Shown here piece by piece: positions 1-64,000 of a stretch of DNA of 64,000 nt (its first letter is position 1; each line of letters begins with the position of its first letter). The DNA lies in the NCBI RefSeq assembly GCF_001263335.1, contig NZ_LGVW01000024.1, forward strand, positions 1 to 64,000, read 5' to 3'. Source of the stretch: Dichelobacter nodosus (GTDB lineage Bacteria > Pseudomonadota > Gammaproteobacteria > Cardiobacteriales > Cardiobacteriaceae). The translations under genes were made by a program, and so were the position numbers. Under the pieces are notes generated by a model. The model ran no database searches and was not told the origin of the DNA. It saw nothing but the letters and a program-made list of their open reading frames with translations.

Positions 1-127
1 GAAACAGTTTCTTTCCTAACTTGTGCACTCTCAAAATCATCTGGAAACTCCGTAATATTTTGATAACTAATTAAAAAATAAAATTTAATCAAAATAAAAA
101 TCAGATTAAATTTGGTTCACAGATTAT
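1..127. other. AT-rich edge of an integrated element, no supported gene
   Basis: This stretch is visibly richer in A and T than the rest of the window and lies on the far side of the integrase remnant from the tRNA. On the minus strand one frame stays open from about position 120 to the window start and reads as plausible protein (for example ITEFPDDFESAQV), but it shows no ATG or Shine-Dalgarno here and cannot be called. It is probably foreign DNA belonging to the element inserted at the tRNA-Ser gene. Confidence 0.4.
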
Positions 128-250
128 TTAGTATTTTGCCCGCCAGTATTTACCCTTTTCAGTAACGTATAGATGTAAACCCTCACCGTCAAAGTTCTTT
201 CCTTTGGGTGCTGTTTTGCAGAAAAGCACTGTTGTTAGTTTACCAGCCAT
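128..250 (-). pseudogene. Tyrosine recombinase (phage-type integrase) N-terminal fragment, truncated
   Basis: The 40-residue product begins MAGKLTTVLF and ends in EKGKYWRAKY before a stop. This matches the start of the Arm-DNA-binding domain (DUF4102 type) of P4/phage-like integrases, which typically open MAGKLT, continue with DGxGLxLxV and reach KYWRxKY. Full enzymes are roughly 400 residues; the catalytic domain with its R-H-R-Y residues is absent, so this is a remnant. A good Shine-Dalgarno (AAGGAG, 8 bases before the ATG) survives, so the fragment may still be translated. It reads away from the adjacent tRNA-Ser gene, the usual layout for a tRNA-targeting integrase. The family call is fairly sure from these motifs; loss of function is inferred from the length. 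Confidence 0.7.
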
Positions 251-290
251 CGCTCAAACTCCTTAACAGGGCATGATTTGCGCTCATTTT

Positions 291-351
291 GTAGGTACTT
301 TTTGAAAGCGCATTTTAAGTACCTGCAAAAGTACCCCCAAAGATACCCCCA
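291..351. repeat. Candidate integrase arm-type repeats between integrase start and tRNA
   Basis: GTAGGTACTT (291-300) is a near-inverted copy of AAGTACCTGC (317-326). These are followed by two direct copies of a TACCCCCA core (GTACCCCCA at 331-339, ATACCCCCA at 343-351). Short clustered repeats between an integrase gene and its tRNA target are typical arm-binding sites of attP/attL. The repeats are seen directly; their role is inferred from position. Confidence 0.4.
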
Positions 352-481
352 CTTTTTCCTAAATAACTATAAACGACTAAAAAATCTTATTGACGACAAT
401 CGAAGAATATAACGCCGTTAAATTTTATTAATCTTATGAGAAATAAAGTGTTTTTAGCAACCGAACTCTAAAAATGGCAAT

Positions 482-508
482 AAAAAAAGCAGCTTATAAA
501 AGCTGCTT
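482..508 (-). terminator. Rho-independent terminator of tRNA-Ser
   Basis: A 9-base-pair stem AAGCAGCTT/AAGCTGCTT with a 4-base loop is followed on the minus strand by a run of seven Ts. It lies 11 bases beyond the 3' end of the tRNA. Confidence 0.85.
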
Positions 509-519
509 CTAAGTATCCT

Positions 520-609
520 TGGCGGAGGGACAGAGATTCGAACTCTGGAAGGGCGTGAACCCTTGCCGGTTTTCAAGACCGGTGCAATCAACCGCTCTGC
601 CATCCCTCC
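520..609 (-). tRNA. serT: tRNA-Ser (anticodon UGA)
   Basis: Read on the minus strand, this 90-base sequence opens GGAGGGA, which pairs with TCCCTCC, followed by discriminator G and an encoded CCA. The anticodon arm ACCGGTCTTGAAAACCGG shows anticodon TGA, and there is a long variable arm as in class II tRNAs. The T arm contains GTTCGAATC. It closely resembles the E. coli serine UGA tRNA. The gene is complete and has its own terminator. The integrase remnant just downstream suggests that its 3' end served as an integration site, as tRNA-Ser genes often do. Confidence 0.97.
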
Positions 610-697
610 GCAATTGAGGCGGCAAATGATACGCAGTTTTTTTATTTTTGTCTAGTCTTTAGCGCACGGAAATCGCACTTATTTTATAATTCATTGT

Positions 698-1399
698 ATG
701 AACATAAATTATATTTTATCCGTCATTCGAACAGATTTTTTTCCTAGACACTGCCTTTTATGTCGAAAAATATGCAGCGACTGGTTGTGTGTGGACTGCC
801 AAAGCCTGTGGCAGCCGATTGTTACGCCGCATTGTCAAACTTGCGCCGCTCGTGTTGCGCAAAATCATCGTTTTTGTCAACGGTGCGCCCGTCATTCTCC
901 GGCATTCGATGCGTTTACCGCAGTCTACCGTTATAATGCGCCGGCGCGCACGCTGGTTTTACAAGCAAAATATGCGGCAAATCGCACGGCGTTGACTTAC
1001 ATGGGCGAAATGATGGCAACGCATCTTCCGCCGTGGCAAATTGACGCCATTATTCCCATGCCGATGTCGCGCTGGCGTTATTGGCAACGCGGCTTCAATC
1101 AAACGCATTTTTTAGCGGCAGCGCTGGGGCAGCGTCATCACTTGCCGATTTTAAAAACGGTTTTAGAAAAACGCCACCGTGTGCCGCAGTCTACATTAAC
1201 AACAACCCAACAACGGCAAAAAAATATTTCTGGCGCATTCGTTGCCAAACAAAATATTTCCGGACGCATTTTGTTAGTTGATGACGTGATGACGAGCGGC
1301 GCAACGTTATCTGAAGCGGCGCGTTGTTTAAAACAAGCTGGCGCGGATTGGGTAGGTGCGAGTGTTTTTGCCGCGGTAACGCGGTTATCTGCAAAATAG
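698..1399 (+). CDS. comF: ComF family phosphoribosyltransferase-like protein
   Basis: This 233-residue protein has the ComF layout. Cysteine pairs at about residues 19/22, 31/34, 46/49 and 60/63 form a zinc-ribbon-like N-terminus, and a phosphoribosyltransferase fold carries the PRPP loop ILLVDDVMTSGAT at about 191-203. ComF proteins (GntX in E. coli) are linked to DNA uptake in naturally competent bacteria, acting in the cytoplasm with ComFA or PriA; the exact activity is not settled. It stands alone, 8 bases before yciB. No strong Shine-Dalgarno is visible before the ATG. The family assignment is firm; a competence role is an inference. Confidence 0.88.
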   Translation: MNINYILSVIRTDFFPRHCLLCRKICSDWLCVDCQSLWQPIVTPHCQTCAARVAQNHRFCQRCARHSPAFDAFTAVYRYNAPARTLVLQAKYAANRTALTYMGEMMATHLPPWQIDAIIPMPMSRWRYWQRGFNQTHFLAAALGQRHHLPILKTVLEKRHRVPQSTLTTTQQRQKNISGAFVAKQNISGRILLVDDVMTSGATLSEAARCLKQAGADWVGASVFAAVTRLSAK

Positions 1400-1407
1400 G
1401 AGTTTTT

Positions 1408-1968
1408 ATGCAAGATTTTTTGCCGGTTGTCGCTTTTATTGCGGCTTATGTCGGCGCGCGATTATTGGGCAGTGCGCAAGCGATGTATATCGCCACTGCC
1501 GTTTTAATGCTGGTTAGCGTATTACAAATTATTTATTTTAAATGGCGCCAAAAACCCATTGAAAAACGCCACTGGCTGACTTTAGCCGTGATTTTATTGT
1601 TGGGCAGCATTACCTTAATTTTCCACAACGATTTATTTATCAAACTCAAACCCACGATTTTAAATATTTTAATTGCAATCGTTTTTCTGGGTTCGCAATT
1701 TTTCGGACAAAAAAACCTCACCAAAGCCATGTTACACAGCGTTTTTGATATGCCGGAACTTTTGTGGCGCAAACTCAATTTTGCGTGGGTAGGGTTCTTT
1801 TTATTTGAAGCGGGACTGAATAGCTTCGTCGCGCTTCGTTTTTCTAATGATGTTTACGTTGCTTTTAAATTTTGGGGATTATTGTTGTTAACAATGCTAT
1901 TTATGACGGCGCAAATTTTTGTTTTAAAAGATTATTTACGCCGTGAAAACAATGATGATCACGCGTGA
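1408..1968 (+). CDS. yciB: Inner membrane-spanning protein YciB (septation protein A family)
   Basis: This 186-residue, very hydrophobic protein has about five membrane segments and the family signatures FLPVVAF near the start and NKFxFWG-like text near the end (VAFKFWGLLLLT). The family (IspZ/YciB) is an inner-membrane protein linked to cell-envelope maintenance and septation. The ATG was chosen over an upstream in-frame start inside comF because TAGGAG sits 6 bases before it. The stop overlaps the convergent gene by 10 bases. Confidence 0.9.
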   Translation: MQDFLPVVAFIAAYVGARLLGSAQAMYIATAVLMLVSVLQIIYFKWRQKPIEKRHWLTLAVILLLGSITLIFHNDLFIKLKPTILNILIAIVFLGSQFFGQKNLTKAMLHSVFDMPELLWRKLNFAWVGFFLFEAGLNSFVALRFSNDVYVAFKFWGLLLLTMLFMTAQIFVLKDYLRRENNDDHA

Positions 1969-2273
1969 TCGTCATCTTTTGGGGCATCGGGGAGAAAATT
2001 AAAATAAGTATAAAAATACCCCGATGCTTGATTGATGCGGAAAGTAATATCGCTATCGTCATCAACATAACCTGAAGCGGCAACGAGATTTAATAGTTTT
2101 TCATCGCTGACGCCAACCGTATCTTCCAAAGCAACTACAATAACGCTGTAATACATTTTATGTTCTGGACTATAACAGCGTTGATATAAACCAACGTATT
2201 CAAATAGCGGGAAACGGTGCTCTTCAATAACTTGGCTATCAGCGAGCAATTGAATGCGCGAAAAATCACTCAT
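1959..2273 (-). CDS. Small hypothetical protein downstream of rsfS
   Basis: The 104-residue acidic product starts MSDFSRIQLLADSQVI and ends NFLPDAPKDDDHA. It has no signal peptide, membrane segment or motif I recognise. The ATG was chosen over an upstream in-frame start because AAGAG lies 7 bases before it. It begins 23 bases after the rsfS stop on the same strand, so the two are probably co-transcribed. In many gammaproteobacteria this slot holds rlmH, which this is not. The region YYSVIVVALEDTVGVSDEKL alternates like a small alpha/beta fold. Function unknown; it may be lineage-restricted. Confidence 0.7.
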   Translation of the reverse strand: MSDFSRIQLLADSQVIEEHRFPLFEYVGLYQRCYSPEHKMYYSVIVVALEDTVGVSDEKLLNLVAASGYVDDDSDITFRINQASGYFYTYFNFLPDAPKDDDHA

Positions 2274-2296
2274 AACGTGCTCTTTTAATTGATAAA

Positions 2297-2629
2297 TTAA
2301 TGAATTGCCGGCAGTGACCACAATTTTTCCAAAGCGTACAACTGCCGCGTTTCGGGTCGCATCAAATGCACGATAATATCGCCCAAATCAACTAAAACCC
2401 AATCGCGGCTGTCTTCGCCTTCAACAGCGATGGAATCCATGCCGTGTTCTTTACAATGCTCCACGACTCTATCTGCCAGCGCGTGCAAATGGCGATCGGA
2501 AGTACCGCTGGCAATAATCATATAATCCGCGAAATCTGTTTTATCGCTTAAATCAATGACTTGTATGTTTACCGCTTTTAATTCTTCCAAACTGTTGATG
2601 ATGAGATTTTTAAGATTTTCTAAAGTCAT
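2297..2629 (-). CDS. rsfS: Ribosomal silencing factor RsfS
   Basis: The 110-residue protein matches the RsfS (Iojap, DUF143) family over its whole length: IDLSDKTDFADYMIIASGTS near residues 25-44 and GEDSRDWVLVDLGDIIVHLM at about 70-90. RsfS binds ribosomal protein L14 on the 50S subunit and blocks subunit joining, which slows translation under starvation. In E. coli it lies between nadD and rlmH; neither is present here, and the partner downstream is an unknown small gene. The length is normal for the family. Confidence 0.96.
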   Translation of the reverse strand: MTLENLKNLIINSLEELKAVNIQVIDLSDKTDFADYMIIASGTSDRHLHALADRVVEHCKEHGMDSIAVEGEDSRDWVLVDLGDIIVHLMRPETRQLYALEKLWSLPAIH

Positions 2630-2693
2630 ATATCTTTTTTAAGTATGCTGAAATGTGATTGCGGAACTGAACCGTTCCGCACGAAAAATAATA

Positions 2694-3719
2694 TTAATTA
2701 TCAGGATATTGCGCAATAAAATCTTTAATTTTATTCACCATATGCTCTGATCCGACGATAAACGGCGTCCGTTGATGCAACGCTTGCGGCTGAATATCTA
2801 AAATGCGCTCGTGACCCGTTGTTGCCACGCCGCCGGCTTGTTCGGCAATAAAAGCCATCGGATTGCATTCATAAGAAAGCCGCAATTTGCCATTGGGATA
2901 ATTACTGGCTTGCGGATACATATAAACGCCGCCTTTGAGCATATTACGGTGAAAATCAGCAACCAATGAACCGATGTAACGCGATTTATAAGGACGATGC
3001 TCTTCCGGCGCGTCTTCCTGACAATATTTAATATATTTTTTAATGCCTTGCGGGAATTTCAAATAACCGCCTTCATTGATGGAATAAATTGCGCCGTCTT
3101 TGGGGATTTTTATATTTTCGTGTGATAACAAAAAAGTGCCGAGTGAAGGATCATAGGTAAAGCCGTTTACGCCATTTCCGGTGGTAAAAACCAGCATCGT
3201 TGAAGAACCGTAAATAATATAACCGGCGGCGATTTGTTTATGACCGGGTTGTAAAAAATCTTCCAACGTTACCGGCGTACCAATAGGCGTAACACGATGA
3301 TAAATCGAAAAAATACTGCCTACAGAAACGTTAACATCAATATTAGAGGAACCGTCTAACGGATCCATCAAAATAATATATTTGGCATTATGACCGCGTT
3401 CGGTATCAAAAGCGGTAAATTCTTCTTCTTCTTCGGAAGCAAAACCCGCAATATCATCGCGAGAATAAAACGCTGCTTTCATCGCTTCATGCGCAAAAAC
3501 GTCCAACTTCATTTGCGTTTCGCCTTGCACGTTTTCTCGTCCCATACTGCCCAAAACGAGATCGCTCACTACGCCGGCGCGGTTAATATCGCGGTTTATA
3601 ATTTTTGCCGCCCGCCGCACGGCTGACAAAATACCCGATAAAGAACCTTTTGCCTGCGGATATTCGGCTTGTTTTTCAATAATAAATTCGCCAAGGCTTT
3701 TCACGTTTTTATTCCTCAC
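2694..3719 (-). CDS. fbp: Fructose-1,6-bisphosphatase class I
   Basis: The 341-residue enzyme hydrolyses fructose 1,6-bisphosphate to fructose 6-phosphate, the committed step of gluconeogenesis. Class I hallmarks are visible: FASEEEEEF (acidic metal site), the metal-binding motif [10 protein letters not shown], and substrate-site text such as [15 protein letters not shown] and [15 protein letters not shown]. The length is close to the E. coli enzyme (332). It lies 64 bases upstream of rsfS on the same strand, and the Lrp-family gene upstream reads the same way. Confidence 0.97.
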
Positions 3720-3786
3720 ATTGATTACAAAATAATGCCGCTATTATACGCGGTCATCAGTTCATCATTTATTTAAAAGCGAAAAT

Positions 3787-4260
3787 CTAAGGTTTGGGCT
3801 GACGATCAATAATGCGGCGCATCTCAAAACTCGAATGCACATTGGCAACGCCGGGAATACGATTCAAACGTCCCAATAAAAAAGACTCATATTCCGCCAT
3901 ATTTTTCACCACAACTTGCAACAAATAATCCTCGCTGCGTCCGGTCACTACGCTCATACGAACCACTTCAGGAAAACCTTCAACGGTGCGCTCAAAATCG
4001 GCGTATCGGTCGGGCGTATGTTGATCCATGGTGACGGCGACAAATGCGCTAAATGGAAAACCCAAAGCTTGATGATTCAAACACGCCATATAACCATCTA
4101 TAACGCCTTGTTCTTCCAAGCGTTTTACGCGTCGCGCGCACGGCGTTGGAGAAAGATTGACTTTTTGTGCTAAAGCTAAATTATTGATTCGACCGTCCTG
4201 GCTCAAGATTTCGAGAATACGTTTATCAATTTCATCTAAAAATTGGGTTTTATCACTCAT
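3787..4260 (-). CDS. Lrp/AsnC family transcriptional regulator
   Basis: The 157-residue protein has the Lrp/AsnC layout: an N-terminal helix-turn-helix (LDEIDKRILEILSQDGR...LALAQKVNLSP, about residues 9-48) and a C-terminal RAM/ligand domain with VVTGRSEDYLLQVVV and IPGVANVHSSF. It resembles the global leucine-responsive regulator in length (E. coli Lrp is 164), but several paralogues exist in most genomes. Its upstream region (4261-4440) is AT-rich, as expected for a promoter. Binding targets cannot be told from sequence. Confidence 0.92.
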   Translation of the reverse strand: MSDKTQFLDEIDKRILEILSQDGRINNLALAQKVNLSPTPCARRVKRLEEQGVIDGYMACLNHQALGFPFSAFVAVTMDQHTPDRYADFERTVEGFPEVVRMSVVTGRSEDYLLQVVVKNMAEYESFLLGRLNRIPGVANVHSSFEMRRIIDRQPKP

Positions 4261-4387
4261 TTTTCTTACTTTTTTGTCAATAGAGCCTAAATTATAACAG
4301 ATTGTTCTCTTTTTCTATATTTAAACTTAGGTAAAAATATAAAGTTAATCTATTGTTTTTAAATATAAAATTACATTTTACCGCGCG

Positions 4388-4431
4388 GCGATTTTTTCAT
4401 TATTGCCCGCAATGATTAAGCAAAAAATCGC
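4388..4431. terminator. Long hairpin between nusB and the Lrp-family gene
   Basis: GCGATTTTTT (4388-4397) pairs perfectly with AAAAAATCGC (4422-4431), and the loop can form a smaller ATTGC/GCAAT stem. It lies 10 bases past the nusB stop and may end the riboflavin operon. No separate T-run follows on either strand, so efficient termination is uncertain. The rest of this 180-base gap is AT-rich promoter-like DNA. Confidence 0.4.
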
Positions 4432-4440
4432 GACAAATCA

Positions 4441-4878
4441 TCATCGTGCGCGGTGGCGTTTAGCGCATTGATCGAGTACACCATTAACAAATTTATAACC
4501 ATCATCGCTGCCAAATTGTTTTGCCAATTCTACCGCTTCATTGATGATAACATTTTGATGAATATCAATGCGTTGTGTTAATTCATAAATCCCAATCCAC
4601 AAAATCGCATGCTCAACGGGATCAAGCGTCGCCATATTACGCCGTATAAAATCTGCTGCACAACAATCGAGTTGCTCCGTATTCGTCGTAATGTAAGCCC
4701 ACGCCGCGTCAAAATAATCATGATCGATTTCGCCGGCGCGCGCATCAATCATCTGATTTTCTTTAACTATTTCTGCATCATCGCCAATAATTTGCCATTG
4801 ATATAAACCCTGCAACAATTGCCGGCGCGCTTGGCTGCGTTGCTCAATTGCTTGACGTCTTAAATTTGCGGTGCTCAT
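4441..4878 (-). CDS. nusB: Transcription antitermination factor NusB
   Basis: The 145-residue all-helical protein fits NusB: an N-terminal [22 protein letters not shown] and the conserved late segment [27 protein letters not shown]. NusB binds S10 (NusE) and the boxA RNA of rRNA operons to suppress premature termination. Its ATG overlaps the ribH stop by 4 bases (ATGA), the conserved ribH-nusB coupling of proteobacteria. It is the last gene of the operon. Confidence 0.97.
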
Positions 4879-5357
4879 GACCCCATCCGTTTTAATAAAC
4901 TTACCATTTCTATGGCAGCGCGCGCGGCATCGGCGCCTTTATTGCCTGCTTTAGTACCGGCGCGTTCGATGGCTTGCTCAATATTATGCGTCGTTAAAAC
5001 GCCAGTAATCACAGGAAGATCATATTTCAATGCCACTTGCGCCAAACCTTTGGCTTGCTCGTTGACGACCACATCAAAATGCGCGGTACTGCCTTCAATC
5101 ACTGCGCCCAAAGCAATAATTGCATCATATTTTCCCAACATTGCGGCACGTTGCGCGGCAAGCGGCAATTCGTGCGCACCAGGCACATAATAAACATCAA
5201 TATGTTTTCCTTTAACGCCGTGCCGGCATAGGGTATCAATAGCGGCGGTTTCTAATTTATGGACAATCAAATCATTAAAACGAGCGCAAATCAGCGCAAA
5301 ACGCGCGGATTCGTCAACGACAAAATCGCCTTCAATGCGATTAACTTCTTGATTCAT
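4875..5357 (-). CDS. ribH: 6,7-dimethyl-8-ribityllumazine synthase
   Basis: The 160-residue enzyme condenses 5-amino-6-ribitylaminouracil with 3,4-dihydroxy-2-butanone 4-phosphate to give lumazine, the penultimate step of riboflavin synthesis. Visible signatures are ICARFND near residue 24, [12 protein letters not shown] near 58-70 and [14 protein letters not shown] near 83-96, which includes the active-site histidine. The length is typical. It lies 61 bases after ribBA and overlaps nusB by 4 bases. Confidence 0.97.
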
Positions 5358-5418
5358 AAAAATCCTTCTTACAAAATGAAAACACCACTAAAAAGCGGTG
5401 CGGAAAAGGGCGGGTATC

Positions 5419-6525
5419 TTACTTTAATTCCGTTAAAAATTCGCTGACTTCTAATTGATAACCGGATAATCCTGTAAATTTATAAGGCGTGGATAATAAA
5501 CGCATGCGGCGCACGCCTTGATCGATGAGAATTTGCGCGCCAATGCCATAAGTTCGCAAATCATCTTCCTGCTGCGGTTTGGGCGGTGGATTTTGGTGCG
5601 CAAATGCATGCATACGATTGATAATGTGGTTTTGTTTTTCTCCCTCATCTAAAACCACCACAATGCCTTCCTCTTCTTGCGCCAAACGCGATAATGCATC
5701 ATCCAAAGTAAAATTACGTTCGGAAAGCGGCGCACCAAATAAATCGCTAAACGGATTTTGCACGTGCACGCGCACAAAAGTAGCCTTTTGTGGCGAAATT
5801 TTTCCTTTCACCAAAGCATAATGCAAAGTTTTATCCAAAATAGATTGGTACGCGGTGAGCGTAAACGTGCCGTAACGCGTAGGCAATTCACAGGTTGAAA
5901 TTTGCACCACGATTTGCTCGCGTGCCAAACGATAAGCGATTAAATCCGCGATTGTGCCGATTTTTAAACCATGTTCTTCAGCAATCGCTTCTAAATCCGG
6001 ACGACGCGCCATCGTGCCATCATCTTTTAAAATTTCAACAATCACCGCCGCCGGTTCAAAACCCGCCAAACGCGCAAAATCACAGCCTGCTTCCGTGTGT
6101 CCCGCGCGCACCAAAACGCCGCCTTCGCGCGCCACAATAGGAAAAACGTGCCCCGGTTGTACCAAATCTTCGGGAAGCGCTTCTTTAGCAACGGCTTTTT
6201 TAATTGTAGTGGCGCGATCGTACGCCGAAATGCCAGTGGTGACGCCTTCAGCCGCTTCAATGGAAACGGTGAAATTTGTTGCAAATTGAGAACCGTTATT
6301 CATCGCCTGCGGCCATAATTTTAAGCGGTCATTGCGCGCTTGATTAATCGTTAAACAAATCAAACCGCGTCCATATTTCGTCATGAAATTAATTGCTTCC
6401 GGCGTAATATGTTCTGCCAAAATCATCAAATCGCCTTCATTTTCGCGATCTTCGTCGTCCATAATAATGACCATTTTTCCGGCGCGTAAATCGGCAATAA
6501 TTTCTTCAGTACTATGAATCGTCAT
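5419..6525 (-). CDS. ribBA: 3,4-dihydroxy-2-butanone 4-phosphate synthase with degenerate GTP cyclohydrolase II-like domain
   Basis: Residues 1 to about 205 are a complete RibB domain: [19 protein letters not shown], the GITTGISAxDR-like [13 protein letters not shown] and [15 protein letters not shown]. It converts ribulose 5-phosphate to the four-carbon riboflavin precursor. The rest is related to RibA. However, the family zinc-site motif RVHSECLTGD...CDCG is replaced by [20 protein letters not shown] with no cysteines, so GTP cyclohydrolase II activity is very unlikely. Such RibB-RibA' fusions (RibBX type) are known in proteobacteria. A genuine ribA should be elsewhere in the genome. It lies 12 bases after ribE in the riboflavin operon. 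Confidence 0.92.
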
Positions 6526-6537
6526 CGATTATTCCTT

Positions 6538-7182
6538 TTAAAATCCCAATGATTGCAGGCGTTCGAGCGTCAGCGTTCCGGTTTCAGAATCCGTACTTTT
6601 GAGCAAACGCTCCAAATAACGCGCGAGCAAATCCACTTCAATATGAACCGCTTGCCCGATGTGATAATCATCGATAATCGTGTTTTTTTGCGTGTGCGGC
6701 ACAATCATCACGCTAAACTGATCGCCTTGGATATCGTTGATGGTCAAACTCACGCCGTCAACCGTAATGGAACCTTTACGGGCAATATATTTGGTCAGCG
6801 CCGTGGGAACGGAAAACTGTAAACGTTGGCTGCGTCCTTCGGTAACGCGTTCTTTTAATACGGCAATGCCATCTACGTGACCGCTGACTAAATGTCCGCC
6901 CAATTGAGTGTTGAGCGTTGCTGCGGGCTCTAAATTAACGCGCGTATCGACGCGCCAACGCGCAATCGTGGTTAAACGCAACGTTTCTGCGGAAACGTCC
7001 ACCCGAAATCCTTTTGAAATAAAATCGATCACGGTTAAACAAACGCCGTTAACTGCAATGCTATCGCCGAGATGACTATGACTTAAATCAAATTGTTCAG
7101 CGCAAATCTCTAAAGAAAGATCATTGCCGTGCGCCGCGATGGCAGTAATCGTGCCGACGGATTGGATAATTCCCGTAAACAT
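6538..7182 (-). CDS. ribE: Riboflavin synthase alpha chain
   Basis: The 214-residue protein shows the internal duplication of riboflavin synthase. Each half starts with a lumazine-binding repeat: MFTGIIQSVGTI at the N-terminus, and GHLVSGHVDGIAVL near residue 95. DSIAVNGVCLTV in the first half is matched by GSITVDGVSLTI in the second. It dismutates two lumazine molecules to riboflavin plus the ribitylamino-uracil substrate. It sits between ribD and ribBA with gaps of 12-14 bases, clearly in one operon. This gene is called ribC in older E. coli naming. Confidence 0.97.
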   Translation of the reverse strand: MFTGIIQSVGTITAIAAHGNDLSLEICAEQFDLSHSHLGDSIAVNGVCLTVIDFISKGFRVDVSAETLRLTTIARWRVDTRVNLEPAATLNTQLGGHLVSGHVDGIAVLKERVTEGRSQRLQFSVPTALTKYIARKGSITVDGVSLTINDIQGDQFSVMIVPHTQKNTIIDDYHIGQAVHIEVDLLARYLERLLKSTDSETGTLTLERLQSLGF

Positions 7183-7196
7183 ATGTTTTTCCTGAT

Positions 7197-8303
7197 TTAA
7201 GGGTTAACGAGCAAACTCAATCGCCAATCGTCGCCGATGAGATGCGCGTCAGCAATTGAGAAGCGCATTCTATCAGATAAGTGCGCAAGCGGCGGCAGCG
7301 CAACCAGTGGACGCGCCGAATCACCCAAAAAAGTTGGCGCTAAATACAATAAAATTTCATCAACTAATTGCTCGGTTAAAAAAGCGCCGGCAAGTTGCAT
7401 GCCTGCTTCCACAAAAAGATGATTGATTTGCCGACGCCCCAATTCATCAAGCAATGCAGAAAGCGGCACTTTTCCCTGTTCGGTTGCCGGCAGCGATAAA
7501 TATTCCACCATTTGGGGGAAAGATTGCGGCGGTGGTTGAGTTGTCACCATTAAAATAGGCGACGGATCGCAAAACAACGCAGCATTTGCCGGTGTTTTTA
7601 ATTGACTATCGATCACCACGCGCAGCGGCGGATTTGCCGGCAGATCCGTTGGAAAACGCGCCGTTAAACGCGCATTATCGCCAATAACGCTCCCCGTTCC
7701 CGCGAGCACCGCATCAGCGGCAAGACGATGAAAATGTACATCTTTTCTTGCTAATTCGCCCGTAATCCACTGACTTTCGCCGTTTGCCAGCGCCGTGCGT
7801 CCGTCCATACTGGCAGCAATTTTTAAGGTAACCCAAGGTCGTCCCCAACGCATGCGGTGAAAAAAAGGGCGATTTAATTGCAATGCTTCTTGCGCACAAA
7901 TACCTTGTTCAACGCTTATTCCTGCCGCTCGTAATGCCGCAATTCCTTTGCCAGCAACCAAAGGATTGGGATCGGAACAGGCAATAACTACGCGTTTGAC
8001 GCCGGCGGCAATTAAAGCGTGGGTGCACGGCGGCGTGCGTCCAAAATGAGCACAAGGTTCTAAAGTAACGTAAACGGTGGCATCGCGCGCTTGCGTTCCC
8101 GCAGCATTTAACGCATTAATTTCCGCGTGCGCTTCGCCGGCGCGTTGATGCCAGCCTTCGCCGATAATCGTATGATTTTTAACGATAACACAGCCAACGC
8201 GCGGATTGGGTGCCGCAGAAAAAATACTGTTACGCGCCAGTTCCAAAGCGCGGTGCATATAAAAGAGATCGGAATCAGGAGGATTGTTCGTCGGCGAGTT
8301 CAT
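7197..8303 (-). CDS. ribD: Bifunctional riboflavin biosynthesis deaminase/reductase RibD
   Basis: The 368-residue enzyme deaminates and then reduces the pyrimidine intermediate after GTP ring opening. The deaminase domain has the zinc site HAEINAL with PCAHFGRTPPCTHALI (about residues 60-100). The C-terminal reductase domain starts near ASMDGRTALANGESQWI and contains VEAGMQLAGAFL. The first ATG gives a 29-base overlap with nrdR; an internal ATG at 8258 (MHRALELARNS) would remove it and is a reasonable alternative start. Confidence 0.95.
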   Translation of the reverse strand: MNSPTNNPPDSDLFYMHRALELARNSIFSAAPNPRVGCVIVKNHTIIGEGWHQRAGEAHAEINALNAAGTQARDATVYVTLEPCAHFGRTPPCTHALIAAGVKRVVIACSDPNPLVAGKGIAALRAAGISVEQGICAQEALQLNRPFFHRMRWGRPWVTLKIAASMDGRTALANGESQWITGELARKDVHFHRLAADAVLAGTGSVIGDNARLTARFPTDLPANPPLRVVIDSQLKTPANAALFCDPSPILMVTTQPPPQSFPQMVEYLSLPATEQGKVPLSALLDELGRRQINHLFVEAGMQLAGAFLTEQLVDEILLYLAPTFLGDSARPLVALPPLAHLSDRMRFSIADAHLIGDDWRLSLLVNP

Positions 8304-8742
8304 CGATGGTTTTTTGAAAAGCCGCTACATCTTCAAAGCTCAAATAAACCGAGGCAAAGCGAATGTAAGCGACGTGATCTAAATCTTTTAATCCGTCTAA
8401 AACCCAGCGCCCAATGCGCTTTGAGGGAATTTCGCGCGCGCCGCTGTCGCGCAGCCGCGCTTCAATTTGATTGATCAGTTGCGTGATTTCTTGATCGGAA
8501 ACCGGACGTTTTTCAACGGCGCGCAGCAATCCGTGGCGCAATTTATCGGCATTGAAAGTTTCGCGGGTGCCGTCATTTTTAATCACGGTTGGCGTGGAAT
8601 CTTCAGCGATTTCATACGTTGTAAAACGAGCGCGGCAGTGTTCATTCAAACATTCGCGCCGACGGCGGATTTTACTACCGTCGGCGATCAAGCGAGAATC
8701 AATAACTTTCGTCTCTTTTGCATGGCAAAATGGACAAAACAT
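8275..8742 (-). CDS. nrdR: Transcriptional repressor NrdR
   Basis: The 155-residue protein begins with a zinc ribbon (MFCPFC...ECLNEHC, cysteines near 3, 6, 31 and 36) and continues with an ATP-cone (VIKNDGTRETFNADKLRHGL). NrdR senses dATP/ATP and represses ribonucleotide reductase genes through NrdR boxes. The length matches E. coli (149). The nrdR-ribD order is conserved in gammaproteobacteria. It starts 15 bases after glyA, so it is probably co-transcribed with it. Confidence 0.97.
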   Translation of the reverse strand: MFCPFCHAKETKVIDSRLIADGSKIRRRRECLNEHCRARFTTYEIAEDSTPTVIKNDGTRETFNADKLRHGLLRAVEKRPVSDQEITQLINQIEARLRDSGAREIPSKRIGRWVLDGLKDLDHVAYIRFASVYLSFEDVAAFQKTIDELADEQSS

Positions 8743-8757
8743 CGTCGTTTCTCTTAA

Positions 8758-10011
8758 TTATTGACCATAAACTGGAAATTCAGCGCACAATTCCGCTACT
8801 TTATTGCGCACGTTAAGAATGACTTCTTCATTGTCAATGTCATCTAAAACGTCGCAAATCCAGTTGGCAACTTTTTTCACTTCATTAACGCCAAAACCGC
8901 GTGTGGTAATTGCCGGTGTACCAATGCGGATTCCGCTGGTGACGAAAGGCGATTGCGGATCGTTGGGCACGGAGTTTTTGTTTACCGTAATATGAGCGCG
9001 AGATAATGCATCGTTTGCCGCTTTACCGGTTAATCCTTTATTGATCAAACTCACCAGCATTAAGTGGTTTTGCGTGCCGCCGGAGACGATATCGTAACCG
9101 CGCGCGATAAATACTTTTGCCATGGTTTTCGCGTTTTCCACAACTTGTTCTTGATATTTTTGGAAAGACGGTTCCAGCGCTTCTTTAAACGCAACGGCTT
9201 TTGCCGCAATCACATGCATTAACGGGCCACCTTGAGATCCTGGGAAAATGGCAGAATTTAATTTCTTTTCAATGGTGGGATTGGCTTTGGCTAAAATGAT
9301 GCCGCCGCGCGGGCCGCGCAATGTTTTATGCGTGGTTGAAGTGACCACATCAGCGAAAGGAACAGGATTGGGATATAAACCTGCTGCTACTAATCCAGCA
9401 ACGTGCGCCATATCGACCATTAAATAAGCGCCAACGCTGTCGGCAATTTCGCGGAATCGTTGGAAATCAAGAACTTGTGAATAAGCAGAAAAGCCGGCAA
9501 TAATCATTTTAGGACGATGTTTTTCGGCTAATTGCGCCACAGCGTCATAATCAATTAAGCCTTTATCATCAATGCCGTAGCCGATGGAATTATAAGTTTT
9601 TCCAGAAAAGCTGACTTTTGAACCGTGGGTTAAATGTCCGCCGTGATCCAAATCCATACCTAAAACGGTATCACCTGGTTCTAATAAAGCTAAAAATACG
9701 GCAGCATTGGCTTGAGAACCGCTGTGGGGTTGTACGTTGGCATAATCAGCAGCAAATAACATTTTAACGCGCGCAATTGCTAATTCTTCAACGATATCAA
9801 CGTATTCACAGCCACCATAATAACGTTTCCGCGGATAACCTTCGGCATATTTATTGGTTAAACAACTGCCTTGTGCTTCCATGACGCGCGGACTGCAATA
9901 GTTTTCAGAAGCGATCAATTCAATATGATCTTCCTGACGAGTGGCTTCATCAGCGATTGCTTGGGCTAATTCATTATCAAAATCAGCGATGTTCATTGCT
10001 TTTGTAAACAT
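8758..10011 (-). CDS. glyA: Serine hydroxymethyltransferase
   Basis: The 417-residue PLP enzyme interconverts serine and glycine with tetrahydrofolate, supplying one-carbon units. The PLP lysine lies in [16 protein letters not shown], and other signatures include [34 protein letters not shown] and [14 protein letters not shown]. The length equals that of E. coli GlyA. A strong AGGAGGAG precedes the first ATG, deciding that start over the internal one five codons on. It heads the glyA-nrdR-rib operon. Confidence 0.98.
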
Positions 10012-10189
10012 TATGCTCCTCCTATATTAGCGAAAGTCGCCATTTTAAAACCTGTAGATATAATAAACAAGGCTGCACAAACGCGATCAATATGTCGTTA
10101 TTTTTCCTCATCTTGGCAGCTTTCAATAAAATCTATCACGCACTTAATCAGTGCGCCGTATAATACCGCGCCGATGACTGGGAGAGTTA

Positions 10190-10963
10190 ATGTCTGAACA
10201 AATTTTGCTTTTTGGGGCGCCGCTGGAAACCTTGCCCCAAGATTTATACATTCCGCCCGATGCGTTGCGCGTTTTATTAGAAATTTTTGAAGGTCCGTTA
10301 GATTTATTGTTATACCTTGTTCGCAAAGCCAAAATGGATATTTTAGCAATTCCGATCAGCGAAATTACCGAGCAATATTTAGTCTACATTCGCATGATGC
10401 AAACACTTGATATTACTTTAGCCAGCGAATATTTACTTATGGCGGCAACGCTTTCGGAGATGAAATCGCGTCTTTTGTTGCCCGTTTTAGAGCGAGAAGA
10501 TGAGCCGGAAGAAGAGGATATGGCTTTTGATTTGAGCGAACGGTTACTGGCTTATGCGCAACTCGTTGATGCGGCAGAAAAATTATCAGAATTACCGCGC
10601 ATTGATTCGGGAATTGCCGTATCTGCTTACGAATATATTCCCGAGCAGCCGCGCCAACGTCCACGCGGCGATTTAACTTTATTATTGCAAGCCGCGGCGC
10701 AATTACGTTATCGGCAAAAAGTGCAACAAGCTCATGAAATTTCGCGCGAGCAGTTACCGCTGGCGCCGCGTATCGCGCTGATGCAATCGCGTTTAGAACA
10801 GGAAAACGGTTGGCACGATTTGCGCCAGTTTTACCAAAATGAAGAAGGAACGGGCGGTTTAGTGGTGAGTTTATTGGCGCTTTTGGAATTGGATCGCCGG
10901 CAATTTTTGGAATGGCAACAAGAATGCGCTTTTGCAGCCGTACAATTACGGAAACGCGCATGA
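10190..10963 (+). CDS. scpA: Segregation and condensation protein A
   Basis: The 257-residue kleisin-type protein contains the ScpA N-terminal signature FEGPLDLLLYLVRKAKMDILAIPI (about residues 33-56) and the acidic LEREDEPEEEDMAFDLSERLLAYAQL. ScpA bridges SMC heads and binds ScpB in the condensin-like complex that organises the chromosome. GGGAGAG precedes the start. Its stop overlaps scpB by 4 bases. The 178-base gap before it is shared with the divergent glyA and shows no further gene. Confidence 0.93.
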   Translation: MSEQILLFGAPLETLPQDLYIPPDALRVLLEIFEGPLDLLLYLVRKAKMDILAIPISEITEQYLVYIRMMQTLDITLASEYLLMAATLSEMKSRLLLPVLEREDEPEEEDMAFDLSERLLAYAQLVDAAEKLSELPRIDSGIAVSAYEYIPEQPRQRPRGDLTLLLQAAAQLRYRQKVQQAHEISREQLPLAPRIALMQSRLEQENGWHDLRQFYQNEEGTGGLVVSLLALLELDRRQFLEWQQECAFAAVQLRKRA

Positions 10964-11502
10964 ATACATTAACTAATCGCATTGAAGCTTTATTATTTAC
11001 CCGTAATTCCGGTTTATCGGTTAACGATATCGCTCAAGCATTAAATGCGGATAAAACGGCAGTCGTGGCGGCGTTAAATGAACTGATGAAACGCTATGAA
11101 TCTTCTGCTATTTCCGTGGTAGAAATTGCCAGCGGTTGGCGTTTACAAGTTCGACCGGATTATTTTTCCGATATTTGCGCGCTCAATCACATGCAACCGG
11201 TAACGTATTCGCGCGCTTTTTGGGAAACTTTGGCTTACATTGTTTATCATCAGCCGGTGACGCGCGCCGAAATTGACCGCGTGCGCGGCGTAACCACGAA
11301 TACGCGGATTTATCAGCAACTTTTTGATTTGGGGTGGATTGTGGTGGCAGGACAAAAAGAAGTGGTGGGGCGTCCGGATTTATTAGCTACCACCCGCGCA
11401 TTTTTAGATGATTTTGGTGTGCAAACGTTGGCAGAACTGCCACCGTTGAGCGCGATTGAACAATTTATCGTCGCAGGAGACGACAATGAACAAAAAAAAT
11501 GA
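10960..11502 (+). CDS. scpB: Segregation and condensation protein B
   Basis: The 180-residue product is a tandem winged-helix protein, with NRIEALLFTRNSGLSVNDIAQAL at the start and YIVYHQPVTRAEIDRVRGV...RIYQQLFDLGWIVVAGQKEVVGRPDLLATT in the second half, both typical of ScpB. It partners ScpA in the SMC complex. The ATG overlapping the scpA stop (ATGA) was chosen over an upstream in-frame start. It overlaps rluB by 17 bases, so the three genes form one unit. Confidence 0.93.
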   Translation: MNTLTNRIEALLFTRNSGLSVNDIAQALNADKTAVVAALNELMKRYESSAISVVEIASGWRLQVRPDYFSDICALNHMQPVTYSRAFWETLAYIVYHQPVTRAEIDRVRGVTTNTRIYQQLFDLGWIVVAGQKEVVGRPDLLATTRAFLDDFGVQTLAELPPLSAIEQFIVAGDDNEQKK

Positions 11503-12286
11503 TGATGCACAACGCATTCAAAAATATTTAGCGGCGCGCGGCGTGGGTTCGCGCCGGCAAATTGAAACGTGGATTAAAGAAGGGCGGTTAAAAGTTGACG
11601 GGCGCGTTGCCGAATTGGGACAAAAAATCAGCGGCAACGAACGTCTATCGCTCGACGGTAAACCGTTACGCATTGCCGTTGAACATAAAAATCCCCACAT
11701 GATATTGATGTATCACAAACCCGCCGGCGAAATTTGTACGCGCAAAGATCCCGAAGGACGCGTCAGCGTTTTTCAACATTTGCCAAAAATCAGCCACGGG
11801 CGGTGGGTGGCAATCGGTCGTCTTGATTTAAATACTTCCGGTTTGTTGCTTTTTACCAATGACGGCGCGTTAGCCAATCAATTAATGCACCCCAGCGCAG
11901 AAATTGAACGCGAATATTGGGTGCGCGTTGCCGGCGAGGTAACCGAAGAAATGTTAACCGCGTTACGGCAAGGCATTCCGTTAGATGACGGCTTGGCGCG
12001 GTTTACGGAAATTTGTCCGCTGAAAACTTTGCATGAAGACGATACGCAATTTAACCGTTATTTTTCCGTGACTTTAAAAGAAGGACGTAACCGCGAAGTG
12101 CGGCGTTTGTGGGAAGCGGTGGGCTGCAAAGTCAGCCGTTTAAAACGCATTCGTTACGGCACGATTTCATTACCACCTTCTTTAAGCGCGGGACGGCATC
12201 GTTTATTAACCGCTGGCGAGCAAGCGTCGTTAATTTCTTTGGTCAGCGAAAAAAACCGCCGCGACAATTCGCCCAAACCTCGTTAA
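11486..12286 (+). CDS. rluB: 23S rRNA pseudouridine synthase B (RsuA/RluB family)
   Basis: The 266-residue protein has an N-terminal S4 domain (RIQKYLAARGVGSRRQIETWI) and a pseudouridine synthase domain with the catalytic motif GRLDLNTSGLLLFTNDG near residue 110 and the late motif GRNREVRRLWEAVG. It probably makes the pseudouridine at E. coli position 2605 of 23S rRNA. The scpA-scpB-rluB order is common in gammaproteobacteria and supports RluB over RsuA or RluE/F. The start lies inside the scpB tail with GGAGA just upstream. Confidence 0.92.
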   Translation: MNKKNDDAQRIQKYLAARGVGSRRQIETWIKEGRLKVDGRVAELGQKISGNERLSLDGKPLRIAVEHKNPHMILMYHKPAGEICTRKDPEGRVSVFQHLPKISHGRWVAIGRLDLNTSGLLLFTNDGALANQLMHPSAEIEREYWVRVAGEVTEEMLTALRQGIPLDDGLARFTEICPLKTLHEDDTQFNRYFSVTLKEGRNREVRRLWEAVGCKVSRLKRIRYGTISLPPSLSAGRHRLLTAGEQASLISLVSEKNRRDNSPKPR

Positions 12287-12389
12287 AATGCCGAGAAATT
12301 ATTCGCACCGCGTTATTTTCTGTTGCCGTAATTATTTTTACGCGCGCGATTAACGCGGAATCCGAAAACATTATCCAGAGGCAAAAATT

Positions 12390-13364
12390 ATGGCAGAGCC
12401 AATTATCGTTAAAGGTCAAAAACAAAACGCAATGGGCGTTAAACGCAAAGGCGCAGAAAAAGTGCGCCATGTTGCCGCTGATGCCGAACATTTTGAACAA
12501 GAACGCTTGAAAAAACCCAGCTGGATTCGAGCAAAAATGCCGACGGGTCCCGAAGTCATGCGCATGAAAGCGATGATGCGCGAGCAAAAATTGCATAGCG
12601 TTTGCGAAGAAGCGAGTTGCCCGAATTTAGGCGAATGTTTCCGTTTTGGTACCGCTTCTTTCATGATTATGGGCGATATTTGCACGCGGCGCTGTCCTTT
12701 TTGCGATGTTGCGCACGGTCGCCCGCGCCCGCTCAATCCATTTGAACCGCGAAATTTAGCGCAAACCGTTTACAATTTGGGGCTCGCGCACGTGGTGATT
12801 ACTTCTGTTGACCGCGATGATTTGCGCGACGGCGGCGCCGCACATTTTGCCGCGTGTATTCGTGAAATTCGCCGCGTATCGCCGAAAATGACGATTGAAA
12901 TCTTAACGCCGGATTTTCGTGGACGCGCGGAGCTCGCCGTGCAGATTTTATCTGCAACGCCGCCAGATGTGTTTAACCATAATTTGGAGACGATTCCGCG
13001 GTTTTATGATGTTGTGCGTCCGGGGGCGAATTATGAACGTTCTTTGCATTTGCTGCGTGATTATAAAAAAGCCTGCCCGAAAAAAATCATCACAAAATCA
13101 GGGTTAATGGTGGGATTAGGTGAAGAAATTGAGGAAATTTTGCAAGTGATGCAGGATTTACGCAGCCACGATGTAGATATGTTAACCGTTGGGCAATATC
13201 TCCAACCTTCCGTGCATCATTTGCCGGTAAAACGTTATTACACGCCCGAAGAATTCGATTTTTTAGCGCAAGAAGGCAAAAAAATGGGCTTTTTACACGT
13301 TGCTTCGGGCGCAATGGTGCGTTCTTCTTATCATGCTGACCGTTCCGCGCAAACGGTTTTGTAA
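12390..13364 (+). CDS. lipA: Lipoyl synthase
   Basis: The 324-residue radical-SAM enzyme inserts two sulfurs into octanoyl groups on lipoyl domains. Two cluster-binding motifs are visible: the auxiliary [12 protein letters not shown] (about residues 71-82) and the radical [11 protein letters not shown] (about 97-104), plus the C-terminal [11 protein letters not shown], whose serine ligates the auxiliary cluster. LipB, the octanoyltransferase that usually precedes lipA, is not adjacent. AGAGG lies before the ATG, and the 103-base gap upstream shows no other gene. Confidence 0.97.
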
Positions 13365-13395
13365 TCCGCATTTTTATTAAACGTTATTTGATGTT

Positions 13396-14109
13396 ATGAA
13401 TGAATTTTTCCGTGATGATATTTTTAATCGACCACAAAACGTGGTCGATTTTCGTTTTGATGAACGCACTGCCGCGGTCTTTCCCGATATGATTCACCGC
13501 TCGATTCCCGCGTATGCCAGTTTATTGCATATGTTGGGCGTGATTGCCGGCACGTACGTTCAAGAGGGCGATCATATTTACGATTTGGGCTGTTCTTTGG
13601 GCGGCGCGACGTTATCGTTAAGCCGTTTTATTCCCAAAACGGCGCACATTACCGCGGTGGATTCATCGCCGGCGATGGTGCAACGATTTCGGGCGTATGT
13701 TGAGGGCGCGGCGTTACATCATATTGAAGTTTTGGAAGCCGATATTATTCATTTGCCGCTCAAATCCAGCCGCGTGATCGTGATGAATTTTGTATTGCAA
13801 TTTATTCCGCCGCCCGCGCGTGATGCGTTAATTGCAAAAATTTATCAGGCGTTAACCGAAGGCGGTATTTTGTTATTGGCAGAAAAAACCCAACCCGAAG
13901 ATGATTTATTGCGCACGTGGCATGAAGCTTTTAAAGCCTCGCAAGGTTATTCAGCGCTTGCGATCGCGCAAAAACGTGAAGCTTTAGAAAATGTGATGAA
14001 AATTGAAACGGAAACGGCAGAGCGGGTGCGTTTGCAGGCGGCGGGTTTTCGGCGCGTTTTACCGTATTTTCAAGGCATGATGTTTAAAGCGTGGGTGGCG
14101 ATAAAATGA
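13396..14109 (+). CDS. cmoA: Carboxy-S-adenosyl-L-methionine synthase
   Basis: The 237-residue Rossmann methyltransferase-fold protein contains IYDLGCSLGGATLSLSRF near residue 60 and AVDSSPAMVQR. It matches CmoA throughout, starting with FDERTAAVFPDMIHRSIPAY. CmoA makes carboxy-SAM from SAM and prephenate, used by CmoB on tRNA wobble uridine 34. It overlaps cmoB by 4 bases (ATGA), the conserved order. Confidence 0.97.
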   Translation: MNEFFRDDIFNRPQNVVDFRFDERTAAVFPDMIHRSIPAYASLLHMLGVIAGTYVQEGDHIYDLGCSLGGATLSLSRFIPKTAHITAVDSSPAMVQRFRAYVEGAALHHIEVLEADIIHLPLKSSRVIVMNFVLQFIPPPARDALIAKIYQALTEGGILLLAEKTQPEDDLLRTWHEAFKASQGYSALAIAQKREALENVMKIETETAERVRLQAAGFRRVLPYFQGMMFKAWVAIK

Positions 14110-15044
14110 ATGCTGCATTACGCAAATGGCACCGCGCCGTCACTTTATTGCCCGCATTATCGGTTTACGATGAAACCGCGCAACGCGTTTTCACCGCGGC
14201 ATACGATCGCCGGCACAAATCTTTTGAAGATTGGTTAACGGCAATTGCGCAATTGCCTCTCATTGAGCCGCGTGCAGTGCATCTTAATCAAGCCGTGGTT
14301 ACGGCAGAAGGTGCCGGCGATGAAATAGCAATTGAAACCTTGCTTAAAGCTTTGATGCCGTGGCGTAAAGGTCCTTTTTCTTTATGCGGCGTGTCGTTAG
14401 ATTGCGAATGGCGCAGCGATTTTAAATATCAACGTTTGCTCGATGCTGGTTTTTCGGTATCAGGAAAAAAAGTATTAGATGTGGGTACGGGCAACGGTTA
14501 TTTTTTATACCGTTTTTTGGGCAGCGGCGCGCAATGTGCGGTCGGCGTTGATCCGTCGTGGCTTTATTTTGCGCAATTTTTAGCGTTGCAAAAATTTTTC
14601 CAGCAAAACCGCGCGGTTTATTTGCCAACAACGTTGGACGATTTGTCGCTGGAAGGATTTGATTGCGTGCTGGCGATGGGCGTTTTATATCATCGCCGCG
14701 ATCCGCTGGCGTTTTTGGCGCAATTGCGAAATGCCGTTGTGTGCGGCGGCGATTTGGTGATTGAAACTTTGGTCGTCGATGGCGATGCGCAAACGGTTTA
14801 TATGCCGAAACAGGAATATGTGGGCATGCATAATGTATGGTTTTTGCCGAGTATTGCCGCGTTGTGCCGCTGGTTGGAACGTTTAAATTTTCGGATTGAA
14901 TTGTGCAGCGAGGCGGTAGAAACCACGATAAATGAACAACGCCGCACGCGTTGGGTGAATAGTTTTTCTTTGGCTGATTTTTTGCAGCGCGCGCCTTCTG
15001 CGCCGCCGCCCAAACGCGCTTTTGTGATTGCCAAACGTTTGTAG
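14106..15044 (+). CDS. cmoB: tRNA U34 carboxymethyltransferase
   Basis: The 312-residue enzyme transfers a carboxymethyl group from carboxy-SAM to 5-hydroxyuridine at tRNA position 34, giving cmo5U, which widens wobble decoding. Family text is visible: WRKGPFSLCGVSLDCEWRSD, the SAM-type loop VLDVGTGNGYFLYR, and AMGVLYHRRDPLAFL. The ATG overlapping the cmoA stop was chosen over an upstream start five codons earlier. It ends about 100 bases before ftsK. Confidence 0.96.
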   Translation: MNAALRKWHRAVTLLPALSVYDETAQRVFTAAYDRRHKSFEDWLTAIAQLPLIEPRAVHLNQAVVTAEGAGDEIAIETLLKALMPWRKGPFSLCGVSLDCEWRSDFKYQRLLDAGFSVSGKKVLDVGTGNGYFLYRFLGSGAQCAVGVDPSWLYFAQFLALQKFFQQNRAVYLPTTLDDLSLEGFDCVLAMGVLYHRRDPLAFLAQLRNAVVCGGDLVIETLVVDGDAQTVYMPKQEYVGMHNVWFLPSIAALCRWLERLNFRIELCSEAVETTINEQRRTRWVNSFSLADFLQRAPSAPPPKRAFVIAKRL

Positions 15045-15147
15045 CAGATGCAAGCCTTTGGCAAATTATTTACAATTGCGCATCTTCATTTTTTCAATGA
15101 TTTTGCGCTGATAGTCGCATTATTCCGTAAGCAGTAAGGATTTTCAG

Positions 15148-17859
15148 ATGAATACTACGCCGAGTTGGGTTACCAGCTTTCGTCGCGGCTTTAATGATTT
15201 GTGGTTTGTATTATCGTTAATCGTCGCTTTAATTTTATTTTTTCTTCTCATCGGTTATCACGCTTCCGATCCGGCGTGGACGACTTCCGGCGCTTATCCC
15301 AAACCGCAACATTGGTTTGGCAGCGCAGGCGCTTATATTTCCGATATTTTTATTTCGTTTTTTGGTTATGCTGCCTATGGTTTTCCGCTGGGATTATTGT
15401 TGGTCGCTTGGCAAAGTTTCACCCGTAATATTCATTATTCCGAATTGATTATTTGGAAAGCGCTGGGCATTTTGGTCAGCGTGATTGCATTATGTGGCAT
15501 CTTTTCTTTTCATATTCCCGTGCCGATTAATGCGTGGGCGGTGACCGGCGGCGGCATTATCGGGCAAAAATTAAGCATTGAATTGCTCAAATTTTGCGCA
15601 GTGCCGATGATTATGGCGTTATATACCGTGGTATTGATGATTGGACTGGTTTTATTGGCTGACGTGCATTGGTTGGGCGTTTGCGATTGGATTGGTTACC
15701 GATTATTGCGTCTTTTTACCGGCAAAACATTTGACCGCGAAGAACATCAATGGGAAGACGAATCCGAAACATTTTCCGATGATGAAGATTTTTCTGACGA
15801 AGAAGATTTTAATTGGTCAGCGCCAATGAATCCTGAATCTGCTCCTTTAAAAAATCCTTTTGCTGCCGCGGAAAAAATATCAGCAAAACATTCATCAGAA
15901 TCAGCAAATGAACCGTTGCCGTTATGGAATCCAGAAACCTATTCATCTGCACCGCGCGCATCTACGGCGCCGTCTTCCGAAACGTTAAGTTGGGACGCTT
16001 TTAAAAAAAATCATATGCATCAAGAGCCTTATCTCAATTTGCGTCCAAAAAATAATCATGAACCGTTGCCGTTGAAAAGCGCCGCGCCGGCGCCCGAAAA
16101 AACGTTGGAAACATTTTTGGCTGATGATGACGGCAGCGATGAAGCAGAAAAACCGTCCGAACCGCATATTTCATTTACCGCGGCGCCCGCTGATACGATA
16201 GCGAGCGTTTTGCCGCGCGCGCCGGAAGCAATTACGCCCAAATCTTTCGCCGATGATCTTTCAGATGATGATGACGATGACGCCGCCGATTTTTCGGAAC
16301 CGTTGTTATCACCGTTAAAAGTGCAACTCAAACCATCGCCCATTTATCAATCTGCTGCGGCGGATCATTATGTGTTGCCGTCTGTACATTTATTAAAAAC
16401 GCCGCCACCGTCCGTTTCCGATTACAGCGATGAAGAACTCGATGCGATGGCAAGCAAAGTGGAGGAATCGTTAAAAAATTATCGGCTGGACGTTGAAGTG
16501 CGCAATATTGAAGTGGGACCCGTGGTAACGCGTTTGGAATTAGCGCTGGCGGCGGGGATTAAAGTGAGCCAAATTTCCAGTTTGGATAAAGATATTGCCC
16601 GTTCTTTAGCGGTGCAAAGCGTGCGCGTGGTGGAAGTTATTCCCGGAAAACCGTATATCGGCTTGGAAATTCCCAACCGCAAACGCGAAATTGTGCATTT
16701 GCGCAGTATTTTGGAATCAGAGGCGTATCAAAATCAAAAATCACCGCTCACGCTGGTTTTGGGCAGCGATATTTCGGGCAATCCGGTGGTGGCGAATTTG
16801 GCAAAAATGCCGCATTTATTGGTCGCTGGCACAACCGGTTCCGGAAAATCGGTAGCGATTAACGTAATGCTCGCCAGTATGTTATACAAAGCTACGCCGA
16901 AAGAATTACGCTTGATTTTGGTTGACCCCAAAATGCTGGAAATGAGCATGTATGAAGATATTCCGCATTTGCTGACGCCCGTGGTAACCGATATGAACGA
17001 CGCGGAAAACGTTTTGCGCTGGGCGGTTGCGGAAATGGAACGACGTTATCAATTAATGGCAGCGTTTCGCGTGCGCAATATTGCCGGTTTTAACCAAGCT
17101 ATTCGCAGCATGGAAGAGCGCGGCGAACGCATCGATGATCCGTTGTGGGAACCGGACGGTTTGGGCATCGCGCATCAACCGCCGCAAATTTCAACATTGC
17201 CGTATATCGTTATTATTATTGATGAATTAGCAGATATGATGATGGCGGTAGGGAAAAAAGTGGAGGAACTGATCGCGCGGATTGCGCAAAAAGCGCGCGC
17301 TGCCGGTATTCATTTGATTTTAGCGACACAACGCCCGTCTGTAGACGTTATCACGGGGTTGATTAAAGCGAACGTGCCAACGCGATTAGCGTTTCAAGTA
17401 TCGTCAAAAATTGATTCGCGCACGATTATCGAACAACAAGGCGCAGAGTCGTTATTGGGTTATGGCGATGGATTATTTGTGCCGCCGGGCAGCGCCGCGC
17501 CGCAACGGATTCACGGCGCATTTATTGATGATGCCGAAGTTGACGCGTTAACGACTTATTTAAAAACGCAGGGTGCGCCAGAATATGAAGAAAGCGTGAC
17601 GCACCCCGTGCCGCCGTCTGCATTAGGCGCGTTGGGCGCTTTGGAAAAATCCGATGATCCCGAGCAAGATCCGCTTTACGATGAAGCCTGTCAATTAGTC
17701 ATTGAAAATCAAAAAGCCTCAATTTCGTGGTTGCAACGGCGTTTGAGTATTGGTTATAACCGTTCGGCGCGCTTGATTGAAACGATGGAATGCGCGGGCA
17801 TTGTTTCATCTCCCAATAACGGCACGCGCAAAGTTCTCGTTGGCAACCGCAATGATTAA
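15148..17859 (+). CDS. ftsK: DNA translocase FtsK
   Basis: The 903-residue protein has about four N-terminal membrane segments (roughly residues 20-190). A long acidic, proline-rich linker follows (about 195-430) with a run of aspartates. The motor domain has Walker A GTTGSGKS near 561 and IIIDELADMMM near 690. A C-terminal gamma winged helix (SARLIETMECAGIVS) reads KOPS sequences. FtsK pumps chromosome ends at the septum and activates XerCD. The linker is much shorter than in E. coli (1329 residues in total). The ftsK-lolA-rarA order is conserved. Confidence 0.97.
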   Translation: MNTTPSWVTSFRRGFNDLWFVLSLIVALILFFLLIGYHASDPAWTTSGAYPKPQHWFGSAGAYISDIFISFFGYAAYGFPLGLLLVAWQSFTRNIHYSELIIWKALGILVSVIALCGIFSFHIPVPINAWAVTGGGIIGQKLSIELLKFCAVPMIMALYTVVLMIGLVLLADVHWLGVCDWIGYRLLRLFTGKTFDREEHQWEDESETFSDDEDFSDEEDFNWSAPMNPESAPLKNPFAAAEKISAKHSSESANEPLPLWNPETYSSAPRASTAPSSETLSWDAFKKNHMHQEPYLNLRPKNNHEPLPLKSAAPAPEKTLETFLADDDGSDEAEKPSEPHISFTAAPADTIASVLPRAPEAITPKSFADDLSDDDDDDAADFSEPLLSPLKVQLKPSPIYQSAAADHYVLPSVHLLKTPPPSVSDYSDEELDAMASKVEESLKNYRLDVEVRNIEVGPVVTRLELALAAGIKVSQISSLDKDIARSLAVQSVRVVEVIPGKPYIGLEIPNRKREIVHLRSILESEAYQNQKSPLTLVLGSDISGNPVVANLAKMPHLLVAGTTGSGKSVAINVMLASMLYKATPKELRLILVDPKMLEMSMYEDIPHLLTPVVTDMNDAENVLRWAVAEMERRYQLMAAFRVRNIAGFNQAIRSMEERGERIDDPLWEPDGLGIAHQPPQISTLPYIVIIIDELADMMMAVGKKVEELIARIAQKARAAGIHLILATQRPSVDVITGLIKANVPTRLAFQVSSKIDSRTIIEQQGAESLLGYGDGLFVPPGSAAPQRIHGAFIDDAEVDALTTYLKTQGAPEYEESVTHPVPPSALGALGALEKSDDPEQDPLYDEACQLVIENQKASISWLQRRLSIGYNRSARLIETMECAGIVSSPNNGTRKVLVGNRND

Positions 17860-17872
17860 TAGGAGAAAATTT

Positions 17873-18565
17873 ATGAATAAAAAATGGTTTTTTATGGGAT
17901 TGTTATTAACGTTTACGGCGCAAGCGCAATTGTTTCAAACGGCAGAGCAAACGCAATCGCCGGCGCCAAAAGCCGAAACGCGCGCCCGTGATTTAGCCAG
18001 TTATTTAGATGAAACGCGTGATTTACACGCCTCATTTACGCAATTAGTCGCCAATAAAGGGCGTTACAACCAAAGCAGCGGCGAAATGTGGTTGGCAAAA
18101 TCGGGGAAATTCTTTTGGGATTATCAATATCCCGAGCGGCAAAAAATCATCAGTAACGGCAAAATCGTTTATCAATATGATATTGATTTAGAACAAATTA
18201 GTGTGAGAAAACGCGATGAATTAGTCGGCGATATTGCGATGAAAGTTTTATCAGGAGAAACCAAACTCGCGAGCGCTTTTCGTACCAAAATCATCGCGCA
18301 AAATAAAGCGCCGGTGGAATTGATGCCGTACATTAAAAATCAGGGCACGGTTTATCAATTACTGCCGAAAACCGAGCAAAATGCTTATGATTCCGTGTGG
18401 ATTGCGATGCAGGGCGGCGATATCAGCGCGCTGATGATCGACGCGGGGCGCGGCGCCAAAACCGTGCTCGCGTTTCACCAATTAGAACGTAATCAAAATA
18501 TTCCTGCGCAAAAATTTGAATTTACACCGCCAAAAGGCGTTGATGTGGTCGGCGGCGAACATTAA
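17873..18565 (+). CDS. lolA: Outer-membrane lipoprotein carrier protein LolA
   Basis: The 230-residue periplasmic chaperone takes lipoproteins from the LolCDE transporter to LolB. A signal peptide (MNKKWFFMGLLLTFTAQA) is followed by LolA text: DLHASFTQLV, GEMWLAKSGKFFWDYQYPE, and VYQYDIDLEQISVRK. The start was chosen at the ATG with AGGAGA 7 bases upstream rather than an earlier in-frame start inside ftsK. Its last stop base is the first base of rarA. Confidence 0.95.
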   Translation: MNKKWFFMGLLLTFTAQAQLFQTAEQTQSPAPKAETRARDLASYLDETRDLHASFTQLVANKGRYNQSSGEMWLAKSGKFFWDYQYPERQKIISNGKIVYQYDIDLEQISVRKRDELVGDIAMKVLSGETKLASAFRTKIIAQNKAPVELMPYIKNQGTVYQLLPKTEQNAYDSVWIAMQGGDISALMIDAGRGAKTVLAFHQLERNQNIPAQKFEFTPPKGVDVVGGEH

Positions 18566-19857
18566 TGATGACGGAACAAGCTTCCCTGTTTGCTGCGTCT
18601 ACACCTTTGGCGCAACGATTGCGCCCGCGGACTTTAGCCGAATATGTAGGACAACAACATATCGTGGGGCAGGGAACGCCGCTTGCCGTTGCCGTTGAAC
18701 GCAAACAACCTTTTTCCATGGTGTTGTGGGGCGCGCCGGGTTGCGGCAAAACCACGCTGGCTTTATTGCTTGCGCATTTATTTGATGCGGAATTTATTCG
18801 TTTATCGGCAGTATTTTCTGGCGTTAAAGAAGTACGCGAAGCCAGTATTCAAGCGCAATTGTTCCATCAAAACGGGCGGCAAACTTTGTTATTTATCGAT
18901 GAAATTCATCGTTTTAATAAAGCGCAACAAGATGCTTTATTGCCTGATATTGAAAATGGCGCCGTGATTTTTATCGGCGCGACCACGGAAAATCCTGCGT
19001 TTCATCTTAATCGGGCGCTTTTGTCGCGTGTGCGCGTGTTGGCGTTAAAACCGTTAAGCGCGGAAGATATCGAAAAAACGTTGCGCCGCGGTTTATCCGC
19101 ATTGGGTAAAGACGATTTATCCGCTGATGCCGAGCTCAAAACGATTGCGCGTTTTGCCGGCGGCGATGCGCGTAAAGCATTGAATGATTTAGAGGAATGG
19201 TCATTATTGCTTGATGGCGGATTGTCACCGCAAAGTGCTTTAGAAAAATTGCTGGCGCATCGACCACAATCTATTGATAAACAAGGCACTTTATTTTACG
19301 AACAGTTATCCGCGTTTCATAAATCATTGCGCGGTAGCAGTGTTGACGGCGCGTTATATTGGTGTGCGCGCATGCTGGAGGGCGGCGTGGATCCGTTGAT
19401 TTTATGCCGGCGTATGTTGTGCGTGGCAAGTGAAGATATTGGCAATGCCGATCCCAATGCTTTGAATTTAGCATTGAATACGTATCAAACTTTTGAGCGT
19501 TTGGGCGCGCCGGAAGGTTATTTGGCAATTGCGCAGTGTGTAACCTATTTAGCGTTGGCGCCGAAAAGTAACGCTGCTTATTTGGCATTTAATCGCGCTG
19601 TGGATTACGTGAAAAATCACCCCGCCGCGGCGGTGCCCGAACATTTAACTAATACACCCGCTTATGGTAAGGAAAAAACGCCTTACCGTTATCCGCATGA
19701 TGAAGCTTTTGCTTATGCCGTCGGGCAGCGTTATCTCCCTGATCAGATGGAGAATATTCGTTTTTATTATCCCAATGAACGCGGTTTTGAGCGGAAATTG
19801 GCAGATAAACTGGCGCGTTTGCAGGAATTGGAAGCGCAAGCGGCGGATAATGCTTGA
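18565..19857 (+). CDS. rarA: Replication-associated recombination protein RarA
   Basis: The 430-residue AAA+ ATPase (MgsA/RarA) is related to clamp-loader subunits. It shows Walker A GAPGCGKTT near residue 57, Walker B FIDEIHRFNKAQQD, and sensor 1 IGATTENPAF. It acts at stalled replication forks and interacts with SSB. Two adjacent ATG codons exist; the first overlaps the lolA stop by one base. The length is close to E. coli RarA (447). Confidence 0.96.
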   Translation: MMTEQASLFAASTPLAQRLRPRTLAEYVGQQHIVGQGTPLAVAVERKQPFSMVLWGAPGCGKTTLALLLAHLFDAEFIRLSAVFSGVKEVREASIQAQLFHQNGRQTLLFIDEIHRFNKAQQDALLPDIENGAVIFIGATTENPAFHLNRALLSRVRVLALKPLSAEDIEKTLRRGLSALGKDDLSADAELKTIARFAGGDARKALNDLEEWSLLLDGGLSPQSALEKLLAHRPQSIDKQGTLFYEQLSAFHKSLRGSSVDGALYWCARMLEGGVDPLILCRRMLCVASEDIGNADPNALNLALNTYQTFERLGAPEGYLAIAQCVTYLALAPKSNAAYLAFNRAVDYVKNHPAAAVPEHLTNTPAYGKEKTPYRYPHDEAFAYAVGQRYLPDQMENIRFYYPNERGFERKLADKLARLQELEAQAADNA

Positions 19858-19931
19858 GTTGTCATTGATTGTGTGTATAATTTTCCCTCTTTATTTTCGG
19901 CGCTTTGAGCGCAATTTATTGGAGAATATTT

Positions 19932-20252
19932 ATGTTTGCAGTTATCGAAACCGGCGGTAAACAATATAAAGTGAAGCCTGGGCAACGATTACGCGTAGAA
20001 TCTTTAGCCGGTGAAGTCGGCGATAAGATCGCTTTTGATAAAGTTTTATTGGTTGCGGCAGGGGAAGAAGTTAGCGTTGGCGCGCCATATGTTGCTGGCG
20101 GCAGCGTACAAGCAACGATTGCCAATCACGGTCGTCATAAAAAAGTGACGATTATTAAATTCCGTCGCCGTAAACATTCAATGAAACGACAAGGGCATCG
20201 CCAAAATTATACAGAAATCGTTATTGACACGATTAACGGCAAAACAGAATAA
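19932..20252 (+). CDS. rplU: 50S ribosomal protein L21
   Basis: The 106-residue protein starts [14 protein letters not shown] and ends with [16 protein letters not shown], both L21 signatures. It binds 23S rRNA domains in the large subunit. The ATG was selected because TTGGAGA lies just upstream; an earlier in-frame start is not needed. It is 12 bases upstream of rpmA, the universal L21-L27 pair. Confidence 0.98.
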
Positions 20253-20264
20253 GGAGAACGAATC

Positions 20265-20528
20265 ATGGCACATAAGAAAGCAGGCGGATCCAGCCGTAAC
20301 GGACGCGATTCCAAAGCCAAACGCTTGGGTATTAAACGTTTTGGCGGCGAATTAGTTTCTGCCGGCAGCATTTTAGTTCGCCAACGCGGCACCCCTTTTC
20401 ATGCTGGTGAAAATGTCGGCATGGGAAAAGATCACACATTATTTGCTACAGCAACGGGCAAAGTATCTTTTTCCATTCGCGGTGCAGAAAAACGCCGATT
20501 TGTTAGCGTAGAAGAGATTCAGTCGTAA
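20265..20528 (+). CDS. rpmA: 50S ribosomal protein L27
   Basis: The 87-residue protein starts [16 protein letters not shown] and contains [32 protein letters not shown] text. L27 sits near the peptidyl transferase centre. A strong AAGGAGA precedes the start, and a clear terminator follows, so rplU-rpmA can end here with obgE partly by read-through or its own promoter. Confidence 0.98.
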
Positions 20529-20547
20529 TGGTTGCGAATCTTATTCG

Positions 20548-20571
20548 AGCCTCGCTTTGCGAGGCTTTTTT
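20548..20571 (+). terminator. Rho-independent terminator after rpmA
   Basis: AGCCTCGC (20548-20555) pairs with GCGAGGCT around the loop TTT, followed by a T-run. It lies 20 bases after the rpmA stop and 21 bases before obgE. Confidence 0.88.
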
Positions 20572-20576
20572 GTTAG

Positions 20577-21653
<1,077 letters not shown>

Positions 21654-21673
21654 AAACAACTGCCGCGCGCCCG

Positions 21674-22597
21674 TTATCCAGCAATGAATTGCACGCCTTG
21701 CATATCAATCGTGATTTTTTGATGATCGGCGGGCAACGTTTTAGCAAAACTGATAATACAATCGCCTAAACCGCTGCCGCTGATTTTGCTTGCCAAAGTA
21801 TCGGGGTGAGCGCGCGCGGCGGCAATCATTGCGGCAAGCGTATCATCACAAACGCCCAATTCTTCCATATGCTGCTGATAATGCGCGAGTGCGGCATAAA
21901 AATCTTGCCAATGATGATGTTCGGCGGCGGCGATTGCGTGCGCGGCAGTTTCTCCCATCGTTTGATAGAGTTGCGCGTAAAAATCCGGCGAGCCGCGCAT
22001 TTTTTCAGCGATTTGATATAAAACGACATCGGTCGGCGTTTTATAACCGCTGTAACGTAATCCAACATCAACCGGCGGCAACGGCAGCGCCGAAACGCTT
22101 ACTTCCGGTAAATTGCGGTAAGCAATCATGCCGCCCCATAAACTCGCCGCTAAATCCGCGCCACTACCGCGGCTTTGCAAACTGCGCACAATGGTCAATG
22201 CTTGCGTGTGCAGCGTTTCGCGGCGTTCGTCTTCACCGGTATGCCGCGCTAAAGCGGCTAATGTGGCAACAGTAACCGCAGCTGAGCTGCCCAAACCTAA
22301 AGTTGGATCAATGGCGCTGTCGATTTCTAAAGTTAGCCCGCCGCTGTGCGGATAGCGCTCCAAACACGCGATCACAAACGCCAGCGGTCGATAAGGTTTT
22401 AAAAATCCTGCCGTACTTTCATAATCGCCAAGCGCGCTGTGAATGGTGATTTTGTCGTCATTGCGTGGCGTTAAACGCACGCGAATCCGTTGCGCGATGG
22501 CGGCAACAATGGCGGGTTGTCCGTAAACAACGGCGTGTTCACCGCAAATCATCACGGAACCAGAAGCAGAAGTTTCAATTGTCATGGGCGTACTCAT
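21674..22597 (-). CDS. mvk: Mevalonate kinase
   Basis: The 307-residue GHMP kinase phosphorylates mevalonate, an early step of the mevalonate route to isoprenoids. Motifs are GEHAVVYGQPAIVAA near the start, the phosphate loop GLGSSAAVTVA near residue 95, and the C-terminal KISGSGLGDCIISF. These fit mevalonate kinase better than homoserine or galactokinase. The start is uncertain: this ATG, one at 22585, or a GTG at 22648 inside a hairpin. It follows pyrB by 63 bases on the same strand. Few gammaproteobacteria use this pathway. Confidence 0.88.
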   Translation of the reverse strand: MSTPMTIETSASGSVMICGEHAVVYGQPAIVAAIAQRIRVRLTPRNDDKITIHSALGDYESTAGFLKPYRPLAFVIACLERYPHSGGLTLEIDSAIDPTLGLGSSAAVTVATLAALARHTGEDERRETLHTQALTIVRSLQSRGSGADLAASLWGGMIAYRNLPEVSVSALPLPPVDVGLRYSGYKTPTDVVLYQIAEKMRGSPDFYAQLYQTMGETAAHAIAAAEHHHWQDFYAALAHYQQHMEELGVCDDTLAAMIAAARAHPDTLASKISGSGLGDCIISFAKTLPADHQKITIDMQGVQFIAG

Positions 22598-22626
22598 CAA
22601 AAAACGGCAGTGTAACGGAGAAACGG

Positions 22627-22655
22627 ATCCGCCGTAATTATGCATCACGGCGGAT
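22627..22655. terminator. Perfect hairpin between pyrB and mevalonate kinase
   Basis: ATCCGCCGT (22627-22635) pairs with ACGGCGGAT (22647-22655) around an 11-base loop. A T-rich run follows on the plus strand, none on the minus strand. It lies 5 bases past the pyrB stop, so it may end pyrB transcripts weakly, shield their 3' end, or stop antisense transcripts. Confidence 0.5.
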
Positions 22656-22660
22656 ATTTT

Positions 22661-23707
22661 TTATTTTAATTGATAAAAATCAGCATCGCCTTGACCGTAA
22701 CGATCAGGACGGAAACCGCGATGAGGCGAAAAGAAGCTTTCAATGCCGCGATGAACATTTAACACCATGGCAAAAATCGCCATGCGCACGGTGACGCCAT
22801 TATCGGCTTGCCGGAAAATCGCAAGTTGCGGGTGATTATCTAAATCGGTTGACAAATCAAAAGCGCCGGCGCGGCTGTCTCGCGGCAACGGGTGCATGAT
22901 GATGGTTTCCGGTGTGGCATAACGCGCAACGGCAGCGGCATTAATGCGGAATTTTTCGCTGTATCCTTCCATTAATTCGCCGTCTTTAATACGTTCGCGT
23001 TGGATACGGGTGGCGTAGATGATGTCGGTTCCCGGAAGACCGTTGGCGATATCGTCAAATTCTTGTACGTCGTGACCGCGGCTGCGTAACAGTTCTAATA
23101 ATTCTGCTGGCGCGCGCAGCGTTTCGGGGGCGATGAAACGGAAATGAATGTTATCAAACAATGAAAGCAGTTTTGCCAGTGAATGAATGGTGCGCCCGTT
23201 TTTTAAGTCGCCAACCATGGCAATGGTCATGCCGTCAATATTTTTTTTCAGACGTTCAAATTCGTTATTGATGGTGTAATAGTCGAGCAGCGCTTGTGAT
23301 GGGTGCTCGCCGATGCCGTCGCCGGCATTGATAACGGGCACGTTGATTTTAGAGGCAAATTCGGCAACCGATCCTTGATCGGGGTGACGCATGACGATGA
23401 CGTCAGCATAACCAGCAATTACGCGCGCGGTATCGCTTAAAGATTCGCCTTTGGAAATTGAGGAAAAGGTAAAGCCGGTAGTATCAACCACGCTGCCGCC
23501 CAAACGCGCAAAAGCGGTGTGAAAACTCATGCGGGTGCGCGTACTGGCTTCAAAAAATAAGTTTGCCATGACGGAGCCGTCTAAAACGTTGCAGCGCACT
23601 TTGCGTTGCGCGACGGGTTCGAGCAGTTTTGCCGTCATTAATAATTCTTCGAGATCTTGTCGGGAAAAATGATCGATGCTCAAAATATGGCAACCAACAA
23701 GGGACAT
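22661..23707 (-). CDS. pyrB: Aspartate carbamoyltransferase catalytic subunit
   Basis: The 348-residue enzyme joins carbamoyl phosphate to aspartate in pyrimidine synthesis. The carbamoyl-phosphate motif FEASTRTRMSFH is near residue 53, followed by HPSQALLD and the aspartate-loop region. It is longer than E. coli PyrB (311), with an extra C-terminal tail ending HRGFRPDRYGQGDADFY. No regulatory pyrI gene follows. The 217 bases upstream, shared with divergent dtd, hold no gene; I saw no convincing attenuator there. GGAG precedes the start. Confidence 0.96.
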   Translation of the reverse strand: MSLVGCHILSIDHFSRQDLEELLMTAKLLEPVAQRKVRCNVLDGSVMANLFFEASTRTRMSFHTAFARLGGSVVDTTGFTFSSISKGESLSDTARVIAGYADVIVMRHPDQGSVAEFASKINVPVINAGDGIGEHPSQALLDYYTINNEFERLKKNIDGMTIAMVGDLKNGRTIHSLAKLLSLFDNIHFRFIAPETLRAPAELLELLRSRGHDVQEFDDIANGLPGTDIIYATRIQRERIKDGELMEGYSEKFRINAAAVARYATPETIIMHPLPRDSRAGAFDLSTDLDNHPQLAIFRQADNGVTVRMAIFAMVLNVHRGIESFFSPHRGFRPDRYGQGDADFYQLK

Positions 23708-23924
23708 TTTTAACTCCTTAAATCGTGAATTTTGGTGATTCCTTTTTCTTGACGCGCTCGAGCCTCATCGTAAGATGCTCGGCGGCAATAAGGTTTTTGG
23801 AGGGAATCAAAGCGGCGATTTTAATCGCTGAAATCGGGTTTTTAAACTAAATTTTTACATTTTTACTAAAAATTAGCGGTTATTATTCATTTTTACGGTC
23901 AAAATTGAACAAGGAACAACAAGC

Positions 23925-24362
23925 ATGATTGGCTTAATACAACGAGTTGAACGCGCCAGCGTTTGCGTTGAGGGAAAAGAAATTGGCGCGATTGATCGCG
24001 GATTATTGGTTTTTGTGGGCATTGAACGCGCGGATTCTGCGCAACAAGCGGAAAAATTGGCGCAAAAGTTGCTCAATTATCGCGTTTTTGAAGATGAATT
24101 GGGCAAGATGAATTTAAACGTGCAACAAATAGGCGGCGAATTATTGCTAGTATCGCAATTTACTTTGGCGGCTAACACGCAAAAAGGTAATCGTCCAAGT
24201 TTTGATCCGGCGATGGCGCCGCAAGAAGCAGAACCATTATTTGATTATTTTTGCCAAACGGTGCACACGCATTATCCGCATACGGCAACGGGACGTTTTG
24301 GCGCTGATATGCGCGTGCATTTGATTAACGATGGTCCAGTGACTTTTTGGTTACACGTATGA
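23925..24362 (+). CDS. dtd: D-aminoacyl-tRNA deacylase
   Basis: The 145-residue enzyme removes D-amino acids from mischarged tRNAs. It has the Dtd motifs SQFTLAANTQKGNRPSF (about residues 78-94) and the C-terminal NDGPVTFWLHV. The length matches E. coli (145). Its stop overlaps the maf start by 4 bases. Confidence 0.97.
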   Translation: MIGLIQRVERASVCVEGKEIGAIDRGLLVFVGIERADSAQQAEKLAQKLLNYRVFEDELGKMNLNVQQIGGELLLVSQFTLAANTQKGNRPSFDPAMAPQEAEPLFDYFCQTVHTHYPHTATGRFGADMRVHLINDGPVTFWLHV

Positions 24363-24982
24363 CGAATAACGAAGCACGCGGCGAGCAAACGTCGCTGAAT
24401 CAGTCTATCGATTTTATTTTGGCGTCCACTTCACCACGGCGTGCGGATTTATTGCGTCGGGCGGGTTATCGTTTTGAGATTGTGGCGCCGGCAGTGGAAG
24501 AAAGAATTGGCAAACAGGAAACGGCAGCGGATTTGGTTTTACGTTTAGCGACAGAAAAAGCTAAACGCGTGGCGCGCGATTATCCGCAGCGCATTATCGT
24601 GGCGGCGGATACGGTGGTTTATCAAGCGCCGCGGATTTTTGGAAAACCGAAAGATGCTGATGAAGCATTGGCAATGTTAATGCAGCTTTCCGGTAGTTGG
24701 CATGAGGTTTTTACTGGTTTTGCAGTGTGTACGCCAACGCGTTGTATGCAAAAAGTTGTTACAACACGGGTTAAAATGGTGGCGGCACCAGCAAAATGGT
24801 TGATTGACTACATCGCTACGGGAGAACCGTTCGATAAAGCCGGCGGATATGGTATTCAAGGGGCAGGTTGCGTGTTGATTGAAACCATCGTCGGCGATTT
24901 TTTTAATGTGATGGGTTTGCCGATGTCGGCGCTTGCTGCCGTGTTGGCGGAATTGACTATTGTGCCTTTTAAAATTGATTAA
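24359..24982 (+). CDS. maf: Maf family nucleoside triphosphate pyrophosphatase (dTTP/UTP type)
   Basis: The 207-residue protein has the Maf start ILASTSPRRADLLRRAG and the late signature EPFDKAGGYGIQG, as in E. coli YhdE. These proteins hydrolyse non-canonical and canonical NTPs and affect septation. The ATG overlapping the dtd stop was chosen over one four codons upstream. The maf-rng neighbourhood is conserved, which supports YhdE rather than YceF. The N-terminus is about 20 residues longer than usual. Confidence 0.92.
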   Translation: MTNNEARGEQTSLNQSIDFILASTSPRRADLLRRAGYRFEIVAPAVEERIGKQETAADLVLRLATEKAKRVARDYPQRIIVAADTVVYQAPRIFGKPKDADEALAMLMQLSGSWHEVFTGFAVCTPTRCMQKVVTTRVKMVAAPAKWLIDYIATGEPFDKAGGYGIQGAGCVLIETIVGDFFNVMGLPMSALAAVLAELTIVPFKID

Positions 24983-24998
24983 AAAGGTAGATATCATC

Positions 24999-26489
24999 AT
25001 GGAATTAATGAATATGACGCTCGCACAACCCATTTCGCCTAATATCGAAATATTGGTTAATCACACGCCTTATGAAACGCGGGTGGCGCTTTTGGAAGAT
25101 GGTTTATTGCACGATGTTTTAATCGAACGCGAGCGCCGGCGCGGCATCGTTGGCAATATTTATAAAGGCAAAGTGCAACGGGTTTTGCCGGGCATGGAAG
25201 CGGCGTTTATTGATATTGGTTTGGAACGCGCGGGTTTTTTGCATATGAAAAATATTTCTTTGCCAACGGAAATGGTGGGCAAAGAACAAAAAATTTCTGA
25301 AATTTTGCATGAAGGCGAGTCGATATTGGTGCAAGTTTTAAAAGATCCGATCGGCACAAAAGGCGCGCGTTTGACGACAGAAATTTCAATTTCTTCACGT
25401 TTTCTCGTTTTTTTACCTAAATCGCATGATATCGGCGTTTCGATCAAAATCGTATCGGAAACGCAGCGGCAGAATTTGCGCGAAATGATGCATGAATTTC
25501 ACCGCGGACAAGAAGGCGGTTTTATTGTGCGCACGGCGATTGAAACCGCTGATTTTTGGGCGATGCGGGCGGATATGCAATATTTACACCGCGTTTGGGA
25601 TTCGATTTTAACGACGTATCGCGAAAGCTATGCCAGCACGTTAATTTACGGCGATTTGCCGTTATATCAAAGGGTTTTGCGTGATTATATTTCGCCGCAA
25701 GTCAAACAAGTTATTGTTGATGATCCCGAGGCGTATCGCGCGATGGCGCAGTTTGCTGGCAATTTTTTAATTGAAATGGCAGACAGGATTACGCTTTATG
25801 ACGGCGATCGCACTTTATTTGATCGTTATGGCGTGGAAGAAGAAATTGAGCGGGCGTTAAAACGTCGCGTGGATTTAAAATCCGGCGGTTATTTGATGAT
25901 CGATCAAACGGAAGCGATGACGACGATTGATGTTAATACCGGCGGTTTTGTGGGGAAATCGTCTCAAGAAGATACGATTTTTAAAACGAATTTAGAGGCG
26001 GCAAAGTCGATCGCGCGGCAATTACGCATTCGTAATTTAGGCGGCATTATTATGCTTGATTTTATTGATATGACGTCAACCGAGCATCAGCAAAGCGTGG
26101 TTGATGCGTTATTAAATGCGCTTGCCGGCGATAAAAGTAAATATACGATCAGTCCAATTTCGCCGTTGGGCATTATTGAAATGACGCGGAAAAGAACGCG
26201 GGAAAGTTTGAAGCAGGTGATGTGTGAAACGTGTCCGCGGTGCAGCGGGCGCGGTTATGTGAAAACTACGGAAACCATTGTTTATGAATTGTTTCGCGAT
26301 TTGATGCGTGAGGCGCGGGAATATGCGCCCAAAGGTATGACGGTGATTGGTAATCCGGATTTTATTGAGTTTATTCGCGAGGAGGAATCTATGGCGTTTT
26401 CTGATTTGCAAATTTTGCTGAAAATGCCGATCCGTTTGCAAAGTGATGGCGCTTATTCTCAAGATAAATACGATATTGTGATGATGTAG
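24999..26489 (+). CDS. rng: Ribonuclease G
   Basis: The 496-residue endoribonuclease has an S1 domain (GIVGNIYKGKVQRVLPGMEAA near residue 50), catalytic acidic motifs IDVNTGGFVG and MLDFIDM, and the zinc-link CETCPRCSGRG near residue 410. RNase G processes 16S rRNA 5' ends and decays some mRNAs. It lacks the long C-terminal scaffold of RNase E, supporting RNase G. The start is the first ATG after the maf stop with AAGG upstream; ATGs at 25008 and 25014 are possible. It follows maf by 16 bases. Confidence 0.95.
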   Translation: MELMNMTLAQPISPNIEILVNHTPYETRVALLEDGLLHDVLIERERRRGIVGNIYKGKVQRVLPGMEAAFIDIGLERAGFLHMKNISLPTEMVGKEQKISEILHEGESILVQVLKDPIGTKGARLTTEISISSRFLVFLPKSHDIGVSIKIVSETQRQNLREMMHEFHRGQEGGFIVRTAIETADFWAMRADMQYLHRVWDSILTTYRESYASTLIYGDLPLYQRVLRDYISPQVKQVIVDDPEAYRAMAQFAGNFLIEMADRITLYDGDRTLFDRYGVEEEIERALKRRVDLKSGGYLMIDQTEAMTTIDVNTGGFVGKSSQEDTIFKTNLEAAKSIARQLRIRNLGGIIMLDFIDMTSTEHQQSVVDALLNALAGDKSKYTISPISPLGIIEMTRKRTRESLKQVMCETCPRCSGRGYVKTTETIVYELFRDLMREAREYAPKGMTVIGNPDFIEFIREEESMAFSDLQILLKMPIRLQSDGAYSQDKYDIVMM

Positions 26490-26527
26490 CATTACGATGC
26501 AAATGAACGTGCGGCGATAGCGGTTTT

Positions 26528-26581
26528 TTGTTGGTTTCTTACAACAAATTTGTTGCGCCGTTACCAAAAAATAAGTATGAT
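26528..26581 (+). promoter_or_regulatory. Porin gene 1 promoter with palindromic operator candidate
   Basis: A perfect 14-base palindrome, CAACAAATTTGTTG (26542-26555), overlaps the -35 box TTGCGC (26553-26558). It is followed after 17 bases by a good -10 box TATGAT (26576-26581). A 54-base block containing all this is repeated upstream of the second porin with two mismatches. The boxes are read by eye; regulation by a dimeric repressor or activator is inferred from the palindrome. Confidence 0.7.
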
Positions 26582-26645
26582 TGCCCGTGGATTAGGCAAT
26601 CCGCGGACGCGCAGATTATCAGTTAGCTTTTGCTAGGAGTAAAAA

Positions 26646-27773
26646 ATGAAAAAATCATTAATCGTATTAGGCATTGCAGCCGGTCTTGTTGGCTTGGCGC
26701 AAGCAGAAAATACCACAACCCTTTATGGCGCAATCGGTGCATCAACCTCAATGAAAGATGGTTTGACTCACGAAGAAGGTAGTTATTCTCAAAAAACCGT
26801 TGATAAAATCACTAAAAAAGAAGACAAAAAAGAAGATAAGAATTTCGTAAAAGACGTTAAAGACACTTGGGACGAAAACATTTGGGATTTAAATACTAGC
26901 CCTGCAAAATTCGGTATCAAAGGTACTGAAGATTTAAGCAATGGTTTGCAAGCTTTCTATAAAATGGAATTCGGCTTTGATCCCAATGAAGGTGTTAACA
27001 GCACTCGTTATGCTTACATCGGTTTAAAAGGTGATTTTGGTACCTTAACATTAGGTAAATCTAACGCGCTCTACGGCGATTTAACCACTTATAACGATAT
27101 TTTTGAAAACGGTTTCTTTGATGAAAATGCTCATTATGGCAATTTGACCAAAAACAACCGTATTGCAAAACAAATTCGCTATGATTCACCTGATATGTCT
27201 GGAATGCACTTCGGTATCGCAGGCATTTTAGACGGCAGTCATAATGTTGTAGAAACTTCTGATTCAAAATCTTTCGTTGGCTTCCAAACTGGTTTGTGGT
27301 ATGAACAAAACGGTTTATATGCAAGCGTTGCTTACAGCAATTTAGATGGTGATTATCAAAATTGCTTAGATCACGGTAAAGTTAAAAAAGAATGCAGCAG
27401 CTTCACTAAAGGCTCTACCGAAGTTATCGGCGCTAATGTTGGTTATGAAAATGATCAATTCCGCGTTGGTTTAGGCGCAGAACACGCTGCTTCTTTAGGC
27501 GAAAAATATAACCTCGCTGGCGCTTATTACATGGGACCAAACACATTCCGCGCTGGTTTTGCTGTTTCTGATTCTGATGACTTTAACCGCGTTATCAGCA
27601 ACCAAGGAACTGTTGGCAAAGGTGAAACTGCTTACACTTACGCTTTAGGTTATCAATATAACTTCAGCAAACGCACCTTTACTTACATCGATGGCACTTA
27701 TATCGATTATTCCGATAACAAAGTTGCTGATGATGGCTACCTCATTAACGTAGGATTGCGTCACGATTTCTAA
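26646..27773 (+). CDS. Outer-membrane porin 1 (Neisseria/general-bacterial type)
   Basis: The 375-residue precursor has a signal peptide ending AQA (residue 20) and the porin start ENTTTLYGAI. A repeated amphipathic beta-strand pattern follows, and it ends in phenylalanine (GLRHDF), as needed for outer-membrane insertion. It contains SPDMSGMHFG, similar to Porin_4 family text. A lysine/aspartate-rich stretch of about 35 residues (about 40-76) sits in the first surface loop and is absent from the second copy. Another loop carries two cysteines (240 and 250). AGGAG precedes the start. Codon choice looks more biased than in its neighbours, as in highly expressed genes. Confidence 0.9.
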   Translation: MKKSLIVLGIAAGLVGLAQAENTTTLYGAIGASTSMKDGLTHEEGSYSQKTVDKITKKEDKKEDKNFVKDVKDTWDENIWDLNTSPAKFGIKGTEDLSNGLQAFYKMEFGFDPNEGVNSTRYAYIGLKGDFGTLTLGKSNALYGDLTTYNDIFENGFFDENAHYGNLTKNNRIAKQIRYDSPDMSGMHFGIAGILDGSHNVVETSDSKSFVGFQTGLWYEQNGLYASVAYSNLDGDYQNCLDHGKVKKECSSFTKGSTEVIGANVGYENDQFRVGLGAEHAASLGEKYNLAGAYYMGPNTFRAGFAVSDSDDFNRVISNQGTVGKGETAYTYALGYQYNFSKRTFTYIDGTYIDYSDNKVADDGYLINVGLRHDF

Positions 27774-27808
27774 TTTAGGATGACTGATAATTCAAAAGGA
27801 TTTGAATG
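27751..27808 (+). repeat. Porin 3' repeat, copy 1
   Basis: These 58 bases, covering the last porin codons and the start of the 3' untranslated region, are identical to 28988-29045. With the upstream repeat this shows that the duplication included promoter, gene and terminator. Confidence 0.9.
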
Positions 27809-27810
27809 AA

Positions 27811-27838
27811 AAGCGGGTTTAACTACCCGCTTTTTTTA
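27811..27838 (+). terminator. Terminator of porin gene 1
   Basis: AAGCGGGT pairs with ACCCGCTT around a 6-base loop, followed by a T-run. The rest of the 259-base gap before porin 2 is AT-rich DNA and the second promoter. Confidence 0.9.
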
Positions 27839-27916
27839 TGAAGATTTATTTTTAGATTATTTTTATATATCAATAAAATAGTCTTTTAATGTTGTAAAAA
27901 AACGACAAAATAGCAA

Positions 27917-27970
27917 TTGTTGGTTTCTTGCAACAAATTTGTTGCGCCGTTACCAGAAAATAAGTATGAT
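27917..27970 (+). promoter_or_regulatory. Porin gene 2 promoter with the same palindrome
   Basis: It has the same arrangement as at porin 1: palindrome CAACAAATTTGTTG (27931-27944), -35 TTGCGC (27942-27947), a 17-base spacer and -10 TATGAT (27965-27970). 52 of 54 bases match copy 1, while the following 40-odd bases differ, so the element appears conserved rather than merely recently copied. Confidence 0.7.
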
Positions 27971-28032
27971 CACGCTCGGATTAGGAACTGTTCAAAATTG
28001 ATAGATTATTTAGCTTTTGCTAGGAGTAAAAA

Positions 28033-29010
28033 ATGAAAAAATCATTGATCGCGCTGGCTGTCGCCGCGAGTTTTGTAGGTATCGCACAAGCAGAAAACAC
28101 AACAACTCTTTATGGTGCTCTTTCTGCAGAAACAGCTTTCAGCGATAGCAAAAATGATAAGGAAGATAATAAATGGGATTTAAACTACGGCACCGCAAAA
28201 TTTGGTATTAAAGGTACTGAAGATTTAAGTAACGGTTTACAAGCCATTTATAAAATGGAATTTAAGTTTGGTTCCGAAGCTGGTGTTAGCGAGACACGTT
28301 ATGGCTATGTTGGTTTAAAAGGCGATTTCGGTACTTTAACTTTAGGTAAAACCGATTCGTTGTACGGTGATTTAACTACTTACAATGATATTTTTGAAAA
28401 TGGTTTCTTCGATGATGAAAATGCCAACTATTCAGCTATTAGAGGCGGTAGCCGTATTAGTAAACAAATCCGCTATGATTCACCTGATATGTCTGGATTG
28501 CACTTCGGCATCGCTGGTATTTTAGATGGCAGTCATACAGTAGCAACTCATTTGAAGAAAGATGATTCAAAATCTTTTGTTGGTTTCCAAACTGGTGCAT
28601 GGTATGAACAAAATGGTTTATATGCGAGCCTTGCTTACAGCAGTTTAGATGGTGATTGGATTGCTAAAACAAATCAAGGTAGCACCGAAGTTATCGGCGC
28701 CAACATTGGTTATGAAAATGATCAATTCCGCGTTGGTTTAGGCGCAGAACACGCTGCTTCTTTAGGCGAAAAATACAACCTCGCTGGTGCTTACTATTTA
28801 GGACCAAACACATTCCGCGCTGGATTTGCTGTTTCTGATTCTGATGAGTATAACGCTGGTGAAACTGCCTACACTTACGCTTTAGGTTATCAATATAACT
28901 TCAGCAAACGCACCTTCACCTACATCGATGGTACCTACATCGACCACGGCGATAATGAAAAAGCAGATGACGGTTACACCGTTAACTTAGGATTGCGTCA
29001 CGATTTCTAA
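28033..29010 (+). CDS. Outer-membrane porin 2 (Neisseria/general-bacterial type)
   Basis: The 325-residue precursor is a paralogue of the preceding porin, with the same signal peptide type (cleavage after AQA), the start ENTTTLYGAL and the end GLRHDF. It lacks the charged first-loop insertion and the loop cysteines. Differences concentrate in the loops, while strand segments are nearly identical and some stretches (around 28725-28775) match copy 1 base for base. Such trimeric porins pass small hydrophilic solutes and are major surface antigens. Its leader shares the TAGCTTTTGCTAGGAG segment containing the ribosome site. Confidence 0.9.
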   Translation: MKKSLIALAVAASFVGIAQAENTTTLYGALSAETAFSDSKNDKEDNKWDLNYGTAKFGIKGTEDLSNGLQAIYKMEFKFGSEAGVSETRYGYVGLKGDFGTLTLGKTDSLYGDLTTYNDIFENGFFDDENANYSAIRGGSRISKQIRYDSPDMSGLHFGIAGILDGSHTVATHLKKDDSKSFVGFQTGAWYEQNGLYASLAYSSLDGDWIAKTNQGSTEVIGANIGYENDQFRVGLGAEHAASLGEKYNLAGAYYLGPNTFRAGFAVSDSDEYNAGETAYTYALGYQYNFSKRTFTYIDGTYIDHGDNEKADDGYTVNLGLRHDF

Positions 29011-29045
29011 TTTAGGATGACTGATAATTCAAAAGGATTTGAATG
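28988..29045 (+). repeat. Porin 3' repeat, copy 2
   Basis: Identical to 27751-27808 over 58 bases, spanning the end of the coding region and the first part of the 3' untranslated region. Confidence 0.9.
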
Positions 29046-29046
29046 G

Positions 29047-29072
29047 AAAGCGGGTTTTAAGCCCGCTTTTTT
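29047..29072 (+). terminator. Terminator of porin gene 2
   Basis: AAAGCGGG pairs with CCCGCTTT, followed by Ts. It touches the stop of the convergent pqiC gene. Confidence 0.88.
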
Positions 29073-29637
29073 ATGGCAAAAATGATTTTAAAGATTGCGC
29101 TATCGCATGGCTTATGTCATCAATAGCATGTTGATATTGTTGACTTAATTCCTGCGGCGTCACCGCATTAAGCGGATAATGTTTGATCAACGTAAACGTT
29201 TTTGGCGGTTGTTTGGCGCGCGCAATGTGCCATACGGCATGAACATAAAATTGTTGTTTTTTTTCGTCGGCAATCATGTCGTAAATACGCACATCAATCC
29301 AACGCGTTGGGCGAATATTAGGCGCCAGCGGATAAACATGAATCGTTTGTTTACTCAAATAACCCAAATTTTGTAACAAAACATTGCGCACATTTTCCGG
29401 CAGATTTTGTCCCCAGCGCGCGTGAGGATTTTTAACTAACTGATTATTGGCGCGCAAATATTGAAAATTGAGCGTATTTAAATAATCCGGCAAATCAACA
29501 TCGCGCAGCGCGGTAATTTCTTTAGTTTGTGGTGCAGCAGCAACAGAAATCGGCAGCGGTCGCAATAAATAATCCGTTTTTTGTGTTGCACAACCCGTTG
29601 ATAATAATAAAAAAATAATAAATGGTATCTTTTTCAT
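29071..29637 (-). CDS. pqiC: PqiC-type outer-membrane lipoprotein
   Basis: The 188-residue protein has a lipoprotein signal with lipobox LSTGC (cysteine near 16), followed by text of the ABC-type auxiliary lipoprotein family (DUF330, YmbA/PqiC), such as DYLLRPLPI and WIDVRIYDMIAD. In E. coli PqiC sits in the outer membrane as the end of the PqiABC bridge that moves lipids across the periplasm. It follows pqiB by 2 bases, in the conserved order. Confidence 0.9.
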   Translation of the reverse strand: MKKIPFIIFLLLSTGCATQKTDYLLRPLPISVAAAPQTKEITALRDVDLPDYLNTLNFQYLRANNQLVKNPHARWGQNLPENVRNVLLQNLGYLSKQTIHVYPLAPNIRPTRWIDVRIYDMIADEKKQQFYVHAVWHIARAKQPPKTFTLIKHYPLNAVTPQELSQQYQHAIDDISHAIAQSLKSFLP

Positions 29638-29639
29638 CT

Positions 29640-31259
29640 TTATTCACCCATCAAAAGCGCGTTGGGTTTTTCTTTGATTTTTTGCATGACACCATCGATG
29701 GTGCGCATTAAAATTTGCATCTGTTGCACCGTTTGCTGCGTGCTGTAATACAAAGAAGATTCAGGGCTCAAACCATACAAAGTCGCCTCCAATTGCCGGC
29801 TCAAATTCCGCATTTGTTCATTTAAATTCACCATACTGTTTTGCGCTTGTTTGCTCGTTGCTGTTACGCTTTGTAACGTTGTTTGCAGCGTTTTTCCGAG
29901 CTGTTGCATTTCTTTATGGGCAAGCATACCGGCAGCTGATTCCGCGGCGTGATCGACATGCGTTAATAACGATTCCGTTTTAGCGCCAATTGCCGTAAAT
30001 GGAATATGATTCACCGCGGCAACAATATCGCTTATTTGTTCGGGAATTTTGTGAATGCCACCGTTATGAACGGGCAAAGTTAGATGACGACTATAACGAT
30101 CGGGCGTCAATTCGCCGATATTGTCGGGATAAAGCGCTAAATGAATCATTTTTTTGCCGGTTAAAAAATTGCCCGTTTTTAAAGATGCGCGCAATCCCTG
30201 CGCCACTAACGTTTTTATCATTTCTTGATCGGCGGCGGCGCGATCGATGCGCGACCATTCCAAAGCAATTACCACCGGCGTGACGATTTTTTTGCGTTCC
30301 TGATCATAAAGCAAACGAATTTCAGAAACTTCACCAATCGTCATGCCGTTAAATTCCACCGGTGCGTGCGGCAATAAACCGTGGACGCTGTCTTCAAAAT
30401 AAAGCACAAAATATGTGCGCGCGAAATGATCGGATTCTAGACTGGCTTTTTCGGAAGGATAGAGATTAAAAACTTTATTTTTATCAAATGATTGATGATT
30501 TTGTAACGTTGCATCGGGCGTTGATAAAACAATGCCGCCCAAAGCCAAAGTTTCCATTGAATACATACTAAATTGCGCGCCGGCAGCGGTAAAACTCAAT
30601 TCAAAACCGCTGGCATTCCAAAATTTAGTATCGTTATGAATTAACGCGTCGTACGGCGTGCGCACAAAAGCGGTGATATAAATCCGGCTGAATTGGTCGC
30701 CGAAATGAATTTGTTCAATTTGCCCGATTTTCACGCCGCGATAATATAAAGGCGAACCAATATTTAATCCTTTGCTGCTTTCTGCGGATAAAGTAATGCG
30801 TAAACCGGATTCATCGGTATTCAATAACGGCGGCGCCGGCAACATTTCAAAAAAGCGCGATTTTTCATCGCTAATCCCCGGATTTATTTCAATATAACTG
30901 CCGGAAACCAACGTATTTAAACCCGTAATACCGGCGGCGGAAACTTGCGGTTCAACCAACCAAAATTGACTGTCTTCATTTAACAATTCTGCTGCGTTTG
31001 CCGTCATTTGCGCGGTGGCGATGACGTGTTGGCGGTCGGCGGATAATGATATTTCGGTAATCGTTCCAATATCGAGGTATTTATAGCGGATTTTGGTTTT
31101 ATTTTCGATTAAACCTTCGGCAGATGTTCGTTTTAAACGAATTACGGGGCCAATATCGCTTAAACGGTCGTAGGCGAGATAAAGTCCTACCGCCAGCGCG
31201 AATAACGGAAAAAGCCAAAGCAGTGAAAAACGGTTTTTTTTAACGATTGGAGTGTTCAT
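29640..31259 (-). CDS. pqiB: PqiB-type MCE lipid transport protein
   Basis: The 539-residue protein has one N-terminal membrane anchor (SLLWLFPLFALAVGLYLAY) and three MCE repeats, starting near GPVIRLKRTSAEGL, LRITLSAESSKGLNIGS and YFVLYFEDSVHGLL. A helical C-terminus follows (about 440-530) that can form the long needle seen in E. coli PqiB (546 residues). It spans the periplasm to carry lipids. The start MNTPIVKKNRF was chosen because a longer in-frame extension lies inside the upstream gene; it overlaps that gene by 20 bases. Confidence 0.93.
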   Translation of the reverse strand: MNTPIVKKNRFSLLWLFPLFALAVGLYLAYDRLSDIGPVIRLKRTSAEGLIENKTKIRYKYLDIGTITEISLSADRQHVIATAQMTANAAELLNEDSQFWLVEPQVSAAGITGLNTLVSGSYIEINPGISDEKSRFFEMLPAPPLLNTDESGLRITLSAESSKGLNIGSPLYYRGVKIGQIEQIHFGDQFSRIYITAFVRTPYDALIHNDTKFWNASGFELSFTAAGAQFSMYSMETLALGGIVLSTPDATLQNHQSFDKNKVFNLYPSEKASLESDHFARTYFVLYFEDSVHGLLPHAPVEFNGMTIGEVSEIRLLYDQERKKIVTPVVIALEWSRIDRAAADQEMIKTLVAQGLRASLKTGNFLTGKKMIHLALYPDNIGELTPDRYSRHLTLPVHNGGIHKIPEQISDIVAAVNHIPFTAIGAKTESLLTHVDHAAESAAGMLAHKEMQQLGKTLQTTLQSVTATSKQAQNSMVNLNEQMRNLSRQLEATLYGLSPESSLYYSTQQTVQQMQILMRTIDGVMQKIKEKPNALLMGE

Positions 31260-31860
31260 AATGGCGATAATGATCCCAAAGTAAACGAATATCAAACGAT
31301 TCAGTGGCAAACATAGTGAAAACAACCACGCCAGCAAACGCAAAAACGCCAATTGCCGGCGTAATTTGCGCGAGTCTGCCGTGAATCAACGCGCCTAATA
31401 ATGCCACCACGAAAACGTCAATCATCGACCAACGACCAATAAAATGAATCCAACGATAAAGTTTGGTTTGTATGATCGGCGGGCGGCGTGGGCTGTCGTG
31501 GCTTAATAAATAAAGTAAAACGGCGATTTTGGCAAAAGGCGTCATGATGCTGGCAAGAAAAATAATGGCAGCAATTAAATATGAGCCGTGATGCCACAAT
31601 AAAATAATCGAGCTCAAAATGGTGTCGGGGCGCGGCGCATCGAGTAAATAACTGGTGTAACTGATCGGCAATAAATTTGCCGGAAAAAATAATAAAATCG
31701 CGGTGATCAAATAAGCCCAAGTGCGTTCTTTGCTGTTGTGTTTACGGCTTGAAATGCGCGCGTGGCAATGCGGGCAAAATGATTCCGTAGCGTGGGCAAC
31801 GTTGCCGCAGCTTAAGCAGTGAATGAGTTGCTGGGATTGTGCTGTATTATTCATCTTCAT
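31240..31860 (-). CDS. pqiA: PqiA-like membrane protein, second half
   Basis: The 206-residue protein starts with a zinc-ribbon-like pair (CLSCG...CPHCH) and has about four membrane segments with the PqiA motifs LLPISYTS and FIGRWSMIDVFVVALLGALI. It corresponds to the second PqiA domain; E. coli PqiA carries two such domains in one chain of about 417 residues. The start is one of two close ATGs (31860 or 31854) overlapping the stop of the first half. Its partner is PqiB. Confidence 0.87.
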   Translation of the reverse strand: MKMNNTAQSQQLIHCLSCGNVAHATESFCPHCHARISSRKHNSKERTWAYLITAILLFFPANLLPISYTSYLLDAPRPDTILSSIILLWHHGSYLIAAIIFLASIMTPFAKIAVLLYLLSHDSPRRPPIIQTKLYRWIHFIGRWSMIDVFVVALLGALIHGRLAQITPAIGVFAFAGVVVFTMFATESFDIRLLWDHYRHYEHSNR

Positions 31861-32464
31861 CGTATCTATCGAAAATTGCATCGCGCAAATCAAATTGCGT
31901 GTTGACCATAATCGAGCAAAACATTAAAACGCAAAACGCCCAAAAACCATTTTCAAATTTAACGCTTGCCATTTGCATAATTTTTACTAAAGTCACCATC
32001 ACGCCCACCAAATACACTTCCAACATATTCCACGGCGACAAATGATGCAGCCAATGCAAAAATCGGCGCGCCAAACGCGATAAAACGCGAAAACGAAAGC
32101 TCAAAATTACCCAAATAACGATCAATAAATAAGATAACGGCGCCACAATAATAAAAAGCGTAATCATCAATGATAAGAAAAACAATCCATTATCAAATAA
32201 AGCTTGCACGCTGGAAAATACGGAAATTGTAGTGATTTCGCCTTGTAAATTGAGCGTAATAAAAGGAAAGGTATGCGCGAGCACGAATAAAATCAGCGCC
32301 GTGATCGCGTAAATCAGCGCTTTTCGAAAATCGGAGCAATGAGCGAGCATCACGCTGCCGCAGCGCGTGCATAATAATTTTTCGCCGGTTTTGGGCGGCA
32401 GAAAATGATGCAATTCGTCGCAATACGGGCAAACGATGAAACGGCGGGGATCGTGTGTTGACAT
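31847..32464 (-). CDS. pqiA: PqiA-like membrane protein, first half
   Basis: The 205-residue protein has CPYC...CTRCG near its start, about four membrane segments and LSPWNMLEVYLVGVMVTLVK, matching the first PqiA domain. An ATG seven codons upstream (32485) lies within the terminator hairpin of the preceding gene, so the second ATG was chosen; neither has a clear Shine-Dalgarno. The two halves are encoded separately with a short overlap, a split form of PqiA. Confidence 0.85.
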   Translation of the reverse strand: MSTHDPRRFIVCPYCDELHHFLPPKTGEKLLCTRCGSVMLAHCSDFRKALIYAITALILFVLAHTFPFITLNLQGEITTISVFSSVQALFDNGLFFLSLMITLFIIVAPLSYLLIVIWVILSFRFRVLSRLARRFLHWLHHLSPWNMLEVYLVGVMVTLVKIMQMASVKFENGFWAFCVLMFCSIMVNTQFDLRDAIFDRYDEDE

Positions 32465-32468
32465 CAAC

Positions 32469-32496
32469 AAAAAAGGGGCATTCATGATGAATGCCC
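32469..32496 (-). terminator. Terminator of the yccA-like gene, abutting the pqi operon start
   Basis: GGGCATTCA (32476-32484) pairs perfectly with TGAATGCCC (32488-32496) around a 3-base loop, and a C plus six Ts follow on the minus strand. The T-run ends 4 bases before the likely first pqi start codon, so the operon may depend on read-through or on a promoter hidden in this region. Confidence 0.85.
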
Positions 32497-32518
32497 AAAC
32501 TAGAAAAATAAAAAGCGA

Positions 32519-33184
32519 TTATTCGCCACTAAAGCTTGAAATCAGATTGATTAAATGCAAAAAGATATTAAAAATATCCATGAATAAGGTTAATGTGGCA
32601 ATAATATAGTTACTTTCACCGCCATTAATAATGCGGCTGGTGTCGTATAAAACATAACCCGAAAAGATCAAAATAAAGAGCGCAGAGCAAACAATATTGA
32701 GTAACGTCATGCCGAAAAACATTGAGCCCAAAGCAGCTAAAAGAACGATTAACATGCCGACGAATAAAAATCCGCCTAAAAAAGAAAAATCTTTACCGCT
32801 CAATAACACATAAGCTGACAAAGAAAAGAAAATAACCGCCGTGCCGATTAAAGCTTTCACGACTACTGCAGATCTTCCAACCGCAATGAGCATACTCAAT
32901 AAATTAGAAACGTAAAAACCCAAAAATCCAGTTAATACGAACAATAAAACAATGCCAACGCCGCTGTTGCGTTTTGCAGAAATCGCCATCGGCAAACCCA
33001 AAATAACGAGCAAAGAAACGATAAACGGAACGTTGACTTTTAAAAGCATGCCGATATAAGCACAAAAAGCGCTGAATAAAACGTTCATGCCGAGTAAAGT
33101 ATAGGTTTGACGCAAAACTTTATTGCGCGCGAGCACGCCATCGCGGTCAAACGATTGAACGGTTCGTTGAGATTCAAAATTCAT
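32519..33184 (-). CDS. Bax inhibitor-1 / YccA family inner-membrane protein
   Basis: The 221-residue protein has about seven membrane segments and the family's late motif GYVLYDTSRIINGG followed by FMDIFNIFLHLINLIS. E. coli YccA modulates the FtsH protease, and YbhL/YetJ relatives affect calcium flux. It stands alone with its own terminator. Function beyond the family is not known from sequence. The 149 bases upstream hold no gene. Confidence 0.9.
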   Translation of the reverse strand: MNFESQRTVQSFDRDGVLARNKVLRQTYTLLGMNVLFSAFCAYIGMLLKVNVPFIVSLLVILGLPMAISAKRNSGVGIVLLFVLTGFLGFYVSNLLSMLIAVGRSAVVVKALIGTAVIFFSLSAYVLLSGKDFSFLGGFLFVGMLIVLLAALGSMFFGMTLLNIVCSALFILIFSGYVLYDTSRIINGGESNYIIATLTLFMDIFNIFLHLINLISSFSGE

Positions 33185-33333
33185 TTTTTTTCCTTATTGG
33201 TTTGAATGAAAAGTGTTTTGATTCTAGCAGGATCCGGTTCATTGTAAAGAGAAAAAATGTATTTTTTATCGGTCAGAAATAGCAAAAAAAATGCGATTTT
33301 TTGTGGTAAAAACCTTGAAAAAAGGAAGAAAAA

Positions 33334-34290
33334 ATGTGGGAAAAATGTCATCGACAATGGCATAAAATTAAATTTTATGTAAAACACGCGCATTTAGGCT
33401 TATTGCCGCCAGCGTGGTTAGCAAAATCTGCGGCGGCAGAGCTGGAACGTTTTGAACGCGCACCGGCAGAACTCCGCGCCGCCATTGAAAACCGCGTTCA
33501 TTATTACAATGCACTGTCGCAACCGTTTTTCTTGCCGGAAACTGCGCCCCGCGTTTGCCATTTTCCGCGGCAAAAACCGTCTTCTTATTATTATGATTTA
33601 AAAGCATTATTACGTTATTTTCCGTTGGAACAACGTTTTTCTGCGCAATTTGGCGATGTCACCACGATTCCGGAATTGCCGCAATTCGTCAAAAGTCGTC
33701 CCATTACAAAAAATAATGAAAACGCCGTGTTACTCAAACTCGACAGCGTTCGCCATTTTTATCTTTATCCCGACCGGCTGCCGTTTCGCGCGAAAAAATC
33801 GCAACTCGTTTGGCGCGGTGCCGCGCATCAAAATCACCGAATCCGTTTTTTGGAACATTTTCATCAACACCCTTTGTGCGATGTTGGTTGCATTCACGCG
33901 CGTTCGGCAGCAAAACCTTATCACCGCGAATTTATGAGCGTAAAACGGCAATTACAATATCGCTATATTTTGAGTTTGGAAGGCAATGATGTTGCTACCA
34001 ATTTAAAGTGGATTATGGCTTCAAATTCTTTATGTTTGATGCCGGCGCCGCGGTATGAAACGTGGATGATGGAAGGGCGTTTGCAAGCCGGCGTGCATTA
34101 CGTTCAACTGCGCGATGATTTCGCCGATTTGGAAGAACAAATATTATTTTTTGAACGTTATCCCGAAGCTGCCGAAGCAATCATTAAAAACGCGCAACAG
34201 TGGATGAGTCAATTTGCCCGTCCTGAAACAGAATTGTGGACGGCTTTATTGGTGATGAAAAAGTATTTTTCTTTGCTGGAACCGCAGTAA
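33334..34290 (+). CDS. lpsA: GT90 (CAP10/LpsA-type) glycosyltransferase
   Basis: The 318-residue cytoplasmic protein carries the family 90 pattern: FRAKKSQLVWRGAAH near residue 150 and YILSLEGNDVATNLKWIMASNSLCLMPAPRYETWMMEGRL-type text near 210-250. Relatives named LpsA in Pasteurellaceae and Dichelobacter add sugars to the lipopolysaccharide core. No other LPS gene is next to it. The start is weak: AAGGAAG lies upstream of the ATG. The exact sugar and linkage cannot be told from sequence. Confidence 0.8.
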   Translation: MWEKCHRQWHKIKFYVKHAHLGLLPPAWLAKSAAAELERFERAPAELRAAIENRVHYYNALSQPFFLPETAPRVCHFPRQKPSSYYYDLKALLRYFPLEQRFSAQFGDVTTIPELPQFVKSRPITKNNENAVLLKLDSVRHFYLYPDRLPFRAKKSQLVWRGAAHQNHRIRFLEHFHQHPLCDVGCIHARSAAKPYHREFMSVKRQLQYRYILSLEGNDVATNLKWIMASNSLCLMPAPRYETWMMEGRLQAGVHYVQLRDDFADLEEQILFFERYPEAAEAIIKNAQQWMSQFARPETELWTALLVMKKYFSLLEPQ

Positions 34291-34378
34291 ATCGTTAGAA
34301 TACGCCGCCTTATTGGCGCAAACGGCTTGATAAGTTGCGGTTTTTTGCGCAGTTAGGTTTATCGTTTTTAGGATTATC

Positions 34379-35974
34379 ATGTCAGACATACTTTCTCAAG
34401 ATTGGCGCGACCGGCGCACGTTCGCCATTATTTCGCACCCAGACGCCGGAAAAACAACATTAACTGAAAAATTACTGCTTTTCGGCGGTGCCATTGCATT
34501 AGCCGGCGCCGTTAAAGGACGAAAAGCCGCACATCACGCCACTTCTGACTGGATGAAAATGGAGCAGGAACGCGGGATTTCGGTTACCAGTTCCGTCATG
34601 CAATTTCCTTATCACGGCAAAGTTATCAATTTATTGGATACACCGGGGCACGAGGATTTCTCAGAAGATACGTATCGCACGCTTACCGCGGTTGATTCGG
34701 CATTGATGGTAATCGATTGCGCCAAAGGGGTAGAAGAGCGCACGATCAAATTAATGGAAGTATGCCGCCTGCGTACTACGCCAATTTTTACATTTGTTAA
34801 TAAACTCGACCGCGACGGGCGCGAACCCATGGAAATTCTCGATGAAATCGAGCGCGTATTACATATTCAATGCGCGCCGGTTACATGGCCGATCGGCATG
34901 GGGCGCTCACTCAAAGGAATTTATCATTTAGCGCGTGATACCGTTTATTTTTATACCACCGGCAAAGGCGGCGCTTCCATTAATCACGGTGAAACCGTTG
35001 TGGGATTGGATAATCCGCGTTTGGATACTTTATTGCCGGATATCATTGACGATTTTCGCGAAGAAATTCATTTTTTGCGTGAAGTCGGCAATCCTTTTGA
35101 TCATGAAGCATATTTGCGCGGCGAATTGACGCCGGTTTATTTTGGTTCAGCGATCAGTAATTTTGGTGTGGAAGAAATGTTAACGGATTTTGCGCAATTA
35201 GCGCCGCCGCCGCGTCCGCATCGAACCACCGAGCGCGAAGTCGCGCCGCAGGAAGAAAAATTAACGGGATTTGTGTTTAAAATTCAAGCGAATATGGATT
35301 TAAAACACCGCGACCGAATCGCGTTTATGCGCGTTAATTCGGGAACATTTCGTGCCGGCATGAAATTGTGGCAAGTGCGTTTGGGGCGAGAAGTGAAAAT
35401 TCCTGATGCGTTAACTTTTTTAGCCGCAGAACGCGAACACGCGCAGGAAGCATTTGCCGGCGATATTATCGGTATTCACAATCACGGCACGATTCGCATC
35501 GGCGATACGTTTACCGAAGGCGAATCATTGCAATTTACCGGTATTCCCGATTTTGCGCCGGAATTATTCCGCCGTGTGCAGTTAAAAGATCCGTTAAAAA
35601 TGAAAGCGTTATTAAAAGGACTCGCGCAATTATGCGAAGAGGGTGCCACGCAATTTTTTAAACCATTAATTGGCAGCGATTTAATTTTGGGCGCCATCGG
35701 CGTTTTGCAATTTGAAGTGGTGCAACAACGTTTGGAAACAGAATATAACGTGAAATGCCAATTCGAATCGGTGGCGGTGGCGACGGCGCGCTGGATTGAG
35801 GCGCCCAATGATAAAGCGTTAAAGCAATTTATCGATAAAAATCAGGCAAATTTAGCCCACGATCATTACGAGCAATTGGTTTATATCGCGCCCAGTCGCG
35901 TGAATTTGCAGCTGACGCAGGAACGTTTTCCGGATATTGTTTTTTCACAAACGCGCGATCACTTAGCACAATAA
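34379..35974 (+). CDS. prfC: Peptide chain release factor 3
   Basis: The 531-residue translational GTPase recycles RF1/RF2 from the ribosome. G1 [14 protein letters not shown] is near residue 18, the switch region is [10 protein letters not shown]3 is [14 protein letters not shown] and G4 NKLD. The domain order and length match E. coli RF3 (529). TTAGGA precedes the ATG. Confidence 0.97.
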
Positions 35975-36051
35975 TGCGATTGATCTATTTCCTGTTCATT
36001 AACATAATTTTGTTTGAAGTTTAGGTTTTTTGAGAGAATAATAGCGCCCCA

Positions 36052-36080
36052 AACGCATGGGCTCTTAGTGCTTATGCGTT
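36052..36080 (+). promoter_or_regulatory. Leader hairpin before the amino-acid-binding protein
   Basis: AACGCAT (36052-36058) pairs with ATGCGTT (36074-36080) in the 138-base leader. It is followed by a T-rich stretch, so it could act as an attenuator or end prfC transcripts. Evidence is structural only. Confidence 0.35.
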
Positions 36081-36112
36081 GATTTTAATGGTTTTATTAA
36101 GGAAGTGATTCT

Positions 36113-36874
36113 ATGCCGTTTTTAAAAACTTTATTTCGTGGGGCATTGTGTTCTATCGCTTGTGGCGCGTCTTTATTTTGCGCGGCTGATGTTTACCGCA
36201 TTATTCGCAACTATCCCGAATTAATGCCGGTGAGTTATATGGACGAAAAAGGCAGTCCCACCGGCTTTGAAACGGAATTAATCCGAAAAATCGCTGAACA
36301 AGCGCAATTGGATTTGAAAGAAGAATTTGTGGCAAATTTCGGCGATACGTTAACCGCTTTGGAAAATGGAAAAGCGGATTTAGCGATGGCAACCATCAGC
36401 GTAACGCCTGCACGGCAACAAATATTTGATTTTACAACACCTTATTTCCGCGCCAATCCATTTGCTTTTATTACCAAAGATGATTCGATCAAAACCATAC
36501 AAGATTTAGCGAATAAAAAAGTCAGCGTGTGGACGGGCTCGAATCATGAACAAAAAATAAAAGAAATTCAAAAAGAGGGCACCGGTAGCGTTATTCCGGC
36601 AAAAAGTATTTTTTTGGCGGTTAAAGCAGTGATTCAAGGCGAAGCTGATGCCGCCGTTGGTGATGATGCTTATATGTTGAATTTCGCCGATCGTTACAAA
36701 CAGCATAATTTAAAAGCGGTTATCGATCGTTCAACCGAACCCGAAAGTTATGCCATTGCCGTGCGCAAAGGCGATCAAGCATTGAAGAAAAAAATTGATG
36801 ATGCGCTGCTGCAACTCAAAAGAGACGGCACCATCGATGCGTTAACCAAAAAATGGTATCCCAATCGCACATAA
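36113..36874 (+). CDS. Amino-acid ABC transporter periplasmic binding protein
   Basis: The 253-residue protein has a signal peptide (LCSIACGASLFCAA) and the type 3 solute-binding fold for polar amino acids: GFETELIRKIAEQ, DLAMATISVTPARQQIFDFTTPYF near residue 90-115, and the C-terminal LKRDGTIDALTKKWYP. No permease or ATPase gene is adjacent, so it probably works with a transporter encoded elsewhere. The substrate cannot be assigned. AAGGAAGT precedes the start; a terminator follows. Confidence 0.88.
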   Translation: MPFLKTLFRGALCSIACGASLFCAADVYRIIRNYPELMPVSYMDEKGSPTGFETELIRKIAEQAQLDLKEEFVANFGDTLTALENGKADLAMATISVTPARQQIFDFTTPYFRANPFAFITKDDSIKTIQDLANKKVSVWTGSNHEQKIKEIQKEGTGSVIPAKSIFLAVKAVIQGEADAAVGDDAYMLNFADRYKQHNLKAVIDRSTEPESYAIAVRKGDQALKKKIDDALLQLKRDGTIDALTKKWYPNRT

Positions 36875-36902
36875 TTTTTTCAAACATCATTTTTAAAAGA
36901 AG

Positions 36903-36927
36903 CGCCGTTTTTTTAAACGGCGTTTTT
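36903..36927 (+). terminator. Terminator after the amino-acid-binding protein
   Basis: CGCCGTTT pairs with AAACGGCG around a 4-base T loop, followed by five Ts. Confidence 0.85.
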
Positions 36928-37009
36928 ATTGTTTTACTTGCAACCCCGCAATGAACAGCCGACAATTTCGCTTCAATCATAATAAATCAATCAATAAAGG
37001 AGTATCGTC

Positions 37010-37768
37010 ATGATCGTATTAATTACCGGCGCCAGTTCAGGATTTGGTTGGGAAGCGGCGAAATTATGCGTTGCTAAAGGGCATCGCGTGATCGGTTGCG
37101 CGCGGCGCACCGAACGTTTGCAAGCGTTGCAAAAAGAATTGGGAGATGCTTTTTTCCCGCTTCCTTTTGATATTGCTGATGCCGATGCGTTAAATGCCGC
37201 TTTTGAACGTTTGCCCGAAGATTGGCGCGCAATTGATGTTTTAGTCAATAACGCGGGACTTGCTTTGGGACAAGCGCCGGCTCATGAAAGCCGTTTGGCT
37301 GATTGGGAACAAATGATTGCAACCAATATTCAAGGATTGGTGCGCATGACGCATAAAGTATTGCCGCAAATGGTGGCAAAAAACCGCGGGCAAATCATCA
37401 ATTTATCCTCCACCGCCAGTCAATATGCTTATTACGGCAGCAATGTTTACGGCGCAAGTAAAGCATTTGTCAGCCAATTTAGTATGAATTTGCGCGCCGA
37501 TTTAATTGGCACCGCGGTTCGGGTAACCAGTTTGGAGCCGGGCATTATCGGCGGCACCGAATTTTCACACGTGCGTTTTTACGGCGACCACGACCGCGCC
37601 AACGCGCTTTATCGCGGTTTTGATAACGTTACCGGCAAAGATATTGCAGAGCTTATCGTATGGCTAATTGAATTGCCGGCGCATATCAATATCAATCGTT
37701 TGGAAGTGATGCCGGTTGCACAAACGTTTGCCGGATTAACCGTGGCAAAAAAAGATGAGGCGTGTTAA
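37010..37768 (+). CDS. ydfG: YdfG-like short-chain dehydrogenase (3-hydroxy acid dehydrogenase)
   Basis: The 252-residue SDR enzyme shows the cofactor loop TGASSGFGWEAA near residue 6, NNAGLALG near 82 and the catalytic YGASKAF near 147. It follows E. coli YdfG closely over its length, for example EPGIIGGTEFSHVRF. YdfG oxidises L-allo-threonine, serine and 3-hydroxypropionate-type acids with NADP. It is separated from the MFS gene by 6 bases, so the two are probably co-transcribed. Confidence 0.92.
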   Translation: MIVLITGASSGFGWEAAKLCVAKGHRVIGCARRTERLQALQKELGDAFFPLPFDIADADALNAAFERLPEDWRAIDVLVNNAGLALGQAPAHESRLADWEQMIATNIQGLVRMTHKVLPQMVAKNRGQIINLSSTASQYAYYGSNVYGASKAFVSQFSMNLRADLIGTAVRVTSLEPGIIGGTEFSHVRFYGDHDRANALYRGFDNVTGKDIAELIVWLIELPAHININRLEVMPVAQTFAGLTVAKKDEAC

Positions 37769-37774
37769 AAAATT

Positions 37775-39181
37775 ATGATGACGGAACCGGCAACTCAACA
37801 ACCATCGCGCTATTTACCTTGTTTACTCACGCTTGCCATTTTCATGCAAATGCTCGATACCACGATTTTAAACACGGCATTGCCCAGCATCGCGCGCAGT
37901 TTGCATGAATCGCCTTTAAGTATGCAATCTGCCATTGTTGCGTACGCTTTGACGGTGGCATTACTAATGCCGCTGTCGGGGTATTTATGCGATCGTTATG
38001 GAACGCGGAAAGTTTTTGCCAATGCAATGTTGTTATTTGTTGTCGGTTCGGTGTTATGCGCGGCGGCACCGAGTTTAACTTTTTTAGTTTTAGGACGCAT
38101 GATTCAAGGCATGGGCGGAGCGATGTTATCGCCGGTGCCGCGCGTGGTTGTGATGCGTGCTTATCCGCGAAATCAAATCGTTTCCATGCTGAATTTAATC
38201 GTCATGCCGGCATTAATTGGTCCCATTATTGGCCCACTTTTAGGCGGTTATTTAGTGGAATACGCGCATTGGAGTTGGATTTTTTTAATTAATCTACCGA
38301 TTGGTATTTTGGCAATTTTAGCCACGCATCGCGTGATGCCGGATTTTACGGGTGCGGCAAATCCGCGTTTGGATATTGTGGGATTTTTACTGTTTGCCGG
38401 CGGCGCTTTGGGTATTAGTTTGGCAATGGAAACCGTTTTGCACCCCGCCGGAAAATTGTTTTCATCATTAACCGCTTTATTGGGTATCGTGTCTTTTTAC
38501 GGATATTGGCATTACGCGCGCGGCAATCCCGATGCGCTTTATGCGGCAAATTTATTTAAAGTGCGCACTTACCGCGTGGGACTTTCCGGCAATTTAGTGA
38601 GCCGTTTGGGCATGAGTTCGGTGCCGTTTTTGTTACCTTTATTATTGCAAGTGGTTTTTGGTTACAGCGCGAGCGCCGCCGGCTGGATGCTGATGCCGAT
38701 CGCTTTTGCCGCAATGTTTGGCAAAATGGTGACGCTGCCTTTAATCAGCTATTTTGGTTATCGTCGTCTATTAATCATTAACACGCGATTAATCGGCATA
38801 TTAATCATGAGTTTAGCGTTGCCGCAGCCGCACACCTCGCCGTGGTTGTTAATGCCTTTACTCGCTGGCATCGGATTGAGCAATTCCGTGCAATTTACCT
38901 CTATGAATACGATTTCACTGGCGGATTTACGTATTTATCAAACCGGCAGCGGCAATAGTTTGCTTGCCGTTGATCAACAGCTTTCCATCAGTATGGGGAT
39001 TACGTTAGGCGCCGCGGTATTAACAGGATTTCGCAGCAGCCAATGGATCGGGGACGATTTACATCTCGCTTTTCGTTTAACTTTTATCGTCATCGGCTGC
39101 ATCACGTTTACTTCAAGCTGGGTTTTTGCGCGTCTTCACCCGTATGACGGGCAGAACTTGTTACCGTCTGAAAAGGATTAA
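37775..39181 (+). CDS. MFS drug exporter, DHA2 family (MdtD-like)
   Basis: The 468-residue membrane protein has the DHA2/EmrB start MLDTTILNTALPSIA, motif A GYLCDRYGTRKVF and motif C-like GPIIGPLLGGYLVE, with roughly 14 hydrophobic segments. It resembles E. coli MdtD (471). Substrates are unknown; proton-coupled export is inferred from the family. Its tail overlaps the convergent mvaD gene by 74 bases. Two adjacent ATGs open it. Confidence 0.87.
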   Translation: MMTEPATQQPSRYLPCLLTLAIFMQMLDTTILNTALPSIARSLHESPLSMQSAIVAYALTVALLMPLSGYLCDRYGTRKVFANAMLLFVVGSVLCAAAPSLTFLVLGRMIQGMGGAMLSPVPRVVVMRAYPRNQIVSMLNLIVMPALIGPIIGPLLGGYLVEYAHWSWIFLINLPIGILAILATHRVMPDFTGAANPRLDIVGFLLFAGGALGISLAMETVLHPAGKLFSSLTALLGIVSFYGYWHYARGNPDALYAANLFKVRTYRVGLSGNLVSRLGMSSVPFLLPLLLQVVFGYSASAAGWMLMPIAFAAMFGKMVTLPLISYFGYRRLLIINTRLIGILIMSLALPQPHTSPWLLMPLLAGIGLSNSVQFTSMNTISLADLRIYQTGSGNSLLAVDQQLSISMGITLGAAVLTGFRSSQWIGDDLHLAFRLTFIVIGCITFTSSWVFARLHPYDGQNLLPSEKD

Positions 39182-40094
39182 TGAGTTGCGCCTGCGGAAA
39201 CATTGAGGCAATTTCCGCTTCATCTTGCGCGCGGTATAACAATTTCACATTGGCGCCGGCATCGAGCGTGGCATAGACGGCGAGCCCTTCCGCGCGCGCC
39301 TGCCAAATGCATTGCAGCATTGCCAGCGTTTGCGGTTGCCAATAAAAAATCGCCGGACGCGCCGCCAGTAAACTGGCGTGCATCATCAACGCATTAGCTT
39401 CCGCGGTTTGGGCAAGCGTTAAAAAATCCCGATCAAGAACGGCTTGATAAATCACTTTTAAATCCGCTTCCGCAGCCTGCGTCCAACTTGAAAATAATGG
39501 ACTGCTCGCCGCGGTATGATTCATAGCTTGCCGCGAAGAGATTTTTTTCGCCGCCGCGTCAATCGTAATAATGCCGAGGCGCAAATCTTGCCAATCGCTG
39601 GCAATCGGACGGGCATAACAATCGCTGCCGTCAGCTTTTTCCCCTTTTTGCCAATAAACAAAACCCTGCCATAACGACCGGCAAGCGCTGCCGCTGCCGC
39701 GGCGCGCGATTTGTGATAATTGTTCCCGTGATAATGACCACTGAAAAAAATCATTTAATGCCAACGTTAACGCGGCAAAACCCGAAGCGCTGGACGCTAA
39801 ACCAGCAGCGGTGGGGATATTATTTTGGGTATGAATGACGAGCGGCGGGCGTTTGGGTTGGCAAAAATCAATAAAATGCCACACTTTTTGCACAAAAGCC
39901 GTATCCGGCGGCAGCAAGCGATGATCGCAATACAATTGATCGCGTTCGCCGGCGCTGATGGTTGTTGTTGTGCCTAAATGAGCCAGCGAAATCGATAAAC
40001 TGCCGTTAGTTGGCAAATTAAGCTGCGCATCGCGTTTGCCCCAATATTTTGCCAGCGCAATATTGGCTGGCGCAAAAGCGGTTGCCGAATGCAT
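39108..40094 (-). CDS. mvaD: Diphosphomevalonate decarboxylase
   Basis: The 328-residue GHMP enzyme decarboxylates mevalonate 5-diphosphate to isopentenyl diphosphate. Signatures are FAPANIALAKYWGKRD at the start, LPTNGSLSISL, the phosphate loop PTAAGLASSASGFAAL near residue 95, RRGSGSACRS and the late DAGANVKLLY. It is the last gene of the minus-strand run from hemB, 8 bases after fumC. Together with mevalonate kinase in this window it shows that the genome uses the mevalonate route. Its tail overlaps the MFS gene. Confidence 0.95.
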   Translation of the reverse strand: MHSATAFAPANIALAKYWGKRDAQLNLPTNGSLSISLAHLGTTTTISAGERDQLYCDHRLLPPDTAFVQKVWHFIDFCQPKRPPLVIHTQNNIPTAAGLASSASGFAALTLALNDFFQWSLSREQLSQIARRGSGSACRSLWQGFVYWQKGEKADGSDCYARPIASDWQDLRLGIITIDAAAKKISSRQAMNHTAASSPLFSSWTQAAEADLKVIYQAVLDRDFLTLAQTAEANALMMHASLLAARPAIFYWQPQTLAMLQCIWQARAEGLAVYATLDAGANVKLLYRAQDEAEIASMFPQAQLINPFQTVTSSARHTGEDAQKPSLK

Positions 40095-40102
40095 AAAATT
40101 CC

Positions 40103-41488
40103 TTATTTCGGCGCGATCATTTCTGAAGGTTGCACGTATTGATCAAATTCTTCCGCGCTTAAAAAACCCAATTCAATCGCCGTTTCTTTTAAGGATTGTT
40201 GTTTTTGATGCGCGGTTTTTGCGATTTTTGCCGCTTTTTCGTATCCCAAATGACGATTTAATGCGGTGACCAACATCAACGAATGATGGAGAAAATAATC
40301 GATTTTTTCCCGATTCGGTTCAATGCCGCGCGCACAATGTTCATCAAAACTGTGACAAGCGGCGGCTAATAATTGAATAGATTGCAATAAATTGCTCGCA
40401 ATCACCGGCATATAAACGTTTAATTGAAAATTGCCTGATGCGCCAGCCATCGCGATGCAAGTATCGTTGCCGTAAACCTGACAAACAACCATCGCGAGCG
40501 CTTCGCATTGAGTGGGATTGACTTTTCCAGGCATGATGGAACTTCCGGGTTCATTTTCGGGAATGCGAATTTCGCCCAAACCGCAGCGCGGTCCACTCGC
40601 CAACCAGCGAATATCGTTAGCGATTTTATTTAAACTCGCTGCCAATGTTTTCAAACTACCAGAAGCAAAAACGCAAGCATCGCGGCTGGCTAATGCTTCA
40701 AACTTATTTGGTGCGCTGACAAAAGGCAATTGCGTTAATTGCGCCAAAATTTCTGCCACACCTTGAGCATAATCAGGGTGACTGTTTAATCCCGTGCCGA
40801 CCGCTGTGCCGCCTAATGGTAATTCATAAAGATAAATCAAAGCGTTATGCAAGCGCGCTAAAGCGTTATCCAATTGTTGCACGAACGCGGAAAATTCTTG
40901 TCCTAAAGTAAGCGGGGTGGCGTCTTGTAAATGCGTCCGCCCGATTTTAACGATATCTTGAAACGCTGCTGCTTTGGCTGCCAAAGTATCGCGCAGTTGA
41001 CGAATTGCCGGAATCAAATCGCTGTTAATGGCGCGGGCGGCGGCTAAATGAATTGCCGTGGGAAAACTATCATTGGTTGATTGCGCGTGGTTGACGTGAT
41101 CATTGGGGTGAACGGGTTGATAACTGCCGCGCGGTTGTCCAGCGTATTCGTTTGCGCGGTTGGCGAGTACTTCGTTCATATTCATATTAGTTTGCGTGCC
41201 GGAGCCGGTTTGGAAAATCACCAGCGGAAATTGATCGTCGAGTTTACCGGCTAAAACATCGTCAGCGGCTTGAATAATCAAATCTTTTTCGCGCGCACCT
41301 AATCGTCCTAAAGAAGAATTCGTTATCGCCGCCGCTTTTTTCACCAAAGCTAAAGCGTCAATCACGGCTTTGGGCATCGGGCTGCCGATTTTGAAATTTT
41401 CAAAACTACGTTGCGTTTGCGCGCCCCAATAAACATTTTCTGATACTTCAATCGTGCCCATCGTATCGCGTTCTGTTCTGGTCTTCAT
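40103..41488 (-). CDS. fumC: Fumarate hydratase class II
   Basis: The 461-residue enzyme interconverts fumarate and malate without an iron-sulfur cluster. The family signature [16 protein letters not shown] lies near residue 317, with [13 protein letters not shown] near 95 and [17 protein letters not shown] near 183. The length matches E. coli FumC (467). It lies 47 bases after dcd and directly before mvaD. Confidence 0.97.
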
Positions 41489-41535
41489 TGTACTTTCCTA
41501 AAAAAATTACATTTAAAACAGCGGAAAAAAAACGG

Positions 41536-42102
41536 TTATGCGCGCGGCAAAGTTACGCCGGTTTGCCCCTGATATTTTCCTTTGCGGTCTTTATAAGACG
41601 TTTCGCAGACGTCATCAGCTTGCAAAAATAATAATTGCGCCACGCCTTCATGAGCGTAAATTTTCGCCGGCAGCGGCGTAGTATTAGAAAATTCTAAAGT
41701 AACGTGACCTTCCCATTCGGGCTCCAGCGGCGTTACATTCACAATAATCCCGCAGCGCGCATACGTTGATTTTCCTAAACAAATGGTTAATACGTCGCGC
41801 GGAATACGAAAATATTCAATCGTTCGCGCCAGCGCAAACGAGTTTGGCGGAATAATGCAAACGTCGCTTTGCACGTCTACAAAACTTTTGGAATCAAATT
41901 GTTTGGGATCAACAATGGCAGAATTGATATTAGTAAAAATTTTAAATTCATCGGCACAGCGCACGTCATAACCATAACTCGAAGTGCCGTAAGAAATGAT
42001 AGAACGCTCATCGCAGCGCGATACTAAATGCGGCGCAAACGGTTCAATCATTTTATGTTGTTCTGCCATGCGGCGAATCCATTTATCGTTTTTAATGCTC
42101 AT
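41536..42102 (-). CDS. dcd: dCTP deaminase
   Basis: The 188-residue enzyme deaminates dCTP to dUTP for thymidylate synthesis. Motifs are [16 protein letters not shown] near residue 45, KSTYARCGI near 110 and [17 protein letters not shown] near 130. The start MSIKNDKW was chosen since GAGGAAAAG lies just upstream; a longer in-frame extension is not needed. The length matches E. coli (193). It is 24 bases after mrp. Confidence 0.96.
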
Positions 42103-42126
42103 ATGACTTTTCCTCGAAAAGCGCAA

Positions 42127-43164
42127 TTATTCCAAAACAATTTTGGGGAAAACAGCCGCATCGTTTTTTTTCTGCTGTGCCAAACGATAGCCAACGTGAT
42201 AAGCCATTGTTTGATAAGGTTTTGCTAAAGGTGATTGCGGTTTTGCGGCAGTTAACGGTGTGCCCAAATCGCCCAATTGGCAAAATTCTTCCGCGAGCGG
42301 TAAAGCGGCAAGTAGCGGCAAGTCATAATGTTTGGCTAAATTTTTGCCGCCATCTTGCCCAAAAATATAACTTGTGCCGTGGCAATGCGGACAATGAAAA
42401 ACGCTCATATTTTCCACCAAACCTAAAACCGGAATGCGCACTCTATCAAACATTGTTTTTGCTTTTTTGACATCAAGCAACGCAATATCTTGCGGCGTGG
42501 TGACAATGAGCGCGCCGGAGACGGGAATTTGTTGCGCCAACGTTAATTGTGCATCGCCCGTGCCCGGCGGCAAATCGATGATTAAATAATCCAAATCCTG
42601 CCACTGACATTCGCGCAATAATTGAACGAGCGTTTGCGTCAACATCGGCCCGCGCCAAATCACGGCGCTGTCTTCATCGAGCAAATCGCCCATGGATAAA
42701 CTTTGTATTTGATGACGCATAATTGGCGTAATCATTTTGCCGTCAGGCGTTTGGGGACGCTGCGCGCCGCCGAGCATTTTTGCCACGCTGGGCCCATAAA
42801 TATCAGCATCAAGAATGCCCACCGCCGCGCCTTGTTGTTGCAATGCGATGGCTAAATTAATAGCAACAGTTGATTTGCCCACGCCGCCTTTGCCCGATGC
42901 CACTGCCAAAATATTTTTGACATTTGCCAGTGGTTTTAAATTGGTTTGCACGGAATGCGTAGCAATATTTTGGGTAAACGTGACGGCGGCAACGTTAAAT
43001 TGCGCGGCGAGCATGGTTTGCCAACGTTTGTGTTCTAAAGTACAAGGGAAACCGGTTTCAATAAAAAGATGATTGTGATCGCCGGTAATTTGCGCGTCGG
43101 CAAAAACGGGGCAATTGATTTCGGGGTCAATGAATTGTTGAACGGTGGATAATAAAGAAGTCAT
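42127..43164 (-). CDS. mrp: Iron-sulfur cluster carrier protein Mrp/ApbC
   Basis: The 345-residue P-loop ATPase has a short N-terminal DUF59/MIP18-like region (MTSLLSTVQQFIDPEINC), the deviant Walker A SGKGGVGKS near residue 97 and the C-terminal cluster-binding CPHC motif in VFHCPHCHG. It carries [4Fe-4S] clusters to target proteins. The ATG with GAGAAA upstream was chosen over an in-frame start inside aroE. It is 13 bases after aroE. Confidence 0.94.
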   Translation of the reverse strand: MTSLLSTVQQFIDPEINCPVFADAQITGDHNHLFIETGFPCTLEHKRWQTMLAAQFNVAAVTFTQNIATHSVQTNLKPLANVKNILAVASGKGGVGKSTVAINLAIALQQQGAAVGILDADIYGPSVAKMLGGAQRPQTPDGKMITPIMRHQIQSLSMGDLLDEDSAVIWRGPMLTQTLVQLLRECQWQDLDYLIIDLPPGTGDAQLTLAQQIPVSGALIVTTPQDIALLDVKKAKTMFDRVRIPVLGLVENMSVFHCPHCHGTSYIFGQDGGKNLAKHYDLPLLAALPLAEEFCQLGDLGTPLTAAKPQSPLAKPYQTMAYHVGYRLAQQKKNDAAVFPKIVLE

Positions 43165-43177
43165 TTGTTTCTCGGCA

Positions 43178-44991
<1,814 letters not shown>

Positions 44992-45093
44992 TTATAGCAC
45001 GATGAGCAGCGGGTTACGGTCAAGAAAAATGCTGGTATGAAAAGCTAAAATCATTATAATTTTCGGCTTTGACAGACAATCAAGGAGTTGAAA

Positions 45094-45705
45094 ATGTTTA
45101 AACGTTTTTCATTATTCGCGTGGCTTTTATTGCTTTCTTTTACTGCCAGCGCGCAATTAAAATTTACAGAAGGAACAGATTACCGCGTATTAAAAGAACC
45201 GGTGGCAACCGTTGATGCGCCAACGGTGATGGAATTTTTCTGGTTCGCCTGCGGACATTGTTATCACATTCAACCAGAAGTTGAAAAATGGTTGAAAGAC
45301 GGTAAACCCGAAAACGTGGTTTTTGAACAAATTCCCGCGCAAATTGGAAATCCGATTTGGGATTTGCCGGCGCGGGCGTTTTACGTGATGCAAGCATTAA
45401 AATTGGACGCAGCAGATGATTATTTTGCAGCCATTCATAAAGGCAAACAACGCGATTTAATCGGCAGCGAAAAAGGCATTAAAAAATATTTTATTGCTAA
45501 AGGATTTTCTGAAGATGCGGTGGAAAAAGCGTGGACATCGTTTGATGTAGAACAAAAACTCAAAAGAGCCAAGCAAATTTTTGAACGTTCTGGTTTAGAA
45601 GGTGTGCCGGCTTTTATCGTCAACGGCAAATACGTTGTTGAAATTAATGATGATATTGAAAAAATGTTTGAATTAATCAATAACTTAAGCCAAAGAAAAG
45701 ACTAA
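45094..45705 (+). CDS. dsbA: Thiol:disulfide interchange protein DsbA
   Basis: The 203-residue periplasmic oxidase has a signal peptide (LLLLSFTASA), the thioredoxin-fold active site FACGHC near residue 52-57, and the cis-proline loop GVPAF near 166. It forms disulfides in secreted proteins. AAGGAG 6 bases upstream fixes the ATG start; a TTG two codons earlier is less likely. Its stop shares one base with the next start. Confidence 0.95.
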   Translation: MFKRFSLFAWLLLLSFTASAQLKFTEGTDYRVLKEPVATVDAPTVMEFFWFACGHCYHIQPEVEKWLKDGKPENVVFEQIPAQIGNPIWDLPARAFYVMQALKLDAADDYFAAIHKGKQRDLIGSEKGIKKYFIAKGFSEDAVEKAWTSFDVEQKLKRAKQIFERSGLEGVPAFIVNGKYVVEINDDIEKMFELINNLSQRKD

Positions 45706-46712
45706 TGCCTTCTGAATTGCCTTTGTTGACTTTTGTCCGCAACTATTTCCCAGACACTGTAAAAATCGAGCCGTTGCGCGGTGATGCCAGCATGCGGCGT
45801 TATTACCGCGGTGTTCAAAATGAACCGCCGCGTTCTTTTATTGTGATGGACAGTAGCGCCGATCGCGCTTGTTTTGCGCGATTTGTTCATTTAACCGCGC
45901 AACTTCATCGTTGTGAGATCGCGGTGCCAACGATTTATCACCACGATATGAATGCCGGTTGGTTATTATCTTCCGATGATGGCGTTTGTTTAGAACATAA
46001 TGTTAGCCGTCAACCGCAATTTTGGTTAGAAAAACTGGCAACGTTATTGCATCAATGGCAAGAAAAAACCAAACCGTTGCAAAAAATAGTGCCGCCGCAT
46101 GATGATGCTTTGATTCGTGAAGAATTATCGCGCTTTGATTTGTGGTTTGTGCCGCAATTTATGCCCGAGGAACAGCCGGAAAAATGGCAAAACGAATTTG
46201 CCCTCATTGCGCAAAAACTCATCGATCAACCGCAAGTGACCATTCACCGCGATTTCCACAGCCGCAATTTATTGTTTCAAAAAGGTATTATTACCATCAT
46301 TGATTATCAAGACGCGTTAAGCGGCGCGCTTTGCTACGATTTGGTTTCTTTAACGCGTGATGTGTATCAAGATTATCCGGTTTCGGTAGCCAGCGCTTTG
46401 GAAATGCAGTTTCAAAAGCTTTTTGCGCCGCAGCAAAATCCGCAAAAATGGCGCTACGATTGCCATATTACGGCGTTGCAACGGCATTTAAAAATCTTGG
46501 GATTGTTTGTGCGCTTGGCAAAAAGAGACGGCAAACGCGATTATTTGCCGTATTTAGCGCGCACTTGGGCATTAGCGCTCGATGAAGTCAATTTTTTAGC
46601 CGCGGATTTGCCTATTTTGGCAGCAACGTTAACAAGTTATAACCGCCGCGTGCGTGAACAATTAATTCAGTTTAATCATGAAAGCAATGATTCTAGCCGC
46701 GGGGCGCGGTAG
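45705..46712 (+). CDS. amgK: N-acetylmuramate/N-acetylglucosamine anomeric kinase AmgK
   Basis: The 335-residue protein has the aminoglycoside phosphotransferase/choline kinase fold: the nucleotide-site region LRGDASMRRYYRG near residue 25, the catalytic VTIHRDFHSRNLLF near 185 and the metal site IIDYQDA. Placed directly before murU, with a 35-base overlap, it fits AmgK, which phosphorylates recycled MurNAc and GlcNAc at the anomeric position. Alone it could be mistaken for an antibiotic kinase; the pairing decides. Confidence 0.9.
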   Translation: MPSELPLLTFVRNYFPDTVKIEPLRGDASMRRYYRGVQNEPPRSFIVMDSSADRACFARFVHLTAQLHRCEIAVPTIYHHDMNAGWLLSSDDGVCLEHNVSRQPQFWLEKLATLLHQWQEKTKPLQKIVPPHDDALIREELSRFDLWFVPQFMPEEQPEKWQNEFALIAQKLIDQPQVTIHRDFHSRNLLFQKGIITIIDYQDALSGALCYDLVSLTRDVYQDYPVSVASALEMQFQKLFAPQQNPQKWRYDCHITALQRHLKILGLFVRLAKRDGKRDYLPYLARTWALALDEVNFLAADLPILAATLTSYNRRVREQLIQFNHESNDSSRGAR

Positions 46713-47355
46713 TCGAATGGGGGCATTAACCCGTGATTTGCCCAAACCATTATTGACGGTTGGTGGGCAGCCATTAATCGTTTGGCAGCTGCGGCGTTTA
46801 GCCAAAGCGGGCATTAAAGAAGTGGTGATTAATGTAGCTTATTTGGGCGAAAAAATTATTGCCGCTTTGGGTGACGGGCAGCGTTACGGGATGCATATTG
46901 TTTATTCGGAAGAGGGCGCGCGCGGTTTGGAAACGGCAGGCGGCATTATTAATGCGTTGCCTTTGTTGGGCGAGGAGCCATTTTTGGTGGTCAATGCCGA
47001 TGTGTGGTGTGCGCTTGATTATCAAGTATTAATTGCTCATTATCCCAATACTTTGGCGCATTTAGTGTTAGTGGAAACGCCAGAATGGAAAGAAACCGGC
47101 GATTTTGATTTAAACGAAGGACGCGTTTCATTGGGCGCGCGTTATACGTTTGCTGGTATTTCCATCATGCAAGCGGCGTTATTTTCGGGATTGTCTGCGC
47201 AATTTTTACCACTGGCGCCGCTTTTACGGCAAACGATAGCAAAAACAACGATCAGCGGCGTTTATTTTGCAGGCGATTGGTTAGATGTGGGGACGCCAGA
47301 GCGTTTGGCAGCGGCGCAAAAACGTTTTGATGACCATGTGGTTATGCTAACATGA
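46678..47355 (+). CDS. murU: N-acetylmuramate alpha-1-phosphate uridylyltransferase MurU
   Basis: The 225-residue nucleotidyltransferase begins MKAMILAAGRGSRMG and continues with PKPLLTVGGQPLI, VVNADVWC and a C-terminal WLDVGTPERLA, all typical of MurU. It makes UDP-MurNAc from MurNAc-1-phosphate, so AmgK-MurU bypasses MurA and de novo synthesis. In Pseudomonas this route lowers fosfomycin sensitivity. The 124 bases after it hold no gene. Confidence 0.92.
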   Translation: MKAMILAAGRGSRMGALTRDLPKPLLTVGGQPLIVWQLRRLAKAGIKEVVINVAYLGEKIIAALGDGQRYGMHIVYSEEGARGLETAGGIINALPLLGEEPFLVVNADVWCALDYQVLIAHYPNTLAHLVLVETPEWKETGDFDLNEGRVSLGARYTFAGISIMQAALFSGLSAQFLPLAPLLRQTIAKTTISGVYFAGDWLDVGTPERLAAAQKRFDDHVVMLT

Positions 47356-47479
47356 TTGCCGTTTTTTTCTGGGCGTTTGGTGTCTATTGTGATAACTGGT
47401 GATATTGAAAGAATCAATCATGACGAGATGAAGGGAGGCGGCGCGGTTTCCAGCGTGGTTTTTATCGATAATGTAGTTT

Positions 47480-48586
47480 ATGAAAATAGACATGACTGAA
47501 AAAATAAATCTTTTTGACTATACCCCCAAAGCTTTGGCGGATTGGTTTGTGGCGCAGGGAGAGCAACCGTTTCGCGCGAAACAAGTTTTAAAATGGCTTT
47601 ATCACGAACGCGTTTATGATTTTGAACGCATGACGGATTTAAGCAAAAAACTGCGCGCGATGCTTTCGGAAAAAGCATGCGTGATTTTGCCGCAAGTGAT
47701 TGCCGATAAAACCGCGCGCGATGGAACGCGAAAATGGGTATTTCAGTATGCGTGCACAAATAGCATTGAAGCGGTTTTTATTCCTGAAGATGATCGCGGT
47801 ACTTTATGCATTTCTTCGCAAGCAGGTTGCGCGTTGGCGTGTCCTTTTTGTTCTACGGCGCGGGCGGGATTTAATCGTAATTTAACCACCGGCGAGATTG
47901 TGGTGCAGGTTTGGCTGGCTAAAGAACTGGTTCATTGTGAACGCAACGGTAATAGTCGTTTAATAACGAACGTTGTTTTAATGGGAATGGGCGAGCCGCT
48001 GATTAATTTTAATCAGGTTTTGCCTGCCACCGAAATTTTTATGAGCGATTGGGGATTTGGTCTATCAAAACGGCGCGTAACGTTGAGCACGTCGGGCGTG
48101 GTGCCGGCGATCCATAAATTGCGTGAGGTCACCGATTTGAGTTTAGCCGTTTCATTGCACGCGCCAAATGATGAATTGCGCAATAAAATTGTGCCGATTA
48201 ATCAGCGTTATGGTTTAAAAGCGCTGATTGAGGCGTGTGCTTTGTATGCAGAAAATAATAAGCAACACGGCGGCATTACGTGGGAATATGTGATGCTAAA
48301 AGGCGTTAACGATACGCTCGAGCACGCCCAACAATTAGCGGATTTATTGCGTAATGTGCCCGGAAAAATTAATTTAATTCCTTTTAATGAGTTTCCCAAT
48401 AGTCCTTTCCAATGTTCATCTTGGGAAGATATTGTGCGTTTTCAACAGTTTTTACAAAAAGCCGGTTATATTGCCACCATTCGCAAAACCCGAGGCGACG
48501 ATATCGATGCGGCGTGTGGACAATTAGTGGGGCGCGTCAACGATCGAATTCGACGCGAGCGGCAGTTTCAAGGATTTAAAGCATGA
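47480..48586 (+). CDS. rlmN: Dual-specificity RNA methyltransferase RlmN
   Basis: The 368-residue radical-SAM enzyme makes 2-methyladenosine at 23S rRNA A2503 and at tRNA A37. The cluster motif CALACPFC is near residue 117-124, with GMGEPLINF near 173, VSLHAPND and the late cysteine region RGDDIDAACGQL. The length is usual. The start is uncertain between this ATG and one four codons on (47492); neither has a strong Shine-Dalgarno. It opens the rlmN-pilF-rodZ-hisS-yfgM-bamB-der cluster. Confidence 0.96.
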   Translation: MKIDMTEKINLFDYTPKALADWFVAQGEQPFRAKQVLKWLYHERVYDFERMTDLSKKLRAMLSEKACVILPQVIADKTARDGTRKWVFQYACTNSIEAVFIPEDDRGTLCISSQAGCALACPFCSTARAGFNRNLTTGEIVVQVWLAKELVHCERNGNSRLITNVVLMGMGEPLINFNQVLPATEIFMSDWGFGLSKRRVTLSTSGVVPAIHKLREVTDLSLAVSLHAPNDELRNKIVPINQRYGLKALIEACALYAENNKQHGGITWEYVMLKGVNDTLEHAQQLADLLRNVPGKINLIPFNEFPNSPFQCSSWEDIVRFQQFLQKAGYIATIRKTRGDDIDAACGQLVGRVNDRIRRERQFQGFKA

Positions 48587-48678
48587 ATATGAACCGCTGC
48601 GATGTAACCGATCGGCAAACGATTTCCCATCGCAATCATTTAATTATGGCAAAGCATGAATCAGCAAGGATTTTTTAA
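48583..48678 (+). CDS. Possible 31-residue ORF joining rlmN and pilF
   Basis: The ATG overlaps the rlmN stop (ATGA) and the TAA shares its last base with the pilF ATG (TAATG), so the frame fills the gap exactly. The product (MNMNRCDVTDRQ at its start) shows no motif. It may be a coupling ORF that carries ribosomes into pilF, or an accident; a stretch this short stays open by chance fairly often. Confidence 0.3.
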   Translation: MNMNRCDVTDRQTISHRNHLIMAKHESARIF

Positions 48679-49439
48679 TGAAAAACAATCATTTTTTAGG
48701 CGGCGTTGCCGTTGTGTGTTTGATTGTATCGGGCTGCGTGTCGACGACGCAATCAACGCCAAATGTTGAACCGGTAAAACCAGATTTTAATAAGGCTTAT
48801 CAAGATTATTTGCAATTAGGCGCTCATTACGTCAGTTTGGGACGTTATGATTTAGCCGAACCCAAATTAAAGCGCGCCATTGAAATTGATTCCGAGCCGC
48901 CGGAAGCGTGGAACGTTTTGGCAGTGCTGTATGAAGAAAAACGCGATATTGCCGCGGGCAATCAGGTTTATCAAAAATTAATCGCCTCGCACCCTGATTA
49001 TCCTTTGGGCTTTATGAATTACGCGACATTTTTATGTAAATTTGACCGCGACGCCGATCGGCAAAATTTATACGACAAAATGCGGCGCAAAGGGCGTGAA
49101 TTCGTGCCGTTGTCTTATATTGCCGCCGGTGATTGCGAGCGGAAGCGTCAACAAGATGCCGCGGCACAAGCGCAATATCGTCAAGCATTAGTTTTTGATA
49201 ATAAAGCTGCCGGCGCATTGTTGCCTTTATCCGAATTAGCCGTTGCGCAACATGATTACGCCACCGCTTTAGGTTATTTAAAAGTCATGCATACCTATAT
49301 TGGCTATAGTCCTGAAAGCGTTCGATTAGCTATTTTGGCAGCACGGGGCACAAATGATCGGGTGTTAGAAGAAGAAATGATGCGTATCATGCGCGGTAAT
49401 TATGGCGATACACCTCAAGCAAAATCTTTAGGAATATAA
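48678..49439 (+). CDS. pilF: Type IV pilus biogenesis lipoprotein PilF/PilW
   Basis: The 253-residue protein has a lipobox VSGC (cysteine near 20) and tandem TPR helices (YVSLGRYDLAEPKLKRAIEID, AWNVLAVLYEEKRDIAAGNQVY and more). PilF is the outer-membrane pilotin that places the PilQ secretin; in its absence pili fail. In Pseudomonas it lies at the same place between rlmN and rodZ. Its presence implies type IV pili in this organism. The stop is one base before rodZ. Confidence 0.92.
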   Translation: MKNNHFLGGVAVVCLIVSGCVSTTQSTPNVEPVKPDFNKAYQDYLQLGAHYVSLGRYDLAEPKLKRAIEIDSEPPEAWNVLAVLYEEKRDIAAGNQVYQKLIASHPDYPLGFMNYATFLCKFDRDADRQNLYDKMRRKGREFVPLSYIAAGDCERKRQQDAAAQAQYRQALVFDNKAAGALLPLSELAVAQHDYATALGYLKVMHTYIGYSPESVRLAILAARGTNDRVLEEEMMRIMRGNYGDTPQAKSLGI

Positions 49440-49440
49440 G

Positions 49441-50421
49441 ATGACGGACATTAACGATAATAAAACCTCAATCGATGACACTATTGGCGATGCATTGCGC
49501 GCGGCGCGTGAAGAAAAACAATGGTCGATTACGGAAGCGGCGGATCAAACTAATTTAAATCCTACGATTATTCAATTGTTAGAAGCCAATGATTTCAAAA
49601 ATATTGGCGCTTTTGTCTTTACGCGCGGTTATTTAAACAGTTATGCGCGGGCGTTGGGCTTAAATGCTGATGAAATCGTGCAACTTTTTAACCGTCTTTA
49701 TCCGGATACCAGCCAGCCGCGTATCAGTAGCGCTAATGCGGCATCGCAAACGCGCTCTTTTAAACGCAACAATATTGCGGCGTGGTTGACGATTTTACCG
49801 ATTTTAATAGTTGCCGCGGCTTTAGCGGTGCAAATTATGAATCCCAATTCATGGTTGATTACGCAATTTAAAGCGACTTTTGCGCCGAATGCGAAAACAG
49901 CGCCGGCTACTGGTGAAAATTTAGTCGTGCAAATTGGCACAGAACCGCCGGAAACGGCAGCAAATACGGCATTACCGCCGCCAGAATTGCCGGAACTCAC
50001 TTCTTTAGAAACACCGGCGCCGCAACCCGAAGAAAATACGGCTTTAATTAATCCCACAACGCCGGAAACAACAACGACAGAGTCGCCCGCGGAGTCGTCC
50101 GCGCCAGAGCAAAATAACGCTTTAGCGCCGGAAAATGCATCAACAGCTCAACCAACGGCAACTGCCGACGCGTCGAAAACCATTCGTATTGAAATAACGG
50201 GCGAAAATTGGGTTGAAGTTCGCGACAGCAATCGCAAAATTTTGTATTCAAAAACATTTAAATCTGGTGAATCCATTGAATTGAGCGATGGACAAACTTA
50301 TACCGTTTCTTTGGGGCGTCCGCAATCAGCTAATTTAATGATTGCGGGGCAGCCGGCAGATTGGCAGAAATATCGCGTTGAAGGTAATCAACGGCGTTTT
50401 CGCATCGGAACGGCGCAATGA
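49441..50421 (+). CDS. rodZ: Cytoskeleton protein RodZ
   Basis: The 326-residue protein has an N-terminal HTH_25 domain (GDALRAAREEKQWSITEAAD, about residues 16-80), one membrane segment (WLTILPILIVAAALAVQ, about 116-132), a long proline/threonine/alanine-rich periplasmic linker and a beta-rich DUF4115 domain (GENWVEVRDSNRKILYSKTF). It links MreB to the envelope and helps set rod shape. The stop overlaps hisS by 4 bases; ispG, normally between them, is absent. Confidence 0.94.
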   Translation: MTDINDNKTSIDDTIGDALRAAREEKQWSITEAADQTNLNPTIIQLLEANDFKNIGAFVFTRGYLNSYARALGLNADEIVQLFNRLYPDTSQPRISSANAASQTRSFKRNNIAAWLTILPILIVAAALAVQIMNPNSWLITQFKATFAPNAKTAPATGENLVVQIGTEPPETAANTALPPPELPELTSLETPAPQPEENTALINPTTPETTTTESPAESSAPEQNNALAPENASTAQPTATADASKTIRIEITGENWVEVRDSNRKILYSKTFKSGESIELSDGQTYTVSLGRPQSANLMIAGQPADWQKYRVEGNQRRFRIGTAQ

Positions 50422-51698
50422 GTGAACACAATATTCAATCCATTCGCGGCATGCGCGATATTTTGCCGCCGGAATCTGATTTACGCGAACAATTGATGGA
50501 TAAAATCCATCACAAATTGCATCAATTTGGTTATTTGCCAGCGGATTTGCCTTTGTTAGAAAAAACGGCGCTTTTTCAACGCACGATCGGTTCGGAAACT
50601 GATGTTGTGACTAAGGAAATGTACACTTTTTTAGACCGCAGCGAAGAAAGCGTTACTTTGCGCCCAGAAGCAACGGCAGGCGCCGTGCGCGCGATTATTG
50701 AACAAGGGCGCGCGCAACAAGTGCAACGTTTATATGTTGAAGGGGCGATGTTTCGTTATGAACGTCCACAAAAAGGGCGTTATCGCCAATTCAGTCAGGT
50801 GAGCGTGGAATCGTTTGGCGTAAAAAGTGCCGCGCAAGATGTTGAATTAATTCAACTTGCTTATGAATTGTTTCAAGAATTGGGATTAATTTCTCTTGTT
50901 CGTTTGGAACTCAATACCATTGGTTTGCCAGAAGAACGGCAGCTTTTTCAAAAAGATTTAGTGGCTTATTTGCAAAATCATCGGCAGGAATTAGATGAAG
51001 ATTCGCAGCGGCGTTTGGAAACGAATCCGTTGCGGATTTTAGACAGCAAAGATCCGCAAGTTCAAGCCTGTTTGGACGCGGCGCCGGCGTTACTCGATTA
51101 TTTAGGCAGCGAAAGCCAGCAACATTTTGAACAGGTGACAACTTTATTAAATGCGCTGGATATTCCGTGGCGTTTAAATCCGCGTTTGGTGCGCGGTTTG
51201 GATTATTATTGCCATACCGTTTTTGAATGGACAACAGACGCTTTGGGCGCGCAAAGCGCGGTGTGCGCGGGAGGGCGTTATGATGGTTTGGTTGAACAAC
51301 TAGGCGGTGCGGCAACGCCTGCCGCAGGATTCGCTTTTGGCGTCGATCGGATTTTATTGTTGTTGGAACAAAATGCGATATGGCAGGCGCGCCGTCCGTT
51401 GATTTATATGGTTATTGCCAGTTTTGCCGAGCAAGCAATGGCAATGCAGTGGGCGGCGAAGCTGAGGCAGCAGTTTCCAGATGATGCCATCGTGTTGCAT
51501 AACGATTACCAAAGTTTGAAAAATCAGTTTAAAAAAGCGGATAAATCGGGGGCGGATTTTGTGCTCGTTTTTGGCGAACAAGAACGCGAAAATCAGCAAG
51601 TAAATTGCAAAGATCTTCAAAGCGGTGCGCAGCATTGTTTTGGTTTTGATGAACTAGTCGCTTATTTAACCGCGCAAAAGGATAAAAAATGTCAATAA
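50418..51698 (+). CDS. hisS: Histidyl-tRNA synthetase
   Basis: The 426-residue class II synthetase has motif 1 near the start (IRGMRDILPPES), motif 2 FRYERPQKGRYRQF near residue 113, the histidine motifs LVRGLDYYCHTVFEW near 257 and AGGRYDGLVEQLGG, then an anticodon-binding domain. The length matches E. coli (424). It overlaps rodZ upstream by 4 bases and yfgM downstream by 10. Confidence 0.97.
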   Translation: MSEHNIQSIRGMRDILPPESDLREQLMDKIHHKLHQFGYLPADLPLLEKTALFQRTIGSETDVVTKEMYTFLDRSEESVTLRPEATAGAVRAIIEQGRAQQVQRLYVEGAMFRYERPQKGRYRQFSQVSVESFGVKSAAQDVELIQLAYELFQELGLISLVRLELNTIGLPEERQLFQKDLVAYLQNHRQELDEDSQRRLETNPLRILDSKDPQVQACLDAAPALLDYLGSESQQHFEQVTTLLNALDIPWRLNPRLVRGLDYYCHTVFEWTTDALGAQSAVCAGGRYDGLVEQLGGAATPAAGFAFGVDRILLLLEQNAIWQARRPLIYMVIASFAEQAMAMQWAAKLRQQFPDDAIVLHNDYQSLKNQFKKADKSGADFVLVFGEQERENQQVNCKDLQSGAQHCFGFDELVAYLTAQKDKKCQ

Positions 51699-52363
51699 TC
51701 AATCATTTATTAAATATTCCGATCAATGATCGCAGCGAAGAAGAAACCGGGGAATTGGTTAAAGAATGGTTGCGGCGGCACGGTGTAGTGATCGTAACCG
51801 GCATTGTCATTGGTTTGGCAATGGTTGGCGGCATGGATTGGTGGAAAGTTCATCAACGCAGCCAACGGCAAGAGCAATCTTTTTTATTGTCGCAATTAAC
51901 GGAAGCGGTTGATAAAAAACAATTAACTGTTGCCGAAAAACATTATGCCGCGATGAGCCAGAATAGAAGCGTGCAACGCGATTTAGCCAATGTTTTGCTG
52001 GCGCGTTTGTATGTAGAAAACAAGCAATTTGATAAAGCCTATCCGTTATTGCAACAAGCGCAATCCTCCAGCGATGATTTATTGGCGCAAAATGCGCAGT
52101 GGGCGCTGGTTCAAGTGCAATTGCAGCAAAAAGATTACGATGCTGCCTTATCAACGCTTGATTTGTTAAAAAACAGCGCTTATGCAAAAATTGTTCCGCA
52201 AATTCAAGGTGATATCTATTTATTGCGTGATCAATTGGAACCTGCTTTAAAAGCTTATGAAGAAAGCATGAAACTGCAACCGTTGCCGTTAACGCAGCGG
52301 CGGATTAATGCTTTAAAAGCAAAAATGGCGTTAACAGCGCCGACAACGGAGAAAAATTCATGA
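51689..52363 (+). CDS. yfgM: YfgM-like periplasmic TPR protein (ancillary SecYEG factor)
   Basis: The 224-residue protein has a short cytoplasmic N-terminus (SEEETGELVKEWLRRHG), one membrane anchor (VVIVTGIVIGLAMVGGMDWW), then TPR helices in the periplasm. E. coli YfgM works with PpiD at the Sec translocon and was also tied to stress control. Its position between hisS and bamB is conserved. The bamB start overlaps its stop by 4 bases. Confidence 0.92.
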   Translation: MSIINHLLNIPINDRSEEETGELVKEWLRRHGVVIVTGIVIGLAMVGGMDWWKVHQRSQRQEQSFLLSQLTEAVDKKQLTVAEKHYAAMSQNRSVQRDLANVLLARLYVENKQFDKAYPLLQQAQSSSDDLLAQNAQWALVQVQLQQKDYDAALSTLDLLKNSAYAKIVPQIQGDIYLLRDQLEPALKAYEESMKLQPLPLTQRRINALKAKMALTAPTTEKNS

Positions 52364-53505
52364 GATTTTGGCTGCCGCTTTTTTGTTTTTGTTGTTTGAG
52401 CGGCTGTTCAAGTTGGTTTTATGGTCATTCCAATGAACCGAAACCGGTGCCGCTTCCGGAAATCGCATCTTCTGTTACTACGGATATTGTTTGGCAAAAA
52501 TCATTGGGCGCCGGTGGTGCAAAAGAACAGTATGTTTTAGTGCCCGATCATGTTGGCGATGATATTTTTGCCATCAGCGCCGACGGGCATTTTTATCGAT
52601 TGCGCGCGGAAAACGGCGAAGTAGTTTTTCATGTTGCTTTAAAAAATCGCATCAGTAGCGGCGTTACGGCAGCGGGCGGTGCGGTTTTTGTAGGCGCGGA
52701 AAACGGCGACATCATTGCTTTATCGCAAAGCGATGGGCAAATGTTGTGGCGAAAACCATTGGGCGCGATGACGCTGGTGCGTCCTGTTGTGAGCGATGGA
52801 TTGTTGCTAGCGGTGACAACGGATAGCACGGTTACGGCGCTGTCGCCAGAAGATGGCGATATTTTATGGCGTTACAGTACGCAAACGCCGATGATACAAA
52901 TGCGCGGTGATGCTTCAGTATTAGCGGGCGGCGGCGTTGTGATGATGGTTAACGATTTGGGTTATTTCACGGTGTTAGATGCTAAAACCGGTTTACCGTT
53001 AGCGCAAAATCGTGTCGCGATGGGACTTTCGGGGCATCGTATCGGTAATTTACTTGATCAAAATGCGCTACCAAAAGCCAATCGCCACATTTTATTTGGT
53101 AGCGTTTATCAAAATAAAATGTACGCGCTCAATTTGGAAACCGGCGCCGTGTTGTGGGAAAACAAAACGGTGCATAGTAATCAGGATTTTGCCATTAGCC
53201 CCAGTGATATTTATGTAACGACACCGCACGGCAGCATCGTTGCACTACGGCAAGGCGATGGTTCCATGATATGGAAAAATGAGCATTTGCGCGGACGCAA
53301 ACTTTCTCCGCCGCTGGCGATTCCCAAACGAGTGGCAGCGCTGGATTTTGAAGGTCATTTAATATGGCTCGATGCAGATTCCGGCGCGCTTATTGGGCAG
53401 AAAAAAATTGGAAAAGTGGGCAGTTTTGCGCCGCCTTTAGTATTGGATCAACTGCTGATTTGGCAGTTGCAAAATGGACAGTTGGTCGCTTTTCGACCGC
53501 AATAG
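52360..53505 (+). CDS. bamB: Outer-membrane assembly lipoprotein BamB
   Basis: The 381-residue protein has a lipobox LSGC (cysteine near 16) and an eight-bladed beta-propeller of PQQ-like repeats: RAENGEVVFHVAL, SQSDGQMLWRKPLG, SPEDGDILWRYST, NLETGAVLWENKTV and more. BamB assists BamA in inserting outer-membrane beta-barrels, such as the porins in this window. The length is close to E. coli (392). It lies 9 bases before der. Confidence 0.96.
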   Translation: MRFWLPLFCFCCLSGCSSWFYGHSNEPKPVPLPEIASSVTTDIVWQKSLGAGGAKEQYVLVPDHVGDDIFAISADGHFYRLRAENGEVVFHVALKNRISSGVTAAGGAVFVGAENGDIIALSQSDGQMLWRKPLGAMTLVRPVVSDGLLLAVTTDSTVTALSPEDGDILWRYSTQTPMIQMRGDASVLAGGGVVMMVNDLGYFTVLDAKTGLPLAQNRVAMGLSGHRIGNLLDQNALPKANRHILFGSVYQNKMYALNLETGAVLWENKTVHSNQDFAISPSDIYVTTPHGSIVALRQGDGSMIWKNEHLRGRKLSPPLAIPKRVAALDFEGHLIWLDADSGALIGQKKIGKVGSFAPPLVLDQLLIWQLQNGQLVAFRPQ

Positions 53506-53514
53506 GGAGTTCTT

Positions 53515-54864
53515 TTGATCGATCATCTCGCAACGGTTGCTTTAGTTGGGCGACCCAATGTTGGTAAATCTACTTTATTTAATACCTTAACCCGTTCCAG
53601 ACAAGCCATCGTCAGCAATAAAGCGGGACTGACGCGCGACCGCATTTATGCGCGCACGACTTTAGCCGGTGTTCCGTGCATGTTGATTGATACGGGCGGA
53701 ATGTTGAATACGGAAACGGCAGAAATTGATTTTCGCGTTGATGAACAAGCGCGCACAGCGATGGAAGAAGCTGATGTGATTGTTTTTGTTTTAGATGCGC
53801 GTGATGGTTTAACGCTTGATGATGAACAAATTGCCGCGGAATTGCGCCGCGTGACGAAACCAATCGTGTTGGCGGTTAATAAAATTGATGGCGTTGATCC
53901 TGATGTTGCCGTTGCAGATTTTTATCGTTTGGGCATGCAACCCGTGCTAACGATTGCTGCCGAACAGCGCCGCGGCATTAAGCAATTAGAAGATTTGATT
54001 GTTTCATTATTGCCGCCAGCGCCGATTGAAAACGCAAATGAAACCGCCGCGCAAGAATCTATCCATTTGGCAGTGCTCGGGCGCCCAAATGCGGGAAAAT
54101 CTACTTTATTGAATCGTTTATTGGGAGAAGAGCGTTTGGTTGCGAGCCCCGTTGCTGGCACAACGCGCGATGCGATTCGTATTCCTTACGTTGATAATGA
54201 AGGCGATGCTTTTACTTTGATCGATACTGCCGGCATTCGGCGCAAAGCGCGCGTTGACGATAAAATCGAAAAATTTTCCATCGTTAAAGCGCTGGAAGCA
54301 ATTGAACAAGCCAATGTGGTGATTTTGGTGCTCGATGCGCAAGCAGGCATTACTGATCAAGATGCGCATTTGCTCGGCGAGATTATCAAACGCGGGCGCG
54401 GGCTCGTGATTGCTGTTAATAAATGGGATCATTTAGACGGTGAAACGCGGGAAAAAATACAAGCACAGTTAGAACGTAAATTAAATTTCGTTGATTATGC
54501 AGAAATATTTTATATTTCCGCGTTGCACGGTAGCAATATCCGCGCGTTATTGCCGGCGGTTAAAACGGTTTATCGCAGCGTGATGATGGAGATTTCAACC
54601 AATCAATGGACGCAAGCTTTGGAACTGGCTTATCATCGCCATCAGCCGCCGTTGGTTAATGGACGCGCAATTAAGTTGCAATATGCGCATCAAGGCGGAA
54701 AAAATCCCCCGCATGTGATTATTCACGGCGCGCGCACGGATAACGTTCCTGCTTCGTATACGCAATATTTGAGTCGATTTTTTCGGCAATATTTTCATTT
54801 GCACGGCACGCCGATTCGTATTTCTTACCGCGATAAAGCCAATCCTTTTGATCCGGAAAAATAA
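53515..54864 (+). CDS. der: Ribosome-associated GTPase Der/EngA
   Basis: The 449-residue protein has two tandem G domains: G1 GRPNVGKSTL near residue 13 with DTGGM, and G1 [10 protein letters not shown] near 188 with DTAGI; a C-terminal KH-like domain follows. It is needed for 50S assembly. The start codon is TTG (MIDHLATVALVG): GGGAG lies 5 bases upstream, no ATG is nearby, and Der proteins start just before this point. A clear terminator ends the cluster. Confidence 0.96.
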   Translation: MIDHLATVALVGRPNVGKSTLFNTLTRSRQAIVSNKAGLTRDRIYARTTLAGVPCMLIDTGGMLNTETAEIDFRVDEQARTAMEEADVIVFVLDARDGLTLDDEQIAAELRRVTKPIVLAVNKIDGVDPDVAVADFYRLGMQPVLTIAAEQRRGIKQLEDLIVSLLPPAPIENANETAAQESIHLAVLGRPNAGKSTLLNRLLGEERLVASPVAGTTRDAIRIPYVDNEGDAFTLIDTAGIRRKARVDDKIEKFSIVKALEAIEQANVVILVLDAQAGITDQDAHLLGEIIKRGRGLVIAVNKWDHLDGETREKIQAQLERKLNFVDYAEIFYISALHGSNIRALLPAVKTVYRSVMMEISTNQWTQALELAYHRHQPPLVNGRAIKLQYAHQGGKNPPHVIIHGARTDNVPASYTQYLSRFFRQYFHLHGTPIRISYRDKANPFDPEK

Positions 54865-54886
54865 AGGCTGCCACGGCAGCCTTTTT
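54864..54886. terminator. Bidirectional terminator between der and the DUF819 gene
   Basis: AAGGCTGCC pairs with GGCAGCCTT, with T-runs on both strands. It serves der on the plus strand and the DUF819 gene on the minus strand. Confidence 0.9.
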
Positions 54887-54905
54887 CGTGTTGTTTATTT
54901 TTGAA

Positions 54906-56129
54906 TTAACCAACTGCCCAACGCATCAATAATGTAGAAACATAACCGCCAACAGTGCCGATAACGTAACCCAAAATCCCTAATAAAACGCCTACTGGCG
55001 CTAAAGCAGGGTGAAAAGCGGTAGCAACGATGGGCGCAGAAGATGCGCCGCCGGTGTTAGCATTTGAGGCAACGCATAAATAAAATAACGGCGCTTTGAT
55101 GATTTTTGCCACGATAAAAATAAAAATAATATGCAAACACATCCACAGTAATCCCACTAATAATAATTGCCAGTATTGCATTAGTCCGCGTAAATTAATT
55201 TGCATGCCGATAGTGGCAATTAAAATAAAAATGAAAGCGGTGCCGATTTTTGCCGAACCCACGTTATCGAGTTTGCGCATTGGGGTTAACGATAAAATGA
55301 AACCGATGACGGTTACCGAAATCACCATCCAAAAAAATTGATTATCTAAACTGTACGTGCCTGCCCAATTGTAGTGAGCGAAAAATCGGGCAAGATATTT
55401 TCCTAAAAATAAACCGATACCGCTGACGGCATAAGTTAATCCGAACATCATCATAAAATCGCGCAAAGTGGTAATGCGCGCGTGTTCTCGCTCATAACTT
55501 TCAACGGCTTTAATTACGCGATCAATGGCTTGCGTATCTGCTTTTAACCAGCGATCAATTTTTTCGGCATGTTTGGCAAGCATGAAAATCACAAGCAACC
55601 AAAGAGAGGCGTTGACGGTATCGACCAAAATCATGGTGCCGAATAATCCGTCTTCAATCTGAAAAAGTTCTTTCATTGCGGCTTGATTGGCGGCACCGCC
55701 GATCCAGCTCGCTGCTACTGCAGAAAAACTGCGCCATAAATGGTCATCTAAAAATTGCTCGGGCGCTACACATTTATAAATCCATAATGAAATTGGACCG
55801 GAGAGAATAATGGCAGTGCTTGCTGCAAAAAACATTGCAAGCACTTTCCAACCTAATCCCAATAATTTGGGAATATCCATGGATAATGTCATTAAAAACA
55901 AGGCGGCAGGCAATAAATAGGTCGCGGCAAAACGATAAATTTGGCTGCCGACGCCATCGGCAAAAACGCCGGCAGTATTGAGTCCCGCGGGAATAAAGCA
56001 GCACAACACAATTGCCGGCATAATCGCATAAAATTTTTTCCAAAAAGGGTGATCGATACCGGCTGTATAAAAAATAATGCCGACAACCGCCATCAGAAGT
56101 CCAAAAGCCAGTGGTAATTCTGAAATCAT
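54906..56129 (-). CDS. DUF819 family integral membrane protein
   Basis: The 407-residue protein has about ten to twelve membrane segments and DUF819 (YjcL-like) text, such as SWIGGAANQAAMKE near residue 142 and ASNANTGGASSAPIVATAF near 362. The small-residue segments in each half look like an inverted repeat of a transporter fold. Substrate and role are unknown. It stands alone, divergent from rpiA, with about 105 bases between. Confidence 0.85.
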   Translation of the reverse strand: MISELPLAFGLLMAVVGIIFYTAGIDHPFWKKFYAIMPAIVLCCFIPAGLNTAGVFADGVGSQIYRFAATYLLPAALFLMTLSMDIPKLLGLGWKVLAMFFAASTAIILSGPISLWIYKCVAPEQFLDDHLWRSFSAVAASWIGGAANQAAMKELFQIEDGLFGTMILVDTVNASLWLLVIFMLAKHAEKIDRWLKADTQAIDRVIKAVESYEREHARITTLRDFMMMFGLTYAVSGIGLFLGKYLARFFAHYNWAGTYSLDNQFFWMVISVTVIGFILSLTPMRKLDNVGSAKIGTAFIFILIATIGMQINLRGLMQYWQLLLVGLLWMCLHIIFIFIVAKIIKAPLFYLCVASNANTGGASSAPIVATAFHPALAPVGVLLGILGYVIGTVGGYVSTLLMRWAVG

Positions 56130-56234
56130 CGTTTTTTTACCTTTATCTCGTGCAAAACGCTCACCATTATACGCTTTTAAAAATTTTTGCCAGCAATGGT
56201 TTAAAATGACATTTTTTTAGCATTGAGCAAATAA

Positions 56235-56891
56235 ATGAATCAACAGCTTCTCAAGGAAAAAGTCGCTGCTGCCGTATTAGAACATGTGCCTGAAAATATT
56301 ACGTTGGGCGTGGGCAGCGGTTCAACGGTGTTGTGTTTTATTGAGGCGTTAAAACAGGCAAAAAGACAATTTCGCGATATTGTTGCCGCTTCGGAAACGT
56401 CCAGCAAAGCATTGGAAGCGGCGGGATTTCGGGTGCGCGATTTAAATGCCTGCGATCCGCCGGATATTTATGTGGACGGCGCCGATGAAATTAATGATGA
56501 CAAAATCATGATAAAAGGCGGCGGCGCGGCGTTGACACGGGAAAAAATCATCGCGTCGGCGGCAAAAGAATTTATTTGCATCATTGATGAATCAAAAAAA
56601 GTGGCGCAATTAGGACGTTTTCCAGTTGCCGTTGAAGTGATTCCGATGGCGAGAAGTTACGTTGCGCGGGAAATTGTGAAATTAGGCGCCGAACCGCGCT
56701 GGCGGCAGGGCGTGGTGACGGATAATGGTCATTGGATTTTAGATGTGCATTATTTAGATTTAACGGCTGCCGAACGGATGGAAGCGCGTATTAACACGAT
56801 TGCCGGCGTGGTGGAATGCGGCATTTTTGCGCAAAGACGGGCGGATAAAGTTTTAATGAGCCAAAGCGACGGGGAAATTGTGCTTTGGTAA
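56235..56891 (+). CDS. rpiA: Ribose-5-phosphate isomerase A
   Basis: The 218-residue enzyme interconverts ribose 5-phosphate and ribulose 5-phosphate. Motifs are LGVGSGSTVLCFIEAL near residue 24, YVDGADEINDDKIMIKGGGAALTREKI near 82 with the catalytic aspartate and glutamate, and the late NTIAGVVECGIFA. The length matches E. coli (219). It ends 2 bases before the convergent sdhE. Confidence 0.97.
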   Translation: MNQQLLKEKVAAAVLEHVPENITLGVGSGSTVLCFIEALKQAKRQFRDIVAASETSSKALEAAGFRVRDLNACDPPDIYVDGADEINDDKIMIKGGGAALTREKIIASAAKEFICIIDESKKVAQLGRFPVAVEVIPMARSYVAREIVKLGAEPRWRQGVVTDNGHWILDVHYLDLTAAERMEARINTIAGVVECGIFAQRRADKVLMSQSDGEIVLW

Positions 56892-56893
56892 AT

Positions 56894-57130
56894 TCAAACT
56901 AATTTTTGCTGACGGAGATGGCGGATTAAGTTTCGTATGTCGCCATCTTCATCTTCTTTATGATGAAAAATCAGATCCAAAATCTCGCTGTCTTGATAGG
57001 CAAGTAAACGTTCAAAGGCGTTTTGTTCAGCGGCGCTGGCGCTTGGATAATGTTGCGTTAAATAATATTCGAGCAATAAATCGAGTTCTTTAATGCCGCG
57101 GCGGCATAACCAATGTAGTTTTGCGGTCAT
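56894..57130 (-). CDS. sdhE: FAD assembly factor SdhE
   Basis: The 78-residue protein starts MTAKLHWLCRRGIKELD, carrying the RRGxKELD motif of SdhE/Sdh5, which helps attach FAD to succinate dehydrogenase or fumarate reductase flavoproteins. The later FERLLAYQDSEILDLI is also typical. The ATG with GAGGAAAA upstream was chosen over a longer in-frame extension. It lies past the rplT terminator and so needs its own promoter or read-through. Confidence 0.93.
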   Translation of the reverse strand: MTAKLHWLCRRGIKELDLLLEYYLTQHYPSASAAEQNAFERLLAYQDSEILDLIFHHKEDEDGDIRNLIRHLRQQKLV

Positions 57131-57152
57131 GGTTTTCCTCAAATAAAAAGAT

Positions 57153-57181
57153 AAAAAAACGACCGCCAAAAAGCGGTCGTT
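57153..57181 (-). terminator. Terminator after rplT
   Basis: AACGACCGC (57158-57166) pairs with GCGGTCGTT (57173-57181), followed on the minus strand by a T-run. It ends the thrS-infC-rpmI-rplT operon before sdhE. Confidence 0.88.
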
Positions 57182-57198
57182 TCATCAAGAAAAAGTGA

Positions 57199-57558
57199 TT
57201 AAGCTGATAATGCAGCTTTTGCTTTTTCTGCTAAAGTCGCAAAAACGGATTTATCGTAAACCGCTAATTCGGAGAGAATTTTTCTGTCAACAGCGATACC
57301 AGATTTTTTCAATCCGTTGATAAAGCGGCTGTAGCTTAATCCGTGTATCCGCGCGCCAGCATTAATCCGAATAATCCAAAGTTGGCGGAATTGACGTTTT
57401 TTGGTTTTACGATCGCGATAAGCGTATTGACCTGCTTTGATTACTGCTTGTTTGGCGACACGAAATGTTTTACGACGCGCGCTATAGTAACCTTTCGCAG
57501 CTTTTAATACTTTCTTATGACGGGCGTGGGCTTGAACCCCGCGTTTTACTCTTGCCAT
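57199..57558 (-). CDS. rplT: 50S ribosomal protein L20
   Basis: The 119-residue basic protein starts [16 protein letters not shown] and contains [20 protein letters not shown], both L20 signatures. L20 is needed early in 50S assembly and represses the rpmI-rplT mRNA in E. coli. It follows rpmI by 11 bases. Confidence 0.98.
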
Positions 57559-57569
57559 GTCCTAACTCC

Positions 57570-57758
57570 TTAACCGATCATTTGCTTGACTGCTTTAACA
57601 TCGCTTGCATGCACTTGCATTAAGCCGCGCAGGTGACGTTTACGTTTGGTCGTTTTTTTCGTCAGGATATGACGGACGTGTGAATGTCCAACTTTATAAC
57701 CATTTTTGGTTTTTTTGAAGCGCTTTGCTGCGCCTCGATGAGTTTTCATTTTAGGCAT
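57570..57758 (-). CDS. rpmI: 50S ribosomal protein L35
   Basis: The 62-residue protein starts [17 protein letters not shown], the L35 signature, and ends with basic residues as usual. The start was placed at the ATG with GGAG upstream rather than at a longer in-frame start. It is the third gene of the thrS operon. Confidence 0.96.
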
Positions 57759-57832
57759 TATTGACTCCGCATTGTTTGCCATGAATATAAAATGCCGCCG
57801 CAGCGGCAATGTTTTTTTAAGGCGAAATCACA

Positions 57833-58351
57833 TCACTTCTTAACAGGAGCAAGAACCATCACCATTTGGCGACCTTCAAATCCTGCTTTTTGCTCCACAA
57901 CGCCAACTGATGCTAAATCAGCTTCGATGCGAGCGAGAAGCTCATGACCAAGAGCTTGATGCGCCATTTCACGTCCGCGAAAACGAACCGTTACTTTGGC
58001 TTTATCACCGCCTTCGAGGAAACGCGTCAGGTTGCGTAGTTTGACCTGATAGTCCCCCTCGTCAGTTCCTGGTCGGAACTTAACCTCTTTAATTTGTATG
58101 CGTTTTTGATTTTTACGCGCTTCTTGTTGCTTTTTTTGTAGCTCGAACCGATATTTGCCGAAATCCATCACTCGGCACACCACGGGTTTAGCGTTGGAGG
58201 CAACTTCCACCAAATCTAAATCCTGTTCATAAGCGATATTTAAAGCTTCCTCAATTGCAACGACACCGCGTTGTTCGCCATCTGCGTCGATTAACCGAAC
58301 TTCAGATTCGCGGATTTCTTCATTGACCCGCGTTTCATTTTGCTTAACTAT
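57833..58351 (-). CDS. infC: Translation initiation factor IF-3 with AUA start codon
   Basis: The 172-residue product aligns with IF-3 over its full length when read from ATA: the N-domain [20 protein letters not shown], the linker [22 protein letters not shown], and the C-domain [16 protein letters not shown]. No ATG or GTG lies near the expected N-terminus, and the frame is closed by TGA just before. AGGAG sits 8 bases before the ATA, which overlaps the last base of the thrS stop. IF-3 rejects non-standard start codons, so this provides autoregulation, as the AUU start does in E. coli. Confidence 0.92.
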
Positions 58352-60273
58352 TACTCAATCTCCTGTGATTTTGTCTCAATCAAGTGGCGGATATGCTCAA
58401 TAATTGTCGCAATTTCCATCACGCCTAACTCTTTGCCGTCACGTGTACGTACAGAAAGCGTGTTTGATTGCTTTTCTCTGTCGCCGGCTACCAATAAAAA
58501 AGGAACGCGCTGCAAAGTATGCTCGCGAATTTTATAGCTTATTTTTTCATTGCGCAAATCTATTTCTGCGCGAATACCGGCAGCGATAAATTTTTGCATC
58601 ACATTTTGAACATAATCGGCGTGCGTATCCGTAATTGGCATAATCATCGCTTGCACGGGCGATAACCAAACAGGCATATTGCCCGCATATTGTTCAATTA
58701 AAATACCAATAAAGCGTTCCAACGAGCCTAAAATCGCGCGGTGAATCATCACGGGCGTTTGTTTTTCGCCGTGTTCATCAATATATTCAGCGCCAAGTCG
58801 TGCGGGCATTGAAAAGTCCAATTGAACGGTGCCACATTGCCAACGTCTTCCCAAACTATCTTTTAAAGTAAATTCAATTTTGGGACCGTAAAACGCGCCT
58901 TCGCCGGGTTGCAAACGGAATGCCAAATTTTGCGCTTCCAATGCTTCTTGTAAACCGCGTTCTGCCTCGTCCCAAATCTCATCGCTACCGACGCGTTTTT
59001 CTGGACGGGTTGACAGCGCGAGTTCCACATTTTTGAAACCAAAATCATCATAAACTTCATAAACCATGCGGCAAGTGCGTTCAATTTCCGCACGAACTTG
59101 ATTGCGCGCGCAGAAAATATGCCCATCATCTTGCACAAAGCGCCGTACGCGCATAATGCCGTGTAACGTGCCAGATGGTTCATTGCGGTGACAAATACCA
59201 AATTCAGCATAACGAATCGGCAATTCGCGGTAACTTTTTAAACCTTGATTAAAAATTTGCACGTGTCCGGGGCAATTCATGGGTTTGACGGCAAAATCGT
59301 GATTATCGATGCAGCAAGTAAACATATTGCCGCCGAATTTATCCCAGTGTCCGGATTTTTCCCATAAACTGCGGTCGAGAATTTGCGGACCTTGAACTTC
59401 TTGATAACCATATTTCCGCAATTTTGTGCGCATATAGTTTTCAATTTCGCGGTAAATCGTCCAACCTTTAGCATGCCAAAAGACCATGCCAGGCGCTTCT
59501 TCTTGCAAATGGAATAAATCGAGCGCTTTGCCGATTTTGCGGTGATCGCGTTTTTCGGCTTCGGCTTGTTGTGTTAAATAATCGTCTAATTCTTTTTTAC
59601 TGCGAAACGCAACGCCATAAATACGTTGTAACGCTTCTGCTTGCGCATCACCGCGCCAATAAGAACCCGAAAGTTTAGTGAGTTTAAACGCTTTGATTTT
59701 GCCCATATCCGGCACGTGCGGACCGCGACACATGTCCACATATTCTTGGTGGTAATACAAACCAACTTCTTGCACATCGTCATCAAAATCATCAATCAAA
59801 CGAATTTTAAAATCTTCCTGCCGTTCATGAAAAATTTCCCGCGCGCGCGCGACCGGCGTCCATTCTTTTTTCACGCTGTATCCGGTTGCGGCGAGTTTTT
59901 GCATGCGTTCTTCTAAAACGGCTAAATCTTCTGGGGTAAAACGATGATCAGCTTCAATATCATAATAAAAACCGTTTTCAATCACCGGACCAATCACCAT
60001 TTTGGCTTGCGGCCATAATTGTTTTAATGCGTGCCCCAACAAATGCGCACAAGAATGGCGAATAATTTCCAATCCGGCTTCATCTTTATCCGTGATGATG
60101 GTGACGTCGGCATCGCAAGCAATCGTATCGCTTAAATCTTGCAACTTTTCGCCAATACGCACGGCAATTGCCGCTTTGGCTAAACTCGAACCGATAGATT
60201 CTGCAATTTCTTGACCAGTTATTGCAGCATTAAAAGATTTTTTACTGCCGTCGGGCAGAGTTATTGTAGGCAT
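58351..60273 (-). CDS. thrS: Threonyl-tRNA synthetase
   Basis: The 640-residue class II enzyme has a TGS domain ([15 protein letters not shown]), the editing domain with [11 protein letters not shown] near residue 70, the zinc-binding catalytic domain ([10 protein letters not shown], with cysteine near 333) and [17 protein letters not shown] as motif 2, then an anticodon domain. The length matches E. coli (642). GAGGGG 7 bases before this ATG decides it over an ATG two codons upstream. It leads thrS-infC-rpmI-rplT. Confidence 0.97.
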
Positions 60274-60376
60274 ATTCATTCCCCTCATTCTGTGCGCTGA
60301 TTAACGCGAGGAAAGCATTCTACTGACTTTATAGGTTTAATGCTATTCTCTAGCATTTCTATTTTTGGAGCGATTT

Positions 60377-62194
60377 ATGTGCGGAATTATTGCCGGTGTG
60401 GCAAAAAAAGATATTGTTTCAATTTTGATGACGGGACTCACGCGTTTGGAATACCGTGGCTACGATTCTGCTGGAATCGCCGTATTATCAAAAAATAAAC
60501 TCCATTGTCGCCGTGCCGTAGGAAAAGTGATGCAATTAACCGAAAAAATTGCCGAATCGCCGCTTGCCGGCAACAGCGGCATTGCTCATACCCGTTGGGC
60601 AACGCACGGCATTCCCAACGAAAAAAACGCCCACCCACACATCAGCGGCGCGCAAATTGCCGTTGTTCATAATGGCATTATTGAAAACTATCTTGAATTA
60701 CGCGCGCAATTAATCGAAAAAGGATATCAATTTCAATCGGATACCGATTCAGAAACCATCGCGCATTTAATTCATGATTATTATCAACGCGATCACGATA
60801 TCGCTGCCGCCGTTTTGCATACTTTGCCGCATTTAAAAGGCAGTTATGCGCTCGCGGTGATGGCGGCAGATGATCCCGATCATATCGTTGTTGCTTGCCA
60901 ACATTCTCCGATGATTATCGGCAAAAGCGCGGCGGGCTATTTTGCCGCATCTGATAGTTTTGCTTTATTGCCGCTGATGCGCCAATTTATTTATTTACAA
61001 GACGGCGACGTGGCGCAATTAAGCCGCGAGGATTGCCGCATTTTTGATCACAGCGGAAAATCCGTGCAACGCGTTTGGGTTGAAAGTGAACAAGATGATG
61101 ATATTGTTGGGAAAAATGGTTATCAACATTTTATGCAAAAGGAAACGTTTGAGCAGCCCAGCGTAATTCGTCATACTTTATCAGGACGTTTAACCGCGCA
61201 ATCGTTAAATATCGATACGTTTTCTCCAGAATTACAAGAAATATGTAATCAATTGAAAAATATTGATATTATCGCTTGCGGCAGCAGTTATCACGCTGGT
61301 TTAGTGGTTAAATATTATCTTGAAGCCGCGGGCATTCGCACAAATGTTGAATACGCCAGCGAATATTTATACCGCGATGTTGCCGTTTCGCCGCATACTT
61401 TATTTTTAACCATTTCTCAATCTGGAGAAACGGCTGATACTTTAGCCGCGCTCAATAAAGCCAAAAAATTACCTTATTTGGATTATTTAGCGGTATGCAA
61501 TGTTGCTGAAAGTGCGCTGGTGCGCTTGTGTCCGCATCATATTTTAACGCGCGCCGGTCGGGAAATTGGCGTGGCTTCCACTAAAGCTTTTATGGCGCAA
61601 TTGGTTGTGTTGCATTTAATTACTTTATTGATTCGTCACGTTAAAGGAGAAAATATCAGCGAAGAATGCGCTGCTTTAGCGCGTTTGCCGGCTGCCGTTG
61701 AGCAAATGTTAGCGTTGGATACAAAAATTGCTGCGGCGGCAAAAACATTGCAAAAAGAGCGCAATTGTTTGTTTTTAGGACGCGGCGCCGGCGCAGCAAT
61801 TGCGGCAGAAGGCGCGTTAAAATTAAAAGAATTATCTTATATCCACGCGGAAGCTTATCCCTGCGGCGAATTAAAGCATGGACCTTTGGCTTTGGTTGAT
61901 GAACAAATGACTGTAGTTGCTGTTGTGCAGGCAGGATTATTGGGCGAAAAAACATTGAGTAATTTGCAAGAAGTGCAGGCGCGCGGCGGACGTTTGATCG
62001 TTTTTGCTGATGAACGCGTTGATTTACACGCTTTATCCGATGCCACGGTGATTTCTTTGGGCGTGTTAGACGATTTGACGATGGCATTAATCGCAGTAGT
62101 GCCGTTACAATTATTCGCTTATCATGTTGCTTGTTATAAGGGAAATGACGTTGACCAGCCGCGAAATTTAGCGAAATCGGTGACGGTAGAATAA
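60377..62194 (+). CDS. glmS: Glutamine--fructose-6-phosphate aminotransferase (isomerizing)
   Basis: The 605-residue enzyme makes glucosamine 6-phosphate, the entry to peptidoglycan and LPS precursors. The nucleophile Cys follows the initiator Met (MCGIIAGV). HTRWATHG and LEYRGYDSAG mark the glutaminase domain, and two SIS domains follow (ISQSGETADTLAAL near residue 345; ELSYIHAEAYPCGELKHGP near 480). TTGGAG precedes the ATG. No glmS ribozyme is visible in the 88-base leader. A terminator follows. Confidence 0.97.
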   Translation: MCGIIAGVAKKDIVSILMTGLTRLEYRGYDSAGIAVLSKNKLHCRRAVGKVMQLTEKIAESPLAGNSGIAHTRWATHGIPNEKNAHPHISGAQIAVVHNGIIENYLELRAQLIEKGYQFQSDTDSETIAHLIHDYYQRDHDIAAAVLHTLPHLKGSYALAVMAADDPDHIVVACQHSPMIIGKSAAGYFAASDSFALLPLMRQFIYLQDGDVAQLSREDCRIFDHSGKSVQRVWVESEQDDDIVGKNGYQHFMQKETFEQPSVIRHTLSGRLTAQSLNIDTFSPELQEICNQLKNIDIIACGSSYHAGLVVKYYLEAAGIRTNVEYASEYLYRDVAVSPHTLFLTISQSGETADTLAALNKAKKLPYLDYLAVCNVAESALVRLCPHHILTRAGREIGVASTKAFMAQLVVLHLITLLIRHVKGENISEECAALARLPAAVEQMLALDTKIAAAAKTLQKERNCLFLGRGAGAAIAAEGALKLKELSYIHAEAYPCGELKHGPLALVDEQMTVVAVVQAGLLGEKTLSNLQEVQARGGRLIVFADERVDLHALSDATVISLGVLDDLTMALIAVVPLQLFAYHVACYKGNDVDQPRNLAKSVTVE

Positions 62195-62212
62195 AAAATT
62201 AAAATGACTACG

Positions 62213-62247
62213 AATCCCTCGTTATTTCGAAAACGGGGGATTTTTTA
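62213..62247 (+). terminator. Terminator after glmS
   Basis: AATCCCTCGTT pairs with AACGGGGGATT (one G-T pair), followed by Ts. It reaches the stop codon of the convergent PAP2 gene. Confidence 0.85.
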
Positions 62248-62928
62248 GGATTTATGCCATAACACTGCCGCGCTCAAAGCGTTTAACGTCCACGCGATCA
62301 GCATTGATATCACGGTATGACTGAAAAAATGATCGCCGATTGCCATTTTATAAAGTCCCATTATCCAACCAAGCGCGGTGACGGCGAGTGCGATTTTGAA
62401 GTGTTGTGAACGCAACCGCGGTAGAAATGCCCATGCGTACCAAGAAAAACCCAATCCGGCATGTGCCGCGGGAAAACATTTTTCGTGATGCTGTGCCAGC
62501 ACATTTTGCCATAGTGATAAATAAGGAAATTGTCCGCCAAATGTTTCGATATGGTTGGGGCAGGGTACGTGTGTGAGTGTTTTTAAAAGACCGATCACTG
62601 CGGGTATTAGAAATAACATCGTCACTAAATAACCCAATTCGCGTTGAGAAAATTGCGGCAAAAATCGCGGCATTTTGTGCGGTAAAAGCCAACGTTGAAA
62701 TAAAAGACACAAGATAAAAATCTCACACCCAATCAACGTATGTTTGATACCCGTGTAAAAAAACCACCGCGGTAACGGCGCATTTTTAGCGATAATCCAT
62801 TGTCCGTTATGATAAAAAAATTGGCTGATATCAATATCAAGCGTCGAATGTTCCAGCAGCAAAGTTGAAAATATAAGCAACGCAAAACCAATACCCGCGC
62901 AATAATGAAATCGTACATTACAAAACAT
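62245..62928 (-). CDS. PAP2 family membrane phosphatase
   Basis: The 227-residue protein has about six membrane segments and the PAP2 motifs KTLTHVPCPNHIETFGG (about residue 105), CFPAAHAGLGFSW (about 140) and GDHFFSHT (about 187), giving the lysine, serine/histidine and final histidine sites with an alanine in the usual PSGH serine region. The overlap with an EptA-type gene suggests action on lipid A or undecaprenyl phosphates. The ATG was chosen over an upstream TTG. The substrate is an inference from neighbours. Confidence 0.82.
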   Translation of the reverse strand: MFCNVRFHYCAGIGFALLIFSTLLLEHSTLDIDISQFFYHNGQWIIAKNAPLPRWFFYTGIKHTLIGCEIFILCLLFQRWLLPHKMPRFLPQFSQRELGYLVTMLFLIPAVIGLLKTLTHVPCPNHIETFGGQFPYLSLWQNVLAQHHEKCFPAAHAGLGFSWYAWAFLPRLRSQHFKIALAVTALGWIMGLYKMAIGDHFFSHTVISMLIAWTLNALSAAVLWHKS

Positions 62929-64000
62929 AACTGCTTTTATATTCAATAGATTGTGTTTTTATATCAAATAATTTGAGCAAAGTGGCAGCGATTGCAGCAT
63001 GTGTTAAAGCCGTATCCGATGGTACGGCGCGAAAATGCGTGTGCGCACTCGTCCAAAAAAATGATGCCACGTGTTTTTGTTCTATCGGTGCGATGCGATA
63101 AGGCATGCCGTGTAAATAAACGCCTTTTTCACCTAAACTTTCGCCGTGATCGCTGACATATAACAACGCAACTTGATGGGTTTGATCGTATTGATTCAAC
63201 CAATGAATGGTTTTTGCCAGAAAATCATCCGTCATCAGCACAGCATTATCAAAAGCATTAATTACCTCTTGTCGCGCGCATTTTGCCAATTCATTATTTT
63301 TGCAAACAGGCGTGAAGCGCTCAAATTCTGCATCATAACGTTTATAGTATTCGGGACCGTGATTGCCCATTTGATGCAGTACGATCAAAATATCTTGCTG
63401 TTGGTGGTTTGCTACATAATCATCTAATCCAGCTAATAGATGAATGTCACGACATTCGTGTGTAGCACCGTCAGGACAATGTTCGCGCGTTAATTTAACG
63501 TAATGGCTTGGCGGTAATTTATGCATCACGCCTTTATCATCAGAATTATTATCCTTCCACAATATATTGATTTTTAAACGATTAATCGTATCAAGTACGT
63601 TTTCATGATAGGGCGCTTGTGCTACGTCATAATTTTTTATCTCAGAATAACTAAACATACACGGCAGCGAATACGCGGTAGACGTGCCGCAGGAAATCAC
63701 ATTGCTAAAATTAGTAACACCTTGAATTTGGGAGACCTGTGGAAACGTATTGCGGGTATAACCGTTTAGCGACACATGATCTGCGCGCAATGTTTCGCCG
63801 ACCACCATCACGATTAATTTTGGCGTCCGCTCAGCTGGTGAAGAAATTTGCACGGCATCAGCGGCGTGCATAATCGTATTTTTCGGCGCGGTATGTTTGC
63901 GGTATTCAGTGTGCAACAATTTCCCGACGGCATAAATCGGTGCAACGGGATTGGTGTATAAACGCAATGTTTTATGTTCGCGGAAAAAACTCGCATATGT
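62918..64000 (-). CDS. eptA: Phosphoethanolamine transferase, EptA/MCR type (partial, N-terminus beyond window)
   Basis: The visible 360 residues are the C-terminal part of an EptA-type enzyme. The linker helix YASFFREHKTLRLYTNP is followed by the sulfatase-fold catalytic domain with VVGETLRADH (nucleophile threonine), the zinc site YVSDHGESLGEKG, and cysteines typical of periplasmic disulfides (CGTSTAYSLPCMFS). It transfers phosphoethanolamine to lipid A phosphates and can lower polymyxin sensitivity. The membrane-anchor half lies outside the window. It overlaps the PAP2 gene by 11 bases. Confidence 0.92.
   Translation of the reverse strand, partial: TYASFFREHKTLRLYTNPVAPIYAVGKLLHTEYRKHTAPKNTIMHAADAVQISSPAERTPKLIVMVVGETLRADHVSLNGYTRNTFPQVSQIQGVTNFSNVISCGTSTAYSLPCMFSYSEIKNYDVAQAPYHENVLDTINRLKINILWKDNNSDDKGVMHKLPPSHYVKLTREHCPDGATHECRDIHLLAGLDDYVANHQQQDILIVLHQMGNHGPEYYKRYDAEFERFTPVCKNNELAKCARQEVINAFDNAVLMTDDFLAKTIHWLNQYDQTHQVALLYVSDHGESLGEKGVYLHGMPYRIAPIEQKHVASFFWTSAHTHFRAVPSDTALTHAAIAATLLKLFDIKTQSIEYKSSYVL

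Follow-up and report, generated by a model that had tools for sequence, protein, structure and literature searches.

Mevalonate genes are reported for Coxiella burnetii and Legionella pneumophila, together with an absence of MEP genes (PMC9803151), and Legionella is described as being without a canonical phosphomevalonate kinase (PMC13001223). A second point of reference is the gene run rlmN-pilF-rodZ-ispG-hisS-yfgM-bamB-der of Pseudomonas and Cellvibrio. Dichelobacter nodosus, the sheep-footrot bacterium, has the same genes in the same order, minus ispG. The stretch of D. nodosus DNA that was analyzed (64,000 nucleotides in full; here called the window) holds this run together with two mevalonate pathway genes. 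From these features, a sequence-only reading had proposed that ispG was cleanly deleted from between rodZ and hisS after the mevalonate route was gained, and that the closed slot therefore records a pathway replacement. A literature search found no paper linking mevalonate with D. nodosus, and mevalonate was not mentioned in the literature found under other Cardiobacteriaceae names.

Isoprenoid pathway genes in the Cardiobacteriales

A set of 32 Cardiobacteriales genomes was examined, 12 from the Cardiobacteriaceae and 20 from three other families (f2, f3 and f4). The test for MEP loss covered ispG, ispH, dxr, ispF and dxs. None of the 12 Cardiobacteriaceae genomes had ispG, ispH, dxr or ispF. 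By contrast, ispH and dxr were each detected in all 20 of the other genomes, and ispG and ispF in 19 of 20 each, with the two misses coming from fragmented draft genomes. The mevalonate genes showed the opposite distribution. HMG-CoA reductase (HMGR), type-2 IDI and diphosphomevalonate decarboxylase (MVD), the latter two scoring over cut-off, were detected in 12/12 Cardiobacteriaceae and 0/20 others, and HMG-CoA synthase (HMGS) was found in 11/12 versus 0/20, its single miss being a genome that is 72% complete. The MEP and mevalonate pathways are complementary over the order, which places the change on the Cardiobacteriaceae stem, and the replacement of MEP by mevalonate is real and family-wide in this family. 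The sequence-only reading had expected ispG, ispH, ispC-F and dxs to be missing from the full genome; in D. nodosus, ispG, ispH, dxr, ispF and true dxs were indeed without a match.

True dxs was not found in the Cardiobacteriaceae except in one genome (G006), where it lies at L157:2785-4437 on the minus strand and encodes 550 aa scoring 510 bits over the dxs equivalog cut-off of 466. The protein is 37-40% identical to DXS of the sister families and is without a loop of about 60 residues. This divergent dxs has a ferrochelatase-like gene as its neighbour. G006 has none of ispG, ispH, dxr and ispF, and the enzyme may serve thiamine or pyridoxal synthesis. A dxs-domain match in a 669-aa frame of D. 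nodosus was rejected as a true dxs; it passed the Pfam cut-off but was weak (25 bits). As this frame resembles weak matches in MEP-using relatives that also bear a true dxs, it most likely encodes a transketolase.

The D. nodosus genes for HMGR (PF00368, 8e-80), type-2 IDI (IPP isomerase; TIGR02151, 361 bits over 281), HMGS (TIGR01835, 454 bits over a cut-off of 360) and one kinase are grouped at about 41.5-46 kb of contig C34. Comparison of HMGR to the PDB returned six matches, all labelled HMG-CoA reductases (best E values 1.6e-62 to 1.9e-57), which we take to be class I, with none of class II; by its likeness to these structures, the D. nodosus enzyme is predicted to be of class I type. A second kinase and MVD are encoded by separate genes in the window, apart from the C34 group. 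The MVD gene (39108-40094, minus strand) had been correctly named from the window, as its product scored 280 bits over the TIGR01240 cut-off of 171, matched PF22700 and PF18376, and had MVDs as its best solved relatives. This gene and a convergent MFS transporter gene (37775-39181) share 74 bases at their 3' ends (39108-39181). In G012, all six mevalonate genes are contiguous (HMGR-idi2-HMGS-kinase-kinase-MVD), an order that we infer to be the ancestral arrangement.

The window kinase (21674-22597, minus strand) had been called a mevalonate kinase. Its family is upheld, and it is described here as a mevalonate-kinase-family GHMP kinase (MK or PMK), since it scored 143 bits to TIGR00549 (cut-off 163) and 69 bits to TIGR01220 (cut-off 166) and a second such kinase is present in the genome. 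The C34 kinase likewise scored below the cut-offs (163 and 166), with 137 bits to the mevalonate kinase model and 32 bits to the Gram-positive PMK model. Of the further mevalonate genes that had been expected elsewhere in the genome, HMGS and HMGR are present, and for phosphomevalonate kinase there are two MK/PMK-type candidates, both of which fall under the cut-offs. In an alignment of nine window-type kinases, the motifs SSAAV, SGAD and SGSGLGDC are shared and the APGK lysine is replaced by Ser in 9/9 sequences, whereas the C34-type kinase retains APGK together with an HGKGS.ID motif. When the window-type profile was compared to the PDB, an archaeal-type mevalonate kinase was the best match (4e-39), followed by Lin0012 (1e-29) and, weakly, phosphomevalonate kinase 1k47 (3e-8). 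One of the two D. nodosus kinases is probably the PMK, and by family models, PDB profile and motifs either is a candidate; the window kinase could be this enzyme.

The rodZ-hisS junction and the ispG slot

The gene run of the window lies on the plus strand and was found to be intact apart from the missing ispG, as originally described. It starts with rlmN (47480-48586), an ORF with tblastn matches in the same order in the sister families and other Gammaproteobacteria, followed by pilF/pilW (48678-49439; conserved in position, with a match of 1.9e-31 to TIGR02521 type_IV_pilW that is under the model cut-off), rodZ (49441-50421) and hisS (50418-51698). Downstream are yfgM (51689-52363; PF09976 TPR_21, 5e-30, and position) and, each assigned by position and tblastn conservation, bamB (52360-53505) and der (53515-54864). 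The closed slot consists of the 4-base overlap ATGA at 50418-50421, which is at once the stop of rodZ and the start of hisS, with no frame between the two genes. RodZ (326 aa) is complete, with an N-terminal HTH_25 domain (PF13413) and a full C-terminal RodZ_C domain (PF13464, residues 249-320); thus, nothing of rodZ has been lost. HisS (426 aa) is a clear equivalog (TIGR00442, 469 bits over a cut-off of 287). The ATGA overlap is likely ordinary tight operon packing, for which translational coupling is predicted.

The junction is also closed in the sister families that use the MEP pathway. In f3 (G013), the rodZ frame stops about 40 bases ahead of hisS; in f4, rodZ ends a few to about 60 bases ahead of hisS or overlaps it slightly; and in f2, the contig starts inside the rodZ C-terminus, which reaches to a few bases before hisS. 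In these families ispG is at other loci, next to pyrE (f2), after a 480-aa ORF (f3) and before trmB (f4), the gene names here being read by eye from the sequence. The separation is wide, with ispG and hisS 98 kb apart in G013 and at 807 kb and 263 kb, respectively, of C1 in G022. Since MEP-using sisters are closed at rodZ-hisS, the order's ancestor already had the closed junction at a time when it used the MEP pathway. The closure predates the mevalonate switch and records nothing about it.

For a wider view, 76 hisS loci outside the family were fetched by similarity to D. nodosus HisS, and 72 of these had enough upstream DNA. The gene ispG adjoined hisS in 8 of the 72 (Pseudomonas, Cellvibrio and three MAGs) and did not in the other 64, in a sample biased to HisS like that of D. 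nodosus; the 64 were scored for the local neighbourhood of hisS. Occupancy of the slot in Pseudomonas, as stated in the sequence-only reading, was verified at Pseudomonas and Cellvibrio loci (L092, L094, L095, L047 and L050). Unlike in these two genera, the slot is free of ispG in most of the loci examined and throughout the Cardiobacteriales. A tree of HisS, RlmN and Der (100 rows, FastTree, midpoint root, some long branches) recovered the Cardiobacteriaceae as a clade (99), f3 as its sister (98) and the Cardiobacteriales as a clade (99). On this tree, which is not rooted for gain versus loss, two changes of slot state are required, and both lie outside the Cardiobacteriales and away from the branches next to it. 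An ispG may have occupied the slot in the Cardiobacteriales lineage at some earlier time and been lost before the mevalonate gain.

An older displacement of this kind was considered in light of the IspG proteins themselves, of which 5/5 tested passed the IspG models. The slot-type IspG is 369-385 aa (complete proteins) and the sister-family IspG is 405-409 aa (427 by one annotated start). Short and long types share 32-40% identity, as against 58-89% among the sister-family proteins. The long type is unlinked in the Cardiobacteriales (L233, L234 and L237), and the short type occupies the slot in Pseudomonas and Cellvibrio (L092 and L047). An ancestor of the order may have swapped a short slot ispG for a long-type ispG at another locus, with the mevalonate switch later removing the long copy. 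The existence of two subtypes, the three different contexts of the long-type gene in f2, f3 and f4, and the short type in all slot-holding lineages favor this account. We nonetheless hold it tentatively, at somewhat under even odds, as the ancestors of Pseudomonas-like lineages may instead have gained ispG at the slot, on a tree not rooted for gain versus loss, and the subtype comparison covers slot-holders and sisters.

Far less credible is the original proposal that ispG stayed in the rodZ-hisS slot up to the mevalonate gain and was then cleanly deleted, which would make the junction a scar of the replacement. It draws on the ispG-filled slot of Pseudomonas and Cellvibrio and on the presence of mevalonate genes and absence of ispG in the Cardiobacteriaceae. 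However, all sister families examined use the MEP pathway with rodZ-hisS closed and ispG elsewhere, so that they would have had to close the junction independently; moreover, their IspG is of the other subtype, most of the wider hisS loci are free of ispG, and the tree has no slot change near the order. This reading is therefore very improbable. The comparison of close relatives thus separates the two parts of the proposal: the pathway replacement stands on the reciprocal gene distribution, whereas the slot as its record does not.

Removal of dxr from between cdsA and rseP

A deletion of the kind proposed was found at another conserved operon. This operon reads uppS-cdsA-dxr-rseP in f2 and f4; in f3, dxr precedes rseP with a different gene upstream. 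Compared to this sister-family arrangement, D. nodosus C34 keeps tsf-pyrH-frr-uppS-cdsA-rseP with dxr gone and with cdsA and rseP joined by an overlapping ATGA at C34:73007-73010 (region L283:3178-5417, equal to C34:72177-74416). The identities of D. nodosus CdsA and RseP were confirmed by Pfam. The family was searched with UppS, CdsA, RseP, IspA and LspA of G016 joined into one query, and cdsA was found to adjoin rseP in 10 of the 11 Cardiobacteriaceae genomes that hold both. The exception, G010, has unrelated ORFs between the two genes; these ORFs (L301:3348-4380) resemble an acyltransferase. The cdsA-rseP junction is a true deletion scar of the MEP pathway. Since MEP-using sisters keep dxr at this slot and the Cardiobacteriaceae are without it, the logic of the sequence-only reading was sound in principle, but it is this junction, and not rodZ-hisS, to which it applies.

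Other positions agree, though with less constant neighbours: ispA is followed by mutY and not by dxs, and lspA has no ispH after it. In G012, hisS (L230, about 6558-7798) and cdsA (L286) are each split between frames, perhaps by assembly errors. Draft incompleteness as the sole cause of the missing MEP genes was ruled out, for although the D. nodosus assembly is in 36 contigs (1,452,418 bp), its completeness is 100%, the four MEP markers are missing from 12/12 family genomes including the single-contig G002 and G006, and continuous sequence bridges the dxr position.

Proposed history and comparison with known systems

The best overall explanation, to which we assign a probability of about 0.93, is that a Cardiobacteriaceae ancestor gained the mevalonate set and lost the MEP pathway, with the rodZ-hisS closure unrelated and older. 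Two points are directly observed: the reciprocal pathway distribution over the order, and the fact that a conserved operon has cleanly lost dxr. The common ancestor of the family would have acquired the mevalonate genes, probably as one cluster of the order HMGR-idi2-HMGS-kinase-kinase-MVD and presumably by horizontal transfer, and the MEP pathway would have been lost in this same ancestor. None of the 32 Cardiobacteriales genomes held both pathways, so we infer the order of events, in which gain would have come before or alongside loss. With rodZ-hisS already closed when the order arose, and the long ispG encoded elsewhere in its lineages, ispG would have been lost from some locus other than rodZ-hisS. 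In the D. nodosus lineage, the cluster would later have split into HMGR-idi2-HMGS-kinase on C34 and the two separate genes of the window.

A more detailed joint reading adds that there was one family-wide switch via a six-gene cluster with a class I type HMGR, that MEP genes were excised cleanly with start-stop coupling rebuilt (as at cdsA-rseP), that the divergent dxs of one lineage is perhaps for vitamins only, and that the second kinase step is perhaps performed by an MK paralogue without the P-loop lysine. All of these parts together may hold, but we rate the combination as slightly more doubtful than not.

The preservation of both states in sister families makes gain, loss and scar separable at the family level. 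It also suggests that, when a gene is absent from a 'conserved' operon, the nearest relatives should be compared before a scar is called. The Cardiobacteriaceae include animal and human pathogens; MEP inhibitors such as fosmidomycin would be expected to find no target in them, and their HMG-CoA reductase should be of class I type.

The replacement resembles a type already known, of which the Cardiobacteriaceae are a further case. Similarly to Coxiella and Legionella, these are Gammaproteobacteria with mevalonate genes in place of MEP genes (PMC9803151), and, much as the PMK of Legionella is not canonical (PMC13001223), neither D. nodosus kinase passes the PMK cut-off. By contrast to Coxiella and Legionella, the Cardiobacteriaceae carry HMGS, type-2 IDI and a pair of MK-like kinases, and the whole family has switched while its sister families keep the MEP pathway; the likeness noted here is one of gene content.
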